From contig JAQSCZ010000003.1 of NCBI GenBank assembly GCA_029945665.1, positions 1-60,538 on the forward strand: a stretch of 60,538 nt of DNA, given 5' to 3'. The position numbers and the translations under genes are program-made. The DNA is from a bacterium. Lineage in GTDB: Bacteria > Bacteroidota > Bacteroidia > NS11-12g > UBA955. This document shows positions 1-60,538 of the stretch, one piece after another; within the stretch, counting starts at the first letter, position 1, and every line of letters starts with the position of its first letter. The notes beneath the pieces were generated by a model, which was given only the letters and a program-made list of their open reading frames with translations, did not search any database and was not told where the DNA came from.

Positions 1-300
1 ACATCTAATGGTCATCCTTAGTTCATCGAATGAGACAATTAGATTTGTAAGCCATACTTGTTTTGCAATAGGTGACGCTTCGATAAACTCAGCCTGACAA
101 ACATTGTGTAATTTATTTTTACATCAAATGGTTATCCTGAGTTCATTTAAGGAAACAATTAGATTAAGCCATACTTGTATTGTTATGGGTGGCGCTTCGA
201 TAAACTCAGCCTGACATAGATTGTGTAATTTCTTTTTGAATATCTAATGGTCATCCTGAGTTCATCGAAGGAGACAATTAGATTTACACAATTTTATACA
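1..300. repeat. REP-like tandem repeat, about 120-bp unit, 2.5 copies
   Basis: Units lie at 1-120, 121-240 and 241-300 (partial). Each full unit carries a forward motif like GTCATCCTGAGTTCATCGAA and, about 60 bases on, its inverted counterpart CTTCGATAAACTCAGCCTGA, so each could fold into a long hairpin. Very similar CTTCGAyAARCTCAGGATGAC palindromes recur between genes in many Bacteroidota genomes (established knowledge). No gene is seen in 1-460. Confidence 0.75.
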
Positions 301-356
301 GAGGGACATTTTCTTAAAGCGTAATATTTTTCGCAACATCTTTTTATTTTACTTAA

Positions 357-376
357 AACATACCGTTCGGTATGTT
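357..376. promoter_or_regulatory. Perfect 9-bp palindrome, TetR-type operator candidate
   Basis: AACATACCG-TT-CGGTATGTT is a perfect inverted repeat of 9-bp arms with a 2-base centre. This architecture is typical of TetR/AcrR-family operators. It ends 28 bases before the -35-like element of the DUF4331 promoter, so it could control that promoter. No TetR gene is visible in the window, so the regulator would be unlinked. Confidence 0.5.
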
Positions 377-404
377 ATTGAAAATATAAAAAAAAGAAAT
401 TTCT

Positions 405-433
405 AAAACCATCCATTCATTTCTCTCGTATGT
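405..433 (+). promoter_or_regulatory. ECF-type promoter of the DUF4331 operon
   Basis: AAAACC (405-410), 16 bases, CGTATGT (427-433), then 27 bases to the ATG at 461. ECF sigma factors read an AAC-containing -35 and a CGTA/CGTC-type -10 spaced about 16-17 bp apart. The same element with exactly the same spacing precedes the genes at 4441 and 9436. It does not resemble the TAnnTTTG housekeeping promoters seen elsewhere in the window. Confidence 0.65.
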
Positions 434-460
434 CCTTTTAACCCTTAAAAGTTAAATACA

Positions 461-2212
461 ATGCAAAAAACAATTTTCAAAAACATTAAAAGAAAAGCCT
501 TCTCAATTATAGGCCTTTCTGTGCTTTGCTGGTCAAGCATCTATGCTTCCAGTCACCGTGAGGCACCACTCATTTCAAAGGATCCGTTAGCTGATAATAC
601 AGATCTTTACGTATTCCGCAGTCCTGATAATCCCAATACGATTACCATTGTTGCGAACTACATTCCCTTTCAATTGCCCGAAGGCGGTCCAAACTGGTCG
701 ACCTTTGGACAAAACATCCGTTATGAAGTATATGTTGACAACGATGCATCCAAAGCTGGTGCTGAAATTGTTTACCGTTTTACTTTCTCTCAAGTTAATC
801 AAGATGCTTCAACTTTCTTTAACATCAGATTAGGACAACAAAATTTAAAAACTGTTTACAAATTGGAACGCAGCACGAACAGTGGTGCAAGTTTTACAAC
901 AGTAGTGGCTGCCGGGATTGTGCCTCCTCCAAATATTGGAGCACGCTCTATTGAAGGTGGTGCAGGTTTAAATACAACTTATTCATCATTAATTAGTGGT
1001 GCTATTACCAATGCTTCATCGGGCGAAAAAGTATTTTGTGGACCAGCAGACGATCCCTTCTTTGTGGATTTAGCTGGCGTCTTCGATTTAGGTAATTTCC
1101 GTCCAAATGGCAATGGCACTAATTCACCAAAAGATGGTGTTGCAAGATTCAATGTACATTCTATCGTTTTGCAAATTCCAATTTCAACTTTACAAAAAAG
1201 TGGTAAAGATGTTAGCATGGCAACCAGTATTTTGGATGCTGATTTTGTAATTGGTGTATGGGCTGCTGCTAGCCGTCCTCAAATTCAAACGCTAAGCAAT
1301 ACAGGTGCTGAGCCGACTGTTTCTGGCAGTTGGGTTCAGGTTTCAAGATTGGGTATGCCCTTAACAAATGAAGCAATTATTCCAATAGGAGATAAAGATA
1401 AATGGAATGCAACAAATCCTTCTGGTGATTTGCAATTCGCTAAATATTTTAGTAATCCTGAATTAGCTTTATACATGGATGATTCGAAATTTGGTACGGC
1501 TGTTCCTTCTCTTAACGAATTACGCATCCAATCTAAATCATTAGGCGCTTTTGATTTCAGAAATGGACATAAAGGTTTATACGATTTAAAAGGTACAGCT
1601 GCAGTAGCAGGAACCGCGCTTGATGATGCTATTTTTGGTACTATTTTATTGCCAGATTCTATGAGTCCAAGAGCCGTTGATTTATTGCCTATTTTTTATA
1701 CAGGTGTTCCTAACTTGATTCCTTATCAATTAGCAACAGGTAAAAATGGCAATCCATTGGCTGCAGGTAAACCATTTATCAATAATTTTCTACCGACATT
1801 GGGCGATATGTTGAGAATTAATATGGCAGTGCCGGCCACACCAAGAAACAGTGCTGACTTCAGTTCTTTAGGAATAATTTCGGCTGCTGTATTAGGATTA
1901 ACAGATGCAAGATTTAATACCAATACCAATTTAGAAATGATTCCAAATATGGATGGTTTTCCAAATGGTAGAAGATTAGAAGATGATGTAACAACTATAG
2001 AATTACAAGCAGTAAGTGGTGTTGCATTAGCTGCAATCGGCTTATGGTACGACGATTATAAAGGAACAGGTAGCCCAGTTACTTTCCGTTTAGGTAAAGT
2101 GTTAGGTTTTACTGCTGGTCCGGTAAAAAACGATGCTGATTTTAAAACAACTTTCCCTTATGTGGCCGAGCCATGGAGAGGAACAGATTACACTACTCAA
2201 TCACGTTTTTAA
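461..2212 (+). CDS. DUF4331 family secreted protein (copy 1)
   Basis: 583 residues. A signal peptide (about 1-29, cleavage near IYA-SS) is followed by the family hallmark SHREAPLIS and a DNTDLYVFRSPDN motif, then a DUF4331 domain over essentially the whole mature chain. The molecular function of DUF4331 proteins is not established. It is highly similar to the next gene over its full length, so the two are a tandem duplication, but this copy ends at WRGTDYTTQSRF and has no T9SS sorting domain. It should be exported by Sec and stay periplasmic or leave another way. It is the first gene of a two-gene unit (38-base gap) with an ECF-type promoter. Confidence 0.85.
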   Translation: MQKTIFKNIKRKAFSIIGLSVLCWSSIYASSHREAPLISKDPLADNTDLYVFRSPDNPNTITIVANYIPFQLPEGGPNWSTFGQNIRYEVYVDNDASKAGAEIVYRFTFSQVNQDASTFFNIRLGQQNLKTVYKLERSTNSGASFTTVVAAGIVPPPNIGARSIEGGAGLNTTYSSLISGAITNASSGEKVFCGPADDPFFVDLAGVFDLGNFRPNGNGTNSPKDGVARFNVHSIVLQIPISTLQKSGKDVSMATSILDADFVIGVWAAASRPQIQTLSNTGAEPTVSGSWVQVSRLGMPLTNEAIIPIGDKDKWNATNPSGDLQFAKYFSNPELALYMDDSKFGTAVPSLNELRIQSKSLGAFDFRNGHKGLYDLKGTAAVAGTALDDAIFGTILLPDSMSPRAVDLLPIFYTGVPNLIPYQLATGKNGNPLAAGKPFINNFLPTLGDMLRINMAVPATPRNSADFSSLGIISAAVLGLTDARFNTNTNLEMIPNMDGFPNGRRLEDDVTTIELQAVSGVALAAIGLWYDDYKGTGSPVTFRLGKVLGFTAGPVKNDADFKTTFPYVAEPWRGTDYTTQSRF

Positions 2213-2250
2213 AATAAGTATTCAATTTAAATTCAATAAAAATATCAAAA

Positions 2251-4281
2251 ATGAAAAATAATAATAAAATATTAAAAACTGTAATGGCTGCTGCTCTATT
2301 TGTAAGCACATCCATTGCAATGGCTTCAAGCCACAGAGAGGCACCTCTGATTTCGAGAGACCCTGTTGCTGACAATACAGACTTGTACGCATTTAGAAGT
2401 CCTGACAACCCGAATATGATAACCATTATCGCCAATTATATTCCTTTCGAATTGCCACAAGGTGGACCAAACTGGTCATCATTTGGTGAAAATATTCGCT
2501 ACGAAATTTATGTAGATAATGATGCGAGCAAGGCTGGAGCCGAGATCGTTTATCGTTTTACTTTTAGCAAGATTAATGAAGATGCTACGACATTTTTTAA
2601 CATACGCTTAGGTAAGCAAAACTTAAAAACCACTTATAAATTAGAGCGCAGTACCAACAGCGGCGCTAGTTTTACAACCATTGTTAGTGCAGGTATTGTG
2701 CCTCCTCCAAACATTGGTCCTCGCTCTATTCAGGGTGGTGCTGGTTTAGCTGCGGCTAACTACGCTGCGCTTATGACTGCGGCGATTACCAATTCGTCAT
2801 CTGGCGAAAAAGTGTTTTGTGGTCCAATTGATGATCCTTTTTTCGTTGACTTAGGTGGTGCATTCGACTTAGGTGGATTTAGAAAAACTGGAGCTAGAGA
2901 TGGTGTTGCTAAATTCAATTGCCATACCATTGCTTTACAAATTCCAATTTCAACTTTACAAAAAAGTGGCAAAGATGTTAGCATGGCAACCAATATTTTA
3001 GATGCTGATTTTGTAATTGGTGTATGGGCAGCAGCTAGCCGTCCTCAAATTCAAACTTTAAGTTTAACAGGCGCTGAGCCAACTTATACTGGTAACTGGA
3101 TTCAAGTTTCAAGATTAGGAATGCCTTTAACCAACGAAGCTGTAATTGCTATCGGTGATAAAGACAAATGGAACGCTACGACACCTGATAATGATTTACA
3201 ATTTGCACATTATTTCAGCAATCCTGAATTAGCATTATACATGGATGATTCACAATTTGGTGGCGCAGTTCCGGGATTAGCTGATTTAAGAATTCAGTCT
3301 AAATCATTAGGTGCATTCGATTTTAGAAATGGAAAAAAAGGGTTATTCGATTTAAAAGGAACAGCTGCTGTAGCAGGAACTGCTTTAGATGATGCTATTT
3401 TTGGAACTATTTTACTGCCAGATTCTATGAGTCCACGTGCGGTCGATTTATTGCCTATTTTTTACACGGGTGTTCCAAATTTGATACCTTATCAACTAGC
3501 CACAGGTAAAAATGGTAATCCATTAGCAGCAGGTAAGCCATTTATCAATAACTTTTTACCAACCCTTGGAGACATGTTAAGATTAAACATGGCAGTACCT
3601 CCAACACCAAGAAATAGCGCCGACTTTAGTTCTTTAGGAATAATTTCTGCTGCTGTATTAGGACTAACTGATGCAAGATTTAATACCAATACCAATATCG
3701 AAATGATTCCAAATATGGATGGTTTTCCAAACGGTAGAAGATTAGAGGATGATGTAACAACTATTGAATTACAAGCTGTCGGTGGTGTTGCTTTAGCTGC
3801 CATCGGTTTATGGTACGACGATTATTCAGGTAGTGGAAGTCCAGTAACTGCCCAATTAGGAAAAGTACTAGGATTCCATGCAGGTGTAACTAAAAATGAT
3901 ACAACCTTTCAATCCGTTTTCCCTTATGTTCAAGAACCTTGGGCCAGTTTTAGAGGAAATTCATATTCTGCAACGCCATTGCCAAGTGGTATTAAGAGTT
4001 TAAACATTGGTAGTCGCAATGGCATAGTAGCTAGCAATTATCCTAATCCTTTTAACGGTTCAACAACTTTAAAATACAATTTGGTATCAGCTTCTAATGT
4101 TAGCATACAAATAGTGGATATCAATGGAAAAGTAGTGGCTACTTTGTTAAATAACGAGAAACAAATTGCAGGTGTTCAAACCATCGATTTTAATTCATCT
4201 AACCTTACTACAGGAATCTACTTTGCTAATATCAATAGTGATTATGGCAATGCAGTTGTGAAAATCGTAGTGGGTAAATAA
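2251..4281 (+). CDS. DUF4331 family protein with T9SS type A sorting domain (copy 2)
   Basis: 676 residues. A signal peptide (about 1-25, AMA-SS) and a DUF4331 domain start at SSHREAPLISRDPVADNTDLY. Unlike copy 1 it carries about 85 extra C-terminal residues beginning near SNYPNPFNGSTTLKYNL and ending TGIYFANI..AVVKIVVGK, a standard T9SS type A sorting domain, so this copy should be secreted or anchored at the cell surface. It is probably cotranscribed with the copy upstream. Some internal stretches (for example 2940-3060 against 1180-1300) are nearly identical at the DNA level while the 5' ends differ more, which suggests gene conversion. Function unknown beyond the family. Confidence 0.85.
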   Translation: MKNNNKILKTVMAAALFVSTSIAMASSHREAPLISRDPVADNTDLYAFRSPDNPNMITIIANYIPFELPQGGPNWSSFGENIRYEIYVDNDASKAGAEIVYRFTFSKINEDATTFFNIRLGKQNLKTTYKLERSTNSGASFTTIVSAGIVPPPNIGPRSIQGGAGLAAANYAALMTAAITNSSSGEKVFCGPIDDPFFVDLGGAFDLGGFRKTGARDGVAKFNCHTIALQIPISTLQKSGKDVSMATNILDADFVIGVWAAASRPQIQTLSLTGAEPTYTGNWIQVSRLGMPLTNEAVIAIGDKDKWNATTPDNDLQFAHYFSNPELALYMDDSQFGGAVPGLADLRIQSKSLGAFDFRNGKKGLFDLKGTAAVAGTALDDAIFGTILLPDSMSPRAVDLLPIFYTGVPNLIPYQLATGKNGNPLAAGKPFINNFLPTLGDMLRLNMAVPPTPRNSADFSSLGIISAAVLGLTDARFNTNTNIEMIPNMDGFPNGRRLEDDVTTIELQAVGGVALAAIGLWYDDYSGSGSPVTAQLGKVLGFHAGVTKNDTTFQSVFPYVQEPWASFRGNSYSATPLPSGIKSLNIGSRNGIVASNYPNPFNGSTTLKYNLVSASNVSIQIVDINGKVVATLLNNEKQIAGVQTIDFNSSNLTTGIYFANINSDYGNAVVKIVVGK

Positions 4282-4346
4282 AAAAGAAAGTTATCACAAA
4301 TTAGGTTGTGTAATTCCTAATTCGTTTTAATTGTATATGTAGAATT

Positions 4347-4381
4347 AATGCGAGCCTTCAGTTAGGCTCGCATTTTTTTTA
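4347..4381 (+). terminator. Rho-independent terminator after the DUF4331 pair
   Basis: AATGCGAGCC (4347-4356), an 8-base loop, GGCTCGCATT (4365-4374), then a run of T. The perfect 10-bp stem separates the DUF4331 unit from the next gene, which has its own promoter just downstream. Confidence 0.85.
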
Positions 4382-4388
4382 AATAATA

Positions 4389-4417
4389 AAAACCAAAATA
4401 GATTTAGGCTCGTATGT
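4389..4417 (+). promoter_or_regulatory. ECF-type promoter of the TPR lipoprotein gene
   Basis: AAAACC (4389-4394), 16 bases, CGTATGT (4411-4417). It matches the elements at 405 and 9381 in both boxes and spacing. An ATG at 4414 lies inside the -10-like box, so that codon cannot be the start of this transcript's protein. This supports initiation at 4441, 23 bases beyond the box. Confidence 0.65.
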
Positions 4418-4440
4418 TCAAGTATATATATCAAAATAAA

Positions 4441-5736
4441 ATGAAACCAATAATAAATTACACGACTTTATTGATTTTGTTAATAAGCATAATCGCTTGT
4501 AACAATTCAGCAAAACAAACCACAACGCAAAACAATCAATCGACCTTTGCGCCTTTGAAAGAACGAAATGAAATGCTTGCTAAATCAGGTGACTGGCTCA
4601 GTATTCAAAATCAAGTTTCAACCTTGTTAGAAAAAATAAAATTAGATTCAAATGATTTGAAATCTAAAATTCAATTGGCTCAAATTTATATGCAGGAAGC
4701 GCGAATTACTGGAGAGCATCCATACTATTATCCAGCAACGCTTGTTATACTTGATGATGTTTTGCGTCATGATGATAAGCATTTTGAAGCCTTGGCATTT
4801 AAAGCCTCTGTTTTACTTTCATTGCATCATTTTGAAGATGCCTTAAAAATTGGCAACAAAGCTGTTGCAATTAATCCAAATAATGGCTTTATCTATGGGG
4901 TACTTTGTGATGCAAATGTAGAATTAGGTCATTATGAAGATGCTGTAAAAATGTCTGATAAAATGCAGGGTATTCGTCCAGGATTAGAATCGTACTCTCG
5001 TGCTTCTTATTTAAGGGAAATATATGGACAAAATGCCGGTGCAATTGAGGCAATGAAACTAGCATTTCAAGCTGGAATGCCAGGTTCTGAAGAAGCTTCA
5101 TGGGCCGGTAATACAATGTGCCATTTACTAGAAAATACTGGTGATTTGGGGCATGCAGAAGAAGTTTCAAAAATTGTTTTGGAACAGCGTCCTTCTTATG
5201 CATTTGCTACCGATGCCTTGGGACGAATTGAAATGGCAAAAGGTCATTATGATGCAGCAATTAAATTGTTTAACGATGCAATAAAAGTGATGCCTGAGTT
5301 TTCATTTTATGAGAACATGGCCGAAGCCTATTTAGCCAAAGGAGATGTCGCAAAATCTAAAGAAATTTATACCAACGTTTTAGAAATGCTTAGCGAAGAT
5401 GCAAAAAGCGGACATTATGCTGACATGGAATTGGCCTTGGTTTATTTAAAGTTAGAGGATTATAACAATGCTTTAAAACATGCAAAAATAGAATACGACA
5501 GGCGTCCGTTAAATATAGATGTAAATACCACCATGGCTTGGGTATTGCAAAAATCTGGAAAGCCTGCCGAAGCCAAAAGATACATGGATGTGGCAATGAA
5601 AACAGGTAAACAGAATGCTGAATTATTAAATAAGGCAGCACAAATCGAAATAGCCAATGGCAATCAAAAGTTGGGTGATGAACTAATGAAAAAGGCCAAA
5701 CAAATTAATCCTAATAACACAAATTCATTGATTTAA
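4441..5736 (+). CDS. TPR-repeat lipoprotein
   Basis: 431 residues from the ATG at 4441, chosen because the upstream in-frame ATG (4414) falls in the promoter and because this start gives a clean lipoprotein signal peptide (MKPIINYTTLLILLISIIAC, acceptor Cys20). The mature part is a chain of tetratricopeptide repeats, e.g. AALAFKASVLLSLHHF-type and YATDALGRIEMAKGHYDAAIKLF-type helices across roughly residues 80-425. It should be a membrane-anchored scaffold or binding protein in the periplasm or on the outer membrane. It shares its ECF-type promoter with the DUF4331 pair and the TonB receptor, so it probably serves the same process. Ligand unknown. Confidence 0.8.
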   Translation: MKPIINYTTLLILLISIIACNNSAKQTTTQNNQSTFAPLKERNEMLAKSGDWLSIQNQVSTLLEKIKLDSNDLKSKIQLAQIYMQEARITGEHPYYYPATLVILDDVLRHDDKHFEALAFKASVLLSLHHFEDALKIGNKAVAINPNNGFIYGVLCDANVELGHYEDAVKMSDKMQGIRPGLESYSRASYLREIYGQNAGAIEAMKLAFQAGMPGSEEASWAGNTMCHLLENTGDLGHAEEVSKIVLEQRPSYAFATDALGRIEMAKGHYDAAIKLFNDAIKVMPEFSFYENMAEAYLAKGDVAKSKEIYTNVLEMLSEDAKSGHYADMELALVYLKLEDYNNALKHAKIEYDRRPLNIDVNTTMAWVLQKSGKPAEAKRYMDVAMKTGKQNAELLNKAAQIEIANGNQKLGDELMKKAKQINPNNTNSLI

Positions 5737-5772
5737 AATCTTTTTTTCATGTTCGATTCCGATTCAGAAGTT

Positions 5773-5808
5773 GATAAAAGTCCTGGGCCTCGGTTCAGGA
5801 TTTTTATC
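5773..5808. terminator. Terminator hairpin after the TPR gene
   Basis: GATAAAAGTCCTG (5773-5785) pairs with CAGGATTTTTATC (5796-5808) through 12 Watson-Crick pairs and one G-T. A- and T-rich arms make it plausible in both directions. Confidence 0.6.
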
Positions 5809-5844
5809 TTTAGACCTATACATAATAACCATACAATATTAATT

Positions 5845-5875
5845 TTTGAGGATAAAGGAATAGCAATTACATTTG
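5845..5875 (+). promoter_or_regulatory. Bacteroidota housekeeping promoter, TTTG-N19-TACATTTG
   Basis: TTTG (5845-5848), 19 bases, TACATTTG (5868-5875). This is a full match to the phylum's -33/-7 consensus and lies 41 bases before the ATG at 5917. It contrasts with the ECF-type promoters of the genes on either side. Confidence 0.7.
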
Positions 5876-5916
5876 TATAATTAACTACTTACCACAAAAT
5901 ATAATGCAATTGCGAT

Positions 5917-6717
5917 ATGAAAAATTACCTTGTTTCTATTTTTTTTCTAATTGGTGTATTCAATGTTTATGCCCAAGAAAAGGTAATTACCGCTCCTGGT
6001 AGTTATTCGTTTTCTACTTCATTTTCTTTTGGTCAACCATCTGCCGAATTAAAAAAATATTATAACAAAGATTTTTTGAGTCTTTCATCATTAGTAAAAT
6101 ACCGTACTGATGGTAAGATGGATTACAGGAAGGATAGATTGTTTTCTACAGATTCATCTGTAACAACTTATTCCTATAATGATAATGGGCAATTGGCAAA
6201 AATTGAACAAAAACTTTTATTAAGTGGGACGATAATTTACTTAAAAGAATATTTTTATAATGCCAATAACCAATTAGTAAAATCGACCCTGAATGCAGAC
6301 ACGGATGCTTATATTGAAGAGGAAATTTTGTTTGAATATGATGCGAGTGGGAATGTGATAAAAGAAGTAACCTTTTATCCGAAATATACTGGGCGAAAAA
6401 AAATTGTCTTAAAGGAATACAATGAAAACAAAAATGTAATTAGTGAATCTGTTGATGAAAATTCAGATGGGATTTTTGAAAAAACCTTAATTGTTAAGTT
6501 TGATACTTACAATCGCCAAGTATATTTTAACGAATCAAATAAGAATGGGCAAAGAATGTTGATTACAAATAAGTATATTGGACCGACTATAGTAATTACA
6601 ACGAGTAACTATCAGAATAAGGATACTTTTCCTTACTCGATATTCCGGAAAACAATTGATGCTAAGGGAATAACAGTTTTAGAAGAGAGTATCCGTTTAT
6701 TGACAATAAGAAGGTAG
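5917..6717 (+). pseudogene. YD-repeat secreted protein, 5' part of a frameshifted gene
   Basis: 266 residues as read. Signal peptide MKNYLVSIFFLIGVFNVYAQ, then YD/RHS-like repeats (YNDNGQLAKIEQ, YDASGNVIKEV). The frame breaks inside the run GAAGAGAGTAT near 6682-6692. Reading it with one AG fewer (GAA GAG TAT) joins this frame to the next ORF as ..VLEE-YPFIDNKKVVTSKS-VRKWIYD.., giving one continuous protein of about 543 residues. The last residues here (SIRLLTIRR) are therefore out of frame. This is either a real 2-bp slippage mutation or an assembly error. RHS/YD proteins are often surface or toxin scaffolds, but no toxin domain is seen. Confidence 0.7.
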
Positions 6718-6731
6718 TCACTAGTAAAAGT

Positions 6732-7550
6732 GTGAGGAAATGGATTTATGATACTGCCGGCATTATACCGAAGGACTTCAGTTATTGCGATTATCCATCA
6801 GATAATTTTACTTGTTATTATGATAAGAAAGGGCGTAAGATAAAGGAGGTATATGGCTCAGATGCAGTTCAAAATGGCAAAACGTTTGAAAATACTTACA
6901 TTGAAGGAGGTAGAAAGCATATTATATCGGAGTTTGACAATAGCCCTAGAAAGTTAGTAAGCAAATACATTAATATTTTTGATAGTTCCCAAAATATGAT
7001 ATCGTCTCAGCTTTTTTATGGCAAAGATAGTAAAGCCGCCAATCTTGTTATATTCGATTATGATAGTCATTCAAACTTGATACGCAGAAGAGTGTTTATT
7101 AATGATACTATTTTAAGGAATACCGATTCTTTTATATATGATAATGCAGGTCATAAATTACGCCATTTTTTTATAGGTAAAAATATGAATGTCTTAACTG
7201 CTTATGATGAAAATGGCAATACAACAATTGCAGATAATAGATTTTATGAATTCGAAAATTTTAGACGATGCCCCCCATTAGGAAAGGGTTTGGCTCATGT
7301 GTTGAAAGTGGAAATTCCTTATTCAGGGAATTGGGAGTTTAATGTTACAACTACCAATTTTAACAATGTTATTGCCATAAGTGATGCCAATAATGAGCAT
7401 AATTATAAAAAAATGATGGATTCAAATCCTGTTATTTTTGAAAATAAATTGGTGATAGAATTAAATCAAGGGATTTATTATTTTGTTATTGCTGGCAAAG
7501 AGATAAATGATGCAGGCGTATATAAACTAGTTATTAAGAGAGTCAATTAA
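6732..7550 (+). pseudogene. YD-repeat secreted protein, 3' part of the frameshifted gene
   Basis: 272 residues if read from the GTG at 6732. The coding frame clearly extends upstream to about 6687, so this is the downstream half of the gene that starts at 5917. It continues the YD repeats (YDKKGRKIKEV, YDSHSNLIRRR, YDNAGHKLRH, YDENGNTTI) and ends in a beta-rich segment (VLKVEIPYSGNWEFNVTT..YYFVIAGKEINDAGVYKLVIKRVN) that looks like a pre-peptidase or carbohydrate-binding beta-sandwich. It has no signal peptide or good start of its own. Its stop overlaps the convergent hipA stop by four bases. Function unknown. Confidence 0.65.
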
Positions 7551-8842
7551 ATATTGGGTAAAAGTGTTTGCTCTATCGCCTTACTTAATTTAGCATCTAC
7601 TTCCACCATCTTCGCATATTTCTTCCAATCGCTTACCGCTACTTTTACTTCTTCAATAATTTCTTTCGGTTTTTTGATATTCATTTGATAGGCTACTTCC
7701 ATAAAATCTTTAGTAGTTATCGTTTGTCGTTTGCCATTGATACTCAAGGCATGCTGACTCACCCAAGTGCTGCCGGGGCGGTAAGCGTGGCAAATATCAA
7801 ATGCTGGTGCTAATTGCCAAACCCCATCTTTATGCATGGTGAATGAAAAGTTTTTGGTATGGTCATCACAATTTCTTGCCATTACATTAAACACCATCCG
7901 TTTGAATAATTCTGCTGCTGAAGGGTAGGGCAATCCCAATAATCGCATGGTTTCGAACAATTGCTCATAGCTATATAAATGAACTTCGTTGAAATCAAAA
8001 TGTCGCATGGCACAAAAACTTTGCACATGTACTTTTTCATTGTTTGGCAGTCGATCGAAACGTTGGGTCATAAAATGAGCTCGGCCATTCTCCTCGAACA
8101 ATCTACATGGCATCATCTCTATTCCTGCTGCTTTTGCCATTAAGTGGTAAGCCATTTCTACTCGACCATAGCCACTGCTGCTGCCGAGTTGTTGGTCACT
8201 GACTCCATCGAATTTTATCAACCATTGCGTAAAACCTTTGGGCACATTGGTTTGCCCGCTACGCACCTCTTTAGTTTTTTCGTTGTATGCAATTACTGCC
8301 TTGGCTCTTGCTCCTCCAGCAGATGTTCCAATTTTTAAAATGTCGTGCAAGTTTTTTTCATCATGCGAATTTAATCGACTGCTAAAATCTTTTTTACCAC
8401 TTAAAATTTGTTCAGCTACAGTCACCAAACTGGCAATTTCAATTTTATTCGATACTTCTTTTGTTTCAGGTTGAACAGGTTTGAATTCCAAAGCTCCCAT
8501 GCCTCGATTACCAATGAAGCATAGTTTTTCTACTGGATTCAAACTACCCGAGGGTCTACCGTTTTTGATCAACCAAGCATCGATAATGGCATTGCCATAT
8601 TTATCTGGAAGCACATCGGCTATTAATCCAGGTAGTCCATTAAATGTGTGGGAGGCACGAAGTTCAGGGAACGAAAAAATGGTGCCCTCGCTGCTATCGA
8701 TAGGCATTTCGAATGGTGCCAGGTCCCAATGGTGATTTTTGAAATTTTTATCAAACTCAAAACTGGCCATTCCAGTGTCTTCGTTCCAAGCAATAGCGCC
8801 TGCACGTTGGTCCCACAAATATATAAAAGCCGTTGTAATCAT
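7547..8842 (-). CDS. hipA: HipA-like serine/threonine kinase toxin
   Basis: 431 residues. HipA toxins phosphorylate glutamyl-tRNA synthetase and induce dormancy; the target of this subfamily is inferred. An N-terminal HipA_N region is followed by the kinase core, with glycine-rich loop GTSAGGARAK (about 172-181), catalytic motif RNCDDHTKN (about 323-331) and metal-binding APAFD (about 345-349). All are intact, so the kinase is probably active. The start is the ATG at 8842, which overlaps the hipB stop as TAATG; a TTG six bases upstream is less likely. It is translationally coupled to the antitoxin gene upstream. Confidence 0.88.
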   Translation of the reverse strand: MITTAFIYLWDQRAGAIAWNEDTGMASFEFDKNFKNHHWDLAPFEMPIDSSEGTIFSFPELRASHTFNGLPGLIADVLPDKYGNAIIDAWLIKNGRPSGSLNPVEKLCFIGNRGMGALEFKPVQPETKEVSNKIEIASLVTVAEQILSGKKDFSSRLNSHDEKNLHDILKIGTSAGGARAKAVIAYNEKTKEVRSGQTNVPKGFTQWLIKFDGVSDQQLGSSSGYGRVEMAYHLMAKAAGIEMMPCRLFEENGRAHFMTQRFDRLPNNEKVHVQSFCAMRHFDFNEVHLYSYEQLFETMRLLGLPYPSAAELFKRMVFNVMARNCDDHTKNFSFTMHKDGVWQLAPAFDICHAYRPGSTWVSQHALSINGKRQTITTKDFMEVAYQMNIKKPKEIIEEVKVAVSDWKKYAKMVEVDAKLSKAIEQTLLPNI

Positions 8843-9192
8843 TACCAATCCGATTGAGGTTTCTGAGGTTTGTTATTTCTTTTAGAGGCGCGCTTCCGGT
8901 ATTTCTGTTGCATTTCAGCTAATAAAATCGGACTGATTTGGGTTTCGATTTCAAAAGCTTTTAGGGTGTCTAATACCTTAAGAGCTCTGAGCACCTGAAT
9001 AAAGGTTAATAAATTGGCCCTTTGCCCTTGTTCCAAATCGAGGAGGGTGGTACGATTGATGCCAGCTTCGGTAGCGAGCTGTTGCTGGGTTTTATTTTGT
9101 GTTAAACGGTGGTGCTTGATATATGACCCTAGTTTTCCTAAAACGGCATTATCGCTTAAGGCTGTGTAATTAATGTATGAATTATCTGACAT
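8842..9192 (-). CDS. hipB: HipB-like helix-turn-helix antitoxin
   Basis: 116 residues. An Xre/Cro helix-turn-helix spans about residues 21-75 (LGSYIKHHRLTQNKTQQQLATEAGINRTTL..LEQGQ is the typical signature), followed by a basic tail (KYRKRASKRNNKPQKPQ) that may bind DNA or the toxin. It neutralises HipA and represses the operon in known systems. It precedes hipA with a one-base stop/start overlap. The pair is inserted between genes that share an ECF promoter, which fits horizontal acquisition. Confidence 0.85.
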   Translation of the reverse strand: MSDNSYINYTALSDNAVLGKLGSYIKHHRLTQNKTQQQLATEAGINRTTLLDLEQGQRANLLTFIQVLRALKVLDTLKAFEIETQISPILLAEMQQKYRKRASKRNNKPQKPQSDW

Positions 9193-9210
9193 TGTATCCG
9201 TATATTGACT

Positions 9211-9287
9211 TTAATGTTGCTTATACACTACAAATATACCATTATTTTGAAATATAAAAAAAAATTGTGGTAAATTTCCAACATTAA
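9211..9287 (-). promoter_or_regulatory. hipBA promoter and candidate HipB operators
   Basis: On the minus strand a consensus -7 element TATATTTG lies at 9238-9231, 39 bases before hipB. It is flanked by a 9-bp inverted pair, TTAATGTTG (9211-9219) and CAACATTAA (9279-9287), placed like two half-sites around the promoter. HipB autorepression through paired sites is known in Escherichia coli; assigning these sites to HipB is inference. Confidence 0.4.
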
Positions 9288-9380
9288 TGCCAATAATGAT
9301 TAATAATATTGCTTGTAGCAAACATTTTGAGAATTAATTACATTGTATAAATTTCATAGGATTAAATTTTTTAAAGATTA

Positions 9381-9409
9381 AAAACCCAAACAGTTTTTTT
9401 CTCGTATGT
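9381..9409 (+). promoter_or_regulatory. ECF-type promoter of the TonB receptor gene
   Basis: AAAACC (9381-9386), 16 bases, CGTATGT (9403-9409), then 26 bases to the ATG at 9436. It is the third copy of the element found at 405 and 4389. Confidence 0.65.
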
Positions 9410-9435
9410 AGCATTAACTACAGTAATCAATTCTT

Positions 9436-11685
9436 ATGAAAAAAATTTTACCTGCCTTGCTTTTTTTTAGTTTTATAAGTTTATTCAATCGAATAAGTGC
9501 ACAAAACAATACTTTAAAAGGAAGTGTTGTTGAACAAAATTCTCCTGTACAAAGTGTGAATATACAAATAGTGAATACTAACAGAATTGAACGCTCGGAT
9601 TCTATGGGTCGTTTTGGTTTTAATAATTTACCGATGGGCCCTATTGAATTGAAATTTGCAAGACTAGGCTATCAGGATAAGATTGTAAAATTAACTGTAA
9701 GGTCAGGTATCAATTATATAAACGTTGAATTGTTAGCTGATGCCATCGAAATAAAGGGAATCTCAATTACAGGAAATAAGCAACCAAATAATATGATTTC
9801 ACAAATCGATATGCAATTACGCCCATTGTCTTCATCACAAGATTTATTGCGAATGGTGCCAGGTTTGTTTATTGCTCAACATGCTGGAGGAGGTAAAGCT
9901 GAGCAAATATTTTTGCGTGGTTTCGATGTAGACCATGGTACTGATTTCGCAATTTATGTAGATGGAATTCCTGTCAATATGACTTCGCATGCCCACGGGC
10001 AAGGCTATGCAGACTTGCATTTTTTAATTCCTGAAACTGTAAAGGAGCTAGAGGTAAATAAAGGGCCACATGCTACTAATTATGGAGATTTAGCAACTGC
10101 CGGCTCCGGAGAATTTCGGACACTTAATAACTTGAATAAAAACTTGGTTAAATTTGAACTTGGAATGTTTGATTCAAAGCGGGTTTTGGCAATGTTTAAT
10201 TTATTAAACAATAAACATTTGTTCTCCAAACAAAATGAAAATTTATATGTTGCTGGTGAATATAAATATACAAATTCTTATTTTCAAAGTAAGCAACATT
10301 TTAACAGATTCAATATTTTCACAAAGTATACTGGAAAGCTCAATAACGGCGATTTCTTAACCCTTTCTCTATCGACATTCCAAAGTCAATGGGATGCCTC
10401 TGGCCAAATACCGGATAGAAAAGTTAACGATGCCACAATTTCGCGTTTTGGAAGTATTGACCCAACAGAAGGTGGTAAAACTGGTCGGACGAATTTCAAT
10501 ATAATTCACGAACGGAAATGGAAACAAACCAGTTTGAAAAATCAATTTTTTTACAGCAGATATGATTTTAACCTATACTCAAACTTTACATTTTATTTGC
10601 ACGATTCTATCAATGGCGATCAAATCCAACAAGTCGATCATCGCAATGTATTAGGGTATAATTCAACTTTAATAAACACTAAAACTTTATTTGAAAGAAC
10701 ATTAACTTCAATTATTGGAGTAGGTGTTCGATACGATAATTCTGAAATTCAATTGAATAAAACTGTCAAAAGAGAATTACTTAGTCAAAAAGTATTTGGA
10801 AAATTGAATCAAATTAACACATGGTTATATGCCGATGAAACATTGCAATTAAATTCAAAATTAAAATTAAATTTAGGCACGCGTTTCGATGTTTATAATT
10901 TTGATTTTAAAGATTACTTAGTTGATTCGGCCTCGGGGATAGCAGTAAAAGCTATTGCCAGTCCAAAAGTAAATTTAACATATTCTGCTAATAAGTCTTT
11001 TCAGTTGTTTGCAAAATCAGGTTTTGGTTTTCACTCAAACGATGCAAGAGCGGTAGTAGTTGGCAAACTAGAAAACACCTTGGCAAGGGCCTTTGGAAAT
11101 GAACTAGGTACTACATTCAAACCATTTAAAAAATTGCTTGTAAATATTGCCTTTTGGTCGCTCGATCTTCAAAGTGAATTGGTTTATGTTGGTGATGAAG
11201 GCATTGTTGAAGCAACAGGGAGAACCCGCAGAATTGGAATAGACATAGGCCTTCGCTATCAATTAAATAAGCATCTGTTTTTTGATGTTGATATCAATAG
11301 AAATAATGGTTGGTTGCGCGACGAACCAAAAGATGCACGAAATATTCCATTGGCACCAACATTTACAAGTATTGGAGGCATTACCTATAAAAATAAAACA
11401 GGCTTTAATGGCAGCTTTAGATACCGTTACATGGGCGATAGGGCTGCTATCGAAGATAATTCAATTGTTGCAAAAGGTTATTTTTTAACAGATGCAGTGC
11501 TTAACTACAGTTTTAAAAAGTTACAATTGGGTGTATCTGTCGAGAATCTTTTCAATACAAAATGGAAAGAGGCGCAATTTGCCACCGAAAGTCGATTGAA
11601 GGATGAGTCAGCGCCAATTAACGAGATTCATTTTACACCAGGGACACCTTTGTTTGTCAAACTTAATTTTACATTTTTTTTGTAA
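9436..11685 (+). CDS. TonB-dependent outer-membrane receptor with N-terminal CarboxypepD_reg domain
   Basis: 749 residues. Signal peptide 1-23 (..RISAQ), then a carboxypeptidase-regulatory-like beta-sandwich (about 26-110: LKGSVVEQNSPVQSVNIQI..GRFGFNNLPMGPIELKFARLGY), a plug domain (about 120-235) and a 22-strand barrel ending in FFL. The plug holds a histidine-rich stretch (VDHGTDFAIYVDG, then SHAHGQGYADLH) that could touch a metal or metal complex; this is inference. Energised by TonB-ExbBD it would import a scarce ligand. It is controlled by the same ECF-type promoter as the DUF4331 and TPR genes, so it is likely the uptake arm of that regulon. No SusD partner is present. Confidence 0.88.
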   Translation: MKKILPALLFFSFISLFNRISAQNNTLKGSVVEQNSPVQSVNIQIVNTNRIERSDSMGRFGFNNLPMGPIELKFARLGYQDKIVKLTVRSGINYINVELLADAIEIKGISITGNKQPNNMISQIDMQLRPLSSSQDLLRMVPGLFIAQHAGGGKAEQIFLRGFDVDHGTDFAIYVDGIPVNMTSHAHGQGYADLHFLIPETVKELEVNKGPHATNYGDLATAGSGEFRTLNNLNKNLVKFELGMFDSKRVLAMFNLLNNKHLFSKQNENLYVAGEYKYTNSYFQSKQHFNRFNIFTKYTGKLNNGDFLTLSLSTFQSQWDASGQIPDRKVNDATISRFGSIDPTEGGKTGRTNFNIIHERKWKQTSLKNQFFYSRYDFNLYSNFTFYLHDSINGDQIQQVDHRNVLGYNSTLINTKTLFERTLTSIIGVGVRYDNSEIQLNKTVKRELLSQKVFGKLNQINTWLYADETLQLNSKLKLNLGTRFDVYNFDFKDYLVDSASGIAVKAIASPKVNLTYSANKSFQLFAKSGFGFHSNDARAVVVGKLENTLARAFGNELGTTFKPFKKLLVNIAFWSLDLQSELVYVGDEGIVEATGRTRRIGIDIGLRYQLNKHLFFDVDINRNNGWLRDEPKDARNIPLAPTFTSIGGITYKNKTGFNGSFRYRYMGDRAAIEDNSIVAKGYFLTDAVLNYSFKKLQLGVSVENLFNTKWKEAQFATESRLKDESAPINEIHFTPGTPLFVKLNFTFFL

Positions 11686-11757
11686 AATACTGAATGTTTA
11701 AATGGCGATTAAATATGCATATTCTAATTTGTTTTAATGTTCAATGTTTTTTCATCC

Positions 11758-11788
11758 CTTGAAATTCTATTAACTATCCTTAAATTTC
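11758..11788 (+). promoter_or_regulatory. Probable promoter of the permease gene
   Basis: CTTG (11758-11761), 19 bases, TAAATTTC (11781-11788). The spacing is consensus, with the last base of the -7 element changed from G to C. The leader would be about 70 bases to the chosen start. Confidence 0.4.
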
Positions 11789-11865
11789 AAACAAACCAAT
11801 CTTCATGCTAAACTAGAATTGATGAAGGCATTAATATGTGCTCACAATTGCTTATTATTGCGAAT

Positions 11866-13221
11866 ATGTCTTCGACGAAAAAACTTAGTTTATTGGATTG
11901 CACCATGCTTATTATGGGAAGTATGATTGGTTCGGGTATTTTCATTGTGCCTGCTGCCATGAGTCGCGATTTGGGGTCGCCTTTGATGTTGTTGTTCGCA
12001 TGGGTTGTTACGGCAATTCTTACATTCTTAGCTGCCCTATGCTATGGCGAACTAGCCGCCATGATGCCAAAAGCCGGCGGTCAGTATGTGTATTTGCGCG
12101 AAGCCTATGGTCCGCTCTTTGGCTTTTTATATGGTTGGACCTTATTCACCGTTATTCAAACGGGAACCATCGCTGCGGTTGCAGTCGCTTTTGCTAAATT
12201 TTCTGGTGTATTTTTTCCGATTATTTCAGCCGAAAATCACTTGATAGAAGTAGGGCGACTAACCATGTCTTCCCAACAATTGTTAGCCATCGCCATCGTT
12301 TGGTTACTCAGTATTTCTAATTTTAGAAATGTAAAAAGCGGTGCGTTTCTTCAAAATATTTTCACGTTTACTAAGATAGGCGCTATCGTATTTATGATAG
12401 TTGCTGGTCTTTATTTTGCGTTTTCTAATCAAGCACAAACAGTAGATTTTTCAATTCCAGACGCCGTTGGAGATTATAATTATTGGGGTATTTTTTGTGT
12501 CGCTTTAGTGGGTTCTATTTTCTCATCCGATGCCTGGAACAATGTAACCTTTACTGGGGGTGAAATAGATAAGCCAGAACGCAATTTGCCACTCTCATTG
12601 TTACTAGGTACTGGTATTGTAATGTTTGTTTACTTTACAATAAATTGGGTCTACCTCAAAGTAATTCCATTTGAAGGCATCCAAACTGCGCAATACGATA
12701 GGGTAGGGACCTTGTTATCAGAAACCGTATTTGGTGAAATCGGTTTGTATATCATGGCAGCATTAATTATGATCTCAACTTTTGGTTGTATCAACGGCAT
12801 GACACTTTCAGGCTCTCGGGTCTATTATGCTATGGCCGAAGATAAATTATTTTTCAAAAAAGCGGCCGCTTTAAATAAAAATCAATCCCCTCAATTTGCG
12901 CTAATCATACAAGCTATTTGGACAAGTATTTTAACACTTTCTGGGTCATACGGCGACTTACTAGACTATGTTGTTTTTGCAGTTTTGATCTTTTATATAC
13001 TAACCGTTGCAGGGATTTTTATTCTTCGCAAAAAACAACCAGATGCTGTGCGCCCTTATAAGGTATTTGCGTATCCATATTTGCCAATTTTATATATTCT
13101 AATGGCCACATTTATAAGTGTAAATTTACTGATATTTAAACCAACCTATACCTTTCCAGGATTGATTATCGTATTAATTGGTGTACCCGTTTATTATTTG
13201 ATTAAAAAGAGAGCAAAGTGA
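11866..13221 (+). CDS. APC-family amino-acid permease
   Basis: 451 residues from the ATG at 11866; an in-frame ATG at 11836 would add ten residues. Twelve predicted membrane segments begin at LDCTMLIMGSMIGSGIFIVPAAM, whose GSGIF motif is the substrate-binding unwound helix of APC transporters. KAGGQYVYLREAYGPLFGFLYGW in helix 3 and a C-terminal RPYKVFAYPYLPILYI are typical of the LAT/basic-neutral amino-acid branch. It imports or exchanges amino acids across the inner membrane; the substrate cannot be told from sequence. It stands alone and is followed by an unlinked minus-strand operon. Confidence 0.85.
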   Translation: MSSTKKLSLLDCTMLIMGSMIGSGIFIVPAAMSRDLGSPLMLLFAWVVTAILTFLAALCYGELAAMMPKAGGQYVYLREAYGPLFGFLYGWTLFTVIQTGTIAAVAVAFAKFSGVFFPIISAENHLIEVGRLTMSSQQLLAIAIVWLLSISNFRNVKSGAFLQNIFTFTKIGAIVFMIVAGLYFAFSNQAQTVDFSIPDAVGDYNYWGIFCVALVGSIFSSDAWNNVTFTGGEIDKPERNLPLSLLLGTGIVMFVYFTINWVYLKVIPFEGIQTAQYDRVGTLLSETVFGEIGLYIMAALIMISTFGCINGMTLSGSRVYYAMAEDKLFFKKAAALNKNQSPQFALIIQAIWTSILTLSGSYGDLLDYVVFAVLIFYILTVAGIFILRKKQPDAVRPYKVFAYPYLPILYILMATFISVNLLIFKPTYTFPGLIIVLIGVPVYYLIKKRAK

Positions 13222-13335
13222 CCGTTTATAAAATAATTTTTTGAAATTGAAAGCTTATTGAAATATTATTAATCCTATACGACTTCGTATCAATTAAGAT
13301 CCATATTATTTTAAACAGATTGTCGCAGGATAACG

Positions 13336-13632
13336 CTAATGTAGTTTGCGCAGTATCTCATCTGATAAACTATCCGATGACATGCCATAGCCAGTTACCA
13401 AAACACCTTTAATGCCTGTGGTCGATTCGATAGCGTATACACTGGCTTCATCTGCCGGATCTGAATTCCCTTCATATCTGTAAACATCAACAATTGAAAA
13501 TTCTTCGGCAGTAAAACGCTCTTCACCGCATACCAAACAATTTTCCATTAAATTAAAATCAATGGTAAAACCTTGTTTTTTAAATTCAGCTAATGCTTCG
13601 GTTACCGTTCCATAATGTGTTGAATGTTCCAT
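13336..13632 (-). CDS. Small conserved Bacteroidota protein of unknown function
   Basis: 98 residues from the ATG at 13632. Upstream in-frame codons would overlap the VOC gene, and this start lies 16 bases after its stop. The sequence (TVTEALAEFKKQGFTIDFN, CLVCGEERFTAEEFSIVDVYRYEG, SDPADEASVYAIE, GIKGVLVTGYG) matches a short Bacteroidota family often labelled phosphoribosylpyrophosphate synthetase. That label is doubtful because it lacks the PRPP-synthase fold and its length. It is the last gene of a four-gene minus-strand set. Function unknown. Confidence 0.65.
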   Translation of the reverse strand: MEHSTHYGTVTEALAEFKKQGFTIDFNLMENCLVCGEERFTAEEFSIVDVYRYEGNSDPADEASVYAIESTTGIKGVLVTGYGMSSDSLSDEILRKLH

Positions 13633-13648
13633 TGATTTAATTGTATTT

Positions 13649-14044
13649 TCAAATGTACTCAAATTCTTCATATAGTTCGATAGGTAAATTATCAGGATCA
13701 TTTAAAAATGTAAAACGTTTGCCGGTCCAGTCATCAATCCTAATGCGCTCCGTCTCAATTCCTTTTCGATTCAAATCTTCTATAACAATATCTAGGTTTT
13801 CTATTTTAAATGCAATGTGCCTTAAACCACAGGCTTCGGGCTGTGAGAGGCGGGTAGGAGGGTTAGGGAAAGAAAATAACTCAATGGTGTAATTATTATT
13901 TAAAGCTAAATCGAGTTTATATGATTGACGCTCCGAACGGTATACTTCATTGAGAATTTTAAAACCCAATATCTCCGTATAAAAATGTTTCGACTTTGGA
14001 TAGTCGGAACAAATAATGGCAATATGATGTATAGCTTTTAACAT
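13649..14044 (-). CDS. VOC-family (glyoxalase/dioxygenase-fold) metalloprotein
   Basis: 131 residues, one vicinal-oxygen-chelate domain built of two beta-alpha-beta-beta-beta modules. Candidate metal ligands sit at the usual places: His7 (HHIAIICSD), Glu55 (IELFSF), His76 (LRHIAFKIE) and Glu123 (PIELYE). It resembles the SMU1112c/YaeR-type lactoylglutathione-lyase-like proteins, so a small-molecule lyase or isomerase role is likely, but the substrate is unknown. It lies 28 bases after the SUKH gene and 16 before the next, probably in one operon. Confidence 0.75.
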   Translation of the reverse strand: MLKAIHHIAIICSDYPKSKHFYTEILGFKILNEVYRSERQSYKLDLALNNNYTIELFSFPNPPTRLSQPEACGLRHIAFKIENLDIVIEDLNRKGIETERIRIDDWTGKRFTFLNDPDNLPIELYEEFEYI

Positions 14045-14072
14045 ATTTGGTTAGCTTAATTTTGCAGAAATA

Positions 14073-14720
14073 TTAAGAGAAAATTCTTTTCCACCAAGGT
14101 TGTTCTGTGTGAAGTATCTTTTTGTAATGTGGGTTGTTGTTAGCTTTTTCTAGGCTTAAATCTAGCCAGTTTTCATACCACTCAATAAAAGTTAATGATT
14201 CTTTAACTCCCGATGGCATTGCCTTATATTCATTGATGTCTATAAACCAAATTTTTCCCACTTCGTCTCCATTTAAAACCAGTACACCAAAATAAGTACA
14301 ACCCTCCGTTTGAATGGGTAAGATTCCATTGACATTTTCTAATGTAATTGAACAAAATTTCTCAGGTTTGTTTGTTTTTTCTTCTTCTATCATCCGTGCC
14401 TTATTTGAAGAAATCTCAGTCAAATAATTCATTTTGGAATGACCACCTTTCCGTTCTGCCCATTCATTAAATTCTGTTTCCATTTGATTTAATGATAATA
14501 TCCCATAATCGGGGCCTGCACCAATTCCAATTTGAATTAAAAAGTCCCTGAAATCATTAGGTAGTTTGATATTGTTTTTGTTTTCGAATAATCCTATTTG
14601 TTCCTCTGTTAAAGGATTTGATTGGTATAGATGCGAACTTGATCCAAATGTATTCAATTCGAAGTCTTGCCGTTTTAAAATACTAAGTTTGTCTTTGATC
14701 TGTAATGTTTTTTCGTTCAT
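14073..14720 (-). CDS. SMI1/KNR4 (SUKH) family protein, probable immunity protein
   Basis: 215 residues. The SUKH-1 core begins about residue 37 (PLTEEQIGLFENKNNIKLPNDFRDFLIQIG), with the conserved GAGPDYGIL and later YFGVLVLNGDEVGKIWFID segments. SUKH proteins commonly neutralise nuclease toxins of contact-dependent or polymorphic toxin systems. No toxin gene is adjacent, so this is an orphan immunity gene or a domesticated one. It is preceded by a small secreted protein gene with an 8-base gap. Confidence 0.75.
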   Translation of the reverse strand: MNEKTLQIKDKLSILKRQDFELNTFGSSSHLYQSNPLTEEQIGLFENKNNIKLPNDFRDFLIQIGIGAGPDYGILSLNQMETEFNEWAERKGGHSKMNYLTEISSNKARMIEEEKTNKPEKFCSITLENVNGILPIQTEGCTYFGVLVLNGDEVGKIWFIDINEYKAMPSGVKESLTFIEWYENWLDLSLEKANNNPHYKKILHTEQPWWKRIFS

Positions 14721-14728
14721 GCTTTACT

Positions 14729-15139
14729 TTATTCAAACTTAATTAGAAAAATCTGAAAGGCTTTTGTTTGTCCCGGTGATTCCAAGTAAACAATATGTAA
14801 TTCCTTTCTACCATTCTTAATATATAACTTTAATAAATCATTTACAGCGTATGTATAGTATTCCATTGTTTTATTTACAACACATTGTTGCGTTTCAGTC
14901 AAAACTTTCATTTCACCTTTACAACCATAACAAGGGGTGTCATCAAAATAATAAATTTGAATGCTATCTTCCATTTTTACATCTACACTTTTAATTTCAA
15001 TTTTATATTGACCGTTGTAATTAATAAAATCCCAACGCTTCAAATGGTTGTAATAAACATGACAAAAATCTAAAGTATCTGCTTTTGTAATAAAGCTCCA
15101 GCCAACCATAAATATTACAAGAAATAAAATCCGTTTCAT
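14729..15139 (-). CDS. Small secreted protein of unknown function
   Basis: 136 residues. Signal peptide MKRILFLVIFMVGWSFITKA, then a soluble beta-rich domain with a CYGC pair (DDTPCYGCKGE) and two further Cys that could form disulphides or bind metal. I do not recognise the family. It is the first gene of the minus-strand set, 8 bases before the SUKH gene. Its promoter must lie in the short gap after the terminator at 15173-15207, where no TAnnTTTG element is seen. Confidence 0.6.
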   Translation of the reverse strand: MKRILFLVIFMVGWSFITKADTLDFCHVYYNHLKRWDFINYNGQYKIEIKSVDVKMEDSIQIYYFDDTPCYGCKGEMKVLTETQQCVVNKTMEYYTYAVNDLLKLYIKNGRKELHIVYLESPGQTKAFQIFLIKFE

Positions 15140-15172
15140 TCATTAGCAATTTAAGTCCAATAATTCAAAGCA

Positions 15173-15207
15173 CAAAAAAAACACGCTAAAAATTAATTTC
15201 AGCGCGC
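15173..15207 (-). terminator. Terminator of the ECF-MbnPH-YHYH operon
   Basis: Read on the minus strand, GCGCTGAAA, a short loop, TTTTTAGCG, then GTGTTTTTTTT. It lies 22 bases beyond the stop of the YHYH gene. Confidence 0.65.
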
Positions 15208-15229
15208 TTAAATGGTTGTAATCACTCAC

Positions 15230-16585
15230 CTATTTTATAATCACAACTTTTTTATTAATGGTGTTTTGTCCATTTGACATGGTTACGAAATACTCACCTG
15301 CATATAACTTCTGTGTATCGAAATATGCAATGGTACTGCCTTGTAAAAGAATAGTGGTATCCACTAGTTTACCATTCATGTCATATAAATTTATGTTCAA
15401 ATTATCCCTGTTCAAATCATTTACTTGAATGGCTATTAAATCGCTCGCTGGATTTGGATAAATGTCTATTTTAAAATCTGTCCCCAATGGTCTTAGACCC
15501 GATGATGATGGAACATATGTGCTCACACTTTCTACAATACTTGTTACTTTAACCGCATTTTTCACACCATAAAAATAAGGGCCAACAGCGTATGGATAGG
15601 CTGAATTCCAATTGGCGTCTACCGTTGCAAAATAGCAATAAATACCATTTGGATATTCGGGAGTTTTACAAAAACGGCCATTGTGTTCATCTAAGTAATC
15701 GGGTGTTGCTGGTGTCGTTGTGTCATACTGATAATCTTCTCTAAAATACCCCAATGGATAAGTTGCATTTACTGCAGGACCAGCAGTCACACTTGAACCA
15801 TTTGAATAAGTGTTTCGAACTGCAATGTTTCTTAAATTATAACTCGATTTCATTCTTATAATACCGCCAGTGCCGTCAGTATTTTTGTAAGCATAGGCCC
15901 CATAAATTGGAAAACCATCGTATGCAAATCCAATTAAAGGAGAATGTTTGGTGCTATCAATTGCATACAAACCATCGGCATCGTATAGGTTACAAATAGT
16001 TGAGATAACTTTTTTATCTAATTTAAAGGCACTTGGATTTTGATGGTGGTGGTAATTGCCCATGGCAGGGTGACCCTTGGAACAGTCGAATCCACCCTTT
16101 TCTCCAACGATGGCGTCACGGTTCCATACCCCATCGCCAATTCCCATTAATGGTCCTCCTTTTAATGCATTTTGTGAATTGCTCCAAGATACCCCATCTC
16201 TGTAATCAAACAAAGCAACACCATTGATAAAAATACCAATATTCCCTCCGTTGGTAGCAGTTAGCATGCCTGTATTTTTAGTAGGATTTAAACTCACCTT
16301 GAAGATTGCATTTTGAGCAGATGCCAATGAAGGATTACCATCTAAAAATGGACCAGTCATATAAGCAGGAATACCTTGTGTACTAATATACACCCAATTA
16401 GTGGAATACTGCACTGTTTGCACATTTACTAATACATTGTCGTTAATAGGCGTGGAGTTGCCACTCACATAATGTCTTCCTTTAATGGTGTTGTTTTGTA
16501 GCCAATTCAGTATCGCCGGATTGGTTTGGGCTTGTAGTCCTGATATGAAAAAGCCAAGTACGATTGTTAAATATATTTTCCTCAT
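15230..16585 (-). CDS. YHYH-domain protein with T9SS type A sorting domain
   Basis: 451 residues. Signal peptide 1-20 (..SGLQAQ). The YHYH domain runs about 55-335, with family landmarks DCSKGHPAMGNYHHHQNP (YHHH at 178-181), YDADGLYAID, AYDGFPIYGAYAY (about 221-233) and DYLDEHNGRFCKTPEYPNGIY. The C-terminal 80 residues from IDIYPNPASDLIAIQV are a T9SS type A sorting domain, so it ends at the surface or outside the cell. Clustered His and Tyr suggest metal binding, but the family's function is not established. It is the last gene of the ECF/MbnPH operon, 47 bases after mbnH, so a role in copper handling is inferred from context. Confidence 0.85.
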   Translation of the reverse strand: MRKIYLTIVLGFFISGLQAQTNPAILNWLQNNTIKGRHYVSGNSTPINDNVLVNVQTVQYSTNWVYISTQGIPAYMTGPFLDGNPSLASAQNAIFKVSLNPTKNTGMLTATNGGNIGIFINGVALFDYRDGVSWSNSQNALKGGPLMGIGDGVWNRDAIVGEKGGFDCSKGHPAMGNYHHHQNPSAFKLDKKVISTICNLYDADGLYAIDSTKHSPLIGFAYDGFPIYGAYAYKNTDGTGGIIRMKSSYNLRNIAVRNTYSNGSSVTAGPAVNATYPLGYFREDYQYDTTTPATPDYLDEHNGRFCKTPEYPNGIYCYFATVDANWNSAYPYAVGPYFYGVKNAVKVTSIVESVSTYVPSSSGLRPLGTDFKIDIYPNPASDLIAIQVNDLNRDNLNINLYDMNGKLVDTTILLQGSTIAYFDTQKLYAGEYFVTMSNGQNTINKKVVIIK

Positions 16586-16632
16586 TTTTTTAAATTGCAG
16601 TTTGTGTATAATGTCTTTTAGACGCTCATTTA

Positions 16633-17664
16633 TTATTTATTTGGCGAAGTATTGAATATTTTTTTCGGATACCCAAATTTGGGATTGAATAAAAAGGTCT
16701 TGTCTGTTAAAGTTAATAAAAATGCTATGATATCAACTTTCTCATTAGCGGAAAATGCCATTGGCTTTCTTAGTTGAGCGGCCAATGTTTCAGAAGATTG
16801 AATGCCCTGCGTGTAATGGTTCAAGACTTCAGATAACTTTTTGAATCGGCCATCATGCATGTAAGGGTATGAAAATTCAATATTGCGCAATGAAGGTACT
16901 TTGAATTTAAATGCATCTTGCAAATAATGTGTAATGCGAATTCTTCCGGAATCTTTCAATTCGTTAGAGATGGGTAAGCCATTGTTTTCAAATTGGTAGG
17001 AACTAAAGAGTGGTTCGGTATGACAGCTGCTGCAATTGATTTTAAACAACTGATAGCCTCTTTTTTCTTGCGCGGTGAATTTAGATTGATGTCTTTTTAC
17101 ACTGTCATATTTGGAATTTGAACTAACCAAAGTTAGCATAAATTGTGAAATTGCTTTTAAAGTATGCTCGCCAGAAATATTACTATCATTAAAGGCTAAA
17201 AGAAACCATTTTTTATAATACTTGCTTTTTTGTAATTTAAAAACGACACTGTCAAACGATTCACCCATTTCATCTGGGTGATTGATTGGCGCCAGTGCTT
17301 GCACATCCAGATGGTTTATGGCCCCGTCCCACATAAATTGCCTTTGCCAAGCAAGGTTCATTAAGGCCGGTGCATTGCGAGTTCCAATTCTGTCGTTTAT
17401 ACCATGACTTAGTGCATGGTCGACATGCGTGAAGGCGGTGTATTGTAAATGGCAACTGGCGCAAGAAATGGTATTGTCTTTTGAAAGTATTGGGTCGTAA
17501 AATAAATTTCTACCCAATTCAATTGCTGTAAAATTCGGTGGATTTTTATTGAAATTATAAACAGGTTTTGGCCAATTTTCAGGAACCGTAAACTCATATG
17601 ACTTTATAAAAGCATAGCCACTTGTTAGACAAAGAATGAGAGCTATAATTATTACTTTTCGCAT
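16633..17664 (-). CDS. mbnH: MbnH-like di-haem MauG/cytochrome-c-peroxidase family protein
   Basis: 343 residues from the ATG at 17664 (an upstream ATG would add three). A signal anchor at the N-terminus is followed by two c-type haem sites, CASCH (68-72) and CSSCH (211-215), in the bacterial di-haem peroxidase layout. Other motifs are RIGTRNAPALMN, MWDGAINHLDVQALAPINHPDEMG and KVPSLRNIEFSYPYMHDGRF. MbnH is known to use a bis-Fe(IV)-type state to convert a tryptophan of MbnP to kynurenine, creating a copper-binding site. Its pairing with mbnP by overlapping coding sequence is the main reason for choosing MbnH over an ordinary cytochrome c peroxidase. It acts in the periplasm. Confidence 0.82.
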   Translation of the reverse strand: MRKVIIIALILCLTSGYAFIKSYEFTVPENWPKPVYNFNKNPPNFTAIELGRNLFYDPILSKDNTISCASCHLQYTAFTHVDHALSHGINDRIGTRNAPALMNLAWQRQFMWDGAINHLDVQALAPINHPDEMGESFDSVVFKLQKSKYYKKWFLLAFNDSNISGEHTLKAISQFMLTLVSSNSKYDSVKRHQSKFTAQEKRGYQLFKINCSSCHTEPLFSSYQFENNGLPISNELKDSGRIRITHYLQDAFKFKVPSLRNIEFSYPYMHDGRFKKLSEVLNHYTQGIQSSETLAAQLRKPMAFSANEKVDIIAFLLTLTDKTFLFNPKFGYPKKIFNTSPNK

Positions 17665-18356
17665 GGTGTACAAATACGAAATGCTTGGGCAGCTGCCTTC
17701 GAAATTAAAACAGAATTATTACTAGGAGACATGATATGGTGTTGAAGGTCCAATGGTATTTTTTGAATCCATTTTTCCAAATCAAACACAATGCAAATGG
17801 GCATTTGGTCGCAAGTATTTAAAACAATTTGTTGCATGGCTGAATATGGATATAAATAACCTCCCAAATGCAATTGAAAAAGTTGATTATTCGTTTTGCA
17901 TAAATTGCTTTTACCTTCTAGTTTTAAATTGATGTATCCGCTTTGCCACGACCAATACATGCCTTTGCTAGGATCTAAGTCGCCGCCCAATGCGCCAGCG
18001 TTACTGGTGATACTATCAATGCCTAAATTGAATTTTATTTGATTGTATTGTGTGTTTTGAGGCAATTTCAATGCAAAAAAAGAACTACTAGAATCACTGA
18101 TATCTATGAGATGAAAACTGTTCGTCTCAATCCAAATAGATTGATTGTTTAACAAGAGTTCGATGCCTGAAATATAATATCTAAGGGTGGTGATTTTAAT
18201 ACTGTCATGCTGGTTTAGTCTATAGATTGAATCTGTGCAAATTGTTTTAGAGTCACCGATAGCATGTTTAATCTGTATTTTTACAATACTGGATTGCGCA
18301 AATATTGTATTGAAAATTAAAACACAACAGAGAAATAAGAAAATCCCATGTTTCAT
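17652..18356 (-). CDS. mbnP: MbnP-family copper-binding protein
   Basis: 234 residues. Signal peptide 1-20. Family marks are TLRYYISGIELLL (about 57-69), LGIDSITSNAGALGGDLDPSKGMYWSWQSGYINLKLEG (about 111-148), LHLGG (about 162-166) and six Cys in the mature part (40, 153, 182, 188, 229, 232), fitting the four-Cys 'metallo-mystery pair' description. MbnP binds Cu(I) through a kynurenine made by MbnH; Trp135 or Trp137 in MYWSW is a candidate for the modified residue, which is inference. The start overlaps the previous gene (ATGA), and its end overlaps mbnH. Confidence 0.88.
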   Translation of the reverse strand: MKHGIFLFLCCVLIFNTIFAQSSIVKIQIKHAIGDSKTICTDSIYRLNQHDSIKITTLRYYISGIELLLNNQSIWIETNSFHLIDISDSSSSFFALKLPQNTQYNQIKFNLGIDSITSNAGALGGDLDPSKGMYWSWQSGYINLKLEGKSNLCKTNNQLFQLHLGGYLYPYSAMQQIVLNTCDQMPICIVFDLEKWIQKIPLDLQHHIMSPSNNSVLISKAAAQAFRICTPCEK

Positions 18357-18853
18357 CGAGGCCTATTTGGTTTATTGTCAGGCCTGAAATAATCTCGGAT
18401 TTCGTAAACTAAAGATTCGAATTTTTCTTGCTGTTCTGGCGTGCATATTTTTTTAAGTTCTGCAGCTTGTTCAATTCGCAATAATTCTATTTGGTATTCA
18501 TTATTTGATACACGCAAAGCAATTACTTTTGCTAAAATTTCATCGGACTCTTTTTTAAATATTTGCTCATTCATTGAATCGTGTTGTTTGCGAATTAATT
18601 CATGTAAAGCGTTTTCTTTTTTAAAAAACGAAGTTCTTAAATTGTTGAATTGCGAGACTTGATCTGTATTTAGATTCAGTTCTTTTTCGATGATGAATGA
18701 CACCTCACGGAATCCTTCTTTCCCGGGGTGTGGTGGGCGATGGCCTCGGTGATTGAAGTCTCGCCAAAGCATTGCTGCAAGAATTGAAATGTTCAGAATG
18801 GCTAATATCAAAACCAAACGTATTAATAACTTTTTTTGTTTAAAGATATCCAT
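18353..18853 (-). CDS. Spy/CpxP/CnrX-like periplasmic metal-sensor protein
   Basis: 166 residues. One N-terminal membrane anchor (about 10-30) is followed by a His/Pro-rich stretch (NHRGHRPPHPG) and a long helical domain (about 55-150: LNLNTDQVSQFNNLRTSFFKKENALHELIRKQ..CTPEQQEKFESLVYEI) of the Spy/CpxP/metal-resist type. Proteins of this fold include CnrX, which senses metal and releases an ECF sigma factor through its anti-sigma partner. The gene sits 3 bases after an anti-sigma-like gene, which suits a CnrX-type sensor, though a Spy-like chaperone cannot be excluded. It overlaps mbnP by four bases. Confidence 0.75.
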   Translation of the reverse strand: MDIFKQKKLLIRLVLILAILNISILAAMLWRDFNHRGHRPPHPGKEGFREVSFIIEKELNLNTDQVSQFNNLRTSFFKKENALHELIRKQHDSMNEQIFKKESDEILAKVIALRVSNNEYQIELLRIEQAAELKKICTPEQQEKFESLVYEIRDYFRPDNKPNRPR

Positions 18854-18856
18854 AAA

Positions 18857-19165
18857 TTAATTGGGATGAACGTTAGAGTTAATAAATAATTCACTTGAAA
18901 TAGTTTTAAGTTCACTGCTTCTTTCGGATGAATCAATGGGGTTATTGCTGACGGTTTTTACAAAAAATCCAATATTCAGAATAATAAATAACACAGCAAC
19001 AAAACTCACCTTGCCTGCAGTAAGGCCTCTGTTTTCAATTGAATTGTTTCGCGCCATTTTTTGCATTAGACGCGAATTCCATTCTTCATTAATGGGTCTA
19101 CTTTCAATGTTTTCAAATTGATTGATGATGTTTTCAACTTTATTATTTAAATCTGTTTCTTTCAT
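18857..19165 (-). CDS. Single-span membrane protein, probable anti-sigma factor
   Basis: 102 residues. A cytoplasmic N-terminus of about 48 residues (IINQFENIESRPINEEWNSRLMQKMARNN), one membrane helix (about 52-70, VSFVAVLFIILNIGFFV) and a short periplasmic tail. The size and layout match CnrY-type anti-sigma factors rather than zinc-dependent ones, as there is no HxxxCxxC. It lies between the ECF sigma gene (40-base gap) and the metal-sensor-like gene (3-base gap), the usual place for an anti-sigma. Its role is inferred from position and topology. Confidence 0.65.
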   Translation of the reverse strand: MKETDLNNKVENIINQFENIESRPINEEWNSRLMQKMARNNSIENRGLTAGKVSFVAVLFIILNIGFFVKTVSNNPIDSSERSSELKTISSELFINSNVHPN

Positions 19166-19205
19166 AACATAATGTTTTAGACGATTTTTGTTTTTGATTC
19201 TGGCG

Positions 19206-19778
19206 TTAAGATTGACTATTTTTAAGTATTTTATTTAACTTATCGCCTATTTTCTTTTTGCCACGGTAAATTAATGAATCCACAGAAACCACGGTTGTGC
19301 TCAAAATAGCTGCAATTTCTACATTTGAATAACCTTCAATTTTGCTAAGTGTAAACGCTATTCTCTGATTGTCAGGCAAAGTATTTAGGGCCTCACTGAT
19401 GCTGTTTGTTGTTTCATTCTCCTCCAGTTTTTTATCTGGTCTTAAGCCGCCGCTAAGCCAATACGCAATATCGTCAAGGTGCAGTAATTTGCCAACCGAA
19501 CTAATTCTCTTTTTTCTATTCCGTTTTTTTATTTCATCTAAGCTTTTGGTCACAGCAATGCGATATATCCAGGTTGATAGTTTCGATTGACCTTTAAATT
19601 CTTTGATAGATTGATAGACCTCAATAAACACTTCTTGTGATATATCCTCAGCATCTGCTTGGTCGAGCAGAAATTTAAAGCAGGTGTTATAAACTTGTTG
19701 TCTATGGGTTCTAACCAAATATTCGAATGCGGTCTTGTCACCTTGTTTCAATAGCGAAATTTGGACAGATTCTTCCAT
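19206..19778 (-). CDS. ECF-family RNA polymerase sigma factor
   Basis: 190 residues. Sigma-2 domain (about 14-85: EYLVRTHRQQVYNTCFKFL, AEDISQEVFIEVYQSI, KLSTWIYRIAVTKSLDEIKKR) and sigma-4 domain (about 130-185: LPDNQRIAFTLSKIEGYSNVEIAAILSTTVVSVDSLIYRGKKKI), with no sigma-3. It heads a six-gene operon of anti-sigma, sensor, MbnP, MbnH and YHYH genes. It is the only sigma factor in the window and so the first candidate reader of the AAAACC-N16-CGTATGT promoters at 405, 4389 and 9381. That element is not seen upstream of its own operon, so this link is unproven. Confidence 0.92.
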   Translation of the reverse strand: MEESVQISLLKQGDKTAFEYLVRTHRQQVYNTCFKFLLDQADAEDISQEVFIEVYQSIKEFKGQSKLSTWIYRIAVTKSLDEIKKRNRKKRISSVGKLLHLDDIAYWLSGGLRPDKKLEENETTNSISEALNTLPDNQRIAFTLSKIEGYSNVEIAAILSTTVVSVDSLIYRGKKKIGDKLNKILKNSQS

Positions 19779-19833
19779 GCTGGTTTAAGTGAGTAATGGC
19801 AACTATAAAATTCTAAGAATGCGAGTCGGTTTG

Positions 19834-19841
19834 CAAACATA
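19834..19841 (-). promoter_or_regulatory. -7 element upstream of the ECF sigma gene
   Basis: On the minus strand TATGTTTG is a perfect TAnnTTTG element about 55 bases before the sigma start. No TTTG lies at the right distance upstream, so the promoter is incomplete or activator-dependent. Confidence 0.4.
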
Positions 19842-19974
19842 CAAAAACAAATGCTTTCATGGTATTCAATTTAGCTTTGTTTAATTTCTGACCACGATCA
19901 TTTTTATGCTTGATAAGCATCATTCAATTGTTGCATTTCAAGTGATATTTTTGAATCCTAAAAAAATAAAGAAA

Positions 19975-20784
19975 ATGAATCAAGCGCTAAATAATTTATA
20001 CGACTTAAATGGTAAAACTGCTATTGTAACAGGCGGTGCTATGGGTATTGGTGGTGGAATTGCCAAAAGATTGGCCGAAGCTGGTGCTAGTATATTCATA
20101 GCCGATATTGTGAACGAATCGGAAGCGAAAATTACGTTGGATGAAATACGCGAAAAAGGGGGGAAGGTAACCTATTTGCAGGTTGATTTAACCCAAATGG
20201 AAAGCATTGATAATGTAATTGAAAAAACATTAGTTGCTTATGGCGACATTGATATTTTGGTTAATAATGCCGGTATTTTTAAATATTTGCCTGTAACTTA
20301 TCTTACTGAAGAATTATGGGATAAAACCATCAATTTAAATTTGAAAGCACTAACCTTTTTAACAAAAGCGGTAGTTAATATTATGATTTCTAAAAAGCAT
20401 GGTGGTCGCATCATAAATATTTCTTCCGTTGATAGTTTAAAACCAAGTGGATATTTAGCAATTTATGATGCTTCCAAAGGTGGTGTTAGAATGGTTACGC
20501 GATCGTTCGCAAAAGAAGTTGGAAAATATGGTATAACTGTTAATGATATTGCACCAGGAGGAATTAATACACCAGGGGCCTCAAAAATAATGGGAGATAA
20601 TGTTACACCAGAAGAGATAAATGCGATGAAAGCAGGGATGACACAATTTATTAATACCTTGCCCTTACAAAGAATGGGAGAACCCGAAGATATCGCCAAT
20701 GCTGCTTTGTTCTTAGCAAGCAGTGCATCGGCTTATATGACTGGCTCTACAATGCTAGTGGATGGCGGATTAATGCTGATGTAA
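19975..20784 (+). CDS. Short-chain dehydrogenase/reductase (SDR)
   Basis: 269 residues from the ATG at 19975; an ATG 69 bases upstream would add a non-homologous extension. Classical SDR fold with cofactor motif TGGAMGIGGG (about 17-26), NNAG (about 94-97) and a catalytic Ser with YDASK (Tyr and Lys spaced by three). ADIVNE after the second strand suggests NAD(H) preference (inference). The C-terminal YMTGSTMLVDGG closes the fold. It oxidises or reduces an alcohol or ketone of unknown identity in the cytoplasm. It stands alone, followed by a shared terminator. Confidence 0.85.
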   Translation: MNQALNNLYDLNGKTAIVTGGAMGIGGGIAKRLAEAGASIFIADIVNESEAKITLDEIREKGGKVTYLQVDLTQMESIDNVIEKTLVAYGDIDILVNNAGIFKYLPVTYLTEELWDKTINLNLKALTFLTKAVVNIMISKKHGGRIINISSVDSLKPSGYLAIYDASKGGVRMVTRSFAKEVGKYGITVNDIAPGGINTPGASKIMGDNVTPEEINAMKAGMTQFINTLPLQRMGEPEDIANAALFLASSASAYMTGSTMLVDGGLMLM

Positions 20785-20810
20785 AAATCGCTTTCAGTTT
20801 GCATAAAAAA

Positions 20811-20846
20811 AAGCACCAGTTCACTTTGAAAAGGTGCTTATTTTGT
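20811..20846. terminator. Bidirectional terminator between SDR and DUF6069 genes
   Basis: AAGCACC (20811-20817) and GGTGCTT (20833-20839), with A-rich sequence before and T-rich after. It serves both convergent genes. Confidence 0.75.
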
Positions 20847-20850
20847 TTTT

Positions 20851-21261
20851 TTAAAGGTTGCTTGTTTTAGCTTTTTTGATAAAATACAAGAGGTAGATTA
20901 CAATTACCAAGTGCATTAAATCTAAGCCAAATGCAAATCCCAGTGTAACATTTGGAATGCTAAATGGACTGAATAAGGAAAGGATTACCAATACAATGGA
21001 TAAGATACTAAAGTTTCTGTAACCTTTGTTCGAATACTTTTCAAATAAGAAAAATACAAACGCAGCAATCATCGTAGGTAAGATACTAGATATTAAAACA
21101 GGAACAATGGTGAGGTTGGTGTCTTTATCAATAAAAATGGAATCTGTAAAGATGCCAATTGACTTAAAGATAAAAAAAATGATAGCATTTGTTAAAGCTG
21201 CTGCGATTGCTGTGAATAGGCCCGCTTTAAGCGATTGGCCAAGGGTTAATTTTGTTTGCAT
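20851..21261 (-). CDS. Four-helix membrane protein, probably DUF6069 family
   Basis: 136 residues with four hydrophobic helices (about 12-34, 50-70, 82-100, 108-128) and short loops. Length and topology fit DUF6069; function unknown. The upstream region holds a TTGTA-TG-TACAA palindrome (21293-21304) that also occurs at the marR promoter, so MarR probably controls this gene. Confidence 0.6.
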   Translation of the reverse strand: MQTKLTLGQSLKAGLFTAIAAALTNAIIFFIFKSIGIFTDSIFIDKDTNLTIVPVLISSILPTMIAAFVFFLFEKYSNKGYRNFSILSIVLVILSLFSPFSIPNVTLGFAFGLDLMHLVIVIYLLYFIKKAKTSNL

Positions 21262-21292
21262 TTTTGATTTGATTAAATTGTATGTATTAAAA

Positions 21293-21304
21293 TTGTATGT
21301 ACAA
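21293..21304. promoter_or_regulatory. Candidate MarR operator upstream of the DUF6069 gene
   Basis: TTGTATGTACAA (5-bp arms, 2-base centre), with a further TTGTATGTA half at 21278-21286. It has the same arms as the site at the marR promoter (21798-21809). Confidence 0.5.
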
Positions 21305-21322
21305 GTAATATTTCAAATTTTT

Positions 21323-21775
21323 TTAACCTCTCAATTGGTCAAGCCACGCATTCATTAAACGGGCATTCTCTTCACCTAATACCTTTAATGAAGCATAAGG
21401 TTCTGACGAAGAGGGGTTAAATGCATCGAGCAGTTCTAAGCCTTGCTGGGTAATTTTAATATTGACCAAGCGGCGATCTTGCGCATTTTCGGTCCGACTA
21501 ACCAATTTTTTTTCTACAAGTTTGTCTACAATGCGTGTTGCATTAGAGGCTTTGTCAATCATTCTTTGTGTGATTTCCTGATTGCAATAGCTTTCTGGAT
21601 AACGGCCCTTCAAAATTCTTAAAACATTGTACTGATGAGGTGTGATGCCCATTGGTTTTAATTTTTCTGCAAACAAGGCATTCATATAGCTGCTGGTTAC
21701 ATTGATGTTCAGTATAAGCTTTTGGAACTCATCCTTAAATGGCTTTGTTTGCTTTAACTCATCTTCCAATCGCAT
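21323..21775 (-). CDS. MarR-family transcriptional regulator
   Basis: 150 residues. A winged helix-turn-helix spans about 40-125, with recognition region EITQRMIDKASNATRIVDKLVEKKLVSRTENAQDRRLVNIKIT containing the family wing signature DRR. Helices at both ends form the dimer interface. MarR proteins repress neighbouring genes and respond to small phenolics or oxidants. The gene overlaps none of its neighbours, and it lies 61 bases upstream of the DUF6069 gene on the same strand. Its own promoter and the DUF6069 leader share TTGTA-N2-TACAA. Confidence 0.88.
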   Translation of the reverse strand: MRLEDELKQTKPFKDEFQKLILNINVTSSYMNALFAEKLKPMGITPHQYNVLRILKGRYPESYCNQEITQRMIDKASNATRIVDKLVEKKLVSRTENAQDRRLVNIKITQQGLELLDAFNPSSSEPYASLKVLGEENARLMNAWLDQLRG

Positions 21776-21779
21776 TCTG

Positions 21780-21809
21780 CAAATATAGGTTTATTATTTG
21801 TAGGTACAA
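21780..21809 (-). promoter_or_regulatory. marR promoter with overlapping operator
   Basis: Minus strand: TTG (21809-21807), 19 bases, TATATTTG (21787-21780), five bases before the marR start. A TTGTAGGTACAA palindrome (21798-21809) covers the -33 box, which is well placed for autorepression. The leader is almost absent. Confidence 0.6.
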
Positions 21810-21951
21810 TTAATATAAAAAGTATTTTCTACTGGTTTGATAGGACACTGCTAAAAATGAAACCTTTTCGCCTTTTGTTTTTATTGCATCTTGACCTGTC
21901 GTGAAATTTTTATTCGTCAATTTTAGCATTATAATTTAGCAACTATTGCCT

Positions 21952-22431
21952 TCAATCGTTTGATGCTATGCAAACGGGACGATGCTTAACAGGGAAATTG
22001 CATGAGTTGGCTATAAAACATTTCTCATTGGCTCTTTGATGCAGACTATTGGCAAGGTCAATTTGATTTGGGTTGGTAATAGTTACGCTTGGATTTAATG
22101 TCACTTCTTTAAAATAACCTCCACCGCCTTCCTTCTCAATCATTAGGCCTTCGGCCTGATCTACATAGGCTGTTACAACTATGCCATTATCTGCACAGAA
22201 ATGTAAAAACCATAACATGTGGCAAGAACTTAATGCATATAAGAGCATATCCTCTGGATTGTGTTTGGTGCCGTCGCCTCTAAAAGGTGTATCCGCCGAA
22301 CAAAGGATATCTAATTTATGTTCGATCGATAGGGTATGGTTTCTATTGTATGAGCTATAAGTGGCTGTTCCTTCACCCTTATTGCCTGTCCATATCACTT
22401 TATTGGTATATTTATGTTCTTTTTGTGACAT
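21952..22431 (-). CDS. OsmC/Ohr-family peroxidase-like protein
   Basis: 159 residues from the ATG at 22431. Longer readings run through the promoter and add an unrelated hydrophobic stretch. OsmC fold with the two redox Cys, Cys70 (LSSCHMLWFL) and Cys154 (HRPVCIA), and FRGDGTKHNPEDMLLYALS. These proteins reduce organic hydroperoxides in the cytoplasm. It lies 176 bases upstream of marR on the same strand and may belong to the same oxidant response, but no TTGTA-N2-TACAA site was seen at its promoter. Confidence 0.85.
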   Translation of the reverse strand: MSQKEHKYTNKVIWTGNKGEGTATYSSYNRNHTLSIEHKLDILCSADTPFRGDGTKHNPEDMLLYALSSCHMLWFLHFCADNGIVVTAYVDQAEGLMIEKEGGGGYFKEVTLNPSVTITNPNQIDLANSLHQRANEKCFIANSCNFPVKHRPVCIASND

Positions 22432-22455
22432 TTTTGTATTCTGAATTTTAGAATT

Positions 22456-22463
22456 CAAATGTA
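22456..22463 (-). promoter_or_regulatory. -7 element of the OsmC gene
   Basis: TACATTTG on the minus strand, 24 bases before the ATG at 22431. It supports the shorter start. No clear -33 box. Confidence 0.45.
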
Positions 22464-22582
22464 TTATATAATGCATGAAATTGTCATTTACTTGTAAAAT
22501 TTCTTTGAGAAAAAATAATTTAACAAGAATTAATGCATGCTTCAATAAAATGCTAATATCTTCGACAATTAATTGAAATTAA

Positions 22583-25500
22583 ATGCTTAGAAACAAACTA
22601 TTTTTAATTTTATATGTGTTTTTTTTACAGCATTCTTTCAGTCAAGGAATAAGTGGAAAGGATTTTTGGGTCACTTTTCTGGAGCCAGATCTGCCTTGTC
22701 AGCCACCATTTTCAATTCCGCCAGTTCAACTTTGGGAGGACGATACTTTAGAATTATACATTTTGTCGCCATTTGCAGCAAAAGTTACCATCGAGGCAAA
22801 AGAAAATAACCCAATTGGATCTGGTATTACCTACAATTTTTCACAAACTATTAACCTTCAACCTAATGTAATTAAATACTTTAGGTTGCCTTCTTCTCTA
22901 GCCTGTCATACATTGTATTCCGATTATAAAACCAATAACGGGGTACATATTTTTTCTGATAGTGCAATTAAAGTCAATGCCGTTACGCGCTACCGAACAT
23001 ACAAAGAAGCCACCACTGTAATGCCTTCTGAATCTATTCCATTGAGTCCTGAGTATTTTGTAACCACCAATACCGATCAATTGACTTGGTCGTGTTACGG
23101 TAATATAAATCACAAACCTGCTCGTTCAGGTGAATTTGCAATTGTTGGCATAGCTGATCAATCGATTATCGAGGTTTTGCCAATTGGAAACTCCACTTTA
23201 AGAAATACCCGCAAAGGCATTCCATTTGTAGTCATTTTGAAAAAGGGCGAAACTTTTGGTTATGTTAGCAACGATAGCGACCTAACTGGATCTGTCATTC
23301 GTTCACGCGATGCTGTTTCCAAATTTGCCGTATTTGCTGGAAATCGCCTTTCCTACTCATTAGAAAAAGGAGCCAATGGTAATTTCTGCAAAAGCAATAT
23401 GGGGCATACCTATGAGCAAATGTTTCCAACACTCACTTGGGGGCTGTCCTATACGGCCTTGCCACTCAAGGACAATAGTGGTTATTATACTAAAATTGTT
23501 GCCGCAGAAAATAATACCAAAGTTTATATAAATGGTACTTTTTATCAAGTCCTTCAGCAAGGCGAAAATTTCAAATATAATGTTACCACAGATACTGCAA
23601 TAAATATAAGTGCAGATAAACAGATAGCTGTTACCCAATTTACAAAAGGTGCCACTTGCAATGGACATTCCGCTCCAAAATCTGTTTTTGGTGGGATTTC
23701 TCAAATTCAAATTATCCCAGACGAACAATGGTCGACCCAAGCCAATGTATTTGGCATTTGGCCAGCCAAATTTAGTAGAAATTTTTTTGAAAATTATTTA
23801 AATGTATTGGTCAATTTAGCAGATACGGCATCTTTTAAAATAAACGGAAAATCGCTTCCATCCTCCGTTTGGAAAATAAGTTCTAACTTAAATGGGAAGT
23901 GTTATGCTCAAATTTTAATTGATAGTATTAACTATAAATTAACAAGCTCAAAAGGTTTTATCTCCTACGTTTATGGATATGGGCCAGGGGATGGTTATGC
24001 ATTTGCAGCTTCATCTAATTTTAAAACACTTCAAAATAACTTTTTTTGGAATGCGCAATGTAAGTCCGAACTAATTACATTCACCGCCAATGGATTAGAC
24101 AGTTTTACCAATTATAACTGGTATTTTGGTGATAATTCTGCAAAGCAATTTGGAAAAGTAGTACAAAAAAAATATACAGATACCGGGTGGTTCAATATCG
24201 TAATGACTTGTCAACATATACGAACAAATGCCATCGATTCTGTTACAAAAAAAGTCTATATTGCTAGTTCTGGCATTGGACCAGTGCTCATTAAGGATAC
24301 CGCAGTATGTGGCCTTCCTCAGTTTGCCGTTTTTGCAAAGGGTTTTGATTCTGATAATGTATATGTCTGGAACGATGGCCATCCAAACTATTATAAAGGT
24401 ATTAAAGGAGCGGGTCAATATTGGTTGAAAATAACAGAACGCAACGGCTGTATTTATGTTGACACACTGAATGTGGTTAGTTATCCAAAGCCGTTTTCGA
24501 ATTTTAGTGTCAATGATTCTGTACTTTGTTTGAATCAAAACAAGTCAATACAGTTTACTAATTTATCAACTTCTTTAGATTCGGTGGTATCCTATAAATG
24601 GAATTTTGGTGATACGGTGCTTACAGATACAAGTCATTTAATTTCTCATTTGTATAAGCATACTGGCACTTATTTAAGTCATTTAACGGTTCGCACTTAT
24701 CGCGGTTGTGAGCACGATACAACTTTGCGAATTAGGATACTAAAATCACCAAAAGCGAATTTTTCATTGAGTGATTCTGTTAGATGTTTGGCCAATAATC
24801 AATTTGTCCTATTAAATACCTCTACAACCGATACTGGAGTTTTAGTCGCTAAAATATGGGCGATTTCTGATGGAAGTAACATTGCAAATAAAGACACAAT
24901 CAATAAAACTTTTTCGAATGGAGGAATTCAAAAAATTGTATTAAATGTAACCAATACGTTAGGCTGTTCTGATAGTATTATTAAATATGTAAAAATAAAT
25001 AAAACGCCTTTGGTTGAATTTGTTTCATCTGCTTATTCAAATTGTTTAAGTTCACAAAATTTTGAGTTTAATTATATTCCCAATATTGCCAATGATTCCA
25101 TCATTCTAAAGACTTGGTTCTATGGGTCAGATAGTTTGCAACAAAGCAATAATTTAACAGGTGTTAAATTCTCCATGGTCGGTACACATTCAATTAAACT
25201 AAAGTTAAAAAGTAGGGAAGGATGTGAGGCAGTGCTTTCTAAATTAATCAGTGTTAATGCAGAACCAAAAGCAATCATAACAGTTAATGATAGTGTGCAA
25301 TGTTTAGGTTCAAATACTTTCAATTTTACAAATACCTCAGCAATATCATCGGGGCAAATAGCCAGCCATCAATGGGATTTTGGTGACCTAAGTTTTTCAT
25401 CACTGTCTCAACCAACGAATAAAACATATACCAATTCAGGGATTTACAATGTCCAATATTTGGTGATCTCCGATTCAAACTGCAGAGACAGTGCAAATTT

Positions 25501-26293
25501 AAAACTAGTCGTTCTGGCCAATCCCAAATTAAGTTCACCAATAGCTAAGGCCGGATGTATGAATGATAGCGTTTTGTTCACTGTAAACCCCGCCTCAGGC
25601 AGTGGTATAATTAATGCCTATGCCTGGACTTTTGGTGATGGCTTTGTTGGAACTGCTCAAAACATGAAATATTTATACACTGCGGCAGGGAACTATAATG
25701 CAAAAGTAACCGCATCAAATGTCTTAAATTGCAGAGATAGTGCATTTGTTAATTTAAAAATTGTAGAAAATCCAAAAGCAGATTTTGTATTTGTTCATTA
25801 CAATCGCGACAATGCTGGCATTAGATTTTTATTTTTAGATCGTTCCGATAAAGCCACTAATTGGCAATGGCAATTTGGCAATTTGGGAAATTCAATTTTA
25901 AAGGACCCCGATTATTTTTTCTCCGATACTGGTTCTGTTGCAGTGAGATTAATTGTTTCTAATCAAAATATTTGTTACGATACCATCGAACGAATAATCC
26001 CTATTTTAGATAAAATTGATTTTTACTTTCCCAATGCATTTACACCCAACGGTAATGGCTTAAATGATGGTTTTGGTTTGTCTGTTTCTCAATATAATTT
26101 GGTGAAGGATTTCCGCCTTCAAGTATACAATCGCTGGGGTGAAAAACTATTTGAATCAAATAATAAATCAACCCAATGGTTGATTCCAGACAATGAAAAT
26201 ATATTACAAGGCGTTTATATCTACAAAGCGGCTATAAGAGATATTTATAATATTTACCACGATATAAAAGGTGTGGTAGAGGTGATTAGGTAG
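22583..26293 (+). CDS. Giant surface protein: IgGFc-binding domain, PKD repeats, CHU_C/T9SS type B domain
   Basis: 1236 residues. Signal peptide 1-20. An IgGFc-binding-like domain fills about 22-490 (GKDFWVTFL, TTVMPSESIPLSPEYFVTT, FAIVGIADQSIIEVLP, HTYEQMFPT, AVTQFTKG). PKD and PKD-like beta-sandwich repeats follow (about 500-1135, e.g. YNWYFGDNSAK, YKWNFGDT, HQWDFGDL, YAWTFGDG), and the last 90 residues are a gliding-motility-type C-terminal domain (FYFPNAFTPNGNGLNDGF..VYNRWGEKLFES..LQGVYIYKA). It should be exported by T9SS type B and act as an adhesin or mucin-like binder. It is paralogous to the next gene. Confidence 0.9.
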   Translation: MLRNKLFLILYVFFLQHSFSQGISGKDFWVTFLEPDLPCQPPFSIPPVQLWEDDTLELYILSPFAAKVTIEAKENNPIGSGITYNFSQTINLQPNVIKYFRLPSSLACHTLYSDYKTNNGVHIFSDSAIKVNAVTRYRTYKEATTVMPSESIPLSPEYFVTTNTDQLTWSCYGNINHKPARSGEFAIVGIADQSIIEVLPIGNSTLRNTRKGIPFVVILKKGETFGYVSNDSDLTGSVIRSRDAVSKFAVFAGNRLSYSLEKGANGNFCKSNMGHTYEQMFPTLTWGLSYTALPLKDNSGYYTKIVAAENNTKVYINGTFYQVLQQGENFKYNVTTDTAINISADKQIAVTQFTKGATCNGHSAPKSVFGGISQIQIIPDEQWSTQANVFGIWPAKFSRNFFENYLNVLVNLADTASFKINGKSLPSSVWKISSNLNGKCYAQILIDSINYKLTSSKGFISYVYGYGPGDGYAFAASSNFKTLQNNFFWNAQCKSELITFTANGLDSFTNYNWYFGDNSAKQFGKVVQKKYTDTGWFNIVMTCQHIRTNAIDSVTKKVYIASSGIGPVLIKDTAVCGLPQFAVFAKGFDSDNVYVWNDGHPNYYKGIKGAGQYWLKITERNGCIYVDTLNVVSYPKPFSNFSVNDSVLCLNQNKSIQFTNLSTSLDSVVSYKWNFGDTVLTDTSHLISHLYKHTGTYLSHLTVRTYRGCEHDTTLRIRILKSPKANFSLSDSVRCLANNQFVLLNTSTTDTGVLVAKIWAISDGSNIANKDTINKTFSNGGIQKIVLNVTNTLGCSDSIIKYVKINKTPLVEFVSSAYSNCLSSQNFEFNYIPNIANDSIILKTWFYGSDSLQQSNNLTGVKFSMVGTHSIKLKLKSREGCEAVLSKLISVNAEPKAIITVNDSVQCLGSNTFNFTNTSAISSGQIASHQWDFGDLSFSSLSQPTNKTYTNSGIYNVQYLVISDSNCRDSANLKLVVLANPKLSSPIAKAGCMNDSVLFTVNPASGSGIINAYAWTFGDGFVGTAQNMKYLYTAAGNYNAKVTASNVLNCRDSAFVNLKIVENPKADFVFVHYNRDNAGIRFLFLDRSDKATNWQWQFGNLGNSILKDPDYFFSDTGSVAVRLIVSNQNICYDTIERIIPILDKIDFYFPNAFTPNGNGLNDGFGLSVSQYNLVKDFRLQVYNRWGEKLFESNNKSTQWLIPDNENILQGVYIYKAAIRDIYNIYHDIKGVVEVIR

Positions 26294-26380
26294 TTTGATA
26301 TTCTGGCTTGTAACTGCATTTAAATGAGTATTTTTATATTCTCAAATAATTGTTATATATTCGTATTTAGGATTTGCGAT

Positions 26381-29300
26381 ATGAGAAAAAAACTACTGTT
26401 AATATTTTCTTTGTCTATTATTGTTAACCAATCAATTGGCCAGACAACATCTGGTAAAGATTTTTGGGTAGCTTTTCTCGATGCACAATTGTATTGCGCA
26501 ACCAGAACACCACCACCTCCGCCTCCTCTTCCTCCTGGTCCATTTGAAGAAGATACGCTTGAATTATATATTACATCTCAGTATGCCGCTAAAATTAAAG
26601 TTGTAAGTGATAATAAGGACGATATTAATTCAACTGCTACTTATACCTTAACACCGAATGTTACGCTCTATATCCAAGTGCATCCCCACATGTGCAACCG
26701 GAATTTGTTTTCAGATAATGTGAATAATCGGTCGGTGCACATTACCGCAGATACTTTTATCAATGTTCAGGCCGTTAATCGTTTTTGGTCTTCGAAAGGT
26801 GCCACCACTGTTATTCCATCAGAATCCATTCCTTTCGCCACAGAATATTTTATAACAACGAATGAGAGTCCTAACCAATGGGTATGTAATAAAATTGATT
26901 TTGGAGGAAAAATAAATAAATCAGCAGAATTTGTGGTGGTTGGTATTTCGGATACCTCTGTGATAGAAGTTATTCCTAGTGGTGTTTCTTCTGTTAATGA
27001 CAATAAAAGGGGGATTCCTTATAATGTGACGCTTAAAAAGGGCGAAACCTACCATTATGTGACCACGGATGATGATCTTACTGGTTCCATAATTCGTGCG
27101 CGAACACTAACTTCGAAATTTGGAGTATTTGCAGGAAATAGACAAACCTATAGTAATATTAATGACAGTGTAAATCTGCCATGCAACAGTGCTTTTCCTT
27201 TTTCTGTATACACCCATAATCCATTGGATGATTTGGCGTTTTTAGACCATACCTATGAGCAAATGTTCCCGACCACAACAATGGGAAATAGTTATATTTT
27301 ATTGCCTTTTAAGAATAATTTTGGAGGGTATTATTTTAAAACCTTAGCCATAGAAAATAACACCAAAGTATTCATTGGGAACAATTACTACAAGACCTTA
27401 AATCAAGGTGAATATTTTACGTATAATGTTGGGGTCGACTCTGTTATGAGAGTTTCTGCTAACAAACGAATTTCAGTCACTCAGTTTTCAAAGGGTAATA
27501 AATGTAACAAACACTCAAAACCCAAAACAACCATGGGAGATATTTCTCAGGTGCAAGTAGTACCCGATCTTCAATGGATTACCGATGCTAATGTGGGCAA
27601 AGTTACCAATGTGCCTTTTAATAGTTGGGTAAATTCAAGTAGTAATTTCGTTCCAGAGAATTATGTCAATATCATTGTTAAAACAGCAGACACCAGTAAA
27701 TTTAAAGTTAATGGGGCTTCTATTGTTAATTATTTATGGCGACCAAGTTTAATGCTAAACGGATACAAATTTGTTCAATTGAATATAGATAAAGGGAATT
27801 ACCACCTGGTTTGCCCCAATGGATTTATGGCCTATACATACGGCTATGGCAATTTTGAGGGATATGCTCTCCTGGCGGGTGCGAGTTTCAAAAATCTTCA
27901 CAATAATTTTGTGGTGAGCAACCAATGCAAACAGGATACCTTGCAATTTACCAGGGTTGTTAATGATAGTTTTAAAAGTTATGTTTGGGACTTTGGCGAT
28001 AAATCTACAAGAATTGCTGGAGCTTCAGTTGCAAAGATTTTTAAAGATACAGGGTTTTATAATGTAACAATGTATAGTAAGCATATTAAAACAGGTATTT
28101 TAGACTCTGTAATTAAAAGGCTTTACATCGGAATGGCCGATACTAAACCTGTTCTGATTAATGATACCGCTGTTTGCGGTCATTTGGAGCTGCTTGTATT
28201 ATCCCAAAATCGCAAAAATTTCAATAGCTATTTATGGGAGGATAAATCGACCTTGTATTATCGATTATTTAAACAGCCAGGACAATATTGGGAAAAGGTT
28301 ACAGAAAGAAATGGATGTATTTATTTTGATACACTTAATATATTAAATTATCCTTCGCCTGTTGCTAAATTTACCAGCACGGATACTGTTTTTTGCTCGA
28401 ATGGAACCCGTGATATTTTCTTTCAAAATCTATCTACTTCAAAAGATACACTCGCCATTGTGAATTGGGATTTTGGCGATTTAAATGTAAATGATACCCA
28501 TGAAATTGTGAAGCATTTGTACAAAAAGCCCGATTTATATCAGGTTAGTTTAAGATTAACAACCAACCATGGTTGTCAGGATGTAGCCACACAGTTAATT
28601 GAAATAAAAAGTTCGCCTAAACCTGAATTCACTTATTTGGTTGCAGATACTTGCTTCAATAGCAATAGTATTTCTTTTAAAAACAACACCCAAATTGATT
28701 CGCTATTGTTTCAAAAGTACAAATGGGAGTATGGCGATGGAACTTCACTTACAAATAGAACTTTTAAAACACCGCATGTATATCCCGATTCAGGAGTCTA
28801 TGAGGTCAAATTATTATATGAGTACAATAATGGTTGCAACGATACTGCCAGAAAACTTGTTACAATTGTGCCTAACCCGAAATCAAATTTTACCTTTGTT
28901 TCTGGTGGTCAATGTTTAAGTGATCCTTTTGTATTTACCAATAAGTCAACCGCAACAAAGCAACCTTTAAAGAGTCTTTGGCTATTTGGCGATACACAAT
29001 CGGATACCAATAAAAATGTTCAACACCGTTATTACACGCAGGGTGTTTATACCGTTCAATTAATTGTCGAATCTGTTTTTGGTTGTAAAGATACTGCTAG
29101 CCAAACAGTAAAAACATTAAGTGGTCCAGAGGCTAAATTCACGCTCAGCGATAGTATTTTATGTAAGGTTGGCAACCGTTTTAAATTCTCCAATACTTCT
29201 ATCTCCGACACCGGAAAAATAGTATCTACGCTTTGGCGATTTGCAGATGGTTCGAAAATATTAAACAAAGATACGGTCACAAAATCATTTGCAAATGCTG

Positions 29301-30289
29301 GTAAAAATAGCATTGTGTTGAAGGTTACCAATAATTTTGGATGCAGCGATACGCTGCTCCAATTCGTAGAAACAAAACCTGGTCCATCTACCAAATTCTC
29401 TATCAATGATAACACCCAGTGCGATAATTTGCAATCCTTCGATTTCAGCTATCTCTCACAGAAAAGTAATGATAGTATTAAAGGTTATTCGTGGTATTTT
29501 AACAATGACAGTGTTAAAAATATACCGAATATAACTAATTTCAAATTTCCTAAAGATGGGGTTTATACTGTTTCGTTGCGTTTGAATTCATTGTATGATT
29601 GTGATGGTGAAATGATTCAAACAGTCTTTGTGAATCCTCAGCCGGTTGCTGCTTTTTCAGTTCAGAGTCCTATTGAATGTTTCTTTGGACATGCTTTTAA
29701 ATTTGCAAATCTTAGCACTATCTCTTCAGGTAAATTGGCCATCCATCAATGGGATTTTGGAGATGGTACTAATGCAAGCTTGTTTACACCGGTTCCTAAA
29801 ACCTATGCCAATGTTGGTAATTATAAGGTGTCATATAAAGTTGTTTCCGATTCTGGTTGCATGGATACTGTTTCCAAATTTATTCAATTGCTTCCAAGCG
29901 CTACCATCAACAGCGCAACTTCTAAAGGCGCATGTTTAAGTGATAGTATATTATTTCAGGCTTCGGTGTCTTTAAATATTGGTAATATTAAATCTTATGT
30001 GTGGGATTTTGGAGATGGTCAAACCGGTAATAGTTCCAATATAAAACACTTATACCAAAATCAAGGTTCTTATACAGTTATATTTAAAGCGATTACGGAT
30101 AATAACTGTCAAGACAGTGTTTTGAATACGATTAAAATAGTAAAAAACCCAAAAGCTGATTTTGTTTTTGTTCATTTTAATAAAGATAATTCCGGCATAC
30201 GTTTCTTGTTTCTCGACCGTTCTGAAAATGCAAATAGTTGGAATTGGAAATTTGATAAATGGGGAACTTCAAGTATTCAAGAACCCTAA
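26381..30289 (+). CDS. Giant IgGFc-binding/PKD surface protein, second copy, truncated before its sorting domain
   Basis: 1302 residues from the ATG at 26381 (signal peptide MRKKLLLIFSLSIIVNQSIGQ); an ATG at 26324 would put 19 unrelated residues in front. Same layout as the previous gene, with an added Pro-rich loop (TPPPPPPLPPGPFEED) in the N-terminal domain and about eight PKD-like repeats. The frame stops at a TAA (30287-30289) within the segment aligned to FLKDPDYFFSDTG of the paralogue, and a TAG follows at 30305. The CHU_C sorting domain continues intact and in the same frame beyond. As read, the product lacks its T9SS signal and would stay in the periplasm. Confidence 0.8.
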   Translation: MRKKLLLIFSLSIIVNQSIGQTTSGKDFWVAFLDAQLYCATRTPPPPPPLPPGPFEEDTLELYITSQYAAKIKVVSDNKDDINSTATYTLTPNVTLYIQVHPHMCNRNLFSDNVNNRSVHITADTFINVQAVNRFWSSKGATTVIPSESIPFATEYFITTNESPNQWVCNKIDFGGKINKSAEFVVVGISDTSVIEVIPSGVSSVNDNKRGIPYNVTLKKGETYHYVTTDDDLTGSIIRARTLTSKFGVFAGNRQTYSNINDSVNLPCNSAFPFSVYTHNPLDDLAFLDHTYEQMFPTTTMGNSYILLPFKNNFGGYYFKTLAIENNTKVFIGNNYYKTLNQGEYFTYNVGVDSVMRVSANKRISVTQFSKGNKCNKHSKPKTTMGDISQVQVVPDLQWITDANVGKVTNVPFNSWVNSSSNFVPENYVNIIVKTADTSKFKVNGASIVNYLWRPSLMLNGYKFVQLNIDKGNYHLVCPNGFMAYTYGYGNFEGYALLAGASFKNLHNNFVVSNQCKQDTLQFTRVVNDSFKSYVWDFGDKSTRIAGASVAKIFKDTGFYNVTMYSKHIKTGILDSVIKRLYIGMADTKPVLINDTAVCGHLELLVLSQNRKNFNSYLWEDKSTLYYRLFKQPGQYWEKVTERNGCIYFDTLNILNYPSPVAKFTSTDTVFCSNGTRDIFFQNLSTSKDTLAIVNWDFGDLNVNDTHEIVKHLYKKPDLYQVSLRLTTNHGCQDVATQLIEIKSSPKPEFTYLVADTCFNSNSISFKNNTQIDSLLFQKYKWEYGDGTSLTNRTFKTPHVYPDSGVYEVKLLYEYNNGCNDTARKLVTIVPNPKSNFTFVSGGQCLSDPFVFTNKSTATKQPLKSLWLFGDTQSDTNKNVQHRYYTQGVYTVQLIVESVFGCKDTASQTVKTLSGPEAKFTLSDSILCKVGNRFKFSNTSISDTGKIVSTLWRFADGSKILNKDTVTKSFANAGKNSIVLKVTNNFGCSDTLLQFVETKPGPSTKFSINDNTQCDNLQSFDFSYLSQKSNDSIKGYSWYFNNDSVKNIPNITNFKFPKDGVYTVSLRLNSLYDCDGEMIQTVFVNPQPVAAFSVQSPIECFFGHAFKFANLSTISSGKLAIHQWDFGDGTNASLFTPVPKTYANVGNYKVSYKVVSDSGCMDTVSKFIQLLPSATINSATSKGACLSDSILFQASVSLNIGNIKSYVWDFGDGQTGNSSNIKHLYQNQGSYTVIFKAITDNNCQDSVLNTIKIVKNPKADFVFVHFNKDNSGIRFLFLDRSENANSWNWKFDKWGTSSIQEP

Positions 30290-30670
30290 TTTATTTTTTA
30301 TGATTAGGTTAAAGCAAGTATTCGTCTAATCGTTTCTAATCAAAATCTTTGTTTCGATACCATCGAAAAAAAGATACCTATTCTTGATAAAATCAATATT
30401 TATTTTCCCAATGCATTTACACCCAACGGCAATGGAATCAATGATGGATTTGGACTGAATGCGAACCAATTCGACTATATAAACGGGTATAGATTACAGA
30501 TTTTTAACAGATGGGGTGAGAAATTATTTGATTCTGAAAACAAAGAAGAACGCTGGTTATCACCCGATGATCCCAATATATTGCAAGGTGTCTACATTTG
30601 GGTAGCAAAAATAAAAGATAGCTATAATGTGGTACACGATATGAGCGGTAGGGTTGAGGTTATTAGATAA
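30290..30670 (+). pseudogene. Severed CHU_C/T9SS type B domain of the upstream gene
   Basis: In the same frame as the gene ending at 30289, and after a second stop (TAG 30305-30307), codons read VSNQNLCFDTIEKKIPILD, then IYFPNAFTPNGNGINDGF, IFNRWGEKLFDS and LQGVYIWVAKIK, ending VEVIR and TAA at 30668-30670. This is collinear and close in sequence to residues 1125-1236 of the paralogue. The distance across the two stops equals the paralogue's, so net length is conserved. No start codon or promoter of its own is seen. Confidence 0.8.
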
Positions 30671-31001
30671 ACTGGCTATTGTTCTGCTAATTCTTTTAAT
30701 TTTTCATTCATAAGCTCAAATCCTAACACGACGTAAGTTCGGGTTAAGGAAGTATACTCAACTAAATTTTGCTTCAATCTTGTGTAAATAATTTAAAAAA
30801 AGGTAATCGAAGTAAATAAATTGTAAATAATAATGGCATTTTAGGACGAAAATGCGGGCTGGGTCCATTCCGATTGGTATCAAGAAGTAAAAATTTCATT
30901 AGGACCAGGATGAAGATTTGGTCTGCATAAAAAAACAATAACTAATTCCACTGCCTACTAAAATTGTACAACTTTTATCGAAGGCAGGATCTGCGCGTTG
31001 G

Positions 31002-31088
31002 GTCCACGCATGCGTAAAAATTTTAATTGGTCAGGGATGAAGGGTGAGCCTGCGCGTGAAGACCAGTTGAAATTTTCTATGCGTGGTG
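31002..31088. repeat. Hairpin repeat copy A inside the mobile element
   Basis: Arms CCACGCAT..AAAATTT..TGGTC and GACCAGTTGAAATTTT..ATGCGTGG pair over about 25 bases around a 28-base loop. The whole unit recurs at 31161-31248. Confidence 0.7.
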
Positions 31089-31098
31089 GTTTTTTTGT

Positions 31099-31126
31099 TT
31101 ACTTTTTTGTCCAAACAAAAAAGTAA
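31099..31126. repeat. Perfect 11-bp hairpin inside the mobile element
   Basis: TTACTTTTTTG (31099-31109), loop TCCAAA, CAAAAAAGTAA (31116-31126). It lies between the two hairpin repeats. TTTTTGTCCAAAC recurs at 31298-31310. Confidence 0.6.
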
Positions 31127-31160
31127 GAAAATTTATATTATAGAACCGAATGTGCTAGGT

Positions 31161-31248
31161 GCCCACGTATGCGTAAAAATTTCACTTTGGTCAAGGATGA
31201 ATGTTGAGCCTATGCGAGAAGACTAGTTGAAATTTTCTATGCGTGGTG
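31161..31248. repeat. Hairpin repeat copy B inside the mobile element
   Basis: A direct, diverged copy of 31002-31088, with CCACGTATGCGTAAAAATTT at one end and GAAATTTTCTATGCGTGG at the other. A third, shorter and more degenerate copy is at about 30885-30930. Confidence 0.7.
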
Positions 31249-31617
31249 TGTTGTTCTTTGCAAGCTCATGAGAAAGCCTTCGGCTAAGTTTGTCTCCTTT
31301 TTGTCCAAACAGACAATGAGGACGTAGCGAAGCTAAAGGTGGAGAAAATGGGAAGGATTAAAATATTTGAGATACCATATTTAATTGAAATGCTTAACCC
31401 GAACTGACGTTAACAAAGTATCTTTTTCCAACATTTTTTTTAATAATGGGACGAGTAATCCAGTGAATTTTTTACTTTGTATCAAGGTAATGTTTCCATC
31501 ATTAATGTCTATCAATTTGAATTGATGCTCGCCATCAAAAAGCCCATTTATAAATAAATGTCCAATCCATCGAAATTCTTTATTAGGCTCGAATACTAAC
31601 ACTGTTGGCAAAAATAG

Positions 31618-31651
31618 TAAAAAAAAATGCTGACCTTTTGGGTCAGCATTT
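31618..31651 (-). terminator. Terminator of the T9SS protein gene at 31685
   Basis: AATGCTGACC (31626-31635), loop, GGTCAGCATT (31641-31650). On the minus strand a run of nine T follows. It is a perfect 10-bp stem 34 bases past the stop. Confidence 0.85.
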
Positions 31652-31684
31652 TTAAAACTACACTATAAAACTTAAAAAATATTA

Positions 31685-33340
31685 TTAATGGTTGATGATT
31701 AATTTTTGAGAGACAGTACCTGTTGTTCCACTAATGGTAACTTGGTAAATGCCTGCAGCCAATTCCGCAGTTGGTATAGATGTACTCATCATGCCACTTA
31801 GGTTCTCGGTAATTATTTGTTCGAATACCACCTGACCCATTGGATTAACCAATTGGATAGTTACTGGCGTGGTCATATCCATATTGTCTATCGACAAATT
31901 GACATTTGCATTTGCAGGATTAGGAAACACATTCACAATAGCTGAAACGATTTCAGTGAATTTTGCTAATTTGATACTAGTATATGCAATATCGCCATTG
32001 TTAGCTACAATTTTCAATTTATAATGATTATTAGCAGATGGATTAAAGTCTGTGAAAGTATAAACATTCATTTCATTGCCATTGCCTTTGCTATAAACAG
32101 TGCCAATTGAAGTCCAGTTAATAAAATCGGTTGAGTGCATAATTTCAAAATGACTGTTGTTTTCTTCGGTTGCAGTAGCCCATTTAACTTCAACACTTTT
32201 GCTGTTTTTGTTTGCAACTACGTCAAAGTTTATAAGTGAAACTGGCAATGGCACTAAGAATGTAGTTCTAGAATTGTTTGATGACAAGGTCCAATTTGAA
32301 GTTGGATTTACCGCTGAAGAGGAAGTAGAAGTTGTGATACCTGATGAAGGTGTATTTGCTGCATTTGAAGAAGCGATACCTATCCATTTTGAAGTTGATG
32401 TGCTGTATTGAGCGAGTTTCAAATCATTTGAAAGGTTAGTTGTGCTGCCTACTATTGATTTGCCTGTTTTTGACCCATTGTTGTCGTATCTTAATGCTAC
32501 AGTTCCAATAACGCTTGTGGAGGATGAAGCTACTGTCCAATATTCATAGCCACTTGCATTGTCTAAGGTGGTTAAATCCAAAGCCGTTTGCGAAGATTTT
32601 GTTCCGAAATAAGTTGCTTCAACCCACTGAGAAAATGTACCATTACCAGTAATGTTTGTCGGTTCAAAAATGAAAGGGGAATATACTGCTCCATTGCCAA
32701 TTGGGAAAAAGAAAATATTGTTATTGCCATTTTTTGTGTACAATCTTACTTTTGCATTTACGTGGCTAGCATTATCTACACTAGTTAAGGAGTGACCTGA
32801 GCTATTGTCGAATGACAAAAATCCACCATTTGAGCTGTTTATATAATTGTTGGTTGAAAAATCTAGATCGTCAATTACCAGTTCAACATTATTAAGTAAT
32901 AAATTGCCGCCGCTTATATCTAATTTGGCACCTGTTGCATCAATTCGTGAAACACCGGTAGATTGAATAGTAGCCGCTGCATCTATTTTGATATCACCAT
33001 TGATTTCGAAAGTAAATCCATTGATATTAAGCGATCCTCCATTAAGAACAACATTGTTTCTTATAACCATATTTCCAGTTAAAGTTAAAGTTCCTGAACC
33101 TGCATTCATGGTTAGACTTTTAATTGTTCCACTGATGTTTGTAGACGGAGCATTGCTTAATCCACTTAGATTTGGAATTATTACATCATCGCTAGAGCTA
33201 GGTGCATTACCTCCGGTCCAGTTGGCATTAGTGGTCCAACTTCCGCTCGATGAGCCATTCCAAGTTCTTGTTCCTGAGTAACCGTTTGTAAAAATTAAAG
33301 TGACTAAGGCAAGCGTGAGAATCTGTAATTTGTTTTTCAT
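31685..33340 (-). CDS. Secreted adhesin-like protein with T9SS type A sorting domain
   Basis: 551 residues. Signal peptide (..TNGYS), then a G8-like opening (TRTWNGSSSGSWTTNANWTGGNAPSSSDDVIIPN) and a parallel beta-helix-like stretch of NxxLNGGSLNINGFTFEINGDI type (about 70-180). A fibronectin-like module (PLPVSLINFDVVAN..VEVKWATATEENNSHFEIMHSTDF, about 365-455) precedes the sorting domain from VNVFPNPANANVNLSID. The layout is that of cell-surface adhesins of gliding or attached Bacteroidota. Ligand unknown. It is a single-gene unit with its own promoter and terminator. Confidence 0.82.
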   Translation of the reverse strand: MKNKLQILTLALVTLIFTNGYSGTRTWNGSSSGSWTTNANWTGGNAPSSSDDVIIPNLSGLSNAPSTNISGTIKSLTMNAGSGTLTLTGNMVIRNNVVLNGGSLNINGFTFEINGDIKIDAAATIQSTGVSRIDATGAKLDISGGNLLLNNVELVIDDLDFSTNNYINSSNGGFLSFDNSSGHSLTSVDNASHVNAKVRLYTKNGNNNIFFFPIGNGAVYSPFIFEPTNITGNGTFSQWVEATYFGTKSSQTALDLTTLDNASGYEYWTVASSSTSVIGTVALRYDNNGSKTGKSIVGSTTNLSNDLKLAQYSTSTSKWIGIASSNAANTPSSGITTSTSSSAVNPTSNWTLSSNNSRTTFLVPLPVSLINFDVVANKNSKSVEVKWATATEENNSHFEIMHSTDFINWTSIGTVYSKGNGNEMNVYTFTDFNPSANNHYKLKIVANNGDIAYTSIKLAKFTEIVSAIVNVFPNPANANVNLSIDNMDMTTPVTIQLVNPMGQVVFEQIITENLSGMMSTSIPTAELAAGIYQVTISGTTGTVSQKLIINH

Positions 33341-33584
33341 TGTATTGTATTTGTATTGTTTAGTGCTGTGAACATTTTATTGATGGTCCTCATGTCATCT
33401 ATAGGTCAAAAAATTTTGGCACAAAAAATCCCCTTAAGTGAAAATTATCACCCAACGAATTAATTAAAGGTAATCAATTCAAATGTTAGTAAGGAAGTTT
33501 GTGTTTAAAAAATCTGAATTAGAATTTTCAGATGTTAAGAAGCCCCTTCGTTGTGTTGTTCATAAATTTGTGTTTTAGTTTCTG

Positions 33585-33616
33585 CAAATATATACACATT
33601 TAGTATATTGATACTA
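33585..33616 (-). promoter_or_regulatory. Promoter -7 element with palindromic operator candidate
   Basis: TATATTTG on the minus strand (33592-33585). The perfect dyad TAGTAT-ATTG-ATACTA (33601-33616) is placed where a -33 box would be. The leader would be about 240 bases. Confidence 0.45.
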
Positions 33617-33827
33617 GTTTTACCCAAAAAACAGTATTCTAAACAGGTTAAATGTTGACAACTTGCTTAAAATAAGCAAGTTTAGTTTAAATAAATTTCA
33701 AAAATAAAATTATTTATTACATAATTAACAGAGTATTTATACCTAAATTGATGCAAAATAATCCGTTTTTAATACTAAAATGAGCCTAATTTTAACTGTT
33801 TAGTATAAATACTTAGTGCTATTTAAA

Positions 33828-33856
33828 TAAAAATGTCGCCTTCATAGGGCGACATC
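33828..33856 (-). terminator. Terminator of the 36324-33890 operon
   Basis: ATGTCGCC (33833-33840), 7-base loop, GGCGACAT (33848-33855), with T-rich sequence following on the minus strand. Confidence 0.8.
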
Positions 33857-33889
33857 TTTAAACTATACAATTCAAAACTCACGAATGTC

Positions 33890-35536
33890 TTAATGCGATA
33901 TCAATAGCTTCTTATTTATATTGATGTTACCGCTTTTTATATTTAATTGATAGATCCCGGATTTTAAGGACTCTATACTTAAGGTCTGTTTAAAACTGTT
34001 TCCTATTCTATTCTCTGCAGTTATTTCCACTACTACCTGCCCAACAGAATTAATTATCTGAACTTGTACGGGTTCGTCATCCTCGAAAATTTGCGATTCT
34101 ATTTGCAGGCTGCTAGCGGCAGGACTCGGATAAACTGAAATGTCGGAAGGTAGAACTATGCCATTTTTTCTCAATTGTTTTTTATTGCTGTAACTAATAG
34201 AGCCATTGTCCTCAATAAGCTTTAATCGATAAATAACTTGAGTACCAATTCGATTTGCAATATTTAAATCGATAAAACGATAGGCCGAAGTATTGGATGA
34301 TCCGATAAAGCTTTCAACAGTTTCGAACGCTTGGTTGTCAATACTTCTCTCTAAGTCAATAGAAGCCACAAGCTCTGGATTGGCTACTTGCCAATTTAAT
34401 TCCGCATCTATTGTATTGCGCCATTTGCTATCAAAACTTATTAATTGGATAGGCAGTGGGGTAGCGCCAAGAAACCATGTTGTAATTGAAAAAGGCGAAA
34501 ATGATGTAATGCCCGAACGCGATTTCATAGCCGCGCTTGCAATTGCACTTCCTGTTGTAAGTGTGCCGTTGGCCGTTGGTGCAGAAGTGCTACTTCTTTT
34601 AAATAAATCCCACTTCCAATTTGAAATGGTGTCGCCACCTGAATTTGGATACACGCCCGTAAAGTGAGAAATAAATGCCCTTGTGCGATTGGTATTAAAA
34701 ATACTGGATTCAGTTGCAGTGTTGTACTGTAAGGTTAAATTAACATTGCTGCCGCCTTTTGTGCTTTCTCGAATGTCCCAAGTTCTTTGCACACTTCTGA
34801 AACTGGCAGGAACGTTCGATGGGCTGTATAAATTTTCAACATAACCATCTTCATAAACCGAATCAAAAACCCGCACCTTAAAGTCGTCTGTTGTGCCTGT
34901 GTTTTGTATCATAGCTGGTGTATAATCCCCAATGGCTTGTCCTATCGGAAATACAGTGCTTGTGGCACCAACCTGTTCTCTCTTTAGAAATCCTTTTAAA
35001 GTATCTCGTGTATAGTTATTGGTGACCACAAAACTATTTTCATTGTAGCCTGTAATAACACCGGGATAGCCATTGCCAACTATTAAATCATTATTGTTTA
35101 AAACAATACACCCTGAGATAAATTTTAAAGTGTCTCTAATTTTTAAGTCATAGTTTTTTAATTGAATGGAGGAAGTTGTGTTCACGATAAAGTTACTCAA
35201 TGAAACAGTTGGGCCACCTGATATAATAATCTGATCGGAACCAGTTGCATAAGGTGCCGGGCGTGGGCGTATCATTTCAAACGAACCTGTCCCTGCTATT
35301 TGCGAGGCACCAATGTTTTGTAAAGTATCGCCATACATTTTTATGAATCCATTACTTTTAATCACCAATGATCCACCTGTCCCACTATTGCCAGCGTTGT
35401 AAAAATTTCCCCAAATGCTCATACTGCCTCCAGTGCCTACAAACATTGAATCTGTTCCGAAAAGTTTAGTCGAATTTTGGCACATAACTAGCCCGCTTTT
35501 TATAATTAAAAAGCTAATTAAAATGAAATGCTTCAT
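33890..35536 (-). CDS. Secreted protein with T9SS type A sorting domain
   Basis: 548 residues. Signal peptide (..KSGLVMCQ), a long beta-rich passenger with repeated short strands (SMSIWGNFYNAGNSGTGGSLVIKSNGFIKMYGDTLQNIG, SGGPTVSLSNFIVNTTSSIQLKNYDLKIRDTLKF), then a fibronectin-like module introduced by PLPIQLISFDSKWRN (about 365-460) and a sorting domain from ISVYPSPAASSLQIES to KKLLISH. It resembles the product of 31685-33340 in architecture. It starts 2 bases after the stop of the gene at 35539, so the two are cotranscribed and their products probably assemble or act together at the surface. Confidence 0.8.
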   Translation of the reverse strand: MKHFILISFLIIKSGLVMCQNSTKLFGTDSMFVGTGGSMSIWGNFYNAGNSGTGGSLVIKSNGFIKMYGDTLQNIGASQIAGTGSFEMIRPRPAPYATGSDQIIISGGPTVSLSNFIVNTTSSIQLKNYDLKIRDTLKFISGCIVLNNNDLIVGNGYPGVITGYNENSFVVTNNYTRDTLKGFLKREQVGATSTVFPIGQAIGDYTPAMIQNTGTTDDFKVRVFDSVYEDGYVENLYSPSNVPASFRSVQRTWDIRESTKGGSNVNLTLQYNTATESSIFNTNRTRAFISHFTGVYPNSGGDTISNWKWDLFKRSSTSAPTANGTLTTGSAIASAAMKSRSGITSFSPFSITTWFLGATPLPIQLISFDSKWRNTIDAELNWQVANPELVASIDLERSIDNQAFETVESFIGSSNTSAYRFIDLNIANRIGTQVIYRLKLIEDNGSISYSNKKQLRKNGIVLPSDISVYPSPAASSLQIESQIFEDDEPVQVQIINSVGQVVVEITAENRIGNSFKQTLSIESLKSGIYQLNIKSGNININKKLLISH

Positions 35537-35538
35537 AA

Positions 35539-36324
35539 CTAATTACTGTTTGAGGAAAGCTGTATCCAATCTAATCCATTCCACATCAATGTAATGGTGT
35601 CATCCTTATTCATGGATATATTGCCCGATAGTTTGGTATTGCTATTGTCAAGCAATTGTACACCATCATTGTTGTCACGATCAATGTTTACCAAGAAAAG
35701 TATTTGCCCCATTACCAAGCCATCGCTTAAAATAATCGTTCTATTGCCTGCAGAAGAATTATTTGAATTTAAAAATATGGTTGAATTATTTCCAACAGTT
35801 ACGGCTTGATTGTCTGCTGTAACAGTAATTGAATCACATGTGCCGATGGCTATACCACCATTCACAGAGACAGTGGTTAGTGGATTGTTTAAGTTGAATC
35901 CAACATTACCAGTAGCCGAATCAATTCGCATTCTTTCAGTATTATTGGTTTTAATAACTAAATCTGAACTGTTGGTGGTGCCAATAAAATTACCACCAGA
36001 TGATGAATTACCTGTTGTAAGCCATGCGCCGTTTGAACTACTAATAGCAGTTCTACATAAACTAATCCAAGATGTTCCAGTGTGGTTAAAAAGACAATTG
36101 CTGTCTGTGTTGAATACAACCAGTCCTTTGACGCCTGTTATAGCATTCATTTGGGTGGAATTTACTCGGGTAAAGAGTAAGCCCTTTGTTGTGCTCTCTA
36201 GTTCAAGCAGACTCGAGCTGCTGATAGAGGTGACGTTGGCACCTAATTTTATTTGAGATTTTCCTATAAAAATCGGACAAATAAATACCAGTACCAAAAT
36301 TTGTTTGAAAATTTTAGTGTTCAT
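35539..36324 (-). CDS. Secreted beta-structured protein resembling phage-tail-fibre-like heads
   Basis: 261 residues. Signal peptide (..FIGKSQ), then SSSLLELESTTKGLLFTRVNSTQMNAI..KGLVVFNTDSNCLFNHTGTSWISLC, the common Bacteroidota 'tail-fibre-like' N-terminal signature. A middle region reads VGFNLNNPLTTVSVNGGIAIG, and the C-terminal strand-rich part ends in a Trp (DDTITLMWNGLDWIQL). No T9SS domain, so export to the surface would need a partner, perhaps the product of the next gene, which lies 2 bases downstream. Function unknown. Confidence 0.7.
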   Translation of the reverse strand: MNTKIFKQILVLVFICPIFIGKSQIKLGANVTSISSSSLLELESTTKGLLFTRVNSTQMNAITGVKGLVVFNTDSNCLFNHTGTSWISLCRTAISSSNGAWLTTGNSSSGGNFIGTTNSSDLVIKTNNTERMRIDSATGNVGFNLNNPLTTVSVNGGIAIGTCDSITVTADNQAVTVGNNSTIFLNSNNSSAGNRTIILSDGLVMGQILFLVNIDRDNNDGVQLLDNSNTKLSGNISMNKDDTITLMWNGLDWIQLSSNSN

Positions 36325-36410
36325 TTTTGCTGTATGTTTTTTAAGCTCGGAGTATGCTGAGTTTAAACGCCTATAAGTATTAAATCTCAGTTATACCAAC
36401 AATCTTAACT

Positions 36411-36441
36411 CAAACATAAAGCCCTAAAACTGCTTTGCAAA
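36411..36441 (-). promoter_or_regulatory. Promoter of the 36324-33890 surface-protein operon
   Basis: Minus strand: TTTG (36441-36438), 19 bases, TATGTTTG (36418-36411). It is a full match to the Bacteroidota -33/-7 consensus with an 86-base leader. Confidence 0.7.
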
Positions 36442-36630
36442 CATTTCCATTGATTTATCACAGAATATTTGTTAATAACTTGTTAATCAAGGGGTTATTT
36501 TTCTATTTTTTAAGTTTAATAATGACCAAAATGCGTGAAATTTTTTAAGATGGGCCTCGATTCAAGTGGTTTTAGGTAAAAATACTTTTTTTTCTAAAAT
36601 AGTTATTATATGTAACTAAACATAAAGAAT

Positions 36631-36656
36631 ATGCCACCGATTAAGGTGGCATTTTC
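36631..36656 (+). terminator. Orphan terminator-like hairpin
   Basis: ATGCCACC (36631-36638), loop GATTAA, GGTGGCAT (36645-36652), then TTTCTT. There is no gene upstream on the plus strand for over 300 bases, so it may end an unannotated small RNA or block antisense transcription. Confidence 0.5.
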
Positions 36657-37110
36657 TTAACTAATAAATATGCATTTTCAAACACTAATCTTGATATTTA
36701 TAGGAGAATATCAATTTATTGTATTTGTAATACATTTTGAAATCGTTTGTGAAGTAGCAAAAAAATACCTCACAAACACATCTGATCGTGCAAATCAGAT
36801 TTATTTAACATACAACCCCAAGAAGGCCAAACTTATGCCAATGTGTAACTATCTGAAATTCAATAGCGAATTTGTAATATCATCTGTTTTGTTTCCAATT
36901 TTTGGAAATTTTGGCCGATAAATGGAATAAAATAAAATGCGTTTCAAGTTGTTTTTTGTATGGGATATTCAAATTCATACGAAATAAGATTTTCTTGCCA
37001 TTTATTCGCATCAATACACAAGAAAAGTAATTCGGGAAAAAGGACCTTGTGTAATAGTTATTTGAATAAAAAATGAGTAAAAGGTCAACTGCAGATGGTA
37101 AAGAATGCTA

Positions 37111-37118
37111 TATATTTG
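37111..37118 (+). promoter_or_regulatory. -7 element of the sigma-54 response-regulator operon
   Basis: TATATTTG matches TAnnTTTG, 49 bases before the ATG at 37168. The in-frame ATG at 37105 lies inside this element, which rules it out as the start. No clear -33 box. Confidence 0.5.
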
Positions 37119-37167
37119 CGCCATAGCGCTTTGTTTGAATGCACGAATAATGCTCTATAATATATGT

Positions 37168-38529
37168 ATGCGTAATTTTAAAATCTATATAGTTGAAGAT
37201 GATCCATGGTACGGAGAGCTTTTAAAATACCACCTATCATTAAATGAGGATTATGAAGTGCTTTTGTTTGGAACAGCCAATGAATTAATTGAAAATCTGC
37301 ATAAGAAACCAGATTTAATTACAGTTGATTTTAATTTGCCAGATATGACGGGAGAAGAATTATTACTCAAAGTAAGATCTGTTAATCGCAACGTACCTGT
37401 TTTAATTATAAGTGGTCAAGATGATATTTCAGTTGCACTAAGTTTACTTAAAAAAGGGGCAAGTGAGTATCTAATGAAAGATGCTAATACAAAGGATTTA
37501 CTTTGGCATTCCGTGCAACGAGTTTTCAAAACTATTTCTTTGCAAGAAGAAGTTGAAGAATTAAAAGTGCAATTAGAATCAAAGTTTGATTTTGAAAAAA
37601 CGATTATTGGAAAAAGTACGGCATTAAAGAAATCATTTGCACTGATAGAAAAAGCAATTAATTCAAATATTAATGTTTCTATTACTGGTGAAACAGGCAC
37701 TGGAAAAGAGATAGTTGCAAAGGCTATACATTATAATAGTTTAAGAAGCAAGAAACCTTTTATTGCTGTAAATATGGCCGCAATTCCTAAGGAACTTTTT
37801 GAAAGTGAGTTGTTTGGTTATGAAAAAGGAGCTTTCACAGGAGCGATAACGAATAAAAAGGGCAAATTTGAAGAGGCCAATGGAGGTACAATTTTCTTAG
37901 ATGAAATTGCGGAAGCTGACTTAAATTTCCAAACAAAATTATTGCGTGTGCTTCAAGAACGCGAAATTACTAGGGTAGGGAGCAATCAAACCATTAAGCT
38001 AGATGTTAGAATTATAGTTGCCACACATAAGGACCTTGCTGAAGAAGTGAAGTCGGGGAGATTCAGAGAAGACTTGTTTTTCCGATTGCTTGGTCTACCA
38101 ATCGAACTGCCTCCTTTGAATCAAAGGGGAAATGATATATTGATACTCGCCAAACATTTCGCAGATGCTTATGCAATTGAGAATAAGAAAAAAACCATTC
38201 ATATTCACCCAGAAGCAAAAGAAAAACTATTGAAATACAATTATCCAGGCAATGTTAGGGAGTTAAAAGCAATAATCGATTTGGCTTGTGTTATGACTGA
38301 TGACAGCGAAATTAAGGTAGATGATATTACCTTTCTTTCAAATAGTTTTAAGGAACAAAACCTTTATACATCAATTGAAAAAACTTTAAAGGACTACAAT
38401 GCAGATATTATTGGATTTTATTTAAAAAAATATCATTTCAATGTCGTGGAGGTCGCTCAAAAGTTAGACATTGGTAAATCAACTATTTACAATCTTATTA
38501 ATTCGGGAGAAATAAAAAAGGAAGGTTAA
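37168..38529 (+). CDS. NtrC-type sigma-54-dependent response regulator
   Basis: 453 residues from the ATG at 37168. A receiver domain (about 1-120) has its phosphoacceptor at Asp54 (LITVDFNLPD), acidic pair DD11-12 and Lys103 in YLMKDA. A short linker leads to an AAA+ domain (about 145-385) with Walker A GETGTGKE (173-180), the sigma-54 contact loop GAFTGA (220-225) and Walker B IFLDEI (241-246). A Fis-type helix-turn-helix ends the chain (VVEVAQKLDIGKSTIYNLI). It activates sigma-54 promoters when phosphorylated. It is the first gene of a three-gene operon; its stop overlaps the FIST start, TAATG. Confidence 0.93.
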   Translation: MRNFKIYIVEDDPWYGELLKYHLSLNEDYEVLLFGTANELIENLHKKPDLITVDFNLPDMTGEELLLKVRSVNRNVPVLIISGQDDISVALSLLKKGASEYLMKDANTKDLLWHSVQRVFKTISLQEEVEELKVQLESKFDFEKTIIGKSTALKKSFALIEKAINSNINVSITGETGTGKEIVAKAIHYNSLRSKKPFIAVNMAAIPKELFESELFGYEKGAFTGAITNKKGKFEEANGGTIFLDEIAEADLNFQTKLLRVLQEREITRVGSNQTIKLDVRIIVATHKDLAEEVKSGRFREDLFFRLLGLPIELPPLNQRGNDILILAKHFADAYAIENKKKTIHIHPEAKEKLLKYNYPGNVRELKAIIDLACVMTDDSEIKVDDITFLSNSFKEQNLYTSIEKTLKDYNADIIGFYLKKYHFNVVEVAQKLDIGKSTIYNLINSGEIKKEG

Positions 38530-39671
38530 TGAAAGCAAAACTATACCATTATGAAAATAATGAAATCAAAGCACTTGTTTCAGAAATAGATGAATTTATA
38601 GTTGAGCCGTCATTGGTATTGGTTTTTGGCGAAAATGAGATTATTTCCAGTGAAATGTTATGGATAGATATTAAAAAAAAATTCACAAATTCTCATATAG
38701 TTTACTGCTCAACGGCTGGTGAAATTAGTGGCTCTGATGTTAAGGAAAATATGGCAGTAATCACAGCGTTGTATTTTGAAAACACACCAATCAAAACGGC
38801 TCTTATAAATATAAAGGCGTATCAAAATAGTACCCTTGCTGGCCAGGCATTAGCCAGTATATTAAATGTTGAAGGCTTAAAATATGTGTTGTTGCTTTCT
38901 GACGGAGCTCTTGTTAATGCCAGTCAACTTATTTCAGGTATGGAGGTAGTTTACAATGGTAATATTCCGATAACAGGTGGCCTAGCAGGTGATAGAGAAA
39001 ATTTTGCCACAACTTTAGTTGGACTAAATAATTTACCTGAATCTGGAAATATTGCAGCCATTGGTTTTTATGGAGATAGCTTACAAATTGGCCATGGTTC
39101 TATGGGTGGTTGGGATGTGTTTGGACCTGAAAAAACAATCACTAAATCGGAAGGGAATATTCTTTTCGAAATTGATGGTAAAAATGCCATGGCTATCTAC
39201 AGAGATTACCTTGGTAAATATGCCGATGAATTACCTGGATCGGCCTTGCTTTTTCCTCTGGCAATAAAGGATGGAGAGTCGGATGAATTATTGGTTCGCA
39301 CAATACTTTCGATAGACAATGAAAACCAATCCATGGTTTTTGCTGGCGAAGTTCCTGAAGGCACAAAGGTGAGATTTATGAAAGTGAATTTTGATAATCT
39401 TATTGAAGCGGCCTCCATTGCAGCGAAGAAATCTGTTTTTGATTTTGGTGAATTAAAGCCAGATTATGCATTACTTATAAGTTGCGTTGGAAGGAAATTG
39501 ATTTTAAAACACAGAATAGAGGAGGAGCTTGAAGCAGTATTAGATGTATTTGATGCAACTGTTATGAGTGGCTTTTATTCTTATGGAGAATTGTCTCCAT
39601 TTACTAAGAATGGTGTTTGCCAGCTTCACAATCAAACAATGACTATCACAACATTTACGGAAATTTTGTAG
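38529..39671 (+). CDS. FIST-domain sensor protein
   Basis: 380 residues. FIST_N (about 25-210: VFGENEIISSEMLWIDIKKKFTNSHIVYCSTAGEISG, PITGGLAGDR) and FIST_C (about 225-365: KNAMAIYRDYLGKYADELPGSALLFPLAI, LISCVGRKLILKHRIEEELEAV, GFYSYGELSP). No membrane helix or signal, so it is cytoplasmic. FIST domains are thought to sense small ligands such as amino acids and feed signals to linked kinases. Lying between the response regulator and the hybrid kinase, it is probably the input protein of that system. The next gene starts 3 bases after its stop. Confidence 0.88.
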   Translation: MKAKLYHYENNEIKALVSEIDEFIVEPSLVLVFGENEIISSEMLWIDIKKKFTNSHIVYCSTAGEISGSDVKENMAVITALYFENTPIKTALINIKAYQNSTLAGQALASILNVEGLKYVLLLSDGALVNASQLISGMEVVYNGNIPITGGLAGDRENFATTLVGLNNLPESGNIAAIGFYGDSLQIGHGSMGGWDVFGPEKTITKSEGNILFEIDGKNAMAIYRDYLGKYADELPGSALLFPLAIKDGESDELLVRTILSIDNENQSMVFAGEVPEGTKVRFMKVNFDNLIEAASIAAKKSVFDFGELKPDYALLISCVGRKLILKHRIEEELEAVLDVFDATVMSGFYSYGELSPFTKNGVCQLHNQTMTITTFTEIL

Positions 39672-39673
39672 GC

Positions 39674-42600
39674 ATGGAATTACATAAATTATTACAAAGG
39701 CAACTGAATAAATTTTTCCCTGATCAAATAAACTCGGATATTCAGTTTGAGAATTTCATTAAGGCAATTAGTGAATCTTACACCTCTTACGAAAGGGATA
39801 AAGAATTATCAAATCATGCATTTGGAATTTCTGAAAGAGAATACAACGAAATTAATTTAAAGTTGAAAAGTGAAATAGATTCCAAAAAAATTTCTATTCT
39901 TAAATTAAATGAAACAATTCGCGAAATGGATTCAACTATTTTTATGGAGTCTGAGGATAATCTAATTGGTTTGGTAGATTACGTAAAAAAACTTATCGAT
40001 AAAAGTCGAAATATTGAGTTTGAGTTAGTCCAGAATGTGAAACGAATGTCTGCATTAATATCGAATATGCATTCAGGTGTCTTAGTTGAAAATGAAATGC
40101 GTGAAATTATCTTCACCAATGAAGCTTTTTGTAAAATGTTTGATATTAATGCATCTCCAACCAGTATGATTGGTATGGATTGTACGCAATCAGCCGAGTA
40201 CAGTAAAGCATTATTTAAAGACCCTGAATTATTTATTAAAAGGGTTGAAGAGTTAATGCAGAATAAATTGCAAGTAAATGGTGAAATTTTGGAGTTAAAA
40301 GATGGTCGTTTTTTTGAAAGAGATTTTGTGCCAGTATTTGTTGACAATGAGTTTAAGGGTCACATGTGGAACTATTCAGATGTAACCGAAAAAAAAATAA
40401 TCCTAGATGTTGTTGCTGAAAGCGAAACAAAAAACAGACTCATTATGAATTCTGCATTGGATGCTATCATAAGCATAAATGACCATGGTTTAATTACATT
40501 TTGGAATCCACAGGCTGAGAAAATTTTTGGATGGAAAGAAGAGGAAGTATTAAATAAATCTTTATCGGAGGTCATTATCCCTGAAAAATATGTTAAAAAT
40601 CACGAACGCGGCATGGCTAGCTACCGGGCAAATAAAGAGGGTCCTCTTCTCGAAAAATTGTTAGAATTAAAGACAAAGCATAAATTGGGCCACGAGTTTC
40701 CTGTTGAATTGTCGATTACACCTATTCATTTTGATGGAAAGGTTTTTTTCTGCTCATTTATTCGGGATATTTCTGAAAGAAAATTGGCAGAACAAGTTCT
40801 TGCTAAAAGTGAAGAGAAATACCGAAGCATTATTGCCAATATGAATCTTGGGTTATTAGAAGTAGATAATAAAGATGTGATTCGATTTTGTAATCAAAGT
40901 TTTTCAATTATTTCAGGTTATTCATTCGAAGAGATGATAGGAAGAAGAGCTTCAGATATTTTTATTGAAGTACAAAATAAGAACGTTATTGAAGAGAAAA
41001 GAAAAAATCGGAAAAATGGCATTTCAGATAGTTATGAATTGTTTGTAAAAAATAAGCTTGGAGAGGACAGATGTTGGCTTATAAGTGGCGCACCTAACAT
41101 AAATGAAAAAGGAAAAGTCATTGGATCAATTGGAATTCATTTGGACATAACAGAAAAGAAAAAATTAGAAAAGGAAATTGAAATTGCTTTGGAGAAAGCG
41201 CAAATTGCTTCAAATGCAAAAGAAACTTTTTTGGCTAATATGAGTCATGAAATTAGAACGCCTCTAAATGCTATTATTGGTATGGTAAGGGAGCTTGGAA
41301 GAGAAAGTTTAACACCTAAACAAATTACTTATTTATCTAACAGTGAAACGGCTGCTAAACACTTGTTAAGCATGGTGAATAATGTTTTGGACATGTCTAA
41401 AATTGAAGCAGGTGCGGTTAAATTTGTGGAAAATCAATTCAACCTGATATCAGTTGTTAAGATGGTTGAAAGTATTTTATTTATCAAAGCTAAGGAGAAA
41501 GATTTAGTTTTAAGAACCAGCCTGTCTCCAGATATAAAAATGGCCTTAATTGGCGATAGTAGCCGTATTAGGCAGATTTTAATCAATATAGTTGATAATG
41601 CCATTAAATTCACGCAAGCTGGCGAAGTGGTTTTAGCTGTAGAGGTTTTATCAACGACGGAAACACAACAAAACATTCATTTTAAGATAACAGATACTGG
41701 CATAGGCATGAGTAAGCAGTTCATAAATCATATTTTTGAAAAGTTTTCTCAAGAAGATGTGAATTCTTCAAGAAAAGTACAAGGTACTGGATTGGGTATG
41801 GCCATTACACAGGAAATTGTTAATAAAATGGGCGGTCATTTGGAAATTCAAAGTGAACAAGGTGTTGGCACTAGTGTGGAATTTATACTGAGTCTTCCAA
41901 TAGGTGATTCATCGAGCATTTTAAGTACTTTAAATTTAACAATAGATGAAAGCTTGGCTGGTTTGAATTGTCTCCTAGTGGAAGATAATGACATGAACAG
42001 AATGATTGCTTTAAAAAGTTTGCAGGCTTTTGGCTGCAAAGTAACCGAAGCAACGGATGGATTAATGGCTATACATTTATTAAGAAGTGAAAGTTTTGAT
42101 TTTATTCTAATGGATATTCAAATGCCCAAAATGGATGGGATAGAAACAACTAAATTCATTCGAAATGAGTTAAATCTAATCACGCCAATTATTGCACTTA
42201 CTGCCAATGTATTTAAAAGTGATATTGACTTGTATCTTTCGGTCGGTATGAATGAATATGTAACGAAGCCTTATGAAGAGGAAAATTTATTTACCGCAAT
42301 TGTCAAATCTTTGAAGCTTAAGAATAAAAAAAATGATATCGAAAAGTTCTTTTATCCTGATCGTAAATTATATGATTTGGTTAAATTGTATGAAATGAGT
42401 CGTGGAGACGATCAATTTGTTTTAAAAATGGTTAAATTATTTATTGAACAAACACCAATTGCTATTATAGAATTAAAGCGTGCATTCTATAACAAAGATT
42501 TGTCAAGAATAGGAAAAATTGCCCATAGAATTAAACCAAGTATTGAAATAATGGGAATGGATAATGGACTGAAATTGATCGCTGAAATTCAATTACAACT

Positions 42601-42700
42601 TTTAGAATCCAAATTAGATATCAATACCACTGAAGGCCTAGTGCTAGAACTCGAGCAAATGATTGAGCAAGTTATACTGAAATTGAATAAACTTGTTTAA
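39674..42700 (+). CDS. Hybrid sensor histidine kinase with three PAS domains, receiver and Hpt
   Basis: 1008 residues from the ATG at 39674 (an ATG 57 bases upstream would overlap the FIST gene). A coiled N-terminus (about 20-120) is followed by PAS domains at about 126-238, 249-366 and 379-493. The kinase has HisKA with His525 (NMSHEIRTP), the N box (DNAIKF), DTGIGMS and GTGLGMA. The receiver carries Asp814 (ILMDIQMPKMDG), and the Hpt domain carries His951 (AHRIKPS). No membrane segments, so it is a cytoplasmic multistep phosphorelay that would end on the sigma-54 regulator encoded two genes upstream. The signal probably comes from the FIST protein and the PAS domains (inference). Confidence 0.92.
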   Translation: MELHKLLQRQLNKFFPDQINSDIQFENFIKAISESYTSYERDKELSNHAFGISEREYNEINLKLKSEIDSKKISILKLNETIREMDSTIFMESEDNLIGLVDYVKKLIDKSRNIEFELVQNVKRMSALISNMHSGVLVENEMREIIFTNEAFCKMFDINASPTSMIGMDCTQSAEYSKALFKDPELFIKRVEELMQNKLQVNGEILELKDGRFFERDFVPVFVDNEFKGHMWNYSDVTEKKIILDVVAESETKNRLIMNSALDAIISINDHGLITFWNPQAEKIFGWKEEEVLNKSLSEVIIPEKYVKNHERGMASYRANKEGPLLEKLLELKTKHKLGHEFPVELSITPIHFDGKVFFCSFIRDISERKLAEQVLAKSEEKYRSIIANMNLGLLEVDNKDVIRFCNQSFSIISGYSFEEMIGRRASDIFIEVQNKNVIEEKRKNRKNGISDSYELFVKNKLGEDRCWLISGAPNINEKGKVIGSIGIHLDITEKKKLEKEIEIALEKAQIASNAKETFLANMSHEIRTPLNAIIGMVRELGRESLTPKQITYLSNSETAAKHLLSMVNNVLDMSKIEAGAVKFVENQFNLISVVKMVESILFIKAKEKDLVLRTSLSPDIKMALIGDSSRIRQILINIVDNAIKFTQAGEVVLAVEVLSTTETQQNIHFKITDTGIGMSKQFINHIFEKFSQEDVNSSRKVQGTGLGMAITQEIVNKMGGHLEIQSEQGVGTSVEFILSLPIGDSSSILSTLNLTIDESLAGLNCLLVEDNDMNRMIALKSLQAFGCKVTEATDGLMAIHLLRSESFDFILMDIQMPKMDGIETTKFIRNELNLITPIIALTANVFKSDIDLYLSVGMNEYVTKPYEEENLFTAIVKSLKLKNKKNDIEKFFYPDRKLYDLVKLYEMSRGDDQFVLKMVKLFIEQTPIAIIELKRAFYNKDLSRIGKIAHRIKPSIEIMGMDNGLKLIAEIQLQLLESKLDINTTEGLVLELEQMIEQVILKLNKLV

Positions 42701-42738
42701 AATTTATGTTATATAGTTACTAAACTAATATGGATTTT

Positions 42739-42771
42739 TCCATAAAATGGAATTTAAATCCATTTTATGGA
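42739..42771. repeat. Perfect 13-bp inverted repeat after the kinase gene
   Basis: TCCATAAAATGGA (42739-42751), 7 bases, TCCATTTTATGGA (42759-42771). Each arm is itself a TCCAT-N3-ATGGA dyad. It may act as a terminator or a protein-binding site. The ATG at 42767 lies inside the second arm. Confidence 0.65.
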
Positions 42772-43090
42772 GAAAATTTTAGCGCTTAAGTGGAGTAAGT
42801 ATTTGAATTCAAATAAGTTAGATTGCTGGCACAGATATGGATTCAAATTAATTCATAAACGCAGCAGTATGAAGTATACAAAAAATACCCTTTTTGATTT
42901 AAAAAGTATCATTTTCTTTACATGGACGATTGTTTCCATATTTAAAGTTTTCAATAGTTCAATTTCTCATGGTTGGTCTTGGTATTGGATAATCGGGTTG
43001 TTCATGTTGAATTTTATTATTCTTAATCTTTTGTCTTCCGAATATTCAAAAAAATATTCCAAGCAAAATAGTAACGATAAAATGTATTAA
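42767..43090 (+). CDS. Small putative membrane protein
   Basis: 107 residues as read from 42767, but this ATG is inside a 13-bp inverted repeat. The ATG at 42869 (73 residues) is an equal candidate. Two hydrophobic helices, IIFFTWTIVSIFKVF and WYWIIGLFMLNFIILNLL, are followed by a charged tail (SSEYSKKYSKQNSNDK). No family recognised. It follows the kinase operon by 66 bases on the same strand and may be cotranscribed. Confidence 0.4.
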   Translation: MEKILALKWSKYLNSNKLDCWHRYGFKLIHKRSSMKYTKNTLFDLKSIIFFTWTIVSIFKVFNSSISHGWSWYWIIGLFMLNFIILNLLSSEYSKKYSKQNSNDKMY

Positions 43091-43676
43091 TTATAAATAA
43101 TTTATCTAAAAGCTTTTTATCTAAAGCACACTTTAGATAACTGATTCATCTCAAATAAAAGTTGATTTTAAATATATAATCTGATGCCCAAAATTAATTT
43201 AGCTGAAATGAAACTTTTAAAACGTTTTAAACTCAATTTTATAATTCAATTTTTTCTCATCGTTTTACTTTTCTTATACTATCTAGAAATTAATTATTAA
43301 CTAGTAATGAAACACAAATCTAAAAAATATCCTCTGTCAAGTGCCTATAGACCCAGTCTAAGAGAATTTATAATACGAAAATTTAAATCAATTTTTAGGA
43401 CTAACTCTGATAGTTTTGAAAATGAAAATTAAACTCGGTTTCATGAATTTGGTATTTCACCCAACCAATGTAATCTTGTTTTAAAATTCCAATTATGTAT
43501 CAATTTCTTAAATTAAATTTATAAATAGCCAATTTATAACAACTACAATAAATTATCACATAACATTTAATGGCCATAGTTACCCATCATATTTGGACTC
43601 GTTTTGTCTTACTTTATCGTTATTGTAAATTTTTTGGTGTGTTTTTAATTGAACCATTAAATCAAAATATAGAGTC
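43091..43676. other. 586-base AT-rich region with two tiny open frames
   Basis: An open frame at 43184-43300 would encode 38 residues with one hydrophobic helix (LNFIIQFFLIVLLFLYYL). Another at 43307-43432 would encode 41 basic residues (HKSKKYPLSSAYRPSLREFIIRK and so on). Neither has recognisable homology or a good ribosome-binding site, and I do not call them as genes. No terminator or promoter stands out. Confidence 0.35.
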
Positions 43677-44129
43677 GTGAAAATTGGAATAATTGAATCA
43701 AGTGTTTTATATGGCCATATTTTGAGTGGTCATTTTATGAAGTGGGGGCTTCAAAAAAGTATGATTAATGAGGTTAAGATCGCTATGAATATTAATCAAT
43801 TAATGCCTTTAAACTGTTTTGATTTCAGTGTTATAGTAATAGATGTTACGTTGATTAATTCTACAATCTTTCGGTTAATTAGCAAAATTAGAATATCGAA
43901 TCCAACATTAAAGGTATTGCTTAGCGGTTCGGAGTTTTGTAAATTATCTTTCAAAGATATCCAAAAAGCGAAAGTCAATGGACTACTATTTAGAGACATT
44001 TCTGAAATTGATTTTATTTCTACTATGAACCAAGTAGTATCAAATAACACACACATAGATATAGATCATTTTGTCAAAATAATTAATCATGAAATAATTG
44101 ACAAAATTCTAATCTCTAAAAGTGCATGA
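43677..44129 (+). CDS. Stand-alone degenerate receiver-domain protein
   Basis: 150 residues from a GTG. KIGIIESSVLYGHILSGHF, DFSVIVIDVTLINS (candidate phosphoacceptor Asp56), LKVLLSGSE and KVNGLLFRDIS follow the beta-alpha order of a CheY-like receiver of the LuxR/NarL subtype. The acidic pair after strand 1 is reduced to one Glu, and Arg replaces the conserved Lys of strand 5. No output domain. It may be a phosphate sink or a protein-protein adaptor for the kinase operon upstream (inference). Confidence 0.55.
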   Translation: MKIGIIESSVLYGHILSGHFMKWGLQKSMINEVKIAMNINQLMPLNCFDFSVIVIDVTLINSTIFRLISKIRISNPTLKVLLSGSEFCKLSFKDIQKAKVNGLLFRDISEIDFISTMNQVVSNNTHIDIDHFVKIINHEIIDKILISKSA

Positions 44130-44190
44130 ACGCTACCTCTGCTATTGCCAAATTATATTTATCTATCAGCATTCAATCATAAAATTATTC

Positions 44191-44310
44191 ATGCAACAGC
44201 TCACAACAACCGAATGGTACATTATTGATTTTATTCTTTCCACTTTATTTACCTATTGTATATGGAAAATAAAAGAATCAGTAAAGCCATCAAAACCTAC
44301 TGAAATTTGA
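44191..44310 (+). CDS. Very small putative membrane peptide
   Basis: 39 residues from the ATG at 44191 (a longer 62-codon reading from 44122 overlaps the receiver gene). One hydrophobic helix (WYIIDFILSTLFTYCIW) and a charged tail. No family recognised and no clear start signal. Confidence 0.25.
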   Translation: MQQLTTTEWYIIDFILSTLFTYCIWKIKESVKPSKPTEI

Positions 44311-44350
44311 GTAACAAAGACTCAAACTATTGGATGTTTGAATAGTGTAT

Positions 44351-45007
44351 TTAAAATGGTGGCGGGCAACTAATCTTTATCGCTTCGTTTTTTATTGGAT
44401 GAATAAATTCCACTTGATAAGCATGCAGACAAATTGATTTATTTTTCAAAACCTGAGGCGCTCCGTATTTTAAATCACCAACAATAGGCGTTTTGTTATA
44501 AGCCAATTGCGCTCTGATTTGATGAAACCGTCCAGTTATTGGATGGATAATCAATAAGGCTTGATTCTTTTCTCTTTCTTCCAAAATCTTATATATCAAA
44601 ACAGATTCCTTACTGTTTTCAACTGCCCTATTGAAAACATCGGCCCGTTTAGTTTGGCTATCTTTTCGCAAGAAATTGCGCAATTCTTTTTCGGGTTCTA
44701 ATGGAACACCATTCACTAAAGCCATGTATGTTTTACTAATCTTACCGTATCTAAACAACTCATTCATTTTCGATAAGCCTTTACTCGTTTTGGCCAAAAT
44801 AACGACCCCACTTACTGGCCGATCGATGCGGTGAATAACACCACAAAAAACATTGCCTGGCTTTTGCTCTCTTTTTTTTAAGAATTCTTTTACCAATTCC
44901 GAAAGTGGAATATCACCTGTTTCATCGCCTTGCACCAATATGCCACTGGGTTTATTAACGGCGATTAAATGGTTGTCTTCGTATATGATATTAGCGGCTA
45001 TATCCAT
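44351..45007 (-). CDS. RluA-family pseudouridine synthase
   Basis: 218 residues from the ATG at 45007, one base after the murB stop; longer frames run through murB. Core motifs are IIYEDNHLIAVNKPSG, the catalytic HRIDRPVSG (Asp62), SKTYMALVNG and HPITGRFHQIRAQLAY. There is no S4 domain. It isomerises uridine in rRNA or tRNA; the target nucleotide cannot be told from sequence. It is probably cotranscribed with murB. Confidence 0.9.
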   Translation of the reverse strand: MDIAANIIYEDNHLIAVNKPSGILVQGDETGDIPLSELVKEFLKKREQKPGNVFCGVIHRIDRPVSGVVILAKTSKGLSKMNELFRYGKISKTYMALVNGVPLEPEKELRNFLRKDSQTKRADVFNRAVENSKESVLIYKILEEREKNQALLIIHPITGRFHQIRAQLAYNKTPIVGDLKYGAPQVLKNKSICLHAYQVEFIHPIKNEAIKISCPPPF

Positions 45008-45008
45008 T

Positions 45009-46022
45009 TTAAATAATATTAACCTCAGGTTCCAATGTAATGCCGAACTTTTCTTTGATACTCTCGATAATATCCATAGCAAGCTGGTATACCTCATGCC
45101 CAGTTGCTCCACCATAGTTTACCAAAACCAAGGCTTGCTTCGCATGACTTCCGGTATTTCCTATTTGTTTACCCTTCCATCCACATTGCTCGATAAGCCA
45201 ACCCGCTGGTACTTTTATACCTTCGTTTTGTGCAAAACCTTTGATATCCGGAAACTGGATTTTTAATTGATCAAAATGACTGACTGGTATGGTTGGATTT
45301 TTAAAGAAACTTCCGCTATTGCCCAATATTTTGGGGTCAGGTAATTTACTTTGTCTAATACTTATAATTGCATTACTAACATCTTTAATTGTGGCAACTT
45401 CTAAATTAATTGCCTGTTCTGCCAAAATGGTTTTTATATCACCATATTCTAACTTCAAATGGTGTTGCTTGGATAAGCGAAATGTAACGGAATAAATAAA
45501 GTATCGACCTTTTAATTTTCTTTTAAATATACTTTCGCGGTAACCAAATTCACAGGCCTCTTTGTTGAATTTTTCGATTTCCAGTGTTTCCAAATTTAGG
45601 GCTTCCAAATGTTCAAACACATTTTCAATTTCAACACCATAAGCGCCAATATTCTGCATTGGAGAAGCCCCAACTGTGCCAGGAATTAATGACATATTTT
45701 CAATGCCTCCCCAATTTTTTTCGACACAATATTGAACCAACTCATGCCAGTTTTCGCCACTGTATGCTTTTAAATAAACAGACTCATCTGTTTCTTTTTC
45801 AATCACAATGCCTTTTATTTTATTGACTATTACCAAGCCATCGTAATCTTTGGTAAATAATAAATTACTGCCCCCTCCAATAAAAAGAGTTGCTTCAGTG
45901 CCATTATTTGCTAGGGTCGACTTTAATTCGGCAAGTGAATTAACTTCCGTAAAATATTTTGCCTTCACATCCAGTCCGAATGTATTAAAAGATTTGAGTG
46001 AAACATTGAATTGTAAAGCCAT
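45009..46022 (-). CDS. murB: UDP-N-acetylenolpyruvoylglucosamine reductase
   Basis: 337 residues. Catalyses the NADPH-dependent second step of UDP-MurNAc synthesis in the cytoplasm. FAD-binding motif GGGSN (49-53), IPGTVGASPMQNIGAYGVE, the YRESIFK segment, catalytic Ser in GNSGSFFKNP and a Glu in LEPEV near the C-terminus. Length and motifs fit the type I enzyme. Followed by the pseudouridine synthase one base downstream. Confidence 0.95.
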   Translation of the reverse strand: MALQFNVSLKSFNTFGLDVKAKYFTEVNSLAELKSTLANNGTEATLFIGGGSNLLFTKDYDGLVIVNKIKGIVIEKETDESVYLKAYSGENWHELVQYCVEKNWGGIENMSLIPGTVGASPMQNIGAYGVEIENVFEHLEALNLETLEIEKFNKEACEFGYRESIFKRKLKGRYFIYSVTFRLSKQHHLKLEYGDIKTILAEQAINLEVATIKDVSNAIISIRQSKLPDPKILGNSGSFFKNPTIPVSHFDQLKIQFPDIKGFAQNEGIKVPAGWLIEQCGWKGKQIGNTGSHAKQALVLVNYGGATGHEVYQLAMDIIESIKEKFGITLEPEVNII

Positions 46023-46032
46023 GTAATCGATT

Positions 46033-46040
46033 CAAAATTA
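46033..46040 (-). promoter_or_regulatory. -7 element of murB
   Basis: TAATTTTG on the minus strand (46040-46033), ten bases before the murB ATG. The -33 region (TTC at 19 bases) is poor. Confidence 0.4.
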
Positions 46041-46118
46041 ATTATATTTTTTATCAATTGAACATGCTGGCCGAAAATAGCCGAAATTCAGAATTCTAAT
46101 GTGTGGAATCATTCTTTA

Positions 46119-46152
46119 TTTGGTATATATATATATATATATACTACTTTTG
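46119..46152 (+). promoter_or_regulatory. Promoter with (TA)10 tract in its spacer, candidate phase-variable promoter
   Basis: TTTG (46119-46122), then G, (TA)10 at 46124-46143, C, and TACTTTTG (46145-46152), 15 bases before the ATG at 46168. The spacer is 22 bases against 18-20 for the other promoters in this window. Losing one or two TA units would give 20 or 18. Confidence 0.65.
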
Positions 46153-46167
46153 ACAAAAATAAATTTA

Positions 46168-47196
46168 ATGAAATATATATTTACCGTAATTTTATGTACC
46201 ATTTTTTATAATGGGCACTCACAGTTTAGCATTGGTAGCAATACTTATCCTAAAACATTTGATCAACTCATTTACAAAAATTATAATAGCAATGCATATG
46301 TCAATCTAGGTGATAGTGGTGCAAATGCTTTATGGGATTTTAGTGCTTTCACCCTTCTAACAAAGGACAGTGCAATCGAAGATTATCTCAATATCTCCGG
46401 TACTTATCAACCCACCCATCCAACGGCAAATACCATGGTAAAAACGATTCAATATAATTATACTTCCTACAGGTTTTATAATAACAAAATCAATTCTGGC
46501 ACCATCGATTGGGTAGGTACACAAAATGCAACACCGCCCAGTTATCATGTCTATTCAAATGCTATTGCAGATCAAGTGTTCCCTAAAAATTATAAACAAG
46601 TAAGAACTGATGCTTTTAAATACAGAAGCCAAGGTTTTAGTTTTGATTCAGGAACATACCAAGGGGCTATAAAAATTACCTGCCCAGGCTGGGGGCGTGT
46701 AAAAATTAGCAATACACTTTTTTATGATTCTTGTTTAATGGAACTTCGGATATTGACTGGCTCAAGTCCAAGTGGATCGCCATATAAATATTTGGAAGCA
46801 AATTTTTATACAAGTAAATACAAGGGCGCTTTAGTAAAAGTATATTTAGGTTATTATTACGATGGGTCTAATTTTATTCCGACAACTCAATCCGTTAGTT
46901 TGCAAATGCGTCCAGTTAAGGCTTCTCAAGCCTCTAGCATAAATGAAGTTTTAAATAATAACCCAGTGGTTTATCCGAATCCTTTTACTCACAACTTATA
47001 CGTTCAAACCACTTCAAACAATATCACTGAGATTCAGATTCTAAACGGACTTGGACAACTTGTTTTTACACAATCTTCACTTGATAATACCTCTTTGCAA
47101 TTTAATTTAGAGGCACTGCCTGCTGGTATTTACAATTTAATATTAAAGGATAATCTGGGAAATCAAACTGTAAGGCAATTAACCAAGGTGAATTAA
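46168..47196 (+). CDS. Secreted protein with T9SS type A sorting domain
   Basis: 342 residues from the ATG at 46168; an ATG 69 bases upstream would be inside the promoter. Signal peptide MKYIFTVILCTIFYNGHSQ, a beta-rich domain of about 240 residues (GANALWDFSAFTLL, TIDWVGTQNATPPSYHVYSN, YKYLEANFYTSKYKGALVKVYLGYYYDGSNF) that I do not recognise, and a type A sorting domain from VVYPNPFTHNLYVQT to RQLTKVN. Exported to the surface by T9SS. Its promoter holds a (TA)10 tract, so expression may switch on and off. Convergent with hutU. Confidence 0.8.
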   Translation: MKYIFTVILCTIFYNGHSQFSIGSNTYPKTFDQLIYKNYNSNAYVNLGDSGANALWDFSAFTLLTKDSAIEDYLNISGTYQPTHPTANTMVKTIQYNYTSYRFYNNKINSGTIDWVGTQNATPPSYHVYSNAIADQVFPKNYKQVRTDAFKYRSQGFSFDSGTYQGAIKITCPGWGRVKISNTLFYDSCLMELRILTGSSPSGSPYKYLEANFYTSKYKGALVKVYLGYYYDGSNFIPTTQSVSLQMRPVKASQASSINEVLNNNPVVYPNPFTHNLYVQTTSNNITEIQILNGLGQLVFTQSSLDNTSLQFNLEALPAGIYNLILKDNLGNQTVRQLTKVN

Positions 47197-47234
47197 TTTC
47201 CGAAAAGTTTTTTTTAGAGCACTTCTGGCTTTAT

Positions 47235-48911
47235 TTATTTGTCAGCCAATCTTTCTTTAATATCCAAACGGTGTTTTCTTGCTGTGTCTTTCGCTATATC
47301 ATAACCTGCATCGGCATGGCGAATGACACCCATGGCAGGATCATTGTGCAAAACGCGTTTTAATCTCACCGCAGCCGCATCGGTGCCATCTGCAACGATT
47401 ACCATGCCAGCATGGATACTATAACCGATTCCAACACCCCCACCATGGTGTAAACTTACCCAACTAGCGCCACCTGCAGTATTTATTAAGGCATTCAAAA
47501 CGGGCCAATCTGCAATCGCATCGCTGCCATCCAACATGGCTTCTGTTTCTCTATTTGGTGAGGCTACAGAGCCTGTGTCTAAGTGGTCGCGACCAATAAC
47601 AATCGGTGCACCTACCTCGCCATTCTTAACCATTTCGTTGAAAGCAAGGCCAGCTAATTCTCTTTCACCCTGACCTAACCAACAGATGCGAGCAGGTAAT
47701 CCTTGAAATTCTATGCGGTCTTGCGCCATGGTTATCCAACGCTTTAAGCCTTCGTCATTTGGAAATAATTCTAAAATTTTTCTATCTGTAGCATAGATAT
47801 CTTCAGGATCGCCACTCAAGGCCACCCATCGGAAAGGGCCACGACCTAAACAAAACTGCGGACGAATAAACGCTGGTACAAATCCTGGGAAATCGAATGC
47901 ATTGGTTAATCCTTTTTCTAAAGCCCGTCCCCTTAAGTTGTTGCCATAATCGAAAACAATACTGCCCTTGGTTTGGAACTCAATCATTAATTTCACATGA
48001 TGCACCATGGTTTGATAACTTTCTTCAATATACCTTTCAGGATTTATTTTTCTTAATTTATCAGCACTTTCAACATCATAATGTTCCGGAAAATAACCAA
48101 CCAATGGATCATGCGCACTGGTCTGGTCGGTTAATGTATCGGGCACAATGCCTCTGCTTTTTAAACGCTCTAATAAATCTACAGCATTGCATACAACGCC
48201 AATAGAAACAGCATCTCCATTTTCCTTTGCTTTTAGCGCCATGTCTATGCCTTGATCGATGTCTTTGGTCATGTAATCGAGGTAACGGGTATCCAAACGT
48301 TTGCGAATTCGCCATTCTTCCATTTCTGCTGCTAAACAAACACCTTCATTCATGGTAATTGCTAATGGTTGCGCGCCACCCATACCACCTAAACCAGCAG
48401 TTACATTTAAAGTGCCTTTTAGTGTACCTCCAAAATGTTGGCGGGCACATTCTGCATAAGTTTCGTAAGTGCCTTGCACAATGCCCTGCGAGCCAATGTA
48501 TATCCAACTGCCGGCAGTCATTTGACCGTACATGGTTAACCCTTTGGCCTCTAATGCTCGGAAATTTTCCCAATTGGCCCAATGTGGCACCAGTTGTGAA
48601 TTTGAGATAATAACACGGGGTGCATCTTTATGGGTTGGCAAAATACCAACAGGTTTACCAGATTGTATCAATAAAGTTTCATCTTCATTCAAATCTTTTA
48701 ATGCTTTAACAATTAAATGATAACTTTCCCAATTCCGGGCGGCTTTTCCTGTTCCGCCATATACCACTAGGTTTTCGGGTTTTTCGGCAACATCTGGATC
48801 TAAGTTATTCATCAACATTCTGTAAGCGCCTTCGGTTACCCAATTTTTGCAATTCAAAACATTGCCTATTGGAGATTTTATTATTCTATCGGTAGAAGAT
48901 TCAGTGGACAT
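47235..48911 (-). CDS. hutU: Urocanate hydratase
   Basis: 558 residues from the ATG at 48911 (a TTG nine bases upstream lies inside the promoter). Second enzyme of histidine degradation; converts urocanate to imidazolone propionate using tightly bound NAD+. Landmarks are [68 protein letters not shown] and the active-site Cys in [15 protein letters not shown]. The remaining hut genes are not in this window. Confidence 0.96.
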
Positions 48912-48917
48912 AGGGTG

Positions 48918-48949
48918 CAAATTTATTAATTAAACCATTGAATGACAAA
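48918..48949 (-). promoter_or_regulatory. hutU promoter, TTTG-N20-TAAATTTG, near-leaderless
   Basis: Minus strand: TTTG (48949-48946), 20 bases, TAAATTTG (48925-48918), 6 bases before the ATG at 48911. The predicted transcript starts at or next to the ATG. Confidence 0.65.
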
Positions 48950-49051
48950 GAATGTTTTTTATAGGAAACGAATTGGAAACATTAAGTGAATTTCCAATTG
49001 GCTATATTCGCACCAATTTTAAAGTTGAATATTTTTTAAGGAATTTGGCGC

Positions 49052-50026
49052 ATGTTAAATATTAAATGGATAGGGTTGATATTAATATTACTTTTACTAG
49101 TTGTATTGGATACTTTTTGTATTCCAACTAATATTAATCCTTTTACTGATTTCAAACTTTCAGAAACAATTTTATTTTCCATTCGTCTGCCAAAAATACT
49201 CACCGCTATGGCAGCAGGTATTGCACTTTCGGCCGGTGGTTTAATGTTACAACAATTATTTAAAAATCCGCTGGCAGGGCCTTATGTTTTGGGCGTAAGT
49301 TCAGGTGCCTCTTTAGCAGTTGGAATGGTAATTATTGGAGGGGCCTCTCTTCCTTTTTTACATATTTTTTATTTCCAATCTATAAGTATTGCCTTGGCTG
49401 GTTTTATAGGGGCTTTTGTGGTATTACTATTGGCCTTATTGGTTTCTTATCGCTTTGGTTATTCTTATATTTTGCTGCTTTTTGGTGTTATTATCGGTCA
49501 AATTTTAGGTGCTTTCCAAACCCTTATTGATTATCTAGCCAATCCTACAGATTTAAAGCAATTTTCTCTTTGGAATATGGGCTCTTTTTATAATACCATA
49601 AATGATTCATTATATATATTGGTGGCTTTTGTTAGCTTTGGTATCATCTGGAGTTTTAGATTAATGAAACCCCTTTCGATTATGATTTTAGGGAATGATG
49701 TGGCCTATACTTTAGGGGTTAAAACTAAAAAAGTGTCGCTTCAAATTTTAATGTGTACAGGATTGCTAACCGGGGTTGTTACTGCCTTTTGCGGACCCAT
49801 TGCATTTATTGGTATGGCGGTTCCCAATGTGGCAAGAATGATGTATAAAACAGCCAATTTTAAAAAACTTTTGCTGTTTAATGTTTTAGTTGGTGCAGGA
49901 ATGGCCTTATTTTGCGATATTATAGGAAATTTGCCATTTTTCAATTTTCATTTACCAATCAATGTTTCAACGGCCTTAATTGGCGGTCCTATTGTTTTAT
50001 TTATTTTATTAAAAAGGAAATATTAA
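49052..50026 (+). CDS. FecCD-family ABC transporter permease
   Basis: 324 residues, about nine membrane helices. FecCD motifs are IRLPKILTAMAAGIALSAGGLMLQQLFKNPLAGPYVLGVSSGASL, a GxxxG-rich coupling region near IAFIGMAVPNVARM, and GGPIVLFIL at the end. This family imports siderophores, haem or cobalamin through the inner membrane. The ATPase gene follows 3 bases downstream. No periplasmic binding protein is adjacent, so the substrate is unknown. The upstream gap is too short for a cobalamin riboswitch. Confidence 0.9.
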   Translation: MLNIKWIGLILILLLLVVLDTFCIPTNINPFTDFKLSETILFSIRLPKILTAMAAGIALSAGGLMLQQLFKNPLAGPYVLGVSSGASLAVGMVIIGGASLPFLHIFYFQSISIALAGFIGAFVVLLLALLVSYRFGYSYILLLFGVIIGQILGAFQTLIDYLANPTDLKQFSLWNMGSFYNTINDSLYILVAFVSFGIIWSFRLMKPLSIMILGNDVAYTLGVKTKKVSLQILMCTGLLTGVVTAFCGPIAFIGMAVPNVARMMYKTANFKKLLLFNVLVGAGMALFCDIIGNLPFFNFHLPINVSTALIGGPIVLFILLKRKY

Positions 50027-50029
50027 AGG

Positions 50030-50707
50030 ATGTTAAAATTTAGTAAACTATCTATTCAACGCGCAGATACAACCTTAATCAACGACTTTAATGTTGAGAC
50101 AGAGAAGGGTGGTTTAATTATATTGACAGGTGCAAATGGCTCAGGTAAATCTACTTTGTTAAAGACCTTGGTGGGTTTACTGCCAATTACAAAGGGTGAG
50201 ATTATAATTAATAAAAGGGCAGTGACTAATTATGCTCACGAAGAAAGAGCGCGAACAATAGCCTATGTTAACGCCCAAAAAATTGAAGAAGCATACATTC
50301 GTGTTATCGATTTAGTACGCCTAGGTAGATACCCCTATCTAAAGGTTCAACATGAAAAAGCACTAGAGGATGTTAACATTGCTGGGGTACTAAAAGCACT
50401 TTCACTTGAAGCTATACAATATAATTATCTCAATGAAATTAGTGATGGAGAATTACAAAAATCAACAATAGCCCGAGCCTTGGTTCAAGACACACCAATA
50501 CTAGTAATGGATGAGCCTACTGCTTTTCTCGATTATCCTTCCAAAAAAGAGTTGTTCAAATTGTTGAGAGCAATGGCTTTAGAAAAAAATAAAGTCATTA
50601 TCTGCGCAACCCACGATGTTGAATTGGCTGCTATATTTGGCACCGAATTTTGGCATCTTGAAAATAAATTAATAAGCGTATCAGATAAATCTATTGCTTG
50701 GAATTAA
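50030..50707 (+). CDS. ABC transporter ATP-binding protein (FecE/BtuD type)
   Basis: 225 residues. Walker A GANGSGKST (34-42), a signature motif altered to ISDGEL instead of LSGGQ, Walker B ILVMDEP and the switch His in CATHDVE. It pairs with the FecCD permease encoded 3 bases upstream and powers uptake of an iron chelate, haem or corrinoid. An AAAGG ribosome-binding site precedes the ATG. Confidence 0.9.
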   Translation: MLKFSKLSIQRADTTLINDFNVETEKGGLIILTGANGSGKSTLLKTLVGLLPITKGEIIINKRAVTNYAHEERARTIAYVNAQKIEEAYIRVIDLVRLGRYPYLKVQHEKALEDVNIAGVLKALSLEAIQYNYLNEISDGELQKSTIARALVQDTPILVMDEPTAFLDYPSKKELFKLLRAMALEKNKVIICATHDVELAAIFGTEFWHLENKLISVSDKSIAWN

Positions 50708-50724
50708 ATTAGGCGGATTATTCT

Positions 50725-50732
50725 TAAATTTG
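50725..50732 (+). promoter_or_regulatory. -7 element of ribBA
   Basis: TAAATTTG, 15 bases before the ribBA ATG. The leader is too short to hold an FMN riboswitch. Confidence 0.5.
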
Positions 50733-50747
50733 CATTTTTAAAAATAA

Positions 50748-51956
50748 ATGTCAAAAGAATTTCAACTCAATACCATTGAGGAGGCAATTGCCGATATAAA
50801 AGCAGGGAAATTAATTATAGTTGTGGATGATGAAGATCGCGAAAATGAAGGTGATTTTTTAACTGCAGCAAGCAATGTAACCCCAGAAATGATTAATTTT
50901 ATGGCCAAAGAAGGTCGTGGGTTGATATGCGTACCGTTGATACCAGAACGTTGCAATGAACTTAACTTAGGAATGATGGTTAGTTCAAACGATTCAATGC
51001 ACGAAACACCTTTTACCATTTCGGTTGATTTAAAAGGCCATGGCACAACCACTGGAATTTCTGCTAGTGATAGAAGCAAAACCGTGCAAGCACTCATTCA
51101 CCAAGATACAGTTCCATTTGATTTAGCGCGACCAGGCCACATATTTCCTCTAAAAGCGCAAAAGGAAGGAGTGCTTAAAAGGGCAGGGCATACCGAAGCT
51201 GCCATAGATTTTGCCCGTTTGGCAGGTTTACCTCCCGCAGGTTGCATTGTTGAGATATTGAAAGAAGATGGCGAGATGGCGCGCCTTCCAGAATTAATGC
51301 TAATAGCCCAAAAGCATGATCTTAAAATTGTTTCAATAGAAGATTTAATTAAGTACCGAATTAAAAATGAAAGTTTAATTAAACGAGAAATTGATGTAAA
51401 AATGCCAACGACTTTTGGCGATTTTGAAATGATATGCTACTCACAGTTGAGCGATGGTATGCAGCACTTGGTGCTTAAAAAAGGGGAATGGGAAAAAGAT
51501 GAACCTATACTTGTACGCGTGCACAGTAGCTGTATGACTGGAGATATTTTTGGCAGTTGCCGTTGCGATTGTGGTGAACAATTGCACCAAGCCATGAACA
51601 TGATTCAAAAGGAAGGCAAAGGTGTTATTTTATATATGAATCAAGAGGGTAGAGGAATTGGGTTATTAAATAAACTAAAAGCCTATAAACTTCAAGAAGA
51701 AGGCATGGATACGGTTGATGCTAACATCGAACTAGGTTTTAAAATGGATGAGCGTGACTATGGTATAGGTGCTCAAATATTAAGAGATTTGGGAATTAGT
51801 AAAATGAAATTGATGAGTAATAATCCAAAGAAACGCACAGGTTTGATTGGTTATGGTTTGGAAATCATGGAAAATATTTCAATTATTACAATGCCCAATA
51901 TTCACAATCAAGTGTATTTAGATACCAAAAAAGAGAAAATGGGTCATGAACTTTAG
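50748..51956 (+). CDS. ribBA: Bifunctional DHBP synthase / GTP cyclohydrolase II
   Basis: 402 residues. Opens both branches of riboflavin synthesis. N-terminal RibB (about 5-205): [10 protein letters not shown] (27-36) binds Mg and substrate, with [16 protein letters not shown] later. C-terminal RibA (about 212-398): zinc ligands Cys262, Cys273 and Cys275 in [26 protein letters not shown], and NPKKRTGL near the end. Both halves appear complete. Its stop overlaps the convergent LptF/G gene by four bases. Confidence 0.96.
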
Positions 51957-53383
51957 ACAGTTTTCTTCCTGAATTTTTGTTTTAAGTTTTCAAGCCAACG
52001 CTCGAACTTGTCTTTTTGAAATAAGGAGGATTCGATTGAAGCTTTCTTTAAAATAAATAAACCAACTGGCAGCAACATCAAACTGGCTATCCAGGCGCCA
52101 AGCCACTCAGGTAATATGCCTTCACGGCCCATTTTTATGCCTATCATGTTAATAATGTAGTAAACAATGAACATGAGTATTGAAATAACCAGAGGCATCC
52201 CTAATCCCCCTTTACGGATAATTGTGCCCAAGGGTGCCGCTATTAAAAATAGAATAATTAAAACGGTTGATAACGTAAATTTCTCGTGCCATTTAATGCT
52301 AAACATGCGGTCATCTGTTCTTATTTCTGCCATTTGATTGGCAGCAGAACCAACGAGGTCTTTAAGATTTCGTGAAGTACTTAAAGCCAATTCTAAAATC
52401 GTATATCTGTTTTGAATTGGGAAATTGTTGATTAAGGTATCTGATTTTAATTTAGGACTGTCTTTTACGTTATTTTGTATTAGTATTTTTGGGTCTGGAT
52501 AATAAGGACGCAGGTAGTCGCGCGCGGTGTTTTCGTGCTTTTTGATTTCAATCCTAGCCGAATCAATGGCCCTTTGAAGCTCATTAATATTCATCATTAC
52601 CGCACTTCCTTTGAATAAATCTTTGTCCGTTTTCTTTAATTCCAAGTCGCCTAAGTCGAACGTCATTTTTTGCGATTCAAATTTTGTAACTGTGGCTGGA
52701 TAGGTTTTGTTGTACCCTACATTTTCAACGAGTTCTTCGTAACGCGTGCCATTTGTAAGCGTAAAATATAATAAGCGTTTGTCGTCACTTAATTTCATTT
52801 TGCCGCTCTCCGCTCGAACAATAATAAGTTGGTTGTAACCTGGCTTTACTTCATAAATAAGAATATCTTTGATGGTTTCATTATCAGGATCTTTTTTTCC
52901 GATTTTTATTTTGAATCCTTCAATACCATCATAGAACACACCTTCCTTTAAGCTAAAAGCTGGTTTTTTATTTCTTACATCCCACAATAAACTCTTGGCT
53001 TCAAGATTGGCTTTGGGGATTACAATATTTGAAACATAAAAAGTAATAACCGCAAGCAAAATAATGATAATAAATGCTGGAAAAAGTGCTCTGTAAATAC
53101 TAACACCGCACGCTTTAAGGGCAACCATTTCATAACTTTCGGAAAGATTGCCAAAGGTCATTAAACTCGAAATTAATACAGCCAGTGGCAATGCCATTGG
53201 AATTAAATCTGCTGTAGAAAAAAACAATAAGCGAGCAACAACGTGCCATTCTAAACCTTTTCCTACCAGGTCGTCTATCCATTTCCAAAGAAATAGCATT
53301 AAAAATAAAAACATGGAGATAAAGAATGTAGCTATAAATGGACCTACAAATGCTTTAACTACCAGTAAATTTATTTTTTTCAT
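51953..53383 (-). CDS. LptF/LptG-family lipopolysaccharide export permease
   Basis: 476 residues. Three membrane helices near the N-terminus (about 10-35, 55-80, 98-120), a periplasmic beta-jellyroll-like region (about 125-330), and three helices near the C-terminus (about 360-455), the YjgP/YjgQ layout. With LptB and its partner it extracts LPS from the inner membrane. LptF and LptG cannot be told apart here. Stands alone. Confidence 0.88.
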
Positions 53384-53441
53384 GAAAAGAAATTAATCGA
53401 ATAAGATTTAATTGGCAAAGTCTATACCAAAAATCCGACGA

Positions 53442-53837
53442 TTATCCGCCTGTAGCGTTTTTTAGAATATCTACCTCACTTTGCCAGAGCTCCATAATAC
53501 CTCTTTTTTCTTCTTCGTAACAGAATTCTGTTACTTTTAAGGCTACATCGTCTGTTAATTCATCCACTATTATATCAAGTTCTAAATATTCATCCACTTC
53601 TGAATCGTCAAATTTAAATCGAATGGATTTGTTAGGGACACTTTTAATTATAGTTGCGTGTTGAACTTCGCCATCTTCATATTTGAAAATAAACTCATTT
53701 CTACTTCTGTTATTTACATCATGTGCAAACCATTCCGATAGGCCAGATGCACTGCTAATATAATTATATAAAAGGGATGGGGAGCATTTGATTGGGAACT
53801 CAATTTCAACTTTTATTCTTTCTCTCTTTTTTACCAT
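53442..53837 (-). CDS. START-like (SRPBCC/AHSA1-fold) protein
   Basis: 131 residues, one helix-grip domain: IEFPIKCSPSLLYNYISSASGLSEWFAHDV at the N-terminus, IRFKFDDSEVDEYLELDIIVDELTDDVALKVTEF in the middle, and a long C-terminal helix (IMELWQSEVDILKNATG). A conserved Bacteroidota family that likely binds a hydrophobic ligand; its role is unknown. No SD or TAnnTTTG element is obvious. Confidence 0.75.
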   Translation of the reverse strand: MVKKRERIKVEIEFPIKCSPSLLYNYISSASGLSEWFAHDVNNRSRNEFIFKYEDGEVQHATIIKSVPNKSIRFKFDDSEVDEYLELDIIVDELTDDVALKVTEFCYEEEKRGIMELWQSEVDILKNATGG

Positions 53838-53934
53838 GTTTTTCTAATTTTAATATCGTATCGCAATTAAATCTTTTTTTATTATCTTTTAAATAAAATT
53901 TTTGTCAATCTTTGTAAAATTATTTTAAAACCAT

Positions 53935-54579
53935 TTGGCGCAAAAATATTCCAATAAAACCGTAAGTATAATTTGTCATTTAGCATTGGCACTGCTGGTT
54001 TTACCTTTACTAATTTTTTACAAAAAGGACGAATCACTTCTTTTTATAAATGGTCATTACTCCTCTTTTTTGGATACTTTTATGTATCATATTACCCGTT
54101 TACCGGAGATTGCATACATCTTATTTGTAATTGCGCTAGGCCTATTTACCCAAAAAAGATTTTTTTTAGCTGTTGTAATTGGAATGGCTATTTGCGGATT
54201 AACAATCGTTTTAAATAAATATCTCATTTTTGCTGATGCACCGCGACCGTTTAGATATTTAGAAGATCAACAAATAATGTTTCACCATGTGGCAGGCATT
54301 CAACACCATAAAAATGGAAGCTTCCCGTCTGGCCATACCATGTCGGCCTTTTGTTCGCTGGCCTTAGCCGCTTTTATAAGCAATAACAAGTTAATGCAAT
54401 TTTTCTTTTTCTTATTAGCAGCCGTTTCTGGATATTCGCGTGTTTATGTAGCTCAGCATTATTTAATTGATGTATACGCTGGTGCTTTGATTGGATTTAT
54501 AATTGCTTTGGTTGTTTTCAGCATATTCGAAAGGAAATTTATAAGTCCGTATTGGCAACAACCTGTTTTTAAAATATAA
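53935..54579 (+). CDS. PAP2-family membrane phosphatase
   Basis: 214 residues from a TTG; an in-frame TAA at 53926 and the lack of an early ATG leave no alternative. Five to six helices. Phosphatase motifs KYLIFADAPRP, PSGHT and SRVYVAQHYLID give a complete active site. Candidate substrates are undecaprenyl pyrophosphate or phosphatidylglycerol phosphate. It starts an operon with the ArnT-like gene 2 bases downstream, which suggests lipid-linked glycan or lipid A metabolism. Confidence 0.85.
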   Translation: MAQKYSNKTVSIICHLALALLVLPLLIFYKKDESLLFINGHYSSFLDTFMYHITRLPEIAYILFVIALGLFTQKRFFLAVVIGMAICGLTIVLNKYLIFADAPRPFRYLEDQQIMFHHVAGIQHHKNGSFPSGHTMSAFCSLALAAFISNNKLMQFFFFLLAAVSGYSRVYVAQHYLIDVYAGALIGFIIALVVFSIFERKFISPYWQQPVFKI

Positions 54580-54581
54580 AA

Positions 54582-56330
54582 ATGCATTTTAAAATTAATC
54601 CTATCCATTTCCTAATAATTACGGCCTTAGGATTGCTGTTATTTGTGCCATTTTTAGGAGCGGTTCATCTATTTGATTGGGACGAAATAAATTTTGCAGA
54701 ATCGGCCAGAGAAATGATTGTAACGAACAATTATTCTAAAGTTCAAATTAACTATACACCTTTTTGGGAAAAACCGCCATTGTTTATTTGGATGCAGGTA
54801 CTTTCAATGAAGATATTTGGTATCAATGAATTTGCAGCAAGGTTTCCGAATGTTGTTTTTGGCATTATAACCTTGTGTTATATTTATTATATCAGTCGTA
54901 AAATATTTAAAGGCCATGTGGCGCATTGGTGGGTGCTATGCTATATAGGAGCAATAACGCCTCATTTTTATTTTAAAACAGGTTTAATCGATCCTGTCTT
55001 TAATTTTTTCATTTTTACTAGTATCATCCAGTTTTATTTAGCCGCTAAAAATTATCATGTGACCTATAATTGCAATCGCAATTTTATGTGGGCAGGTATA
55101 TTAACAGGAATTGCGATCCTTGCGAAGGGTCCTGTAGCTTTTTTAATAGGGATACTTGTTTTATTTACCATTGTAGCGGCCAAGCGAATGGTATGGTTCT
55201 TTAAATTTAAGCACTTGCTTATTTACGGTATTTTTGCCTTGCTTGTAACCTCTATCTGGTTTTTGCCAGAAACGATCAAGAATGGTCCTTGGTTTATTGC
55301 TGAATTTATTACCTATCAGTTGGGTCTATTTTCTCAAAATATTGCAGGCCATCAACAACCATTTTATTATCATTTTGTGGTTATTTTGATTGGCTGTTTT
55401 CCCATTTCTATCATTGCTATTTCTGGCTGGAAAAAGAATGAATTCTATACTTATCCAGAAAACTTATTTCGCTTGGTAATGATGTGTTTGTTTTGGGTGG
55501 TGCTTATTTTGTTTTCAATTGTGAAAACTAAAATTGTTCATTACTCATCTCTTTGCTGGTTGCCACTCACTTTTATGGCTGCTTATGCGATTGAAAGTTT
55601 TAATAACAATGTTTTTCGCCTACGTTGGCAATATATTGTTGGGGTTATTCTATTTGGAATTTCGTTAAGTGTGGCATTGGTTGCTTTACCAATGATTATG
55701 TTAAATCCAGCATTAAAAGCGAGTTTTATTGATGTTATCAAAGATAATTTCTCAAAACAAAATTTTAGTATTGATGGTGGATGGCAATACACCGATATAT
55801 TGCCGGGTATTCTGCTCATAATTTCTATCTTTATTTTTGCAGTTTTGGCATTTAAGAACCAAATAATAAAAGCCTTTGGTGCTTTATTAGCAGGGAATGC
55901 CTTGGTTGTATTTTTAGCTGCAGTATTATTAGTGCCAAAAATAGAAAAGCATACACAAGCTACTGCTATTAATTATTTCGAATCTTTGAAAAATAAAGAT
56001 GTTTATATTTTTCATGTTGGCTATAAAAGCTACGCGCCTTATTTCTATGCACAAACACAGCCACTAAAAATATCTGATGGCTTAAACTTGCTTAATTATC
56101 GCTTCCTAAAACAACGACATCAGTCTTCTATTTATAATTTAACCGAGGCCGAACGCGCAGAATTGGATGATTTTCAAAAGTATTGGTTGTTAAATGGAGC
56201 CATTGATAAACCCGTATATTTTATTGCGAAAATTAATGATCAAGAAGAATTACCTGTTTCGAAGTTGTTAATTAAAACGGGGGAAAAAGGTGGATTTATA
56301 ATGTATCGCCGAGACTTACCCAAGCATTGA
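54582..56330 (+). CDS. ArnT/GT39-type membrane glycosyltransferase
   Basis: 582 residues, about 12-13 membrane helices. The first periplasmic loop has LFDWDEINFAESAREM, whose acidic residues are the GT-C active site, followed by WEKPPLFIWMQVLSMKIFGINEFAARFPNVVFG. It moves a sugar from a polyprenyl phosphate to lipid A or another acceptor on the periplasmic side. It lies 2 bases after the PAP2 phosphatase gene. Its last 15 bases overlap the convergent GT4 gene. Confidence 0.85.
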   Translation: MHFKINPIHFLIITALGLLLFVPFLGAVHLFDWDEINFAESAREMIVTNNYSKVQINYTPFWEKPPLFIWMQVLSMKIFGINEFAARFPNVVFGIITLCYIYYISRKIFKGHVAHWWVLCYIGAITPHFYFKTGLIDPVFNFFIFTSIIQFYLAAKNYHVTYNCNRNFMWAGILTGIAILAKGPVAFLIGILVLFTIVAAKRMVWFFKFKHLLIYGIFALLVTSIWFLPETIKNGPWFIAEFITYQLGLFSQNIAGHQQPFYYHFVVILIGCFPISIIAISGWKKNEFYTYPENLFRLVMMCLFWVVLILFSIVKTKIVHYSSLCWLPLTFMAAYAIESFNNNVFRLRWQYIVGVILFGISLSVALVALPMIMLNPALKASFIDVIKDNFSKQNFSIDGGWQYTDILPGILLIISIFIFAVLAFKNQIIKAFGALLAGNALVVFLAAVLLVPKIEKHTQATAINYFESLKNKDVYIFHVGYKSYAPYFYAQTQPLKISDGLNLLNYRFLKQRHQSSIYNLTEAERAELDDFQKYWLLNGAIDKPVYFIAKINDQEELPVSKLLIKTGEKGGFIMYRRDLPKH

Positions 56331-57518
56331 TTGGTAGCAATTTAACCATTGCATACTTACCGCTTTATTGTCGAAATGCTCAAGCATACATGCCTTGGCG
56401 GCGAGTCCCATTTTTTCTCGCATTGGCGTGTCCTTGAGTAATAACAGGATCGCCATAGCAAAGTCCTGGGCCGTATCAGCTATAATGCAATGTATTCCAT
56501 TAATAATTGGTAGGCCTTGGGAACCAATACTTGTTGTTACAACAGCCTTGCCCTGCAACATGGCTTCAATTGTCTTCATTCGTATGCCACTGCCACTTTG
56601 CAAGGGTACAATTAAAAGCGATTTGGTAGCAGCAAACTCATGGGCGTTTTTCACCTCTCCAATGACTCTAAAGGATTCAGTGTCCCAGGATTTGTAAGCT
56701 TCAGGCATGTTTTTGCCGGCCATGTAAAAAATTGCAGCTGGCATTTGTTTTTCTACAATTGGCCACACCGCGTTGTGAAACCATTCCATGGCTTGTTGGT
56801 TGGGAATCCATTCCATCGAACCAATGTGATAAATGCTATTTGTTTCACTGATAGTCTGTTTCAAAATTGGGGACTCGTTTATTATAAAGCCTCCTGGAAT
56901 GGTAAGCGATTCAATTTGTGGTGCTAATTGTTTTAATAATAGTTCATCCGTTTGGGCAATGCTAACCAATTTGTCGAATTTTTGAATAATTCCGATTTCA
57001 TATGTTCTCATGCGTTTGGCAAGTAATTTTAAATACCATTTTTTTAGCTGATTTTTCTCGCTTTGCGCAAGTCGCTCCCATATTTGATATTCAATATTAT
57101 GCTGTCTAAGCAGGGTAGGTGTTTTGAAATTAGTCTTAATTGCCTGGATATACTGTGATACAAATAAGCCTTCGAAATGAATAATGTCATAAGTATGGGC
57201 TCGAAGATGTTGGATTAGCTTAGATTCAAAAGTGGAATCATAAAAACGTTCGATGTTATAAGAACCTTTTTTAAATAAATTTATAAAGGCCTTTAATGGG
57301 CTAATATCGGTATTAATGCTGAAGGGAATTAAAGCTTTCAAGAATCCAAATTCCTTTTTTATGGTTAATTCATCGACAAAATGCTTATTTGTGTTTAAAG
57401 AAAAGTAAGTGGTTTCAATACCAATTTCACAAAGCCCATTTAAAAGATTAAACGTAGCAATAGCCCCACCATCATGGAGTGGAAAAGGAATTCTGCTGCC
57501 AATAATTAATACTTTCAC
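56316..57518 (-). CDS. GT4-family glycosyltransferase
   Basis: 400 residues from a GTG. GT-B fold: N-terminal Rossmann domain MKVLIIGSRIPFPLHDGGAIATFNLLNGL, C-terminal donor-binding domain with SIYHIGSMEWIPNQQAMEWF, FRVIGEV and the diagnostic GSGIRMKTIEAMLQGKAVVTTSIGSQGL. It adds a sugar to a surface polysaccharide or lipid; acceptor unknown. Convergent with the ArnT-like gene. The promoter -7 element abuts the start. Confidence 0.85.
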   Translation of the reverse strand: MKVLIIGSRIPFPLHDGGAIATFNLLNGLCEIGIETTYFSLNTNKHFVDELTIKKEFGFLKALIPFSINTDISPLKAFINLFKKGSYNIERFYDSTFESKLIQHLRAHTYDIIHFEGLFVSQYIQAIKTNFKTPTLLRQHNIEYQIWERLAQSEKNQLKKWYLKLLAKRMRTYEIGIIQKFDKLVSIAQTDELLLKQLAPQIESLTIPGGFIINESPILKQTISETNSIYHIGSMEWIPNQQAMEWFHNAVWPIVEKQMPAAIFYMAGKNMPEAYKSWDTESFRVIGEVKNAHEFAATKSLLIVPLQSGSGIRMKTIEAMLQGKAVVTTSIGSQGLPIINGIHCIIADTAQDFAMAILLLLKDTPMREKMGLAAKACMLEHFDNKAVSMQWLNCYQSMLG

Positions 57519-57525
57519 GAGGGTT

Positions 57526-57533
57526 CAAATTTA
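57526..57533 (-). promoter_or_regulatory. -7 element of the GT4 gene, near-leaderless
   Basis: TAAATTTG on the minus strand, 7 bases before the GTG at 57518, with TTCG 19 bases further upstream in place of TTTG. Confidence 0.5.
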
Positions 57534-57572
57534 AACTTTAAGTCTTTCATTACGAAAAAATTGAAATTTATT

Positions 57573-57602
57573 TTGAAATTTAAATATTTTGACTAATTTT
57601 GC
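57573..57602 (+). promoter_or_regulatory. rpsT promoter, TTTG-N18-TAATTTTG
   Basis: TTTG (57573-57576), 18 bases, TAATTTTG (57595-57602), 18 bases before the ATG. A textbook housekeeping promoter. Confidence 0.8.
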
Positions 57603-57620
57603 AGTCCTTTAAAAAGAAGT

Positions 57621-57875
57621 ATGGCTAACCATAAATCATCAATCAAGAGAATCAGACAAACGGAAGTTAAAAACGAAAGAAACCGTTATCAACATAAAAC
57701 TGCAAGAAATGTTGTAAAAAAATTACGTGAAAGCACTGAAAAAGCAGCCGCTTCAGTTTTATTTATCGAAGCAACGAGTATGTTAGATAAATTGGCTAAA
57801 AGAAACATCATACACAAAAACAAAGCATCTAACTTGAAATCAAGTTTAGCTTTACATGTTAATAGTCTTAAATAG
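57621..57875 (+). CDS. rpsT: Small ribosomal subunit protein bS20
   Basis: 84 residues, [30 protein letters not shown] at the start, helical and strongly basic, the normal length for bS20. It binds 16S rRNA in early 30S assembly. Strong promoter upstream, GNRA-loop terminator downstream. Monocistronic. Confidence 0.97.
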
Positions 57876-57896
57876 TTATTAATACAACCATAGTTG

Positions 57897-57922
57897 AGCC
57901 TCCGGAAACGGGGGCTTTTTTT
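57897..57922 (+). terminator. rpsT terminator with GAAA tetraloop
   Basis: AGCCTCCG (57897-57904), GAAA, CGGGGGCT (57909-57916), then TTTTTT. One T-G wobble in an 8-bp stem. Confidence 0.9.
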
Positions 57923-57996
57923 ATTTTCCATTTTTATTTTAAAATCCACATATTTTGGTTGTACCTTCGTATGACATGCCCTTTCCAATTTTTTAA

Positions 57997-60538
57997 ATGA
58001 GAGTTAATCCTAAAGAACCTTTTGACCTTGTTTTTAGTCTAAATAAACATATTAATTTAGGCTATGTTATTGAATTACATGCAGTTCAATTAATGAAGAA
58101 CGGAAAGCATAGTTTGCTCTCTCAAAAGTTGCATAGCAGCGCTGCCGATGGCTTTATGGTGCCCGAAGATGATTTAAAGTTACTTAAATTACTAGATGAA
58201 ACAGAACCAGAGGTTTTAATCAAGAAATTTTATGTTAGCAAAAAGACCATCCGCCAATCTGATTTTTTTGAAAAGCACTACACTGAAGAATTACATAAAA
58301 AAATTAGACCGTATATAGAGAATCGACTTCTTAAAGTTATTGAAAACTTAGGACCTCGAAAACTTTATTTGGCTAAAGATAAAAATGTGGTCCATCAATT
58401 AGTAAAATTTGATGCCGAAAAAGCCTCGATATTGTTTCATTTTAGAAGAAATGAGGAGGGTACCAACTATTTTGCCACCGTGAAACTGAATGATAAAAAA
58501 ATAAACTTCAGCGAGAATGGCAGCGAATTGATTATACATGAGCCGGCTTGGTTGTTAACGAATAATCAATTGTTAACGTTCAAAAAAAATACCGACGGCA
58601 ATAAAATTTCACCGTTTTTAAACAAACGTTTCATATCCATAGCTCCTAGAAACGAAGAGTTGTATTTTGAAAAATTTGTAAAAAATTTAGTTGAACAATA
58701 CGACGTTTATGCCGAAGGATTTGAAATAATAACTGAGCAATACCGTGCGTTTCCTGTACTAAAACTAACATCTTTTGGTGAACAAGCTGTTTGTGCTAGT
58801 TTGTATTTTAATTATGGACCATACCAATTCCCTTACCATTCTGTTAAAATGGTATCTGTTTCGGTAGAGAAGAAAAACAATGATTTTACTTTTCACAGAG
58901 TTCGTCGGTCACGCCAATGGGAGGATATTAAAAAGCAAATACTTGAAAAGATTGGACTTAGTATTTATGAAGGCTCCTTGTTTATTAGTAAAGAAGGTTC
59001 ATTGAAGTTGTTGGATATTATTGGAAATAACCAGACGATTTTGAAAGAACAAGGTTTTGTAATTGATCAGTCTTTGCTCAAACAAACCTATTTTATTGGA
59101 AAATCCTCGGTAACTTTTGATATTAAAAAACAAGGTGATTGGTTTGATATTCATGCCATCGTTCAGTTTGGTGAGTTTGAAGTACCATTTATAAAATTAA
59201 AAAATAATATAGTAAAGGGCATTCGCGAGTTCTTATTACCGAATGGTGAAATTGCAATTATTCCTGAAGAATGGTTTACACGCTATTCTAGTTTGTTCGA
59301 TTTTGTAGTGGTTGATAAGAACAAATTAAAATTAAAGAAACACCACATTGGTTTATTAGATGGATTGCTTGAAAATGGCGAACATGCAATTGGCAATGAT
59401 GTGAATTTTGATGAAACGGTTAGCTATCCAATTCCTAAGAATTTAAAAGCAACCTTGCGTCCATATCAAGTTACGGGCTATAACTGGTTGCGTTACATGA
59501 GCGATAAAGGCTATGGCGTTTGTCTTGCAGATGACATGGGACTGGGTAAAACCTTGCAAATATTGGCTTTTTTACAATATAAAAATGAGGCGCGTTTGCC
59601 AAATACTGAAAGCAACGATAAGCCAAGCCAAGTAAGCGAGCAACCACAATTTGGTTTGTTTGAAAGTGTTGAAAATGAACCCGTTTCTGAGAATGAAAAA
59701 ACATCTGTTTTGCCAGCAACGGCTCAACAAATTATTATACAAGCACCCAATACTTCATTGGTAGTAGTTCCTACATCGCTTATTTACAATTGGCAAAACG
59801 AGGCCTTAAAGTTTACCAATCTAAAAGTATATGTTCACATTGGAATTGGTAGAAGAAAGAATTTAAAAGATATTATAGCGCATTATGATATTATTATTAC
59901 GAGTTATGGAACTTTAAGGAATGATATAAATTTATTCTCCAGTATTAACTTCAGCAATATTGTATTGGATGAATCTCAAGTGATTAAGAACCCGGGTTCG
60001 CTTACCGCACAATGTGTAATGAAATTATTTTCTAAACAGCGTTTTGTTATCACAGGCACACCAGTAGAAAACAGCATTACAGATTTATGGAGCCAAATTA
60101 ATTTCTTAAACCCTGGCCTTTTGGGTAATTATAATTTCTTTTCCAAAAAATACGTTGTTTCTATCGAAAAGGATAAAGATGAAAATACGACCAAAATATT
60201 GCGCAATATTGTTAATCCTTTTATTTTAAGGAGAACTAAGAAACAGGTTGCTACCGACTTGCCATTAAAGACAGAACAAATTCGTTTGTGTGATATGACT
60301 GAAGAGCAAAGCGAAAGATATGAAAGTGTAAAATCATTGTTCAGAAATGAATTAATGGCATCTATCAGCAATGTAGGAATGAATAATTCTAAGTTAATGA
60401 TATTGCAAGGATTAACAAAATTAAGACAGATTGCCAATCATCCGATTTTAGCACAAGAAGATTATTTAGATGGTTCAGGAAAATTCAATGAAGTAATTGA
60501 AATGGTGCAGAAGGCCATTGAGAATAAACATAAAATTT
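57997..60538 (+). CDS. SNF2-family DEAD/DEAH-box helicase (partial, runs off the window)
   Basis: 847 codons are open from the ATG at 57997 to the end of the window. A long N-terminal region (about 1-480) of SWIM-less SNF2 type precedes the helicase core: LRPYQVTGYNWLRYM, Walker A DDMGLGKT (512-519), Walker B DESQ (658-661), TGTPVENS (686-693), LRRTKKQV, and LTKLRQIANHP. The second RecA-like domain is cut off. Between motifs I and Ia lies an insert of about 70 residues containing QFGLF (551-555), a fit to the QxxLF sliding-clamp motif. It should remodel DNA-protein complexes or RNA polymerase. Confidence 0.92.
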   Translation, partial: MRVNPKEPFDLVFSLNKHINLGYVIELHAVQLMKNGKHSLLSQKLHSSAADGFMVPEDDLKLLKLLDETEPEVLIKKFYVSKKTIRQSDFFEKHYTEELHKKIRPYIENRLLKVIENLGPRKLYLAKDKNVVHQLVKFDAEKASILFHFRRNEEGTNYFATVKLNDKKINFSENGSELIIHEPAWLLTNNQLLTFKKNTDGNKISPFLNKRFISIAPRNEELYFEKFVKNLVEQYDVYAEGFEIITEQYRAFPVLKLTSFGEQAVCASLYFNYGPYQFPYHSVKMVSVSVEKKNNDFTFHRVRRSRQWEDIKKQILEKIGLSIYEGSLFISKEGSLKLLDIIGNNQTILKEQGFVIDQSLLKQTYFIGKSSVTFDIKKQGDWFDIHAIVQFGEFEVPFIKLKNNIVKGIREFLLPNGEIAIIPEEWFTRYSSLFDFVVVDKNKLKLKKHHIGLLDGLLENGEHAIGNDVNFDETVSYPIPKNLKATLRPYQVTGYNWLRYMSDKGYGVCLADDMGLGKTLQILAFLQYKNEARLPNTESNDKPSQVSEQPQFGLFESVENEPVSENEKTSVLPATAQQIIIQAPNTSLVVVPTSLIYNWQNEALKFTNLKVYVHIGIGRRKNLKDIIAHYDIIITSYGTLRNDINLFSSINFSNIVLDESQVIKNPGSLTAQCVMKLFSKQRFVITGTPVENSITDLWSQINFLNPGLLGNYNFFSKKYVVSIEKDKDENTTKILRNIVNPFILRRTKKQVATDLPLKTEQIRLCDMTEEQSERYESVKSLFRNELMASISNVGMNNSKLMILQGLTKLRQIANHPILAQEDYLDGSGKFNEVIEMVQKAIENKHKI

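Follow-up and report, generated by a model that had tools for sequence, protein, structure and literature searches.

What do six closely packed genes of a Bacteroidota bacterium respond to, and do they form one regulatory unit? The genes occupy positions 15230-19778 on the minus strand of the window, the whole stretch of 60,538 nucleotides that was analyzed. A first-pass annotation had described a Cnr-like sigma, anti-sigma and metal-sensor trio joined to an MbnP-MbnH pair and a secreted YHYH protein, and had proposed that these make up a complete, self-regulated copper module. The six open reading frames, their order and their families were borne out. Our main reading, with a probability of about 0.6, is that the locus is a single ECF-sigma regulon for an extracytoplasmic metal, with the outputs and loop outlined below. 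The metal would most likely be copper, to judge from the protein families and their partners. The features are as follows.

19834 to 19841, minus strand: candidate promoter of the sigma gene, TATGTTTG, which we liken to the Bacteroidota primary-sigma -7 box (consensus TAnnTTTG).
19206 to 19778, minus strand: ECF sigma factor, 190 aa, with Sigma70_r2 and r4_2 (Pfam).
19177 to 19205, minus strand: ECF-type promoter 1, CGCCAGAAT-N13-CGTCTAA, immediately 3' of the sigma stop codon and ahead of the anti-sigma, sensor, MbnP and MbnH genes.
18857 to 19165, minus strand: putative single-span anti-sigma factor, 102 aa.
18353 to 18853, minus strand: candidate membrane-anchored periplasmic sensor of the Spy/CnrX superfamily, 166 aa (Metal_resist 1.4e-6 and LTXXQ 1.6e-4, both slightly under cut-off).
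17652 to 18356, minus strand: MbnP-family protein with WxW at residues 135-137 and an invariant His163 (PF20243 6e-39); its gene overlaps the sensor gene by 4 bases.
16633 to 17673, minus strand: MbnH/MauG-like di-haem enzyme with two CxxCH motifs and Tyr287 (CCP_MauG 4e-52, Pfam); its gene overlaps the MbnP gene by 22 bases, provided that the listed TTG is its start.
16618 to 16646, minus strand: ECF-type promoter 2, CGCCAAATA-N13-CGTCTAA, with the YHYH start codon 32 nt downstream.
15230 to 16585, minus strand: YHYH-domain protein with an N-terminal signal-like helix and a C-terminal T9SS type A sorting domain (Pfam YHYH 1e-56, PF18962 5e-15).

The sigma protein has the domain content of an ECF factor. 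It matches PF04542 and PF08281 above cut-off (5e-18 and 5e-15), with other sigma regions unmatched in Pfam, and it scores 107 bits against a cut-off of 42.9 for the NCBIfam model TIGR02937. Among solved sigma factors it is nearest to SigW (2e-24), SigH (3e-23) and RpoE (1e-20), and CnrH (4cxf) follows at 2e-10. The string TTTTTGTATGTTTG, or one near-identical to it, was seen by eye and without a statistic 5' of the sigma gene in the window and in the related loci L043 and L057; a similar string at L064, also noted by eye, is cut by the listed start of the sigma gene. A gapped-word search 5' of the sigma gene found nothing, and no repeats were found near its start.

The 102-aa protein has no family match in Pfam or NCBIfam, and is a putative anti-sigma factor on the basis of its position, a membrane span recognized by eye, and a small gene at the same place in relatives. 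The sensor candidate scores 28.9 bits for Metal_resist (curated cut-off 29.2) and 22.8 for LTXXQ (cut-off 24.3) in Pfam; its NCBIfam matches to CpxP (1e-5) and Spy (1e-3) are weak and far below cut-off. A profile of 16 sensors reached NccX at E 0.45, with another row scoring best. Cys137 of the sensor is kept in 34 of 35 aligned sensors. In CnrX, metal is bound by a His and a Met of the last helix. Position 129, which may correspond to a CnrX ligand, is His in 28 of the 35 sensors and Gln in the window, L043, L057 and L064. The description of the trio as Cnr-like holds for its layout only and finds no support in the strict sense: the sigma factor is closer to SigW and RpoE than to CnrH, and the sensor is related at the superfamily level only and in the window lacks the helix His of most of its relatives.

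The MbnP-MbnH pair was correctly recognized. MbnP scores 134.4 bits for PF20243 (cut-off 27) and 42.5 for the NCBIfam equivalog model TIGR04052 (MbnP_like_WxW), below the cut-off of 140; W135 and W137 are invariant in all 18 aligned sequences. A sequence search found no solved structure related to MbnP. The best NCBIfam model for MbnH is TIGR04039, at 210.8 bits against an equivalog cut-off of 362.85. Both CxxCH motifs and Tyr287 are invariant in 17 of 17 aligned sequences, and the residue aligned with Tyr287 is Tyr in the MbnH structure 6e1c and Met in the peroxidase 3o5c. In the MauG/MbnH group, Tyr takes the place of the Met ligand of the peroxidases, and MbnH converts Trp of MbnP to kynurenine for Cu(I) binding. 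The MbnH sequences of the module cluster in a FastTree tree (5 label changes, against 31.9 when shuffled). Two further MbnP-MbnH pairs occur in the same genome, both lacking the trio and a YHYH gene. In a number of relatives the pair lies 3' of a gene whose product, about 640 aa long, has a T9SS tail; the single one searched is an M1 peptidase.

The YHYH protein scores 192.4 bits for PF14240 (cut-off 25), and H172, H179, H181, H214 and D223 are invariant in 55 of 55 aligned sequences. Its T9SS sorting tail, also predicted by the first-pass annotation, is confirmed by PF18962 and TIGR04183, both above cut-off, and in model comparison resembles by fold the cargo tails 8qb1 and 8glk. Structure matches of the full-length model are confined to this tail. 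Foldseek matches of the domain modeled alone (pLDDT 82.7, pTM 0.87) went no lower than E 0.63, and none of 330 chains compared with it by VIA reached a Z of 2; a new fold is not thereby proven. PMC7824862 predicts a metal-dependent hydrolase for YHYH domains, on the basis of three His and an Asp.

The same gene order recurs within the genus, family, order and class. It was surveyed first in 60 regions (L033-L092; two from the window's genome and 58 from relatives), which were picked by kinship and score among the matches listed, so that every YHYH gene lies near MbnP by choice of regions. These regions and the window hold 62 MbnP genes, with MbnH adjacent in 56, YHYH downstream in 21 and sigma upstream in 16; all 16 that are preceded by sigma are also followed by YHYH. 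A second set (L093-L172) comprises the 80 best-scoring matches, out of at least 564, to a YHYH query, has YHYH in every locus by choice, and shares some genomes with the first (for example, L093 with L064). Here, where the sequence extends far enough, MbnH is upstream of 58 of 74 YHYH genes, and sigma of 28 of 65. In the culturable Fluviicola chungangensis, locus L153 has sigma, sensor, MbnP and MbnH genes, two YHYH genes, and a small gene where the anti-sigma gene would be expected. The co-occurrence suggested earlier is therefore a conserved one. A TonB-receptor-like gene, recognized by eye on the opposite strand, is near MbnP in L068 and near an ECF site in L224.

The claim that the module is complete is doubtful. 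Some relatives add multicopper oxidases, redoxins and sulfatases, either adjoining the module or at unlinked positions behind the same promoter. With a threshold of 60 bits, multicopper oxidases occur in 16, sulfatases in 13 and redoxins in 16 of these best 80 loci; the sulfatase count ranges from 11 to 13 with the score threshold. First profile counts (24, 15 and 15, respectively) came partly from shared T9SS tails, and the 60-bit counts were used instead. L122 has sensor, sigma, oxidase and YHYH genes, and lacks MbnP and MbnH. L140 and L158 lack MbnP, and keep sensor, MbnH and YHYH. Because of these two loci, and because the YHYH domain has no structural match, the YHYH protein could be a new kind of secreted protein for copper or another metal, perhaps itself oxidized by MbnH, within a sigma-switched Bacteroidota regulon for copper handling at the surface; this is a tentative idea with the odds well against it.

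The addition to the first reading is a dedicated ECF-type promoter, which is likely to be the switch of the module. In a matrix scan, 32 of 35 loci (0.05 expected) carry its general form, CGAAGGAWT-N13-CGTCTAA, where the sigma gene ends. Identical flanks were counted once and near-copies retained, and the 12-bit threshold was set by us slightly below the weakest training site (12.8). The same matrix finds sites before 5 of 19 multicopper oxidase genes (0 expected), and before none of 110 MbnH and none of 34 sensor genes. No site over threshold precedes 14 of the 19 oxidase genes or 48 of 93 YHYH genes, and since 28 YHYH sites served to train the matrix, the YHYH count is to some extent circular. 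Of 35 bipartite sites, counted with near-copies, 33 have a spacing of exactly 21 from GAAGG to CGTC. Border sites of L043 and L057 deviate, with CTTC instead of CGTC, and that of L057 falls below threshold. A strict pattern searched in 296 genomes of the phylum gave two matches (control, 0), each immediately 5' of a YHYH gene; YHYH genes are present in just 15 of these genomes, the window's own included.

Both sites in the window conform to a variant, CGCCARAWW-N13-CGTCTAA. In sister genomes this variant is found, in addition, before an operon of multicopper oxidase and redoxin genes that is unlinked to the module and before a second gene of YHYH type, and the -35 element deviates from the canonical one identically at the two window sites, at the module sites of the sister genomes, and at these unlinked genes. 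A looser pattern gave 19 matches (reversed control, 5): six before multicopper oxidase or YHYH genes (one at a contig end), five before VTC-type, two before arylsulfotransferase-type and one before FG-GAP protein genes, and five without a clear ORF. The 11 genomes of one pattern search had been chosen for carrying the module or a looser-pattern match. In the window's own genome, the pattern derived from its two sites has no further exact copy, and a one-mismatch site (C21:13894) has no ORF of at least 50 aa starting within 300 bases. Multicopper oxidases of this genome, which share at most 43% identity with the sister-genome oxidase, were set aside as regulon members, since no CGTC site was seen by eye in the 200 bases upstream where sequence reaches. 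ECF regulons are recognized by a bipartite promoter of fixed spacing at the sigma locus and its targets, which is the arrangement here, and the module's sigma factor would be the one to read the sites. With the promoter at two places within the module, the description as self-regulated is well supported by sequence.

The regulon might operate as follows. A housekeeping promoter probably keeps the sigma gene at basal expression, and the sigma factor would be held by the single-span anti-sigma factor, which the Spy-like protein would keep in check or in place from the periplasmic side. If this sensor binds metal, or senses a metal-damaged envelope, sigma would be freed. It would then fire promoter 1, for anti-sigma, sensor, MbnP and MbnH, and promoter 2, for YHYH; in sister genomes it may also fire the secreted multicopper oxidase-redoxin operon. 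The -10 element of promoter 1 is 11 nt from the anti-sigma ATG, so that this mRNA would be nearly leaderless. With the sigma gene placed 5' of promoter 1, the loop would include anti-sigma and sensor without sigma, and should therefore shut itself off. MbnH would convert a Trp in the WxW motif of MbnP into kynurenine, creating a periplasmic Cu(I)-binding protein, and YHYH, with the oxidase where present, would reach the cell surface via T9SS. Points against this reading are the nearly leaderless anti-sigma mRNA, the YHYH and oxidase genes that have no site, the looser-pattern matches at other genes, the deviating sites of L043 and L057, the Gln at position 129 of the window's sensor, the MbnP and MbnH scores below the equivalog cut-offs, and the loci L122, L140 and L158, in which parts of the module are missing.

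The trigger is modestly more likely to be metal excess or flux than starvation. In a copper-starvation module, scarcity of copper would release sigma, and MbnP, YHYH and oxidase would gather or free surface copper, as has been proposed for CorA and MopE of methanotrophs. We regard this as rather unlikely: the Spy/CnrX-type sensors known so far react to an excess of metal or to stress on the envelope, and the oxidase partners suit oxidation of Cu(I). In its favor, Methylomicrobium album makes CorA, with its kynurenine Cu(I) site, at low copper, together with the haem partner CorB encoded on the same transcript (PMC3912023), and MbnP/MbnH pairs occur close to methanobactin genes (PMC3621798).

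An improbable alternative is an envelope-stress module without a dedicated metal, in which the Spy-like protein would sense misfolding and the outputs would modify or cleave surface material. The faint CpxP and Spy matches, the predicted hydrolase activity of YHYH and the nearby sulfatases are consistent with this, but it gives no reason for a promoter common to MbnP, MbnH and multicopper oxidases. That another ECF sigma factor reads the promoter, the adjoining one controlling just itself or something else, is very improbable: several YHYH genes have the promoter where no sigma gene was found alongside (for example, L097, L101 and L132), in line with the 28 of 65 above, but the site lies at the end of the module's own sigma gene in nearly all loci, and in the window's subclade the -35 part deviates identically in cis and in trans.

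The metal-responsive ECF regulon that we favor is a candidate for a sigma switch of the Spy type in Bacteroidota whose targets can be named; no description of one turned up among the open-licence papers listed. Open-licence PMC papers also yielded no description of the six-family combination and none of YHYH joined with a multicopper oxidase. The promoter sequence predicts regulon members, among them the unlinked oxidases of sister genomes. The little-known YHYH proteins and the Bacteroidota MbnP/MbnH pairs would be tied to one regulator and one promoter, which makes trigger, regulon and function testable.

Among known systems, CnrYXH and NccYXH of Cupriavidus share with the module an ECF sigma factor, encoded together with a small membrane-bound anti-sigma factor and a periplasmic, membrane-anchored sensor from the Spy superfamily, for both of which the module has candidates. 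The Cnr genes for these three also lie together, and their output is an efflux pump, whereas the module puts its sigma gene first, has a sigma factor nearer to SigW/RpoE and a sensor related only at the superfamily level, and would produce MbnP, MbnH, YHYH and oxidase. Known MbnP-MbnH pairs have the same adjacent genes, WxW and MauG-type Tyr, but the module's pair stands under the sigma, anti-sigma and Spy-like trio and is followed by a T9SS-tailed YHYH protein. Jumbo-phage YHYH proteins share the domain with its conserved His and Asp, and differ in being associated with the phage tail; they are predicted hydrolases (PMC7824862).

CorA-CorB and MopE-SACCP of methanotrophs likewise comprise a surface Cu(I) protein with kynurenine and a partner gene for a di-haem peroxidase-like protein. 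They differ in being copper-repressed, and their descriptions, as far as covered here, mention no ECF trio; PMC3621798 notes that MbnP does not markedly resemble MopE/CorA in sequence. Some methanobactin operons have an ECF sigma factor near MbnP/MbnH. That system, MbnIRT, is of the FecIRA type, with a TonB receptor and a FecR-like sensor (PMC3621798), in contrast to the Spy-like sensor candidate of the module.

The module identified in the window has the following position:

19778 down to 15230, minus strand, six-gene module in the order ECF sigma factor, anti-sigma-like protein, Spy-like sensor, MbnP, MbnH and YHYH protein

The coordinates and gene families that the first-pass annotation gave for these six genes are correct. 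The anti-sigma position is occupied by a 102-amino-acid protein with one membrane span, for which a Pfam search returned no family match. The Spy/CnrX-superfamily protein has an N-terminal membrane anchor and scores narrowly under two Pfam cut-offs, and the YHYH-domain protein carries a T9SS tail. A SUKH (SMI1/KNR4) family gene lies downstream of the module (14073-14720). A small secreted-looking protein of unassigned family is encoded at 14729-15139, and because a gene similar by eye is found 3' of YHYH in sister locus L064 (10391-10810), it may be a conserved neighbour of the module.

The neighbourhood is also conserved in relatives. The organism's own genome contains three MbnP genes, but only the window's copy is accompanied by the sigma, anti-sigma-like and sensor trio and by YHYH; the YHYH family and the sensor profile each have a single match in this genome. 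Among the 62 MbnP genes in the window and 60 fetched regions (2 from the own genome, 58 from relatives), MbnH is adjacent in 56 and YHYH is downstream in 21. A sigma gene is upstream in 16, and all 16 also have YHYH. A second set comprised the best 80 of at least 564 YHYH matches in GTDB contigs; by record title, nearly all are Bacteroidota metagenome-assembled genomes, although L153 comes from a cultured species with a name, Fluviicola chungangensis, and L097 is labelled Phycisphaerales. Among the genes of these best 80 loci with enough upstream sequence, YHYH is preceded by MbnH in 58/74, MbnP in 54/70, the sensor in 28/66 and sigma in 28/65. In a FastTree tree of 109 MbnH sequences, those from modules group together (5 label changes versus 31.9 when shuffled). 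YHYH of the module type is uncommon, occurring in 15 of 296 phylum genomes, own genome counted.

Of 96 regions upstream of YHYH, 31 contain the string CGTCTAA (0.65 expected; none on the other strand). GAAGG or a near form lies 21 bases before CGTC; among 35 bipartite sites, 33 keep precisely this distance, and the arrangement is that of an ECF promoter. A matrix built from 28 YHYH sites finds this site at the sigma/anti-sigma border in 32/35 loci (0.05 expected), before multicopper oxidase genes in 5/19 and MbnP genes in 5/106 (0 expected for each), and, as its training would favour, before YHYH in 45/93. Sites were absent before MbnH (0/110) and sensor genes (0/34), and only 4/35 sigma genes have one. 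A TTTGTATGTTTG-like string, identified by eye, lies 5' of the sigma gene in the window and in near relatives and resembles the housekeeping promoter of this phylum. By the site counts, the sigma gene is predicted to lie mostly outside the ECF promoter, with anti-sigma, sensor, MbnP, MbnH and YHYH inside. From the frequent border sites and rare sigma sites, the predicted circuit is a loop with negative feedback only.

The strict pattern CGAAGGAWT-N13-CGTCTAA has two matches in 296 phylum genomes (control, 0), both immediately 5' of a YHYH gene. In G128, one of the genomes with such a match, both promoter sites are present and the genes run sigma, sensor, MbnP, MbnH, YHYH, with a gap but no called ORF where the anti-sigma gene would sit. 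With one mismatch allowed, 11 chosen genomes gave 18 matches (control, 0), of which 14 were assigned to the regulon by reading of positions: 6 at sigma, 3 at YHYH, 4 at multicopper oxidases, and 1 at a gene with a T9SS tail that lies between MbnH and a multicopper oxidase. A looser pattern gave 19 matches in 16 of 117 relatives versus 5 for the reversed control; 4 precede multicopper oxidases, 2 are at YHYH, of which one lies at the end of a contig with the ORF out of view, and 13 are elsewhere. ECF-type sites also precede a VTC-type gene (Pfam on L186 only) in four genomes of one genus (L184/L196, L185, L186, L187), in G091 (L184/L196) as a tandem duplicate 83 bases apart. In two congeneric genomes (L188, L189; G037, G029), such a site precedes an arylsulfotransferase-type gene, T9SS-tailed in L188, the one searched with Pfam.

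The window's own variant, CGCCARAWW-N13-CGTCTAA, was searched with one mismatch allowed in the own genome (G000) and three sister genomes. It has 9 matches versus 2 for the control, both in G000; three of the 9 match by construction, being the module sites (two in the window, one in G014) from which the pattern was derived. Eight have an assigned place: at the module (two in G000, two in G014, one in G005), before an unlinked multicopper oxidase-redoxin operon (G005, G011) and before a second YHYH-type gene (G005), the latter two places being independent of the source sites. One match in G000 is unexplained. At L224 (contig C42 of G005), an ECF site precedes a YHYH-type protein, two sulfatase-profile genes and a small membrane protein that by eye looks like HupE/UreJ. 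The promoter sequence predicts members of the module and regulon, and the self-regulated module first proposed from sequence alone is real and conserved, with support beyond that originally offered.

Sensor Cys137 is retained in 34 of 35 aligned proteins and His129 in 28. In the window's subclade (4/4), position 129 is Gln, and the membrane anchor is instead followed by a stretch rich in His and Pro. Either the metal site has shifted in this subclade, or the sensor responds to something other than a metal.

At thresholds of at least 60 bits, multicopper oxidases occur in 16, redoxins in 16 and sulfatases in 13 of the best 80 of at least 564 YHYH loci. In the loci submitted to Pfam, the multicopper oxidases and sulfatases were confirmed with T9SS tails and the redoxins as AhpC/TSA-type. 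The own genome has a multicopper oxidase (L225, contig C92), 43% identical to a sister-genome regulon member, that is clustered with proteins which by eye resemble heavy-metal-associated domains; this oxidase gene lacks an ECF site. MbnP-MbnH pairs have a second common setting, in which they directly follow a protein of about 640 amino acids with a T9SS tail and have neither sigma nor YHYH (L034, L035, L038, L040, L049 and others); this protein is an M1 peptidase in L038, the one searched. L140 and L158 keep the sensor, MbnH and YHYH, and L140 has sigma and anti-sigma as well, but neither locus has a match to MbnP, a hint that MbnH may have a substrate other than MbnP.

In YHYH, H172, H179, H181, H214 and D223 are invariant in the aligned set; a His-Asp set of YHYH has elsewhere been interpreted as a metal-dependent hydrolase site (PMC7824862). 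The structure searches made with the predicted fold gave no match. The open-licence papers searched contained no description of the six-family combination.

MbnP, MbnH and the multicopper oxidases under the same promoter make a copper role for the module a good inference, an argument carried by the promoter sites and not by the count of 16/80. In methanotroph proteins, MbnH makes kynurenine in MbnP. MbnH of the module has two CxxCH motifs, and its Tyr287 stands at the position occupied by Met in a peroxidase. Because the module homologues of MbnP and MbnH score under the NCBIfam equivalog cut-offs, transfer of this chemistry to them is likely, not certain. W135-x-W137 and H163 are invariant in aligned MbnP sequences; in CorA, Cu(I) is bound by two His residues and a nearby kynurenine.
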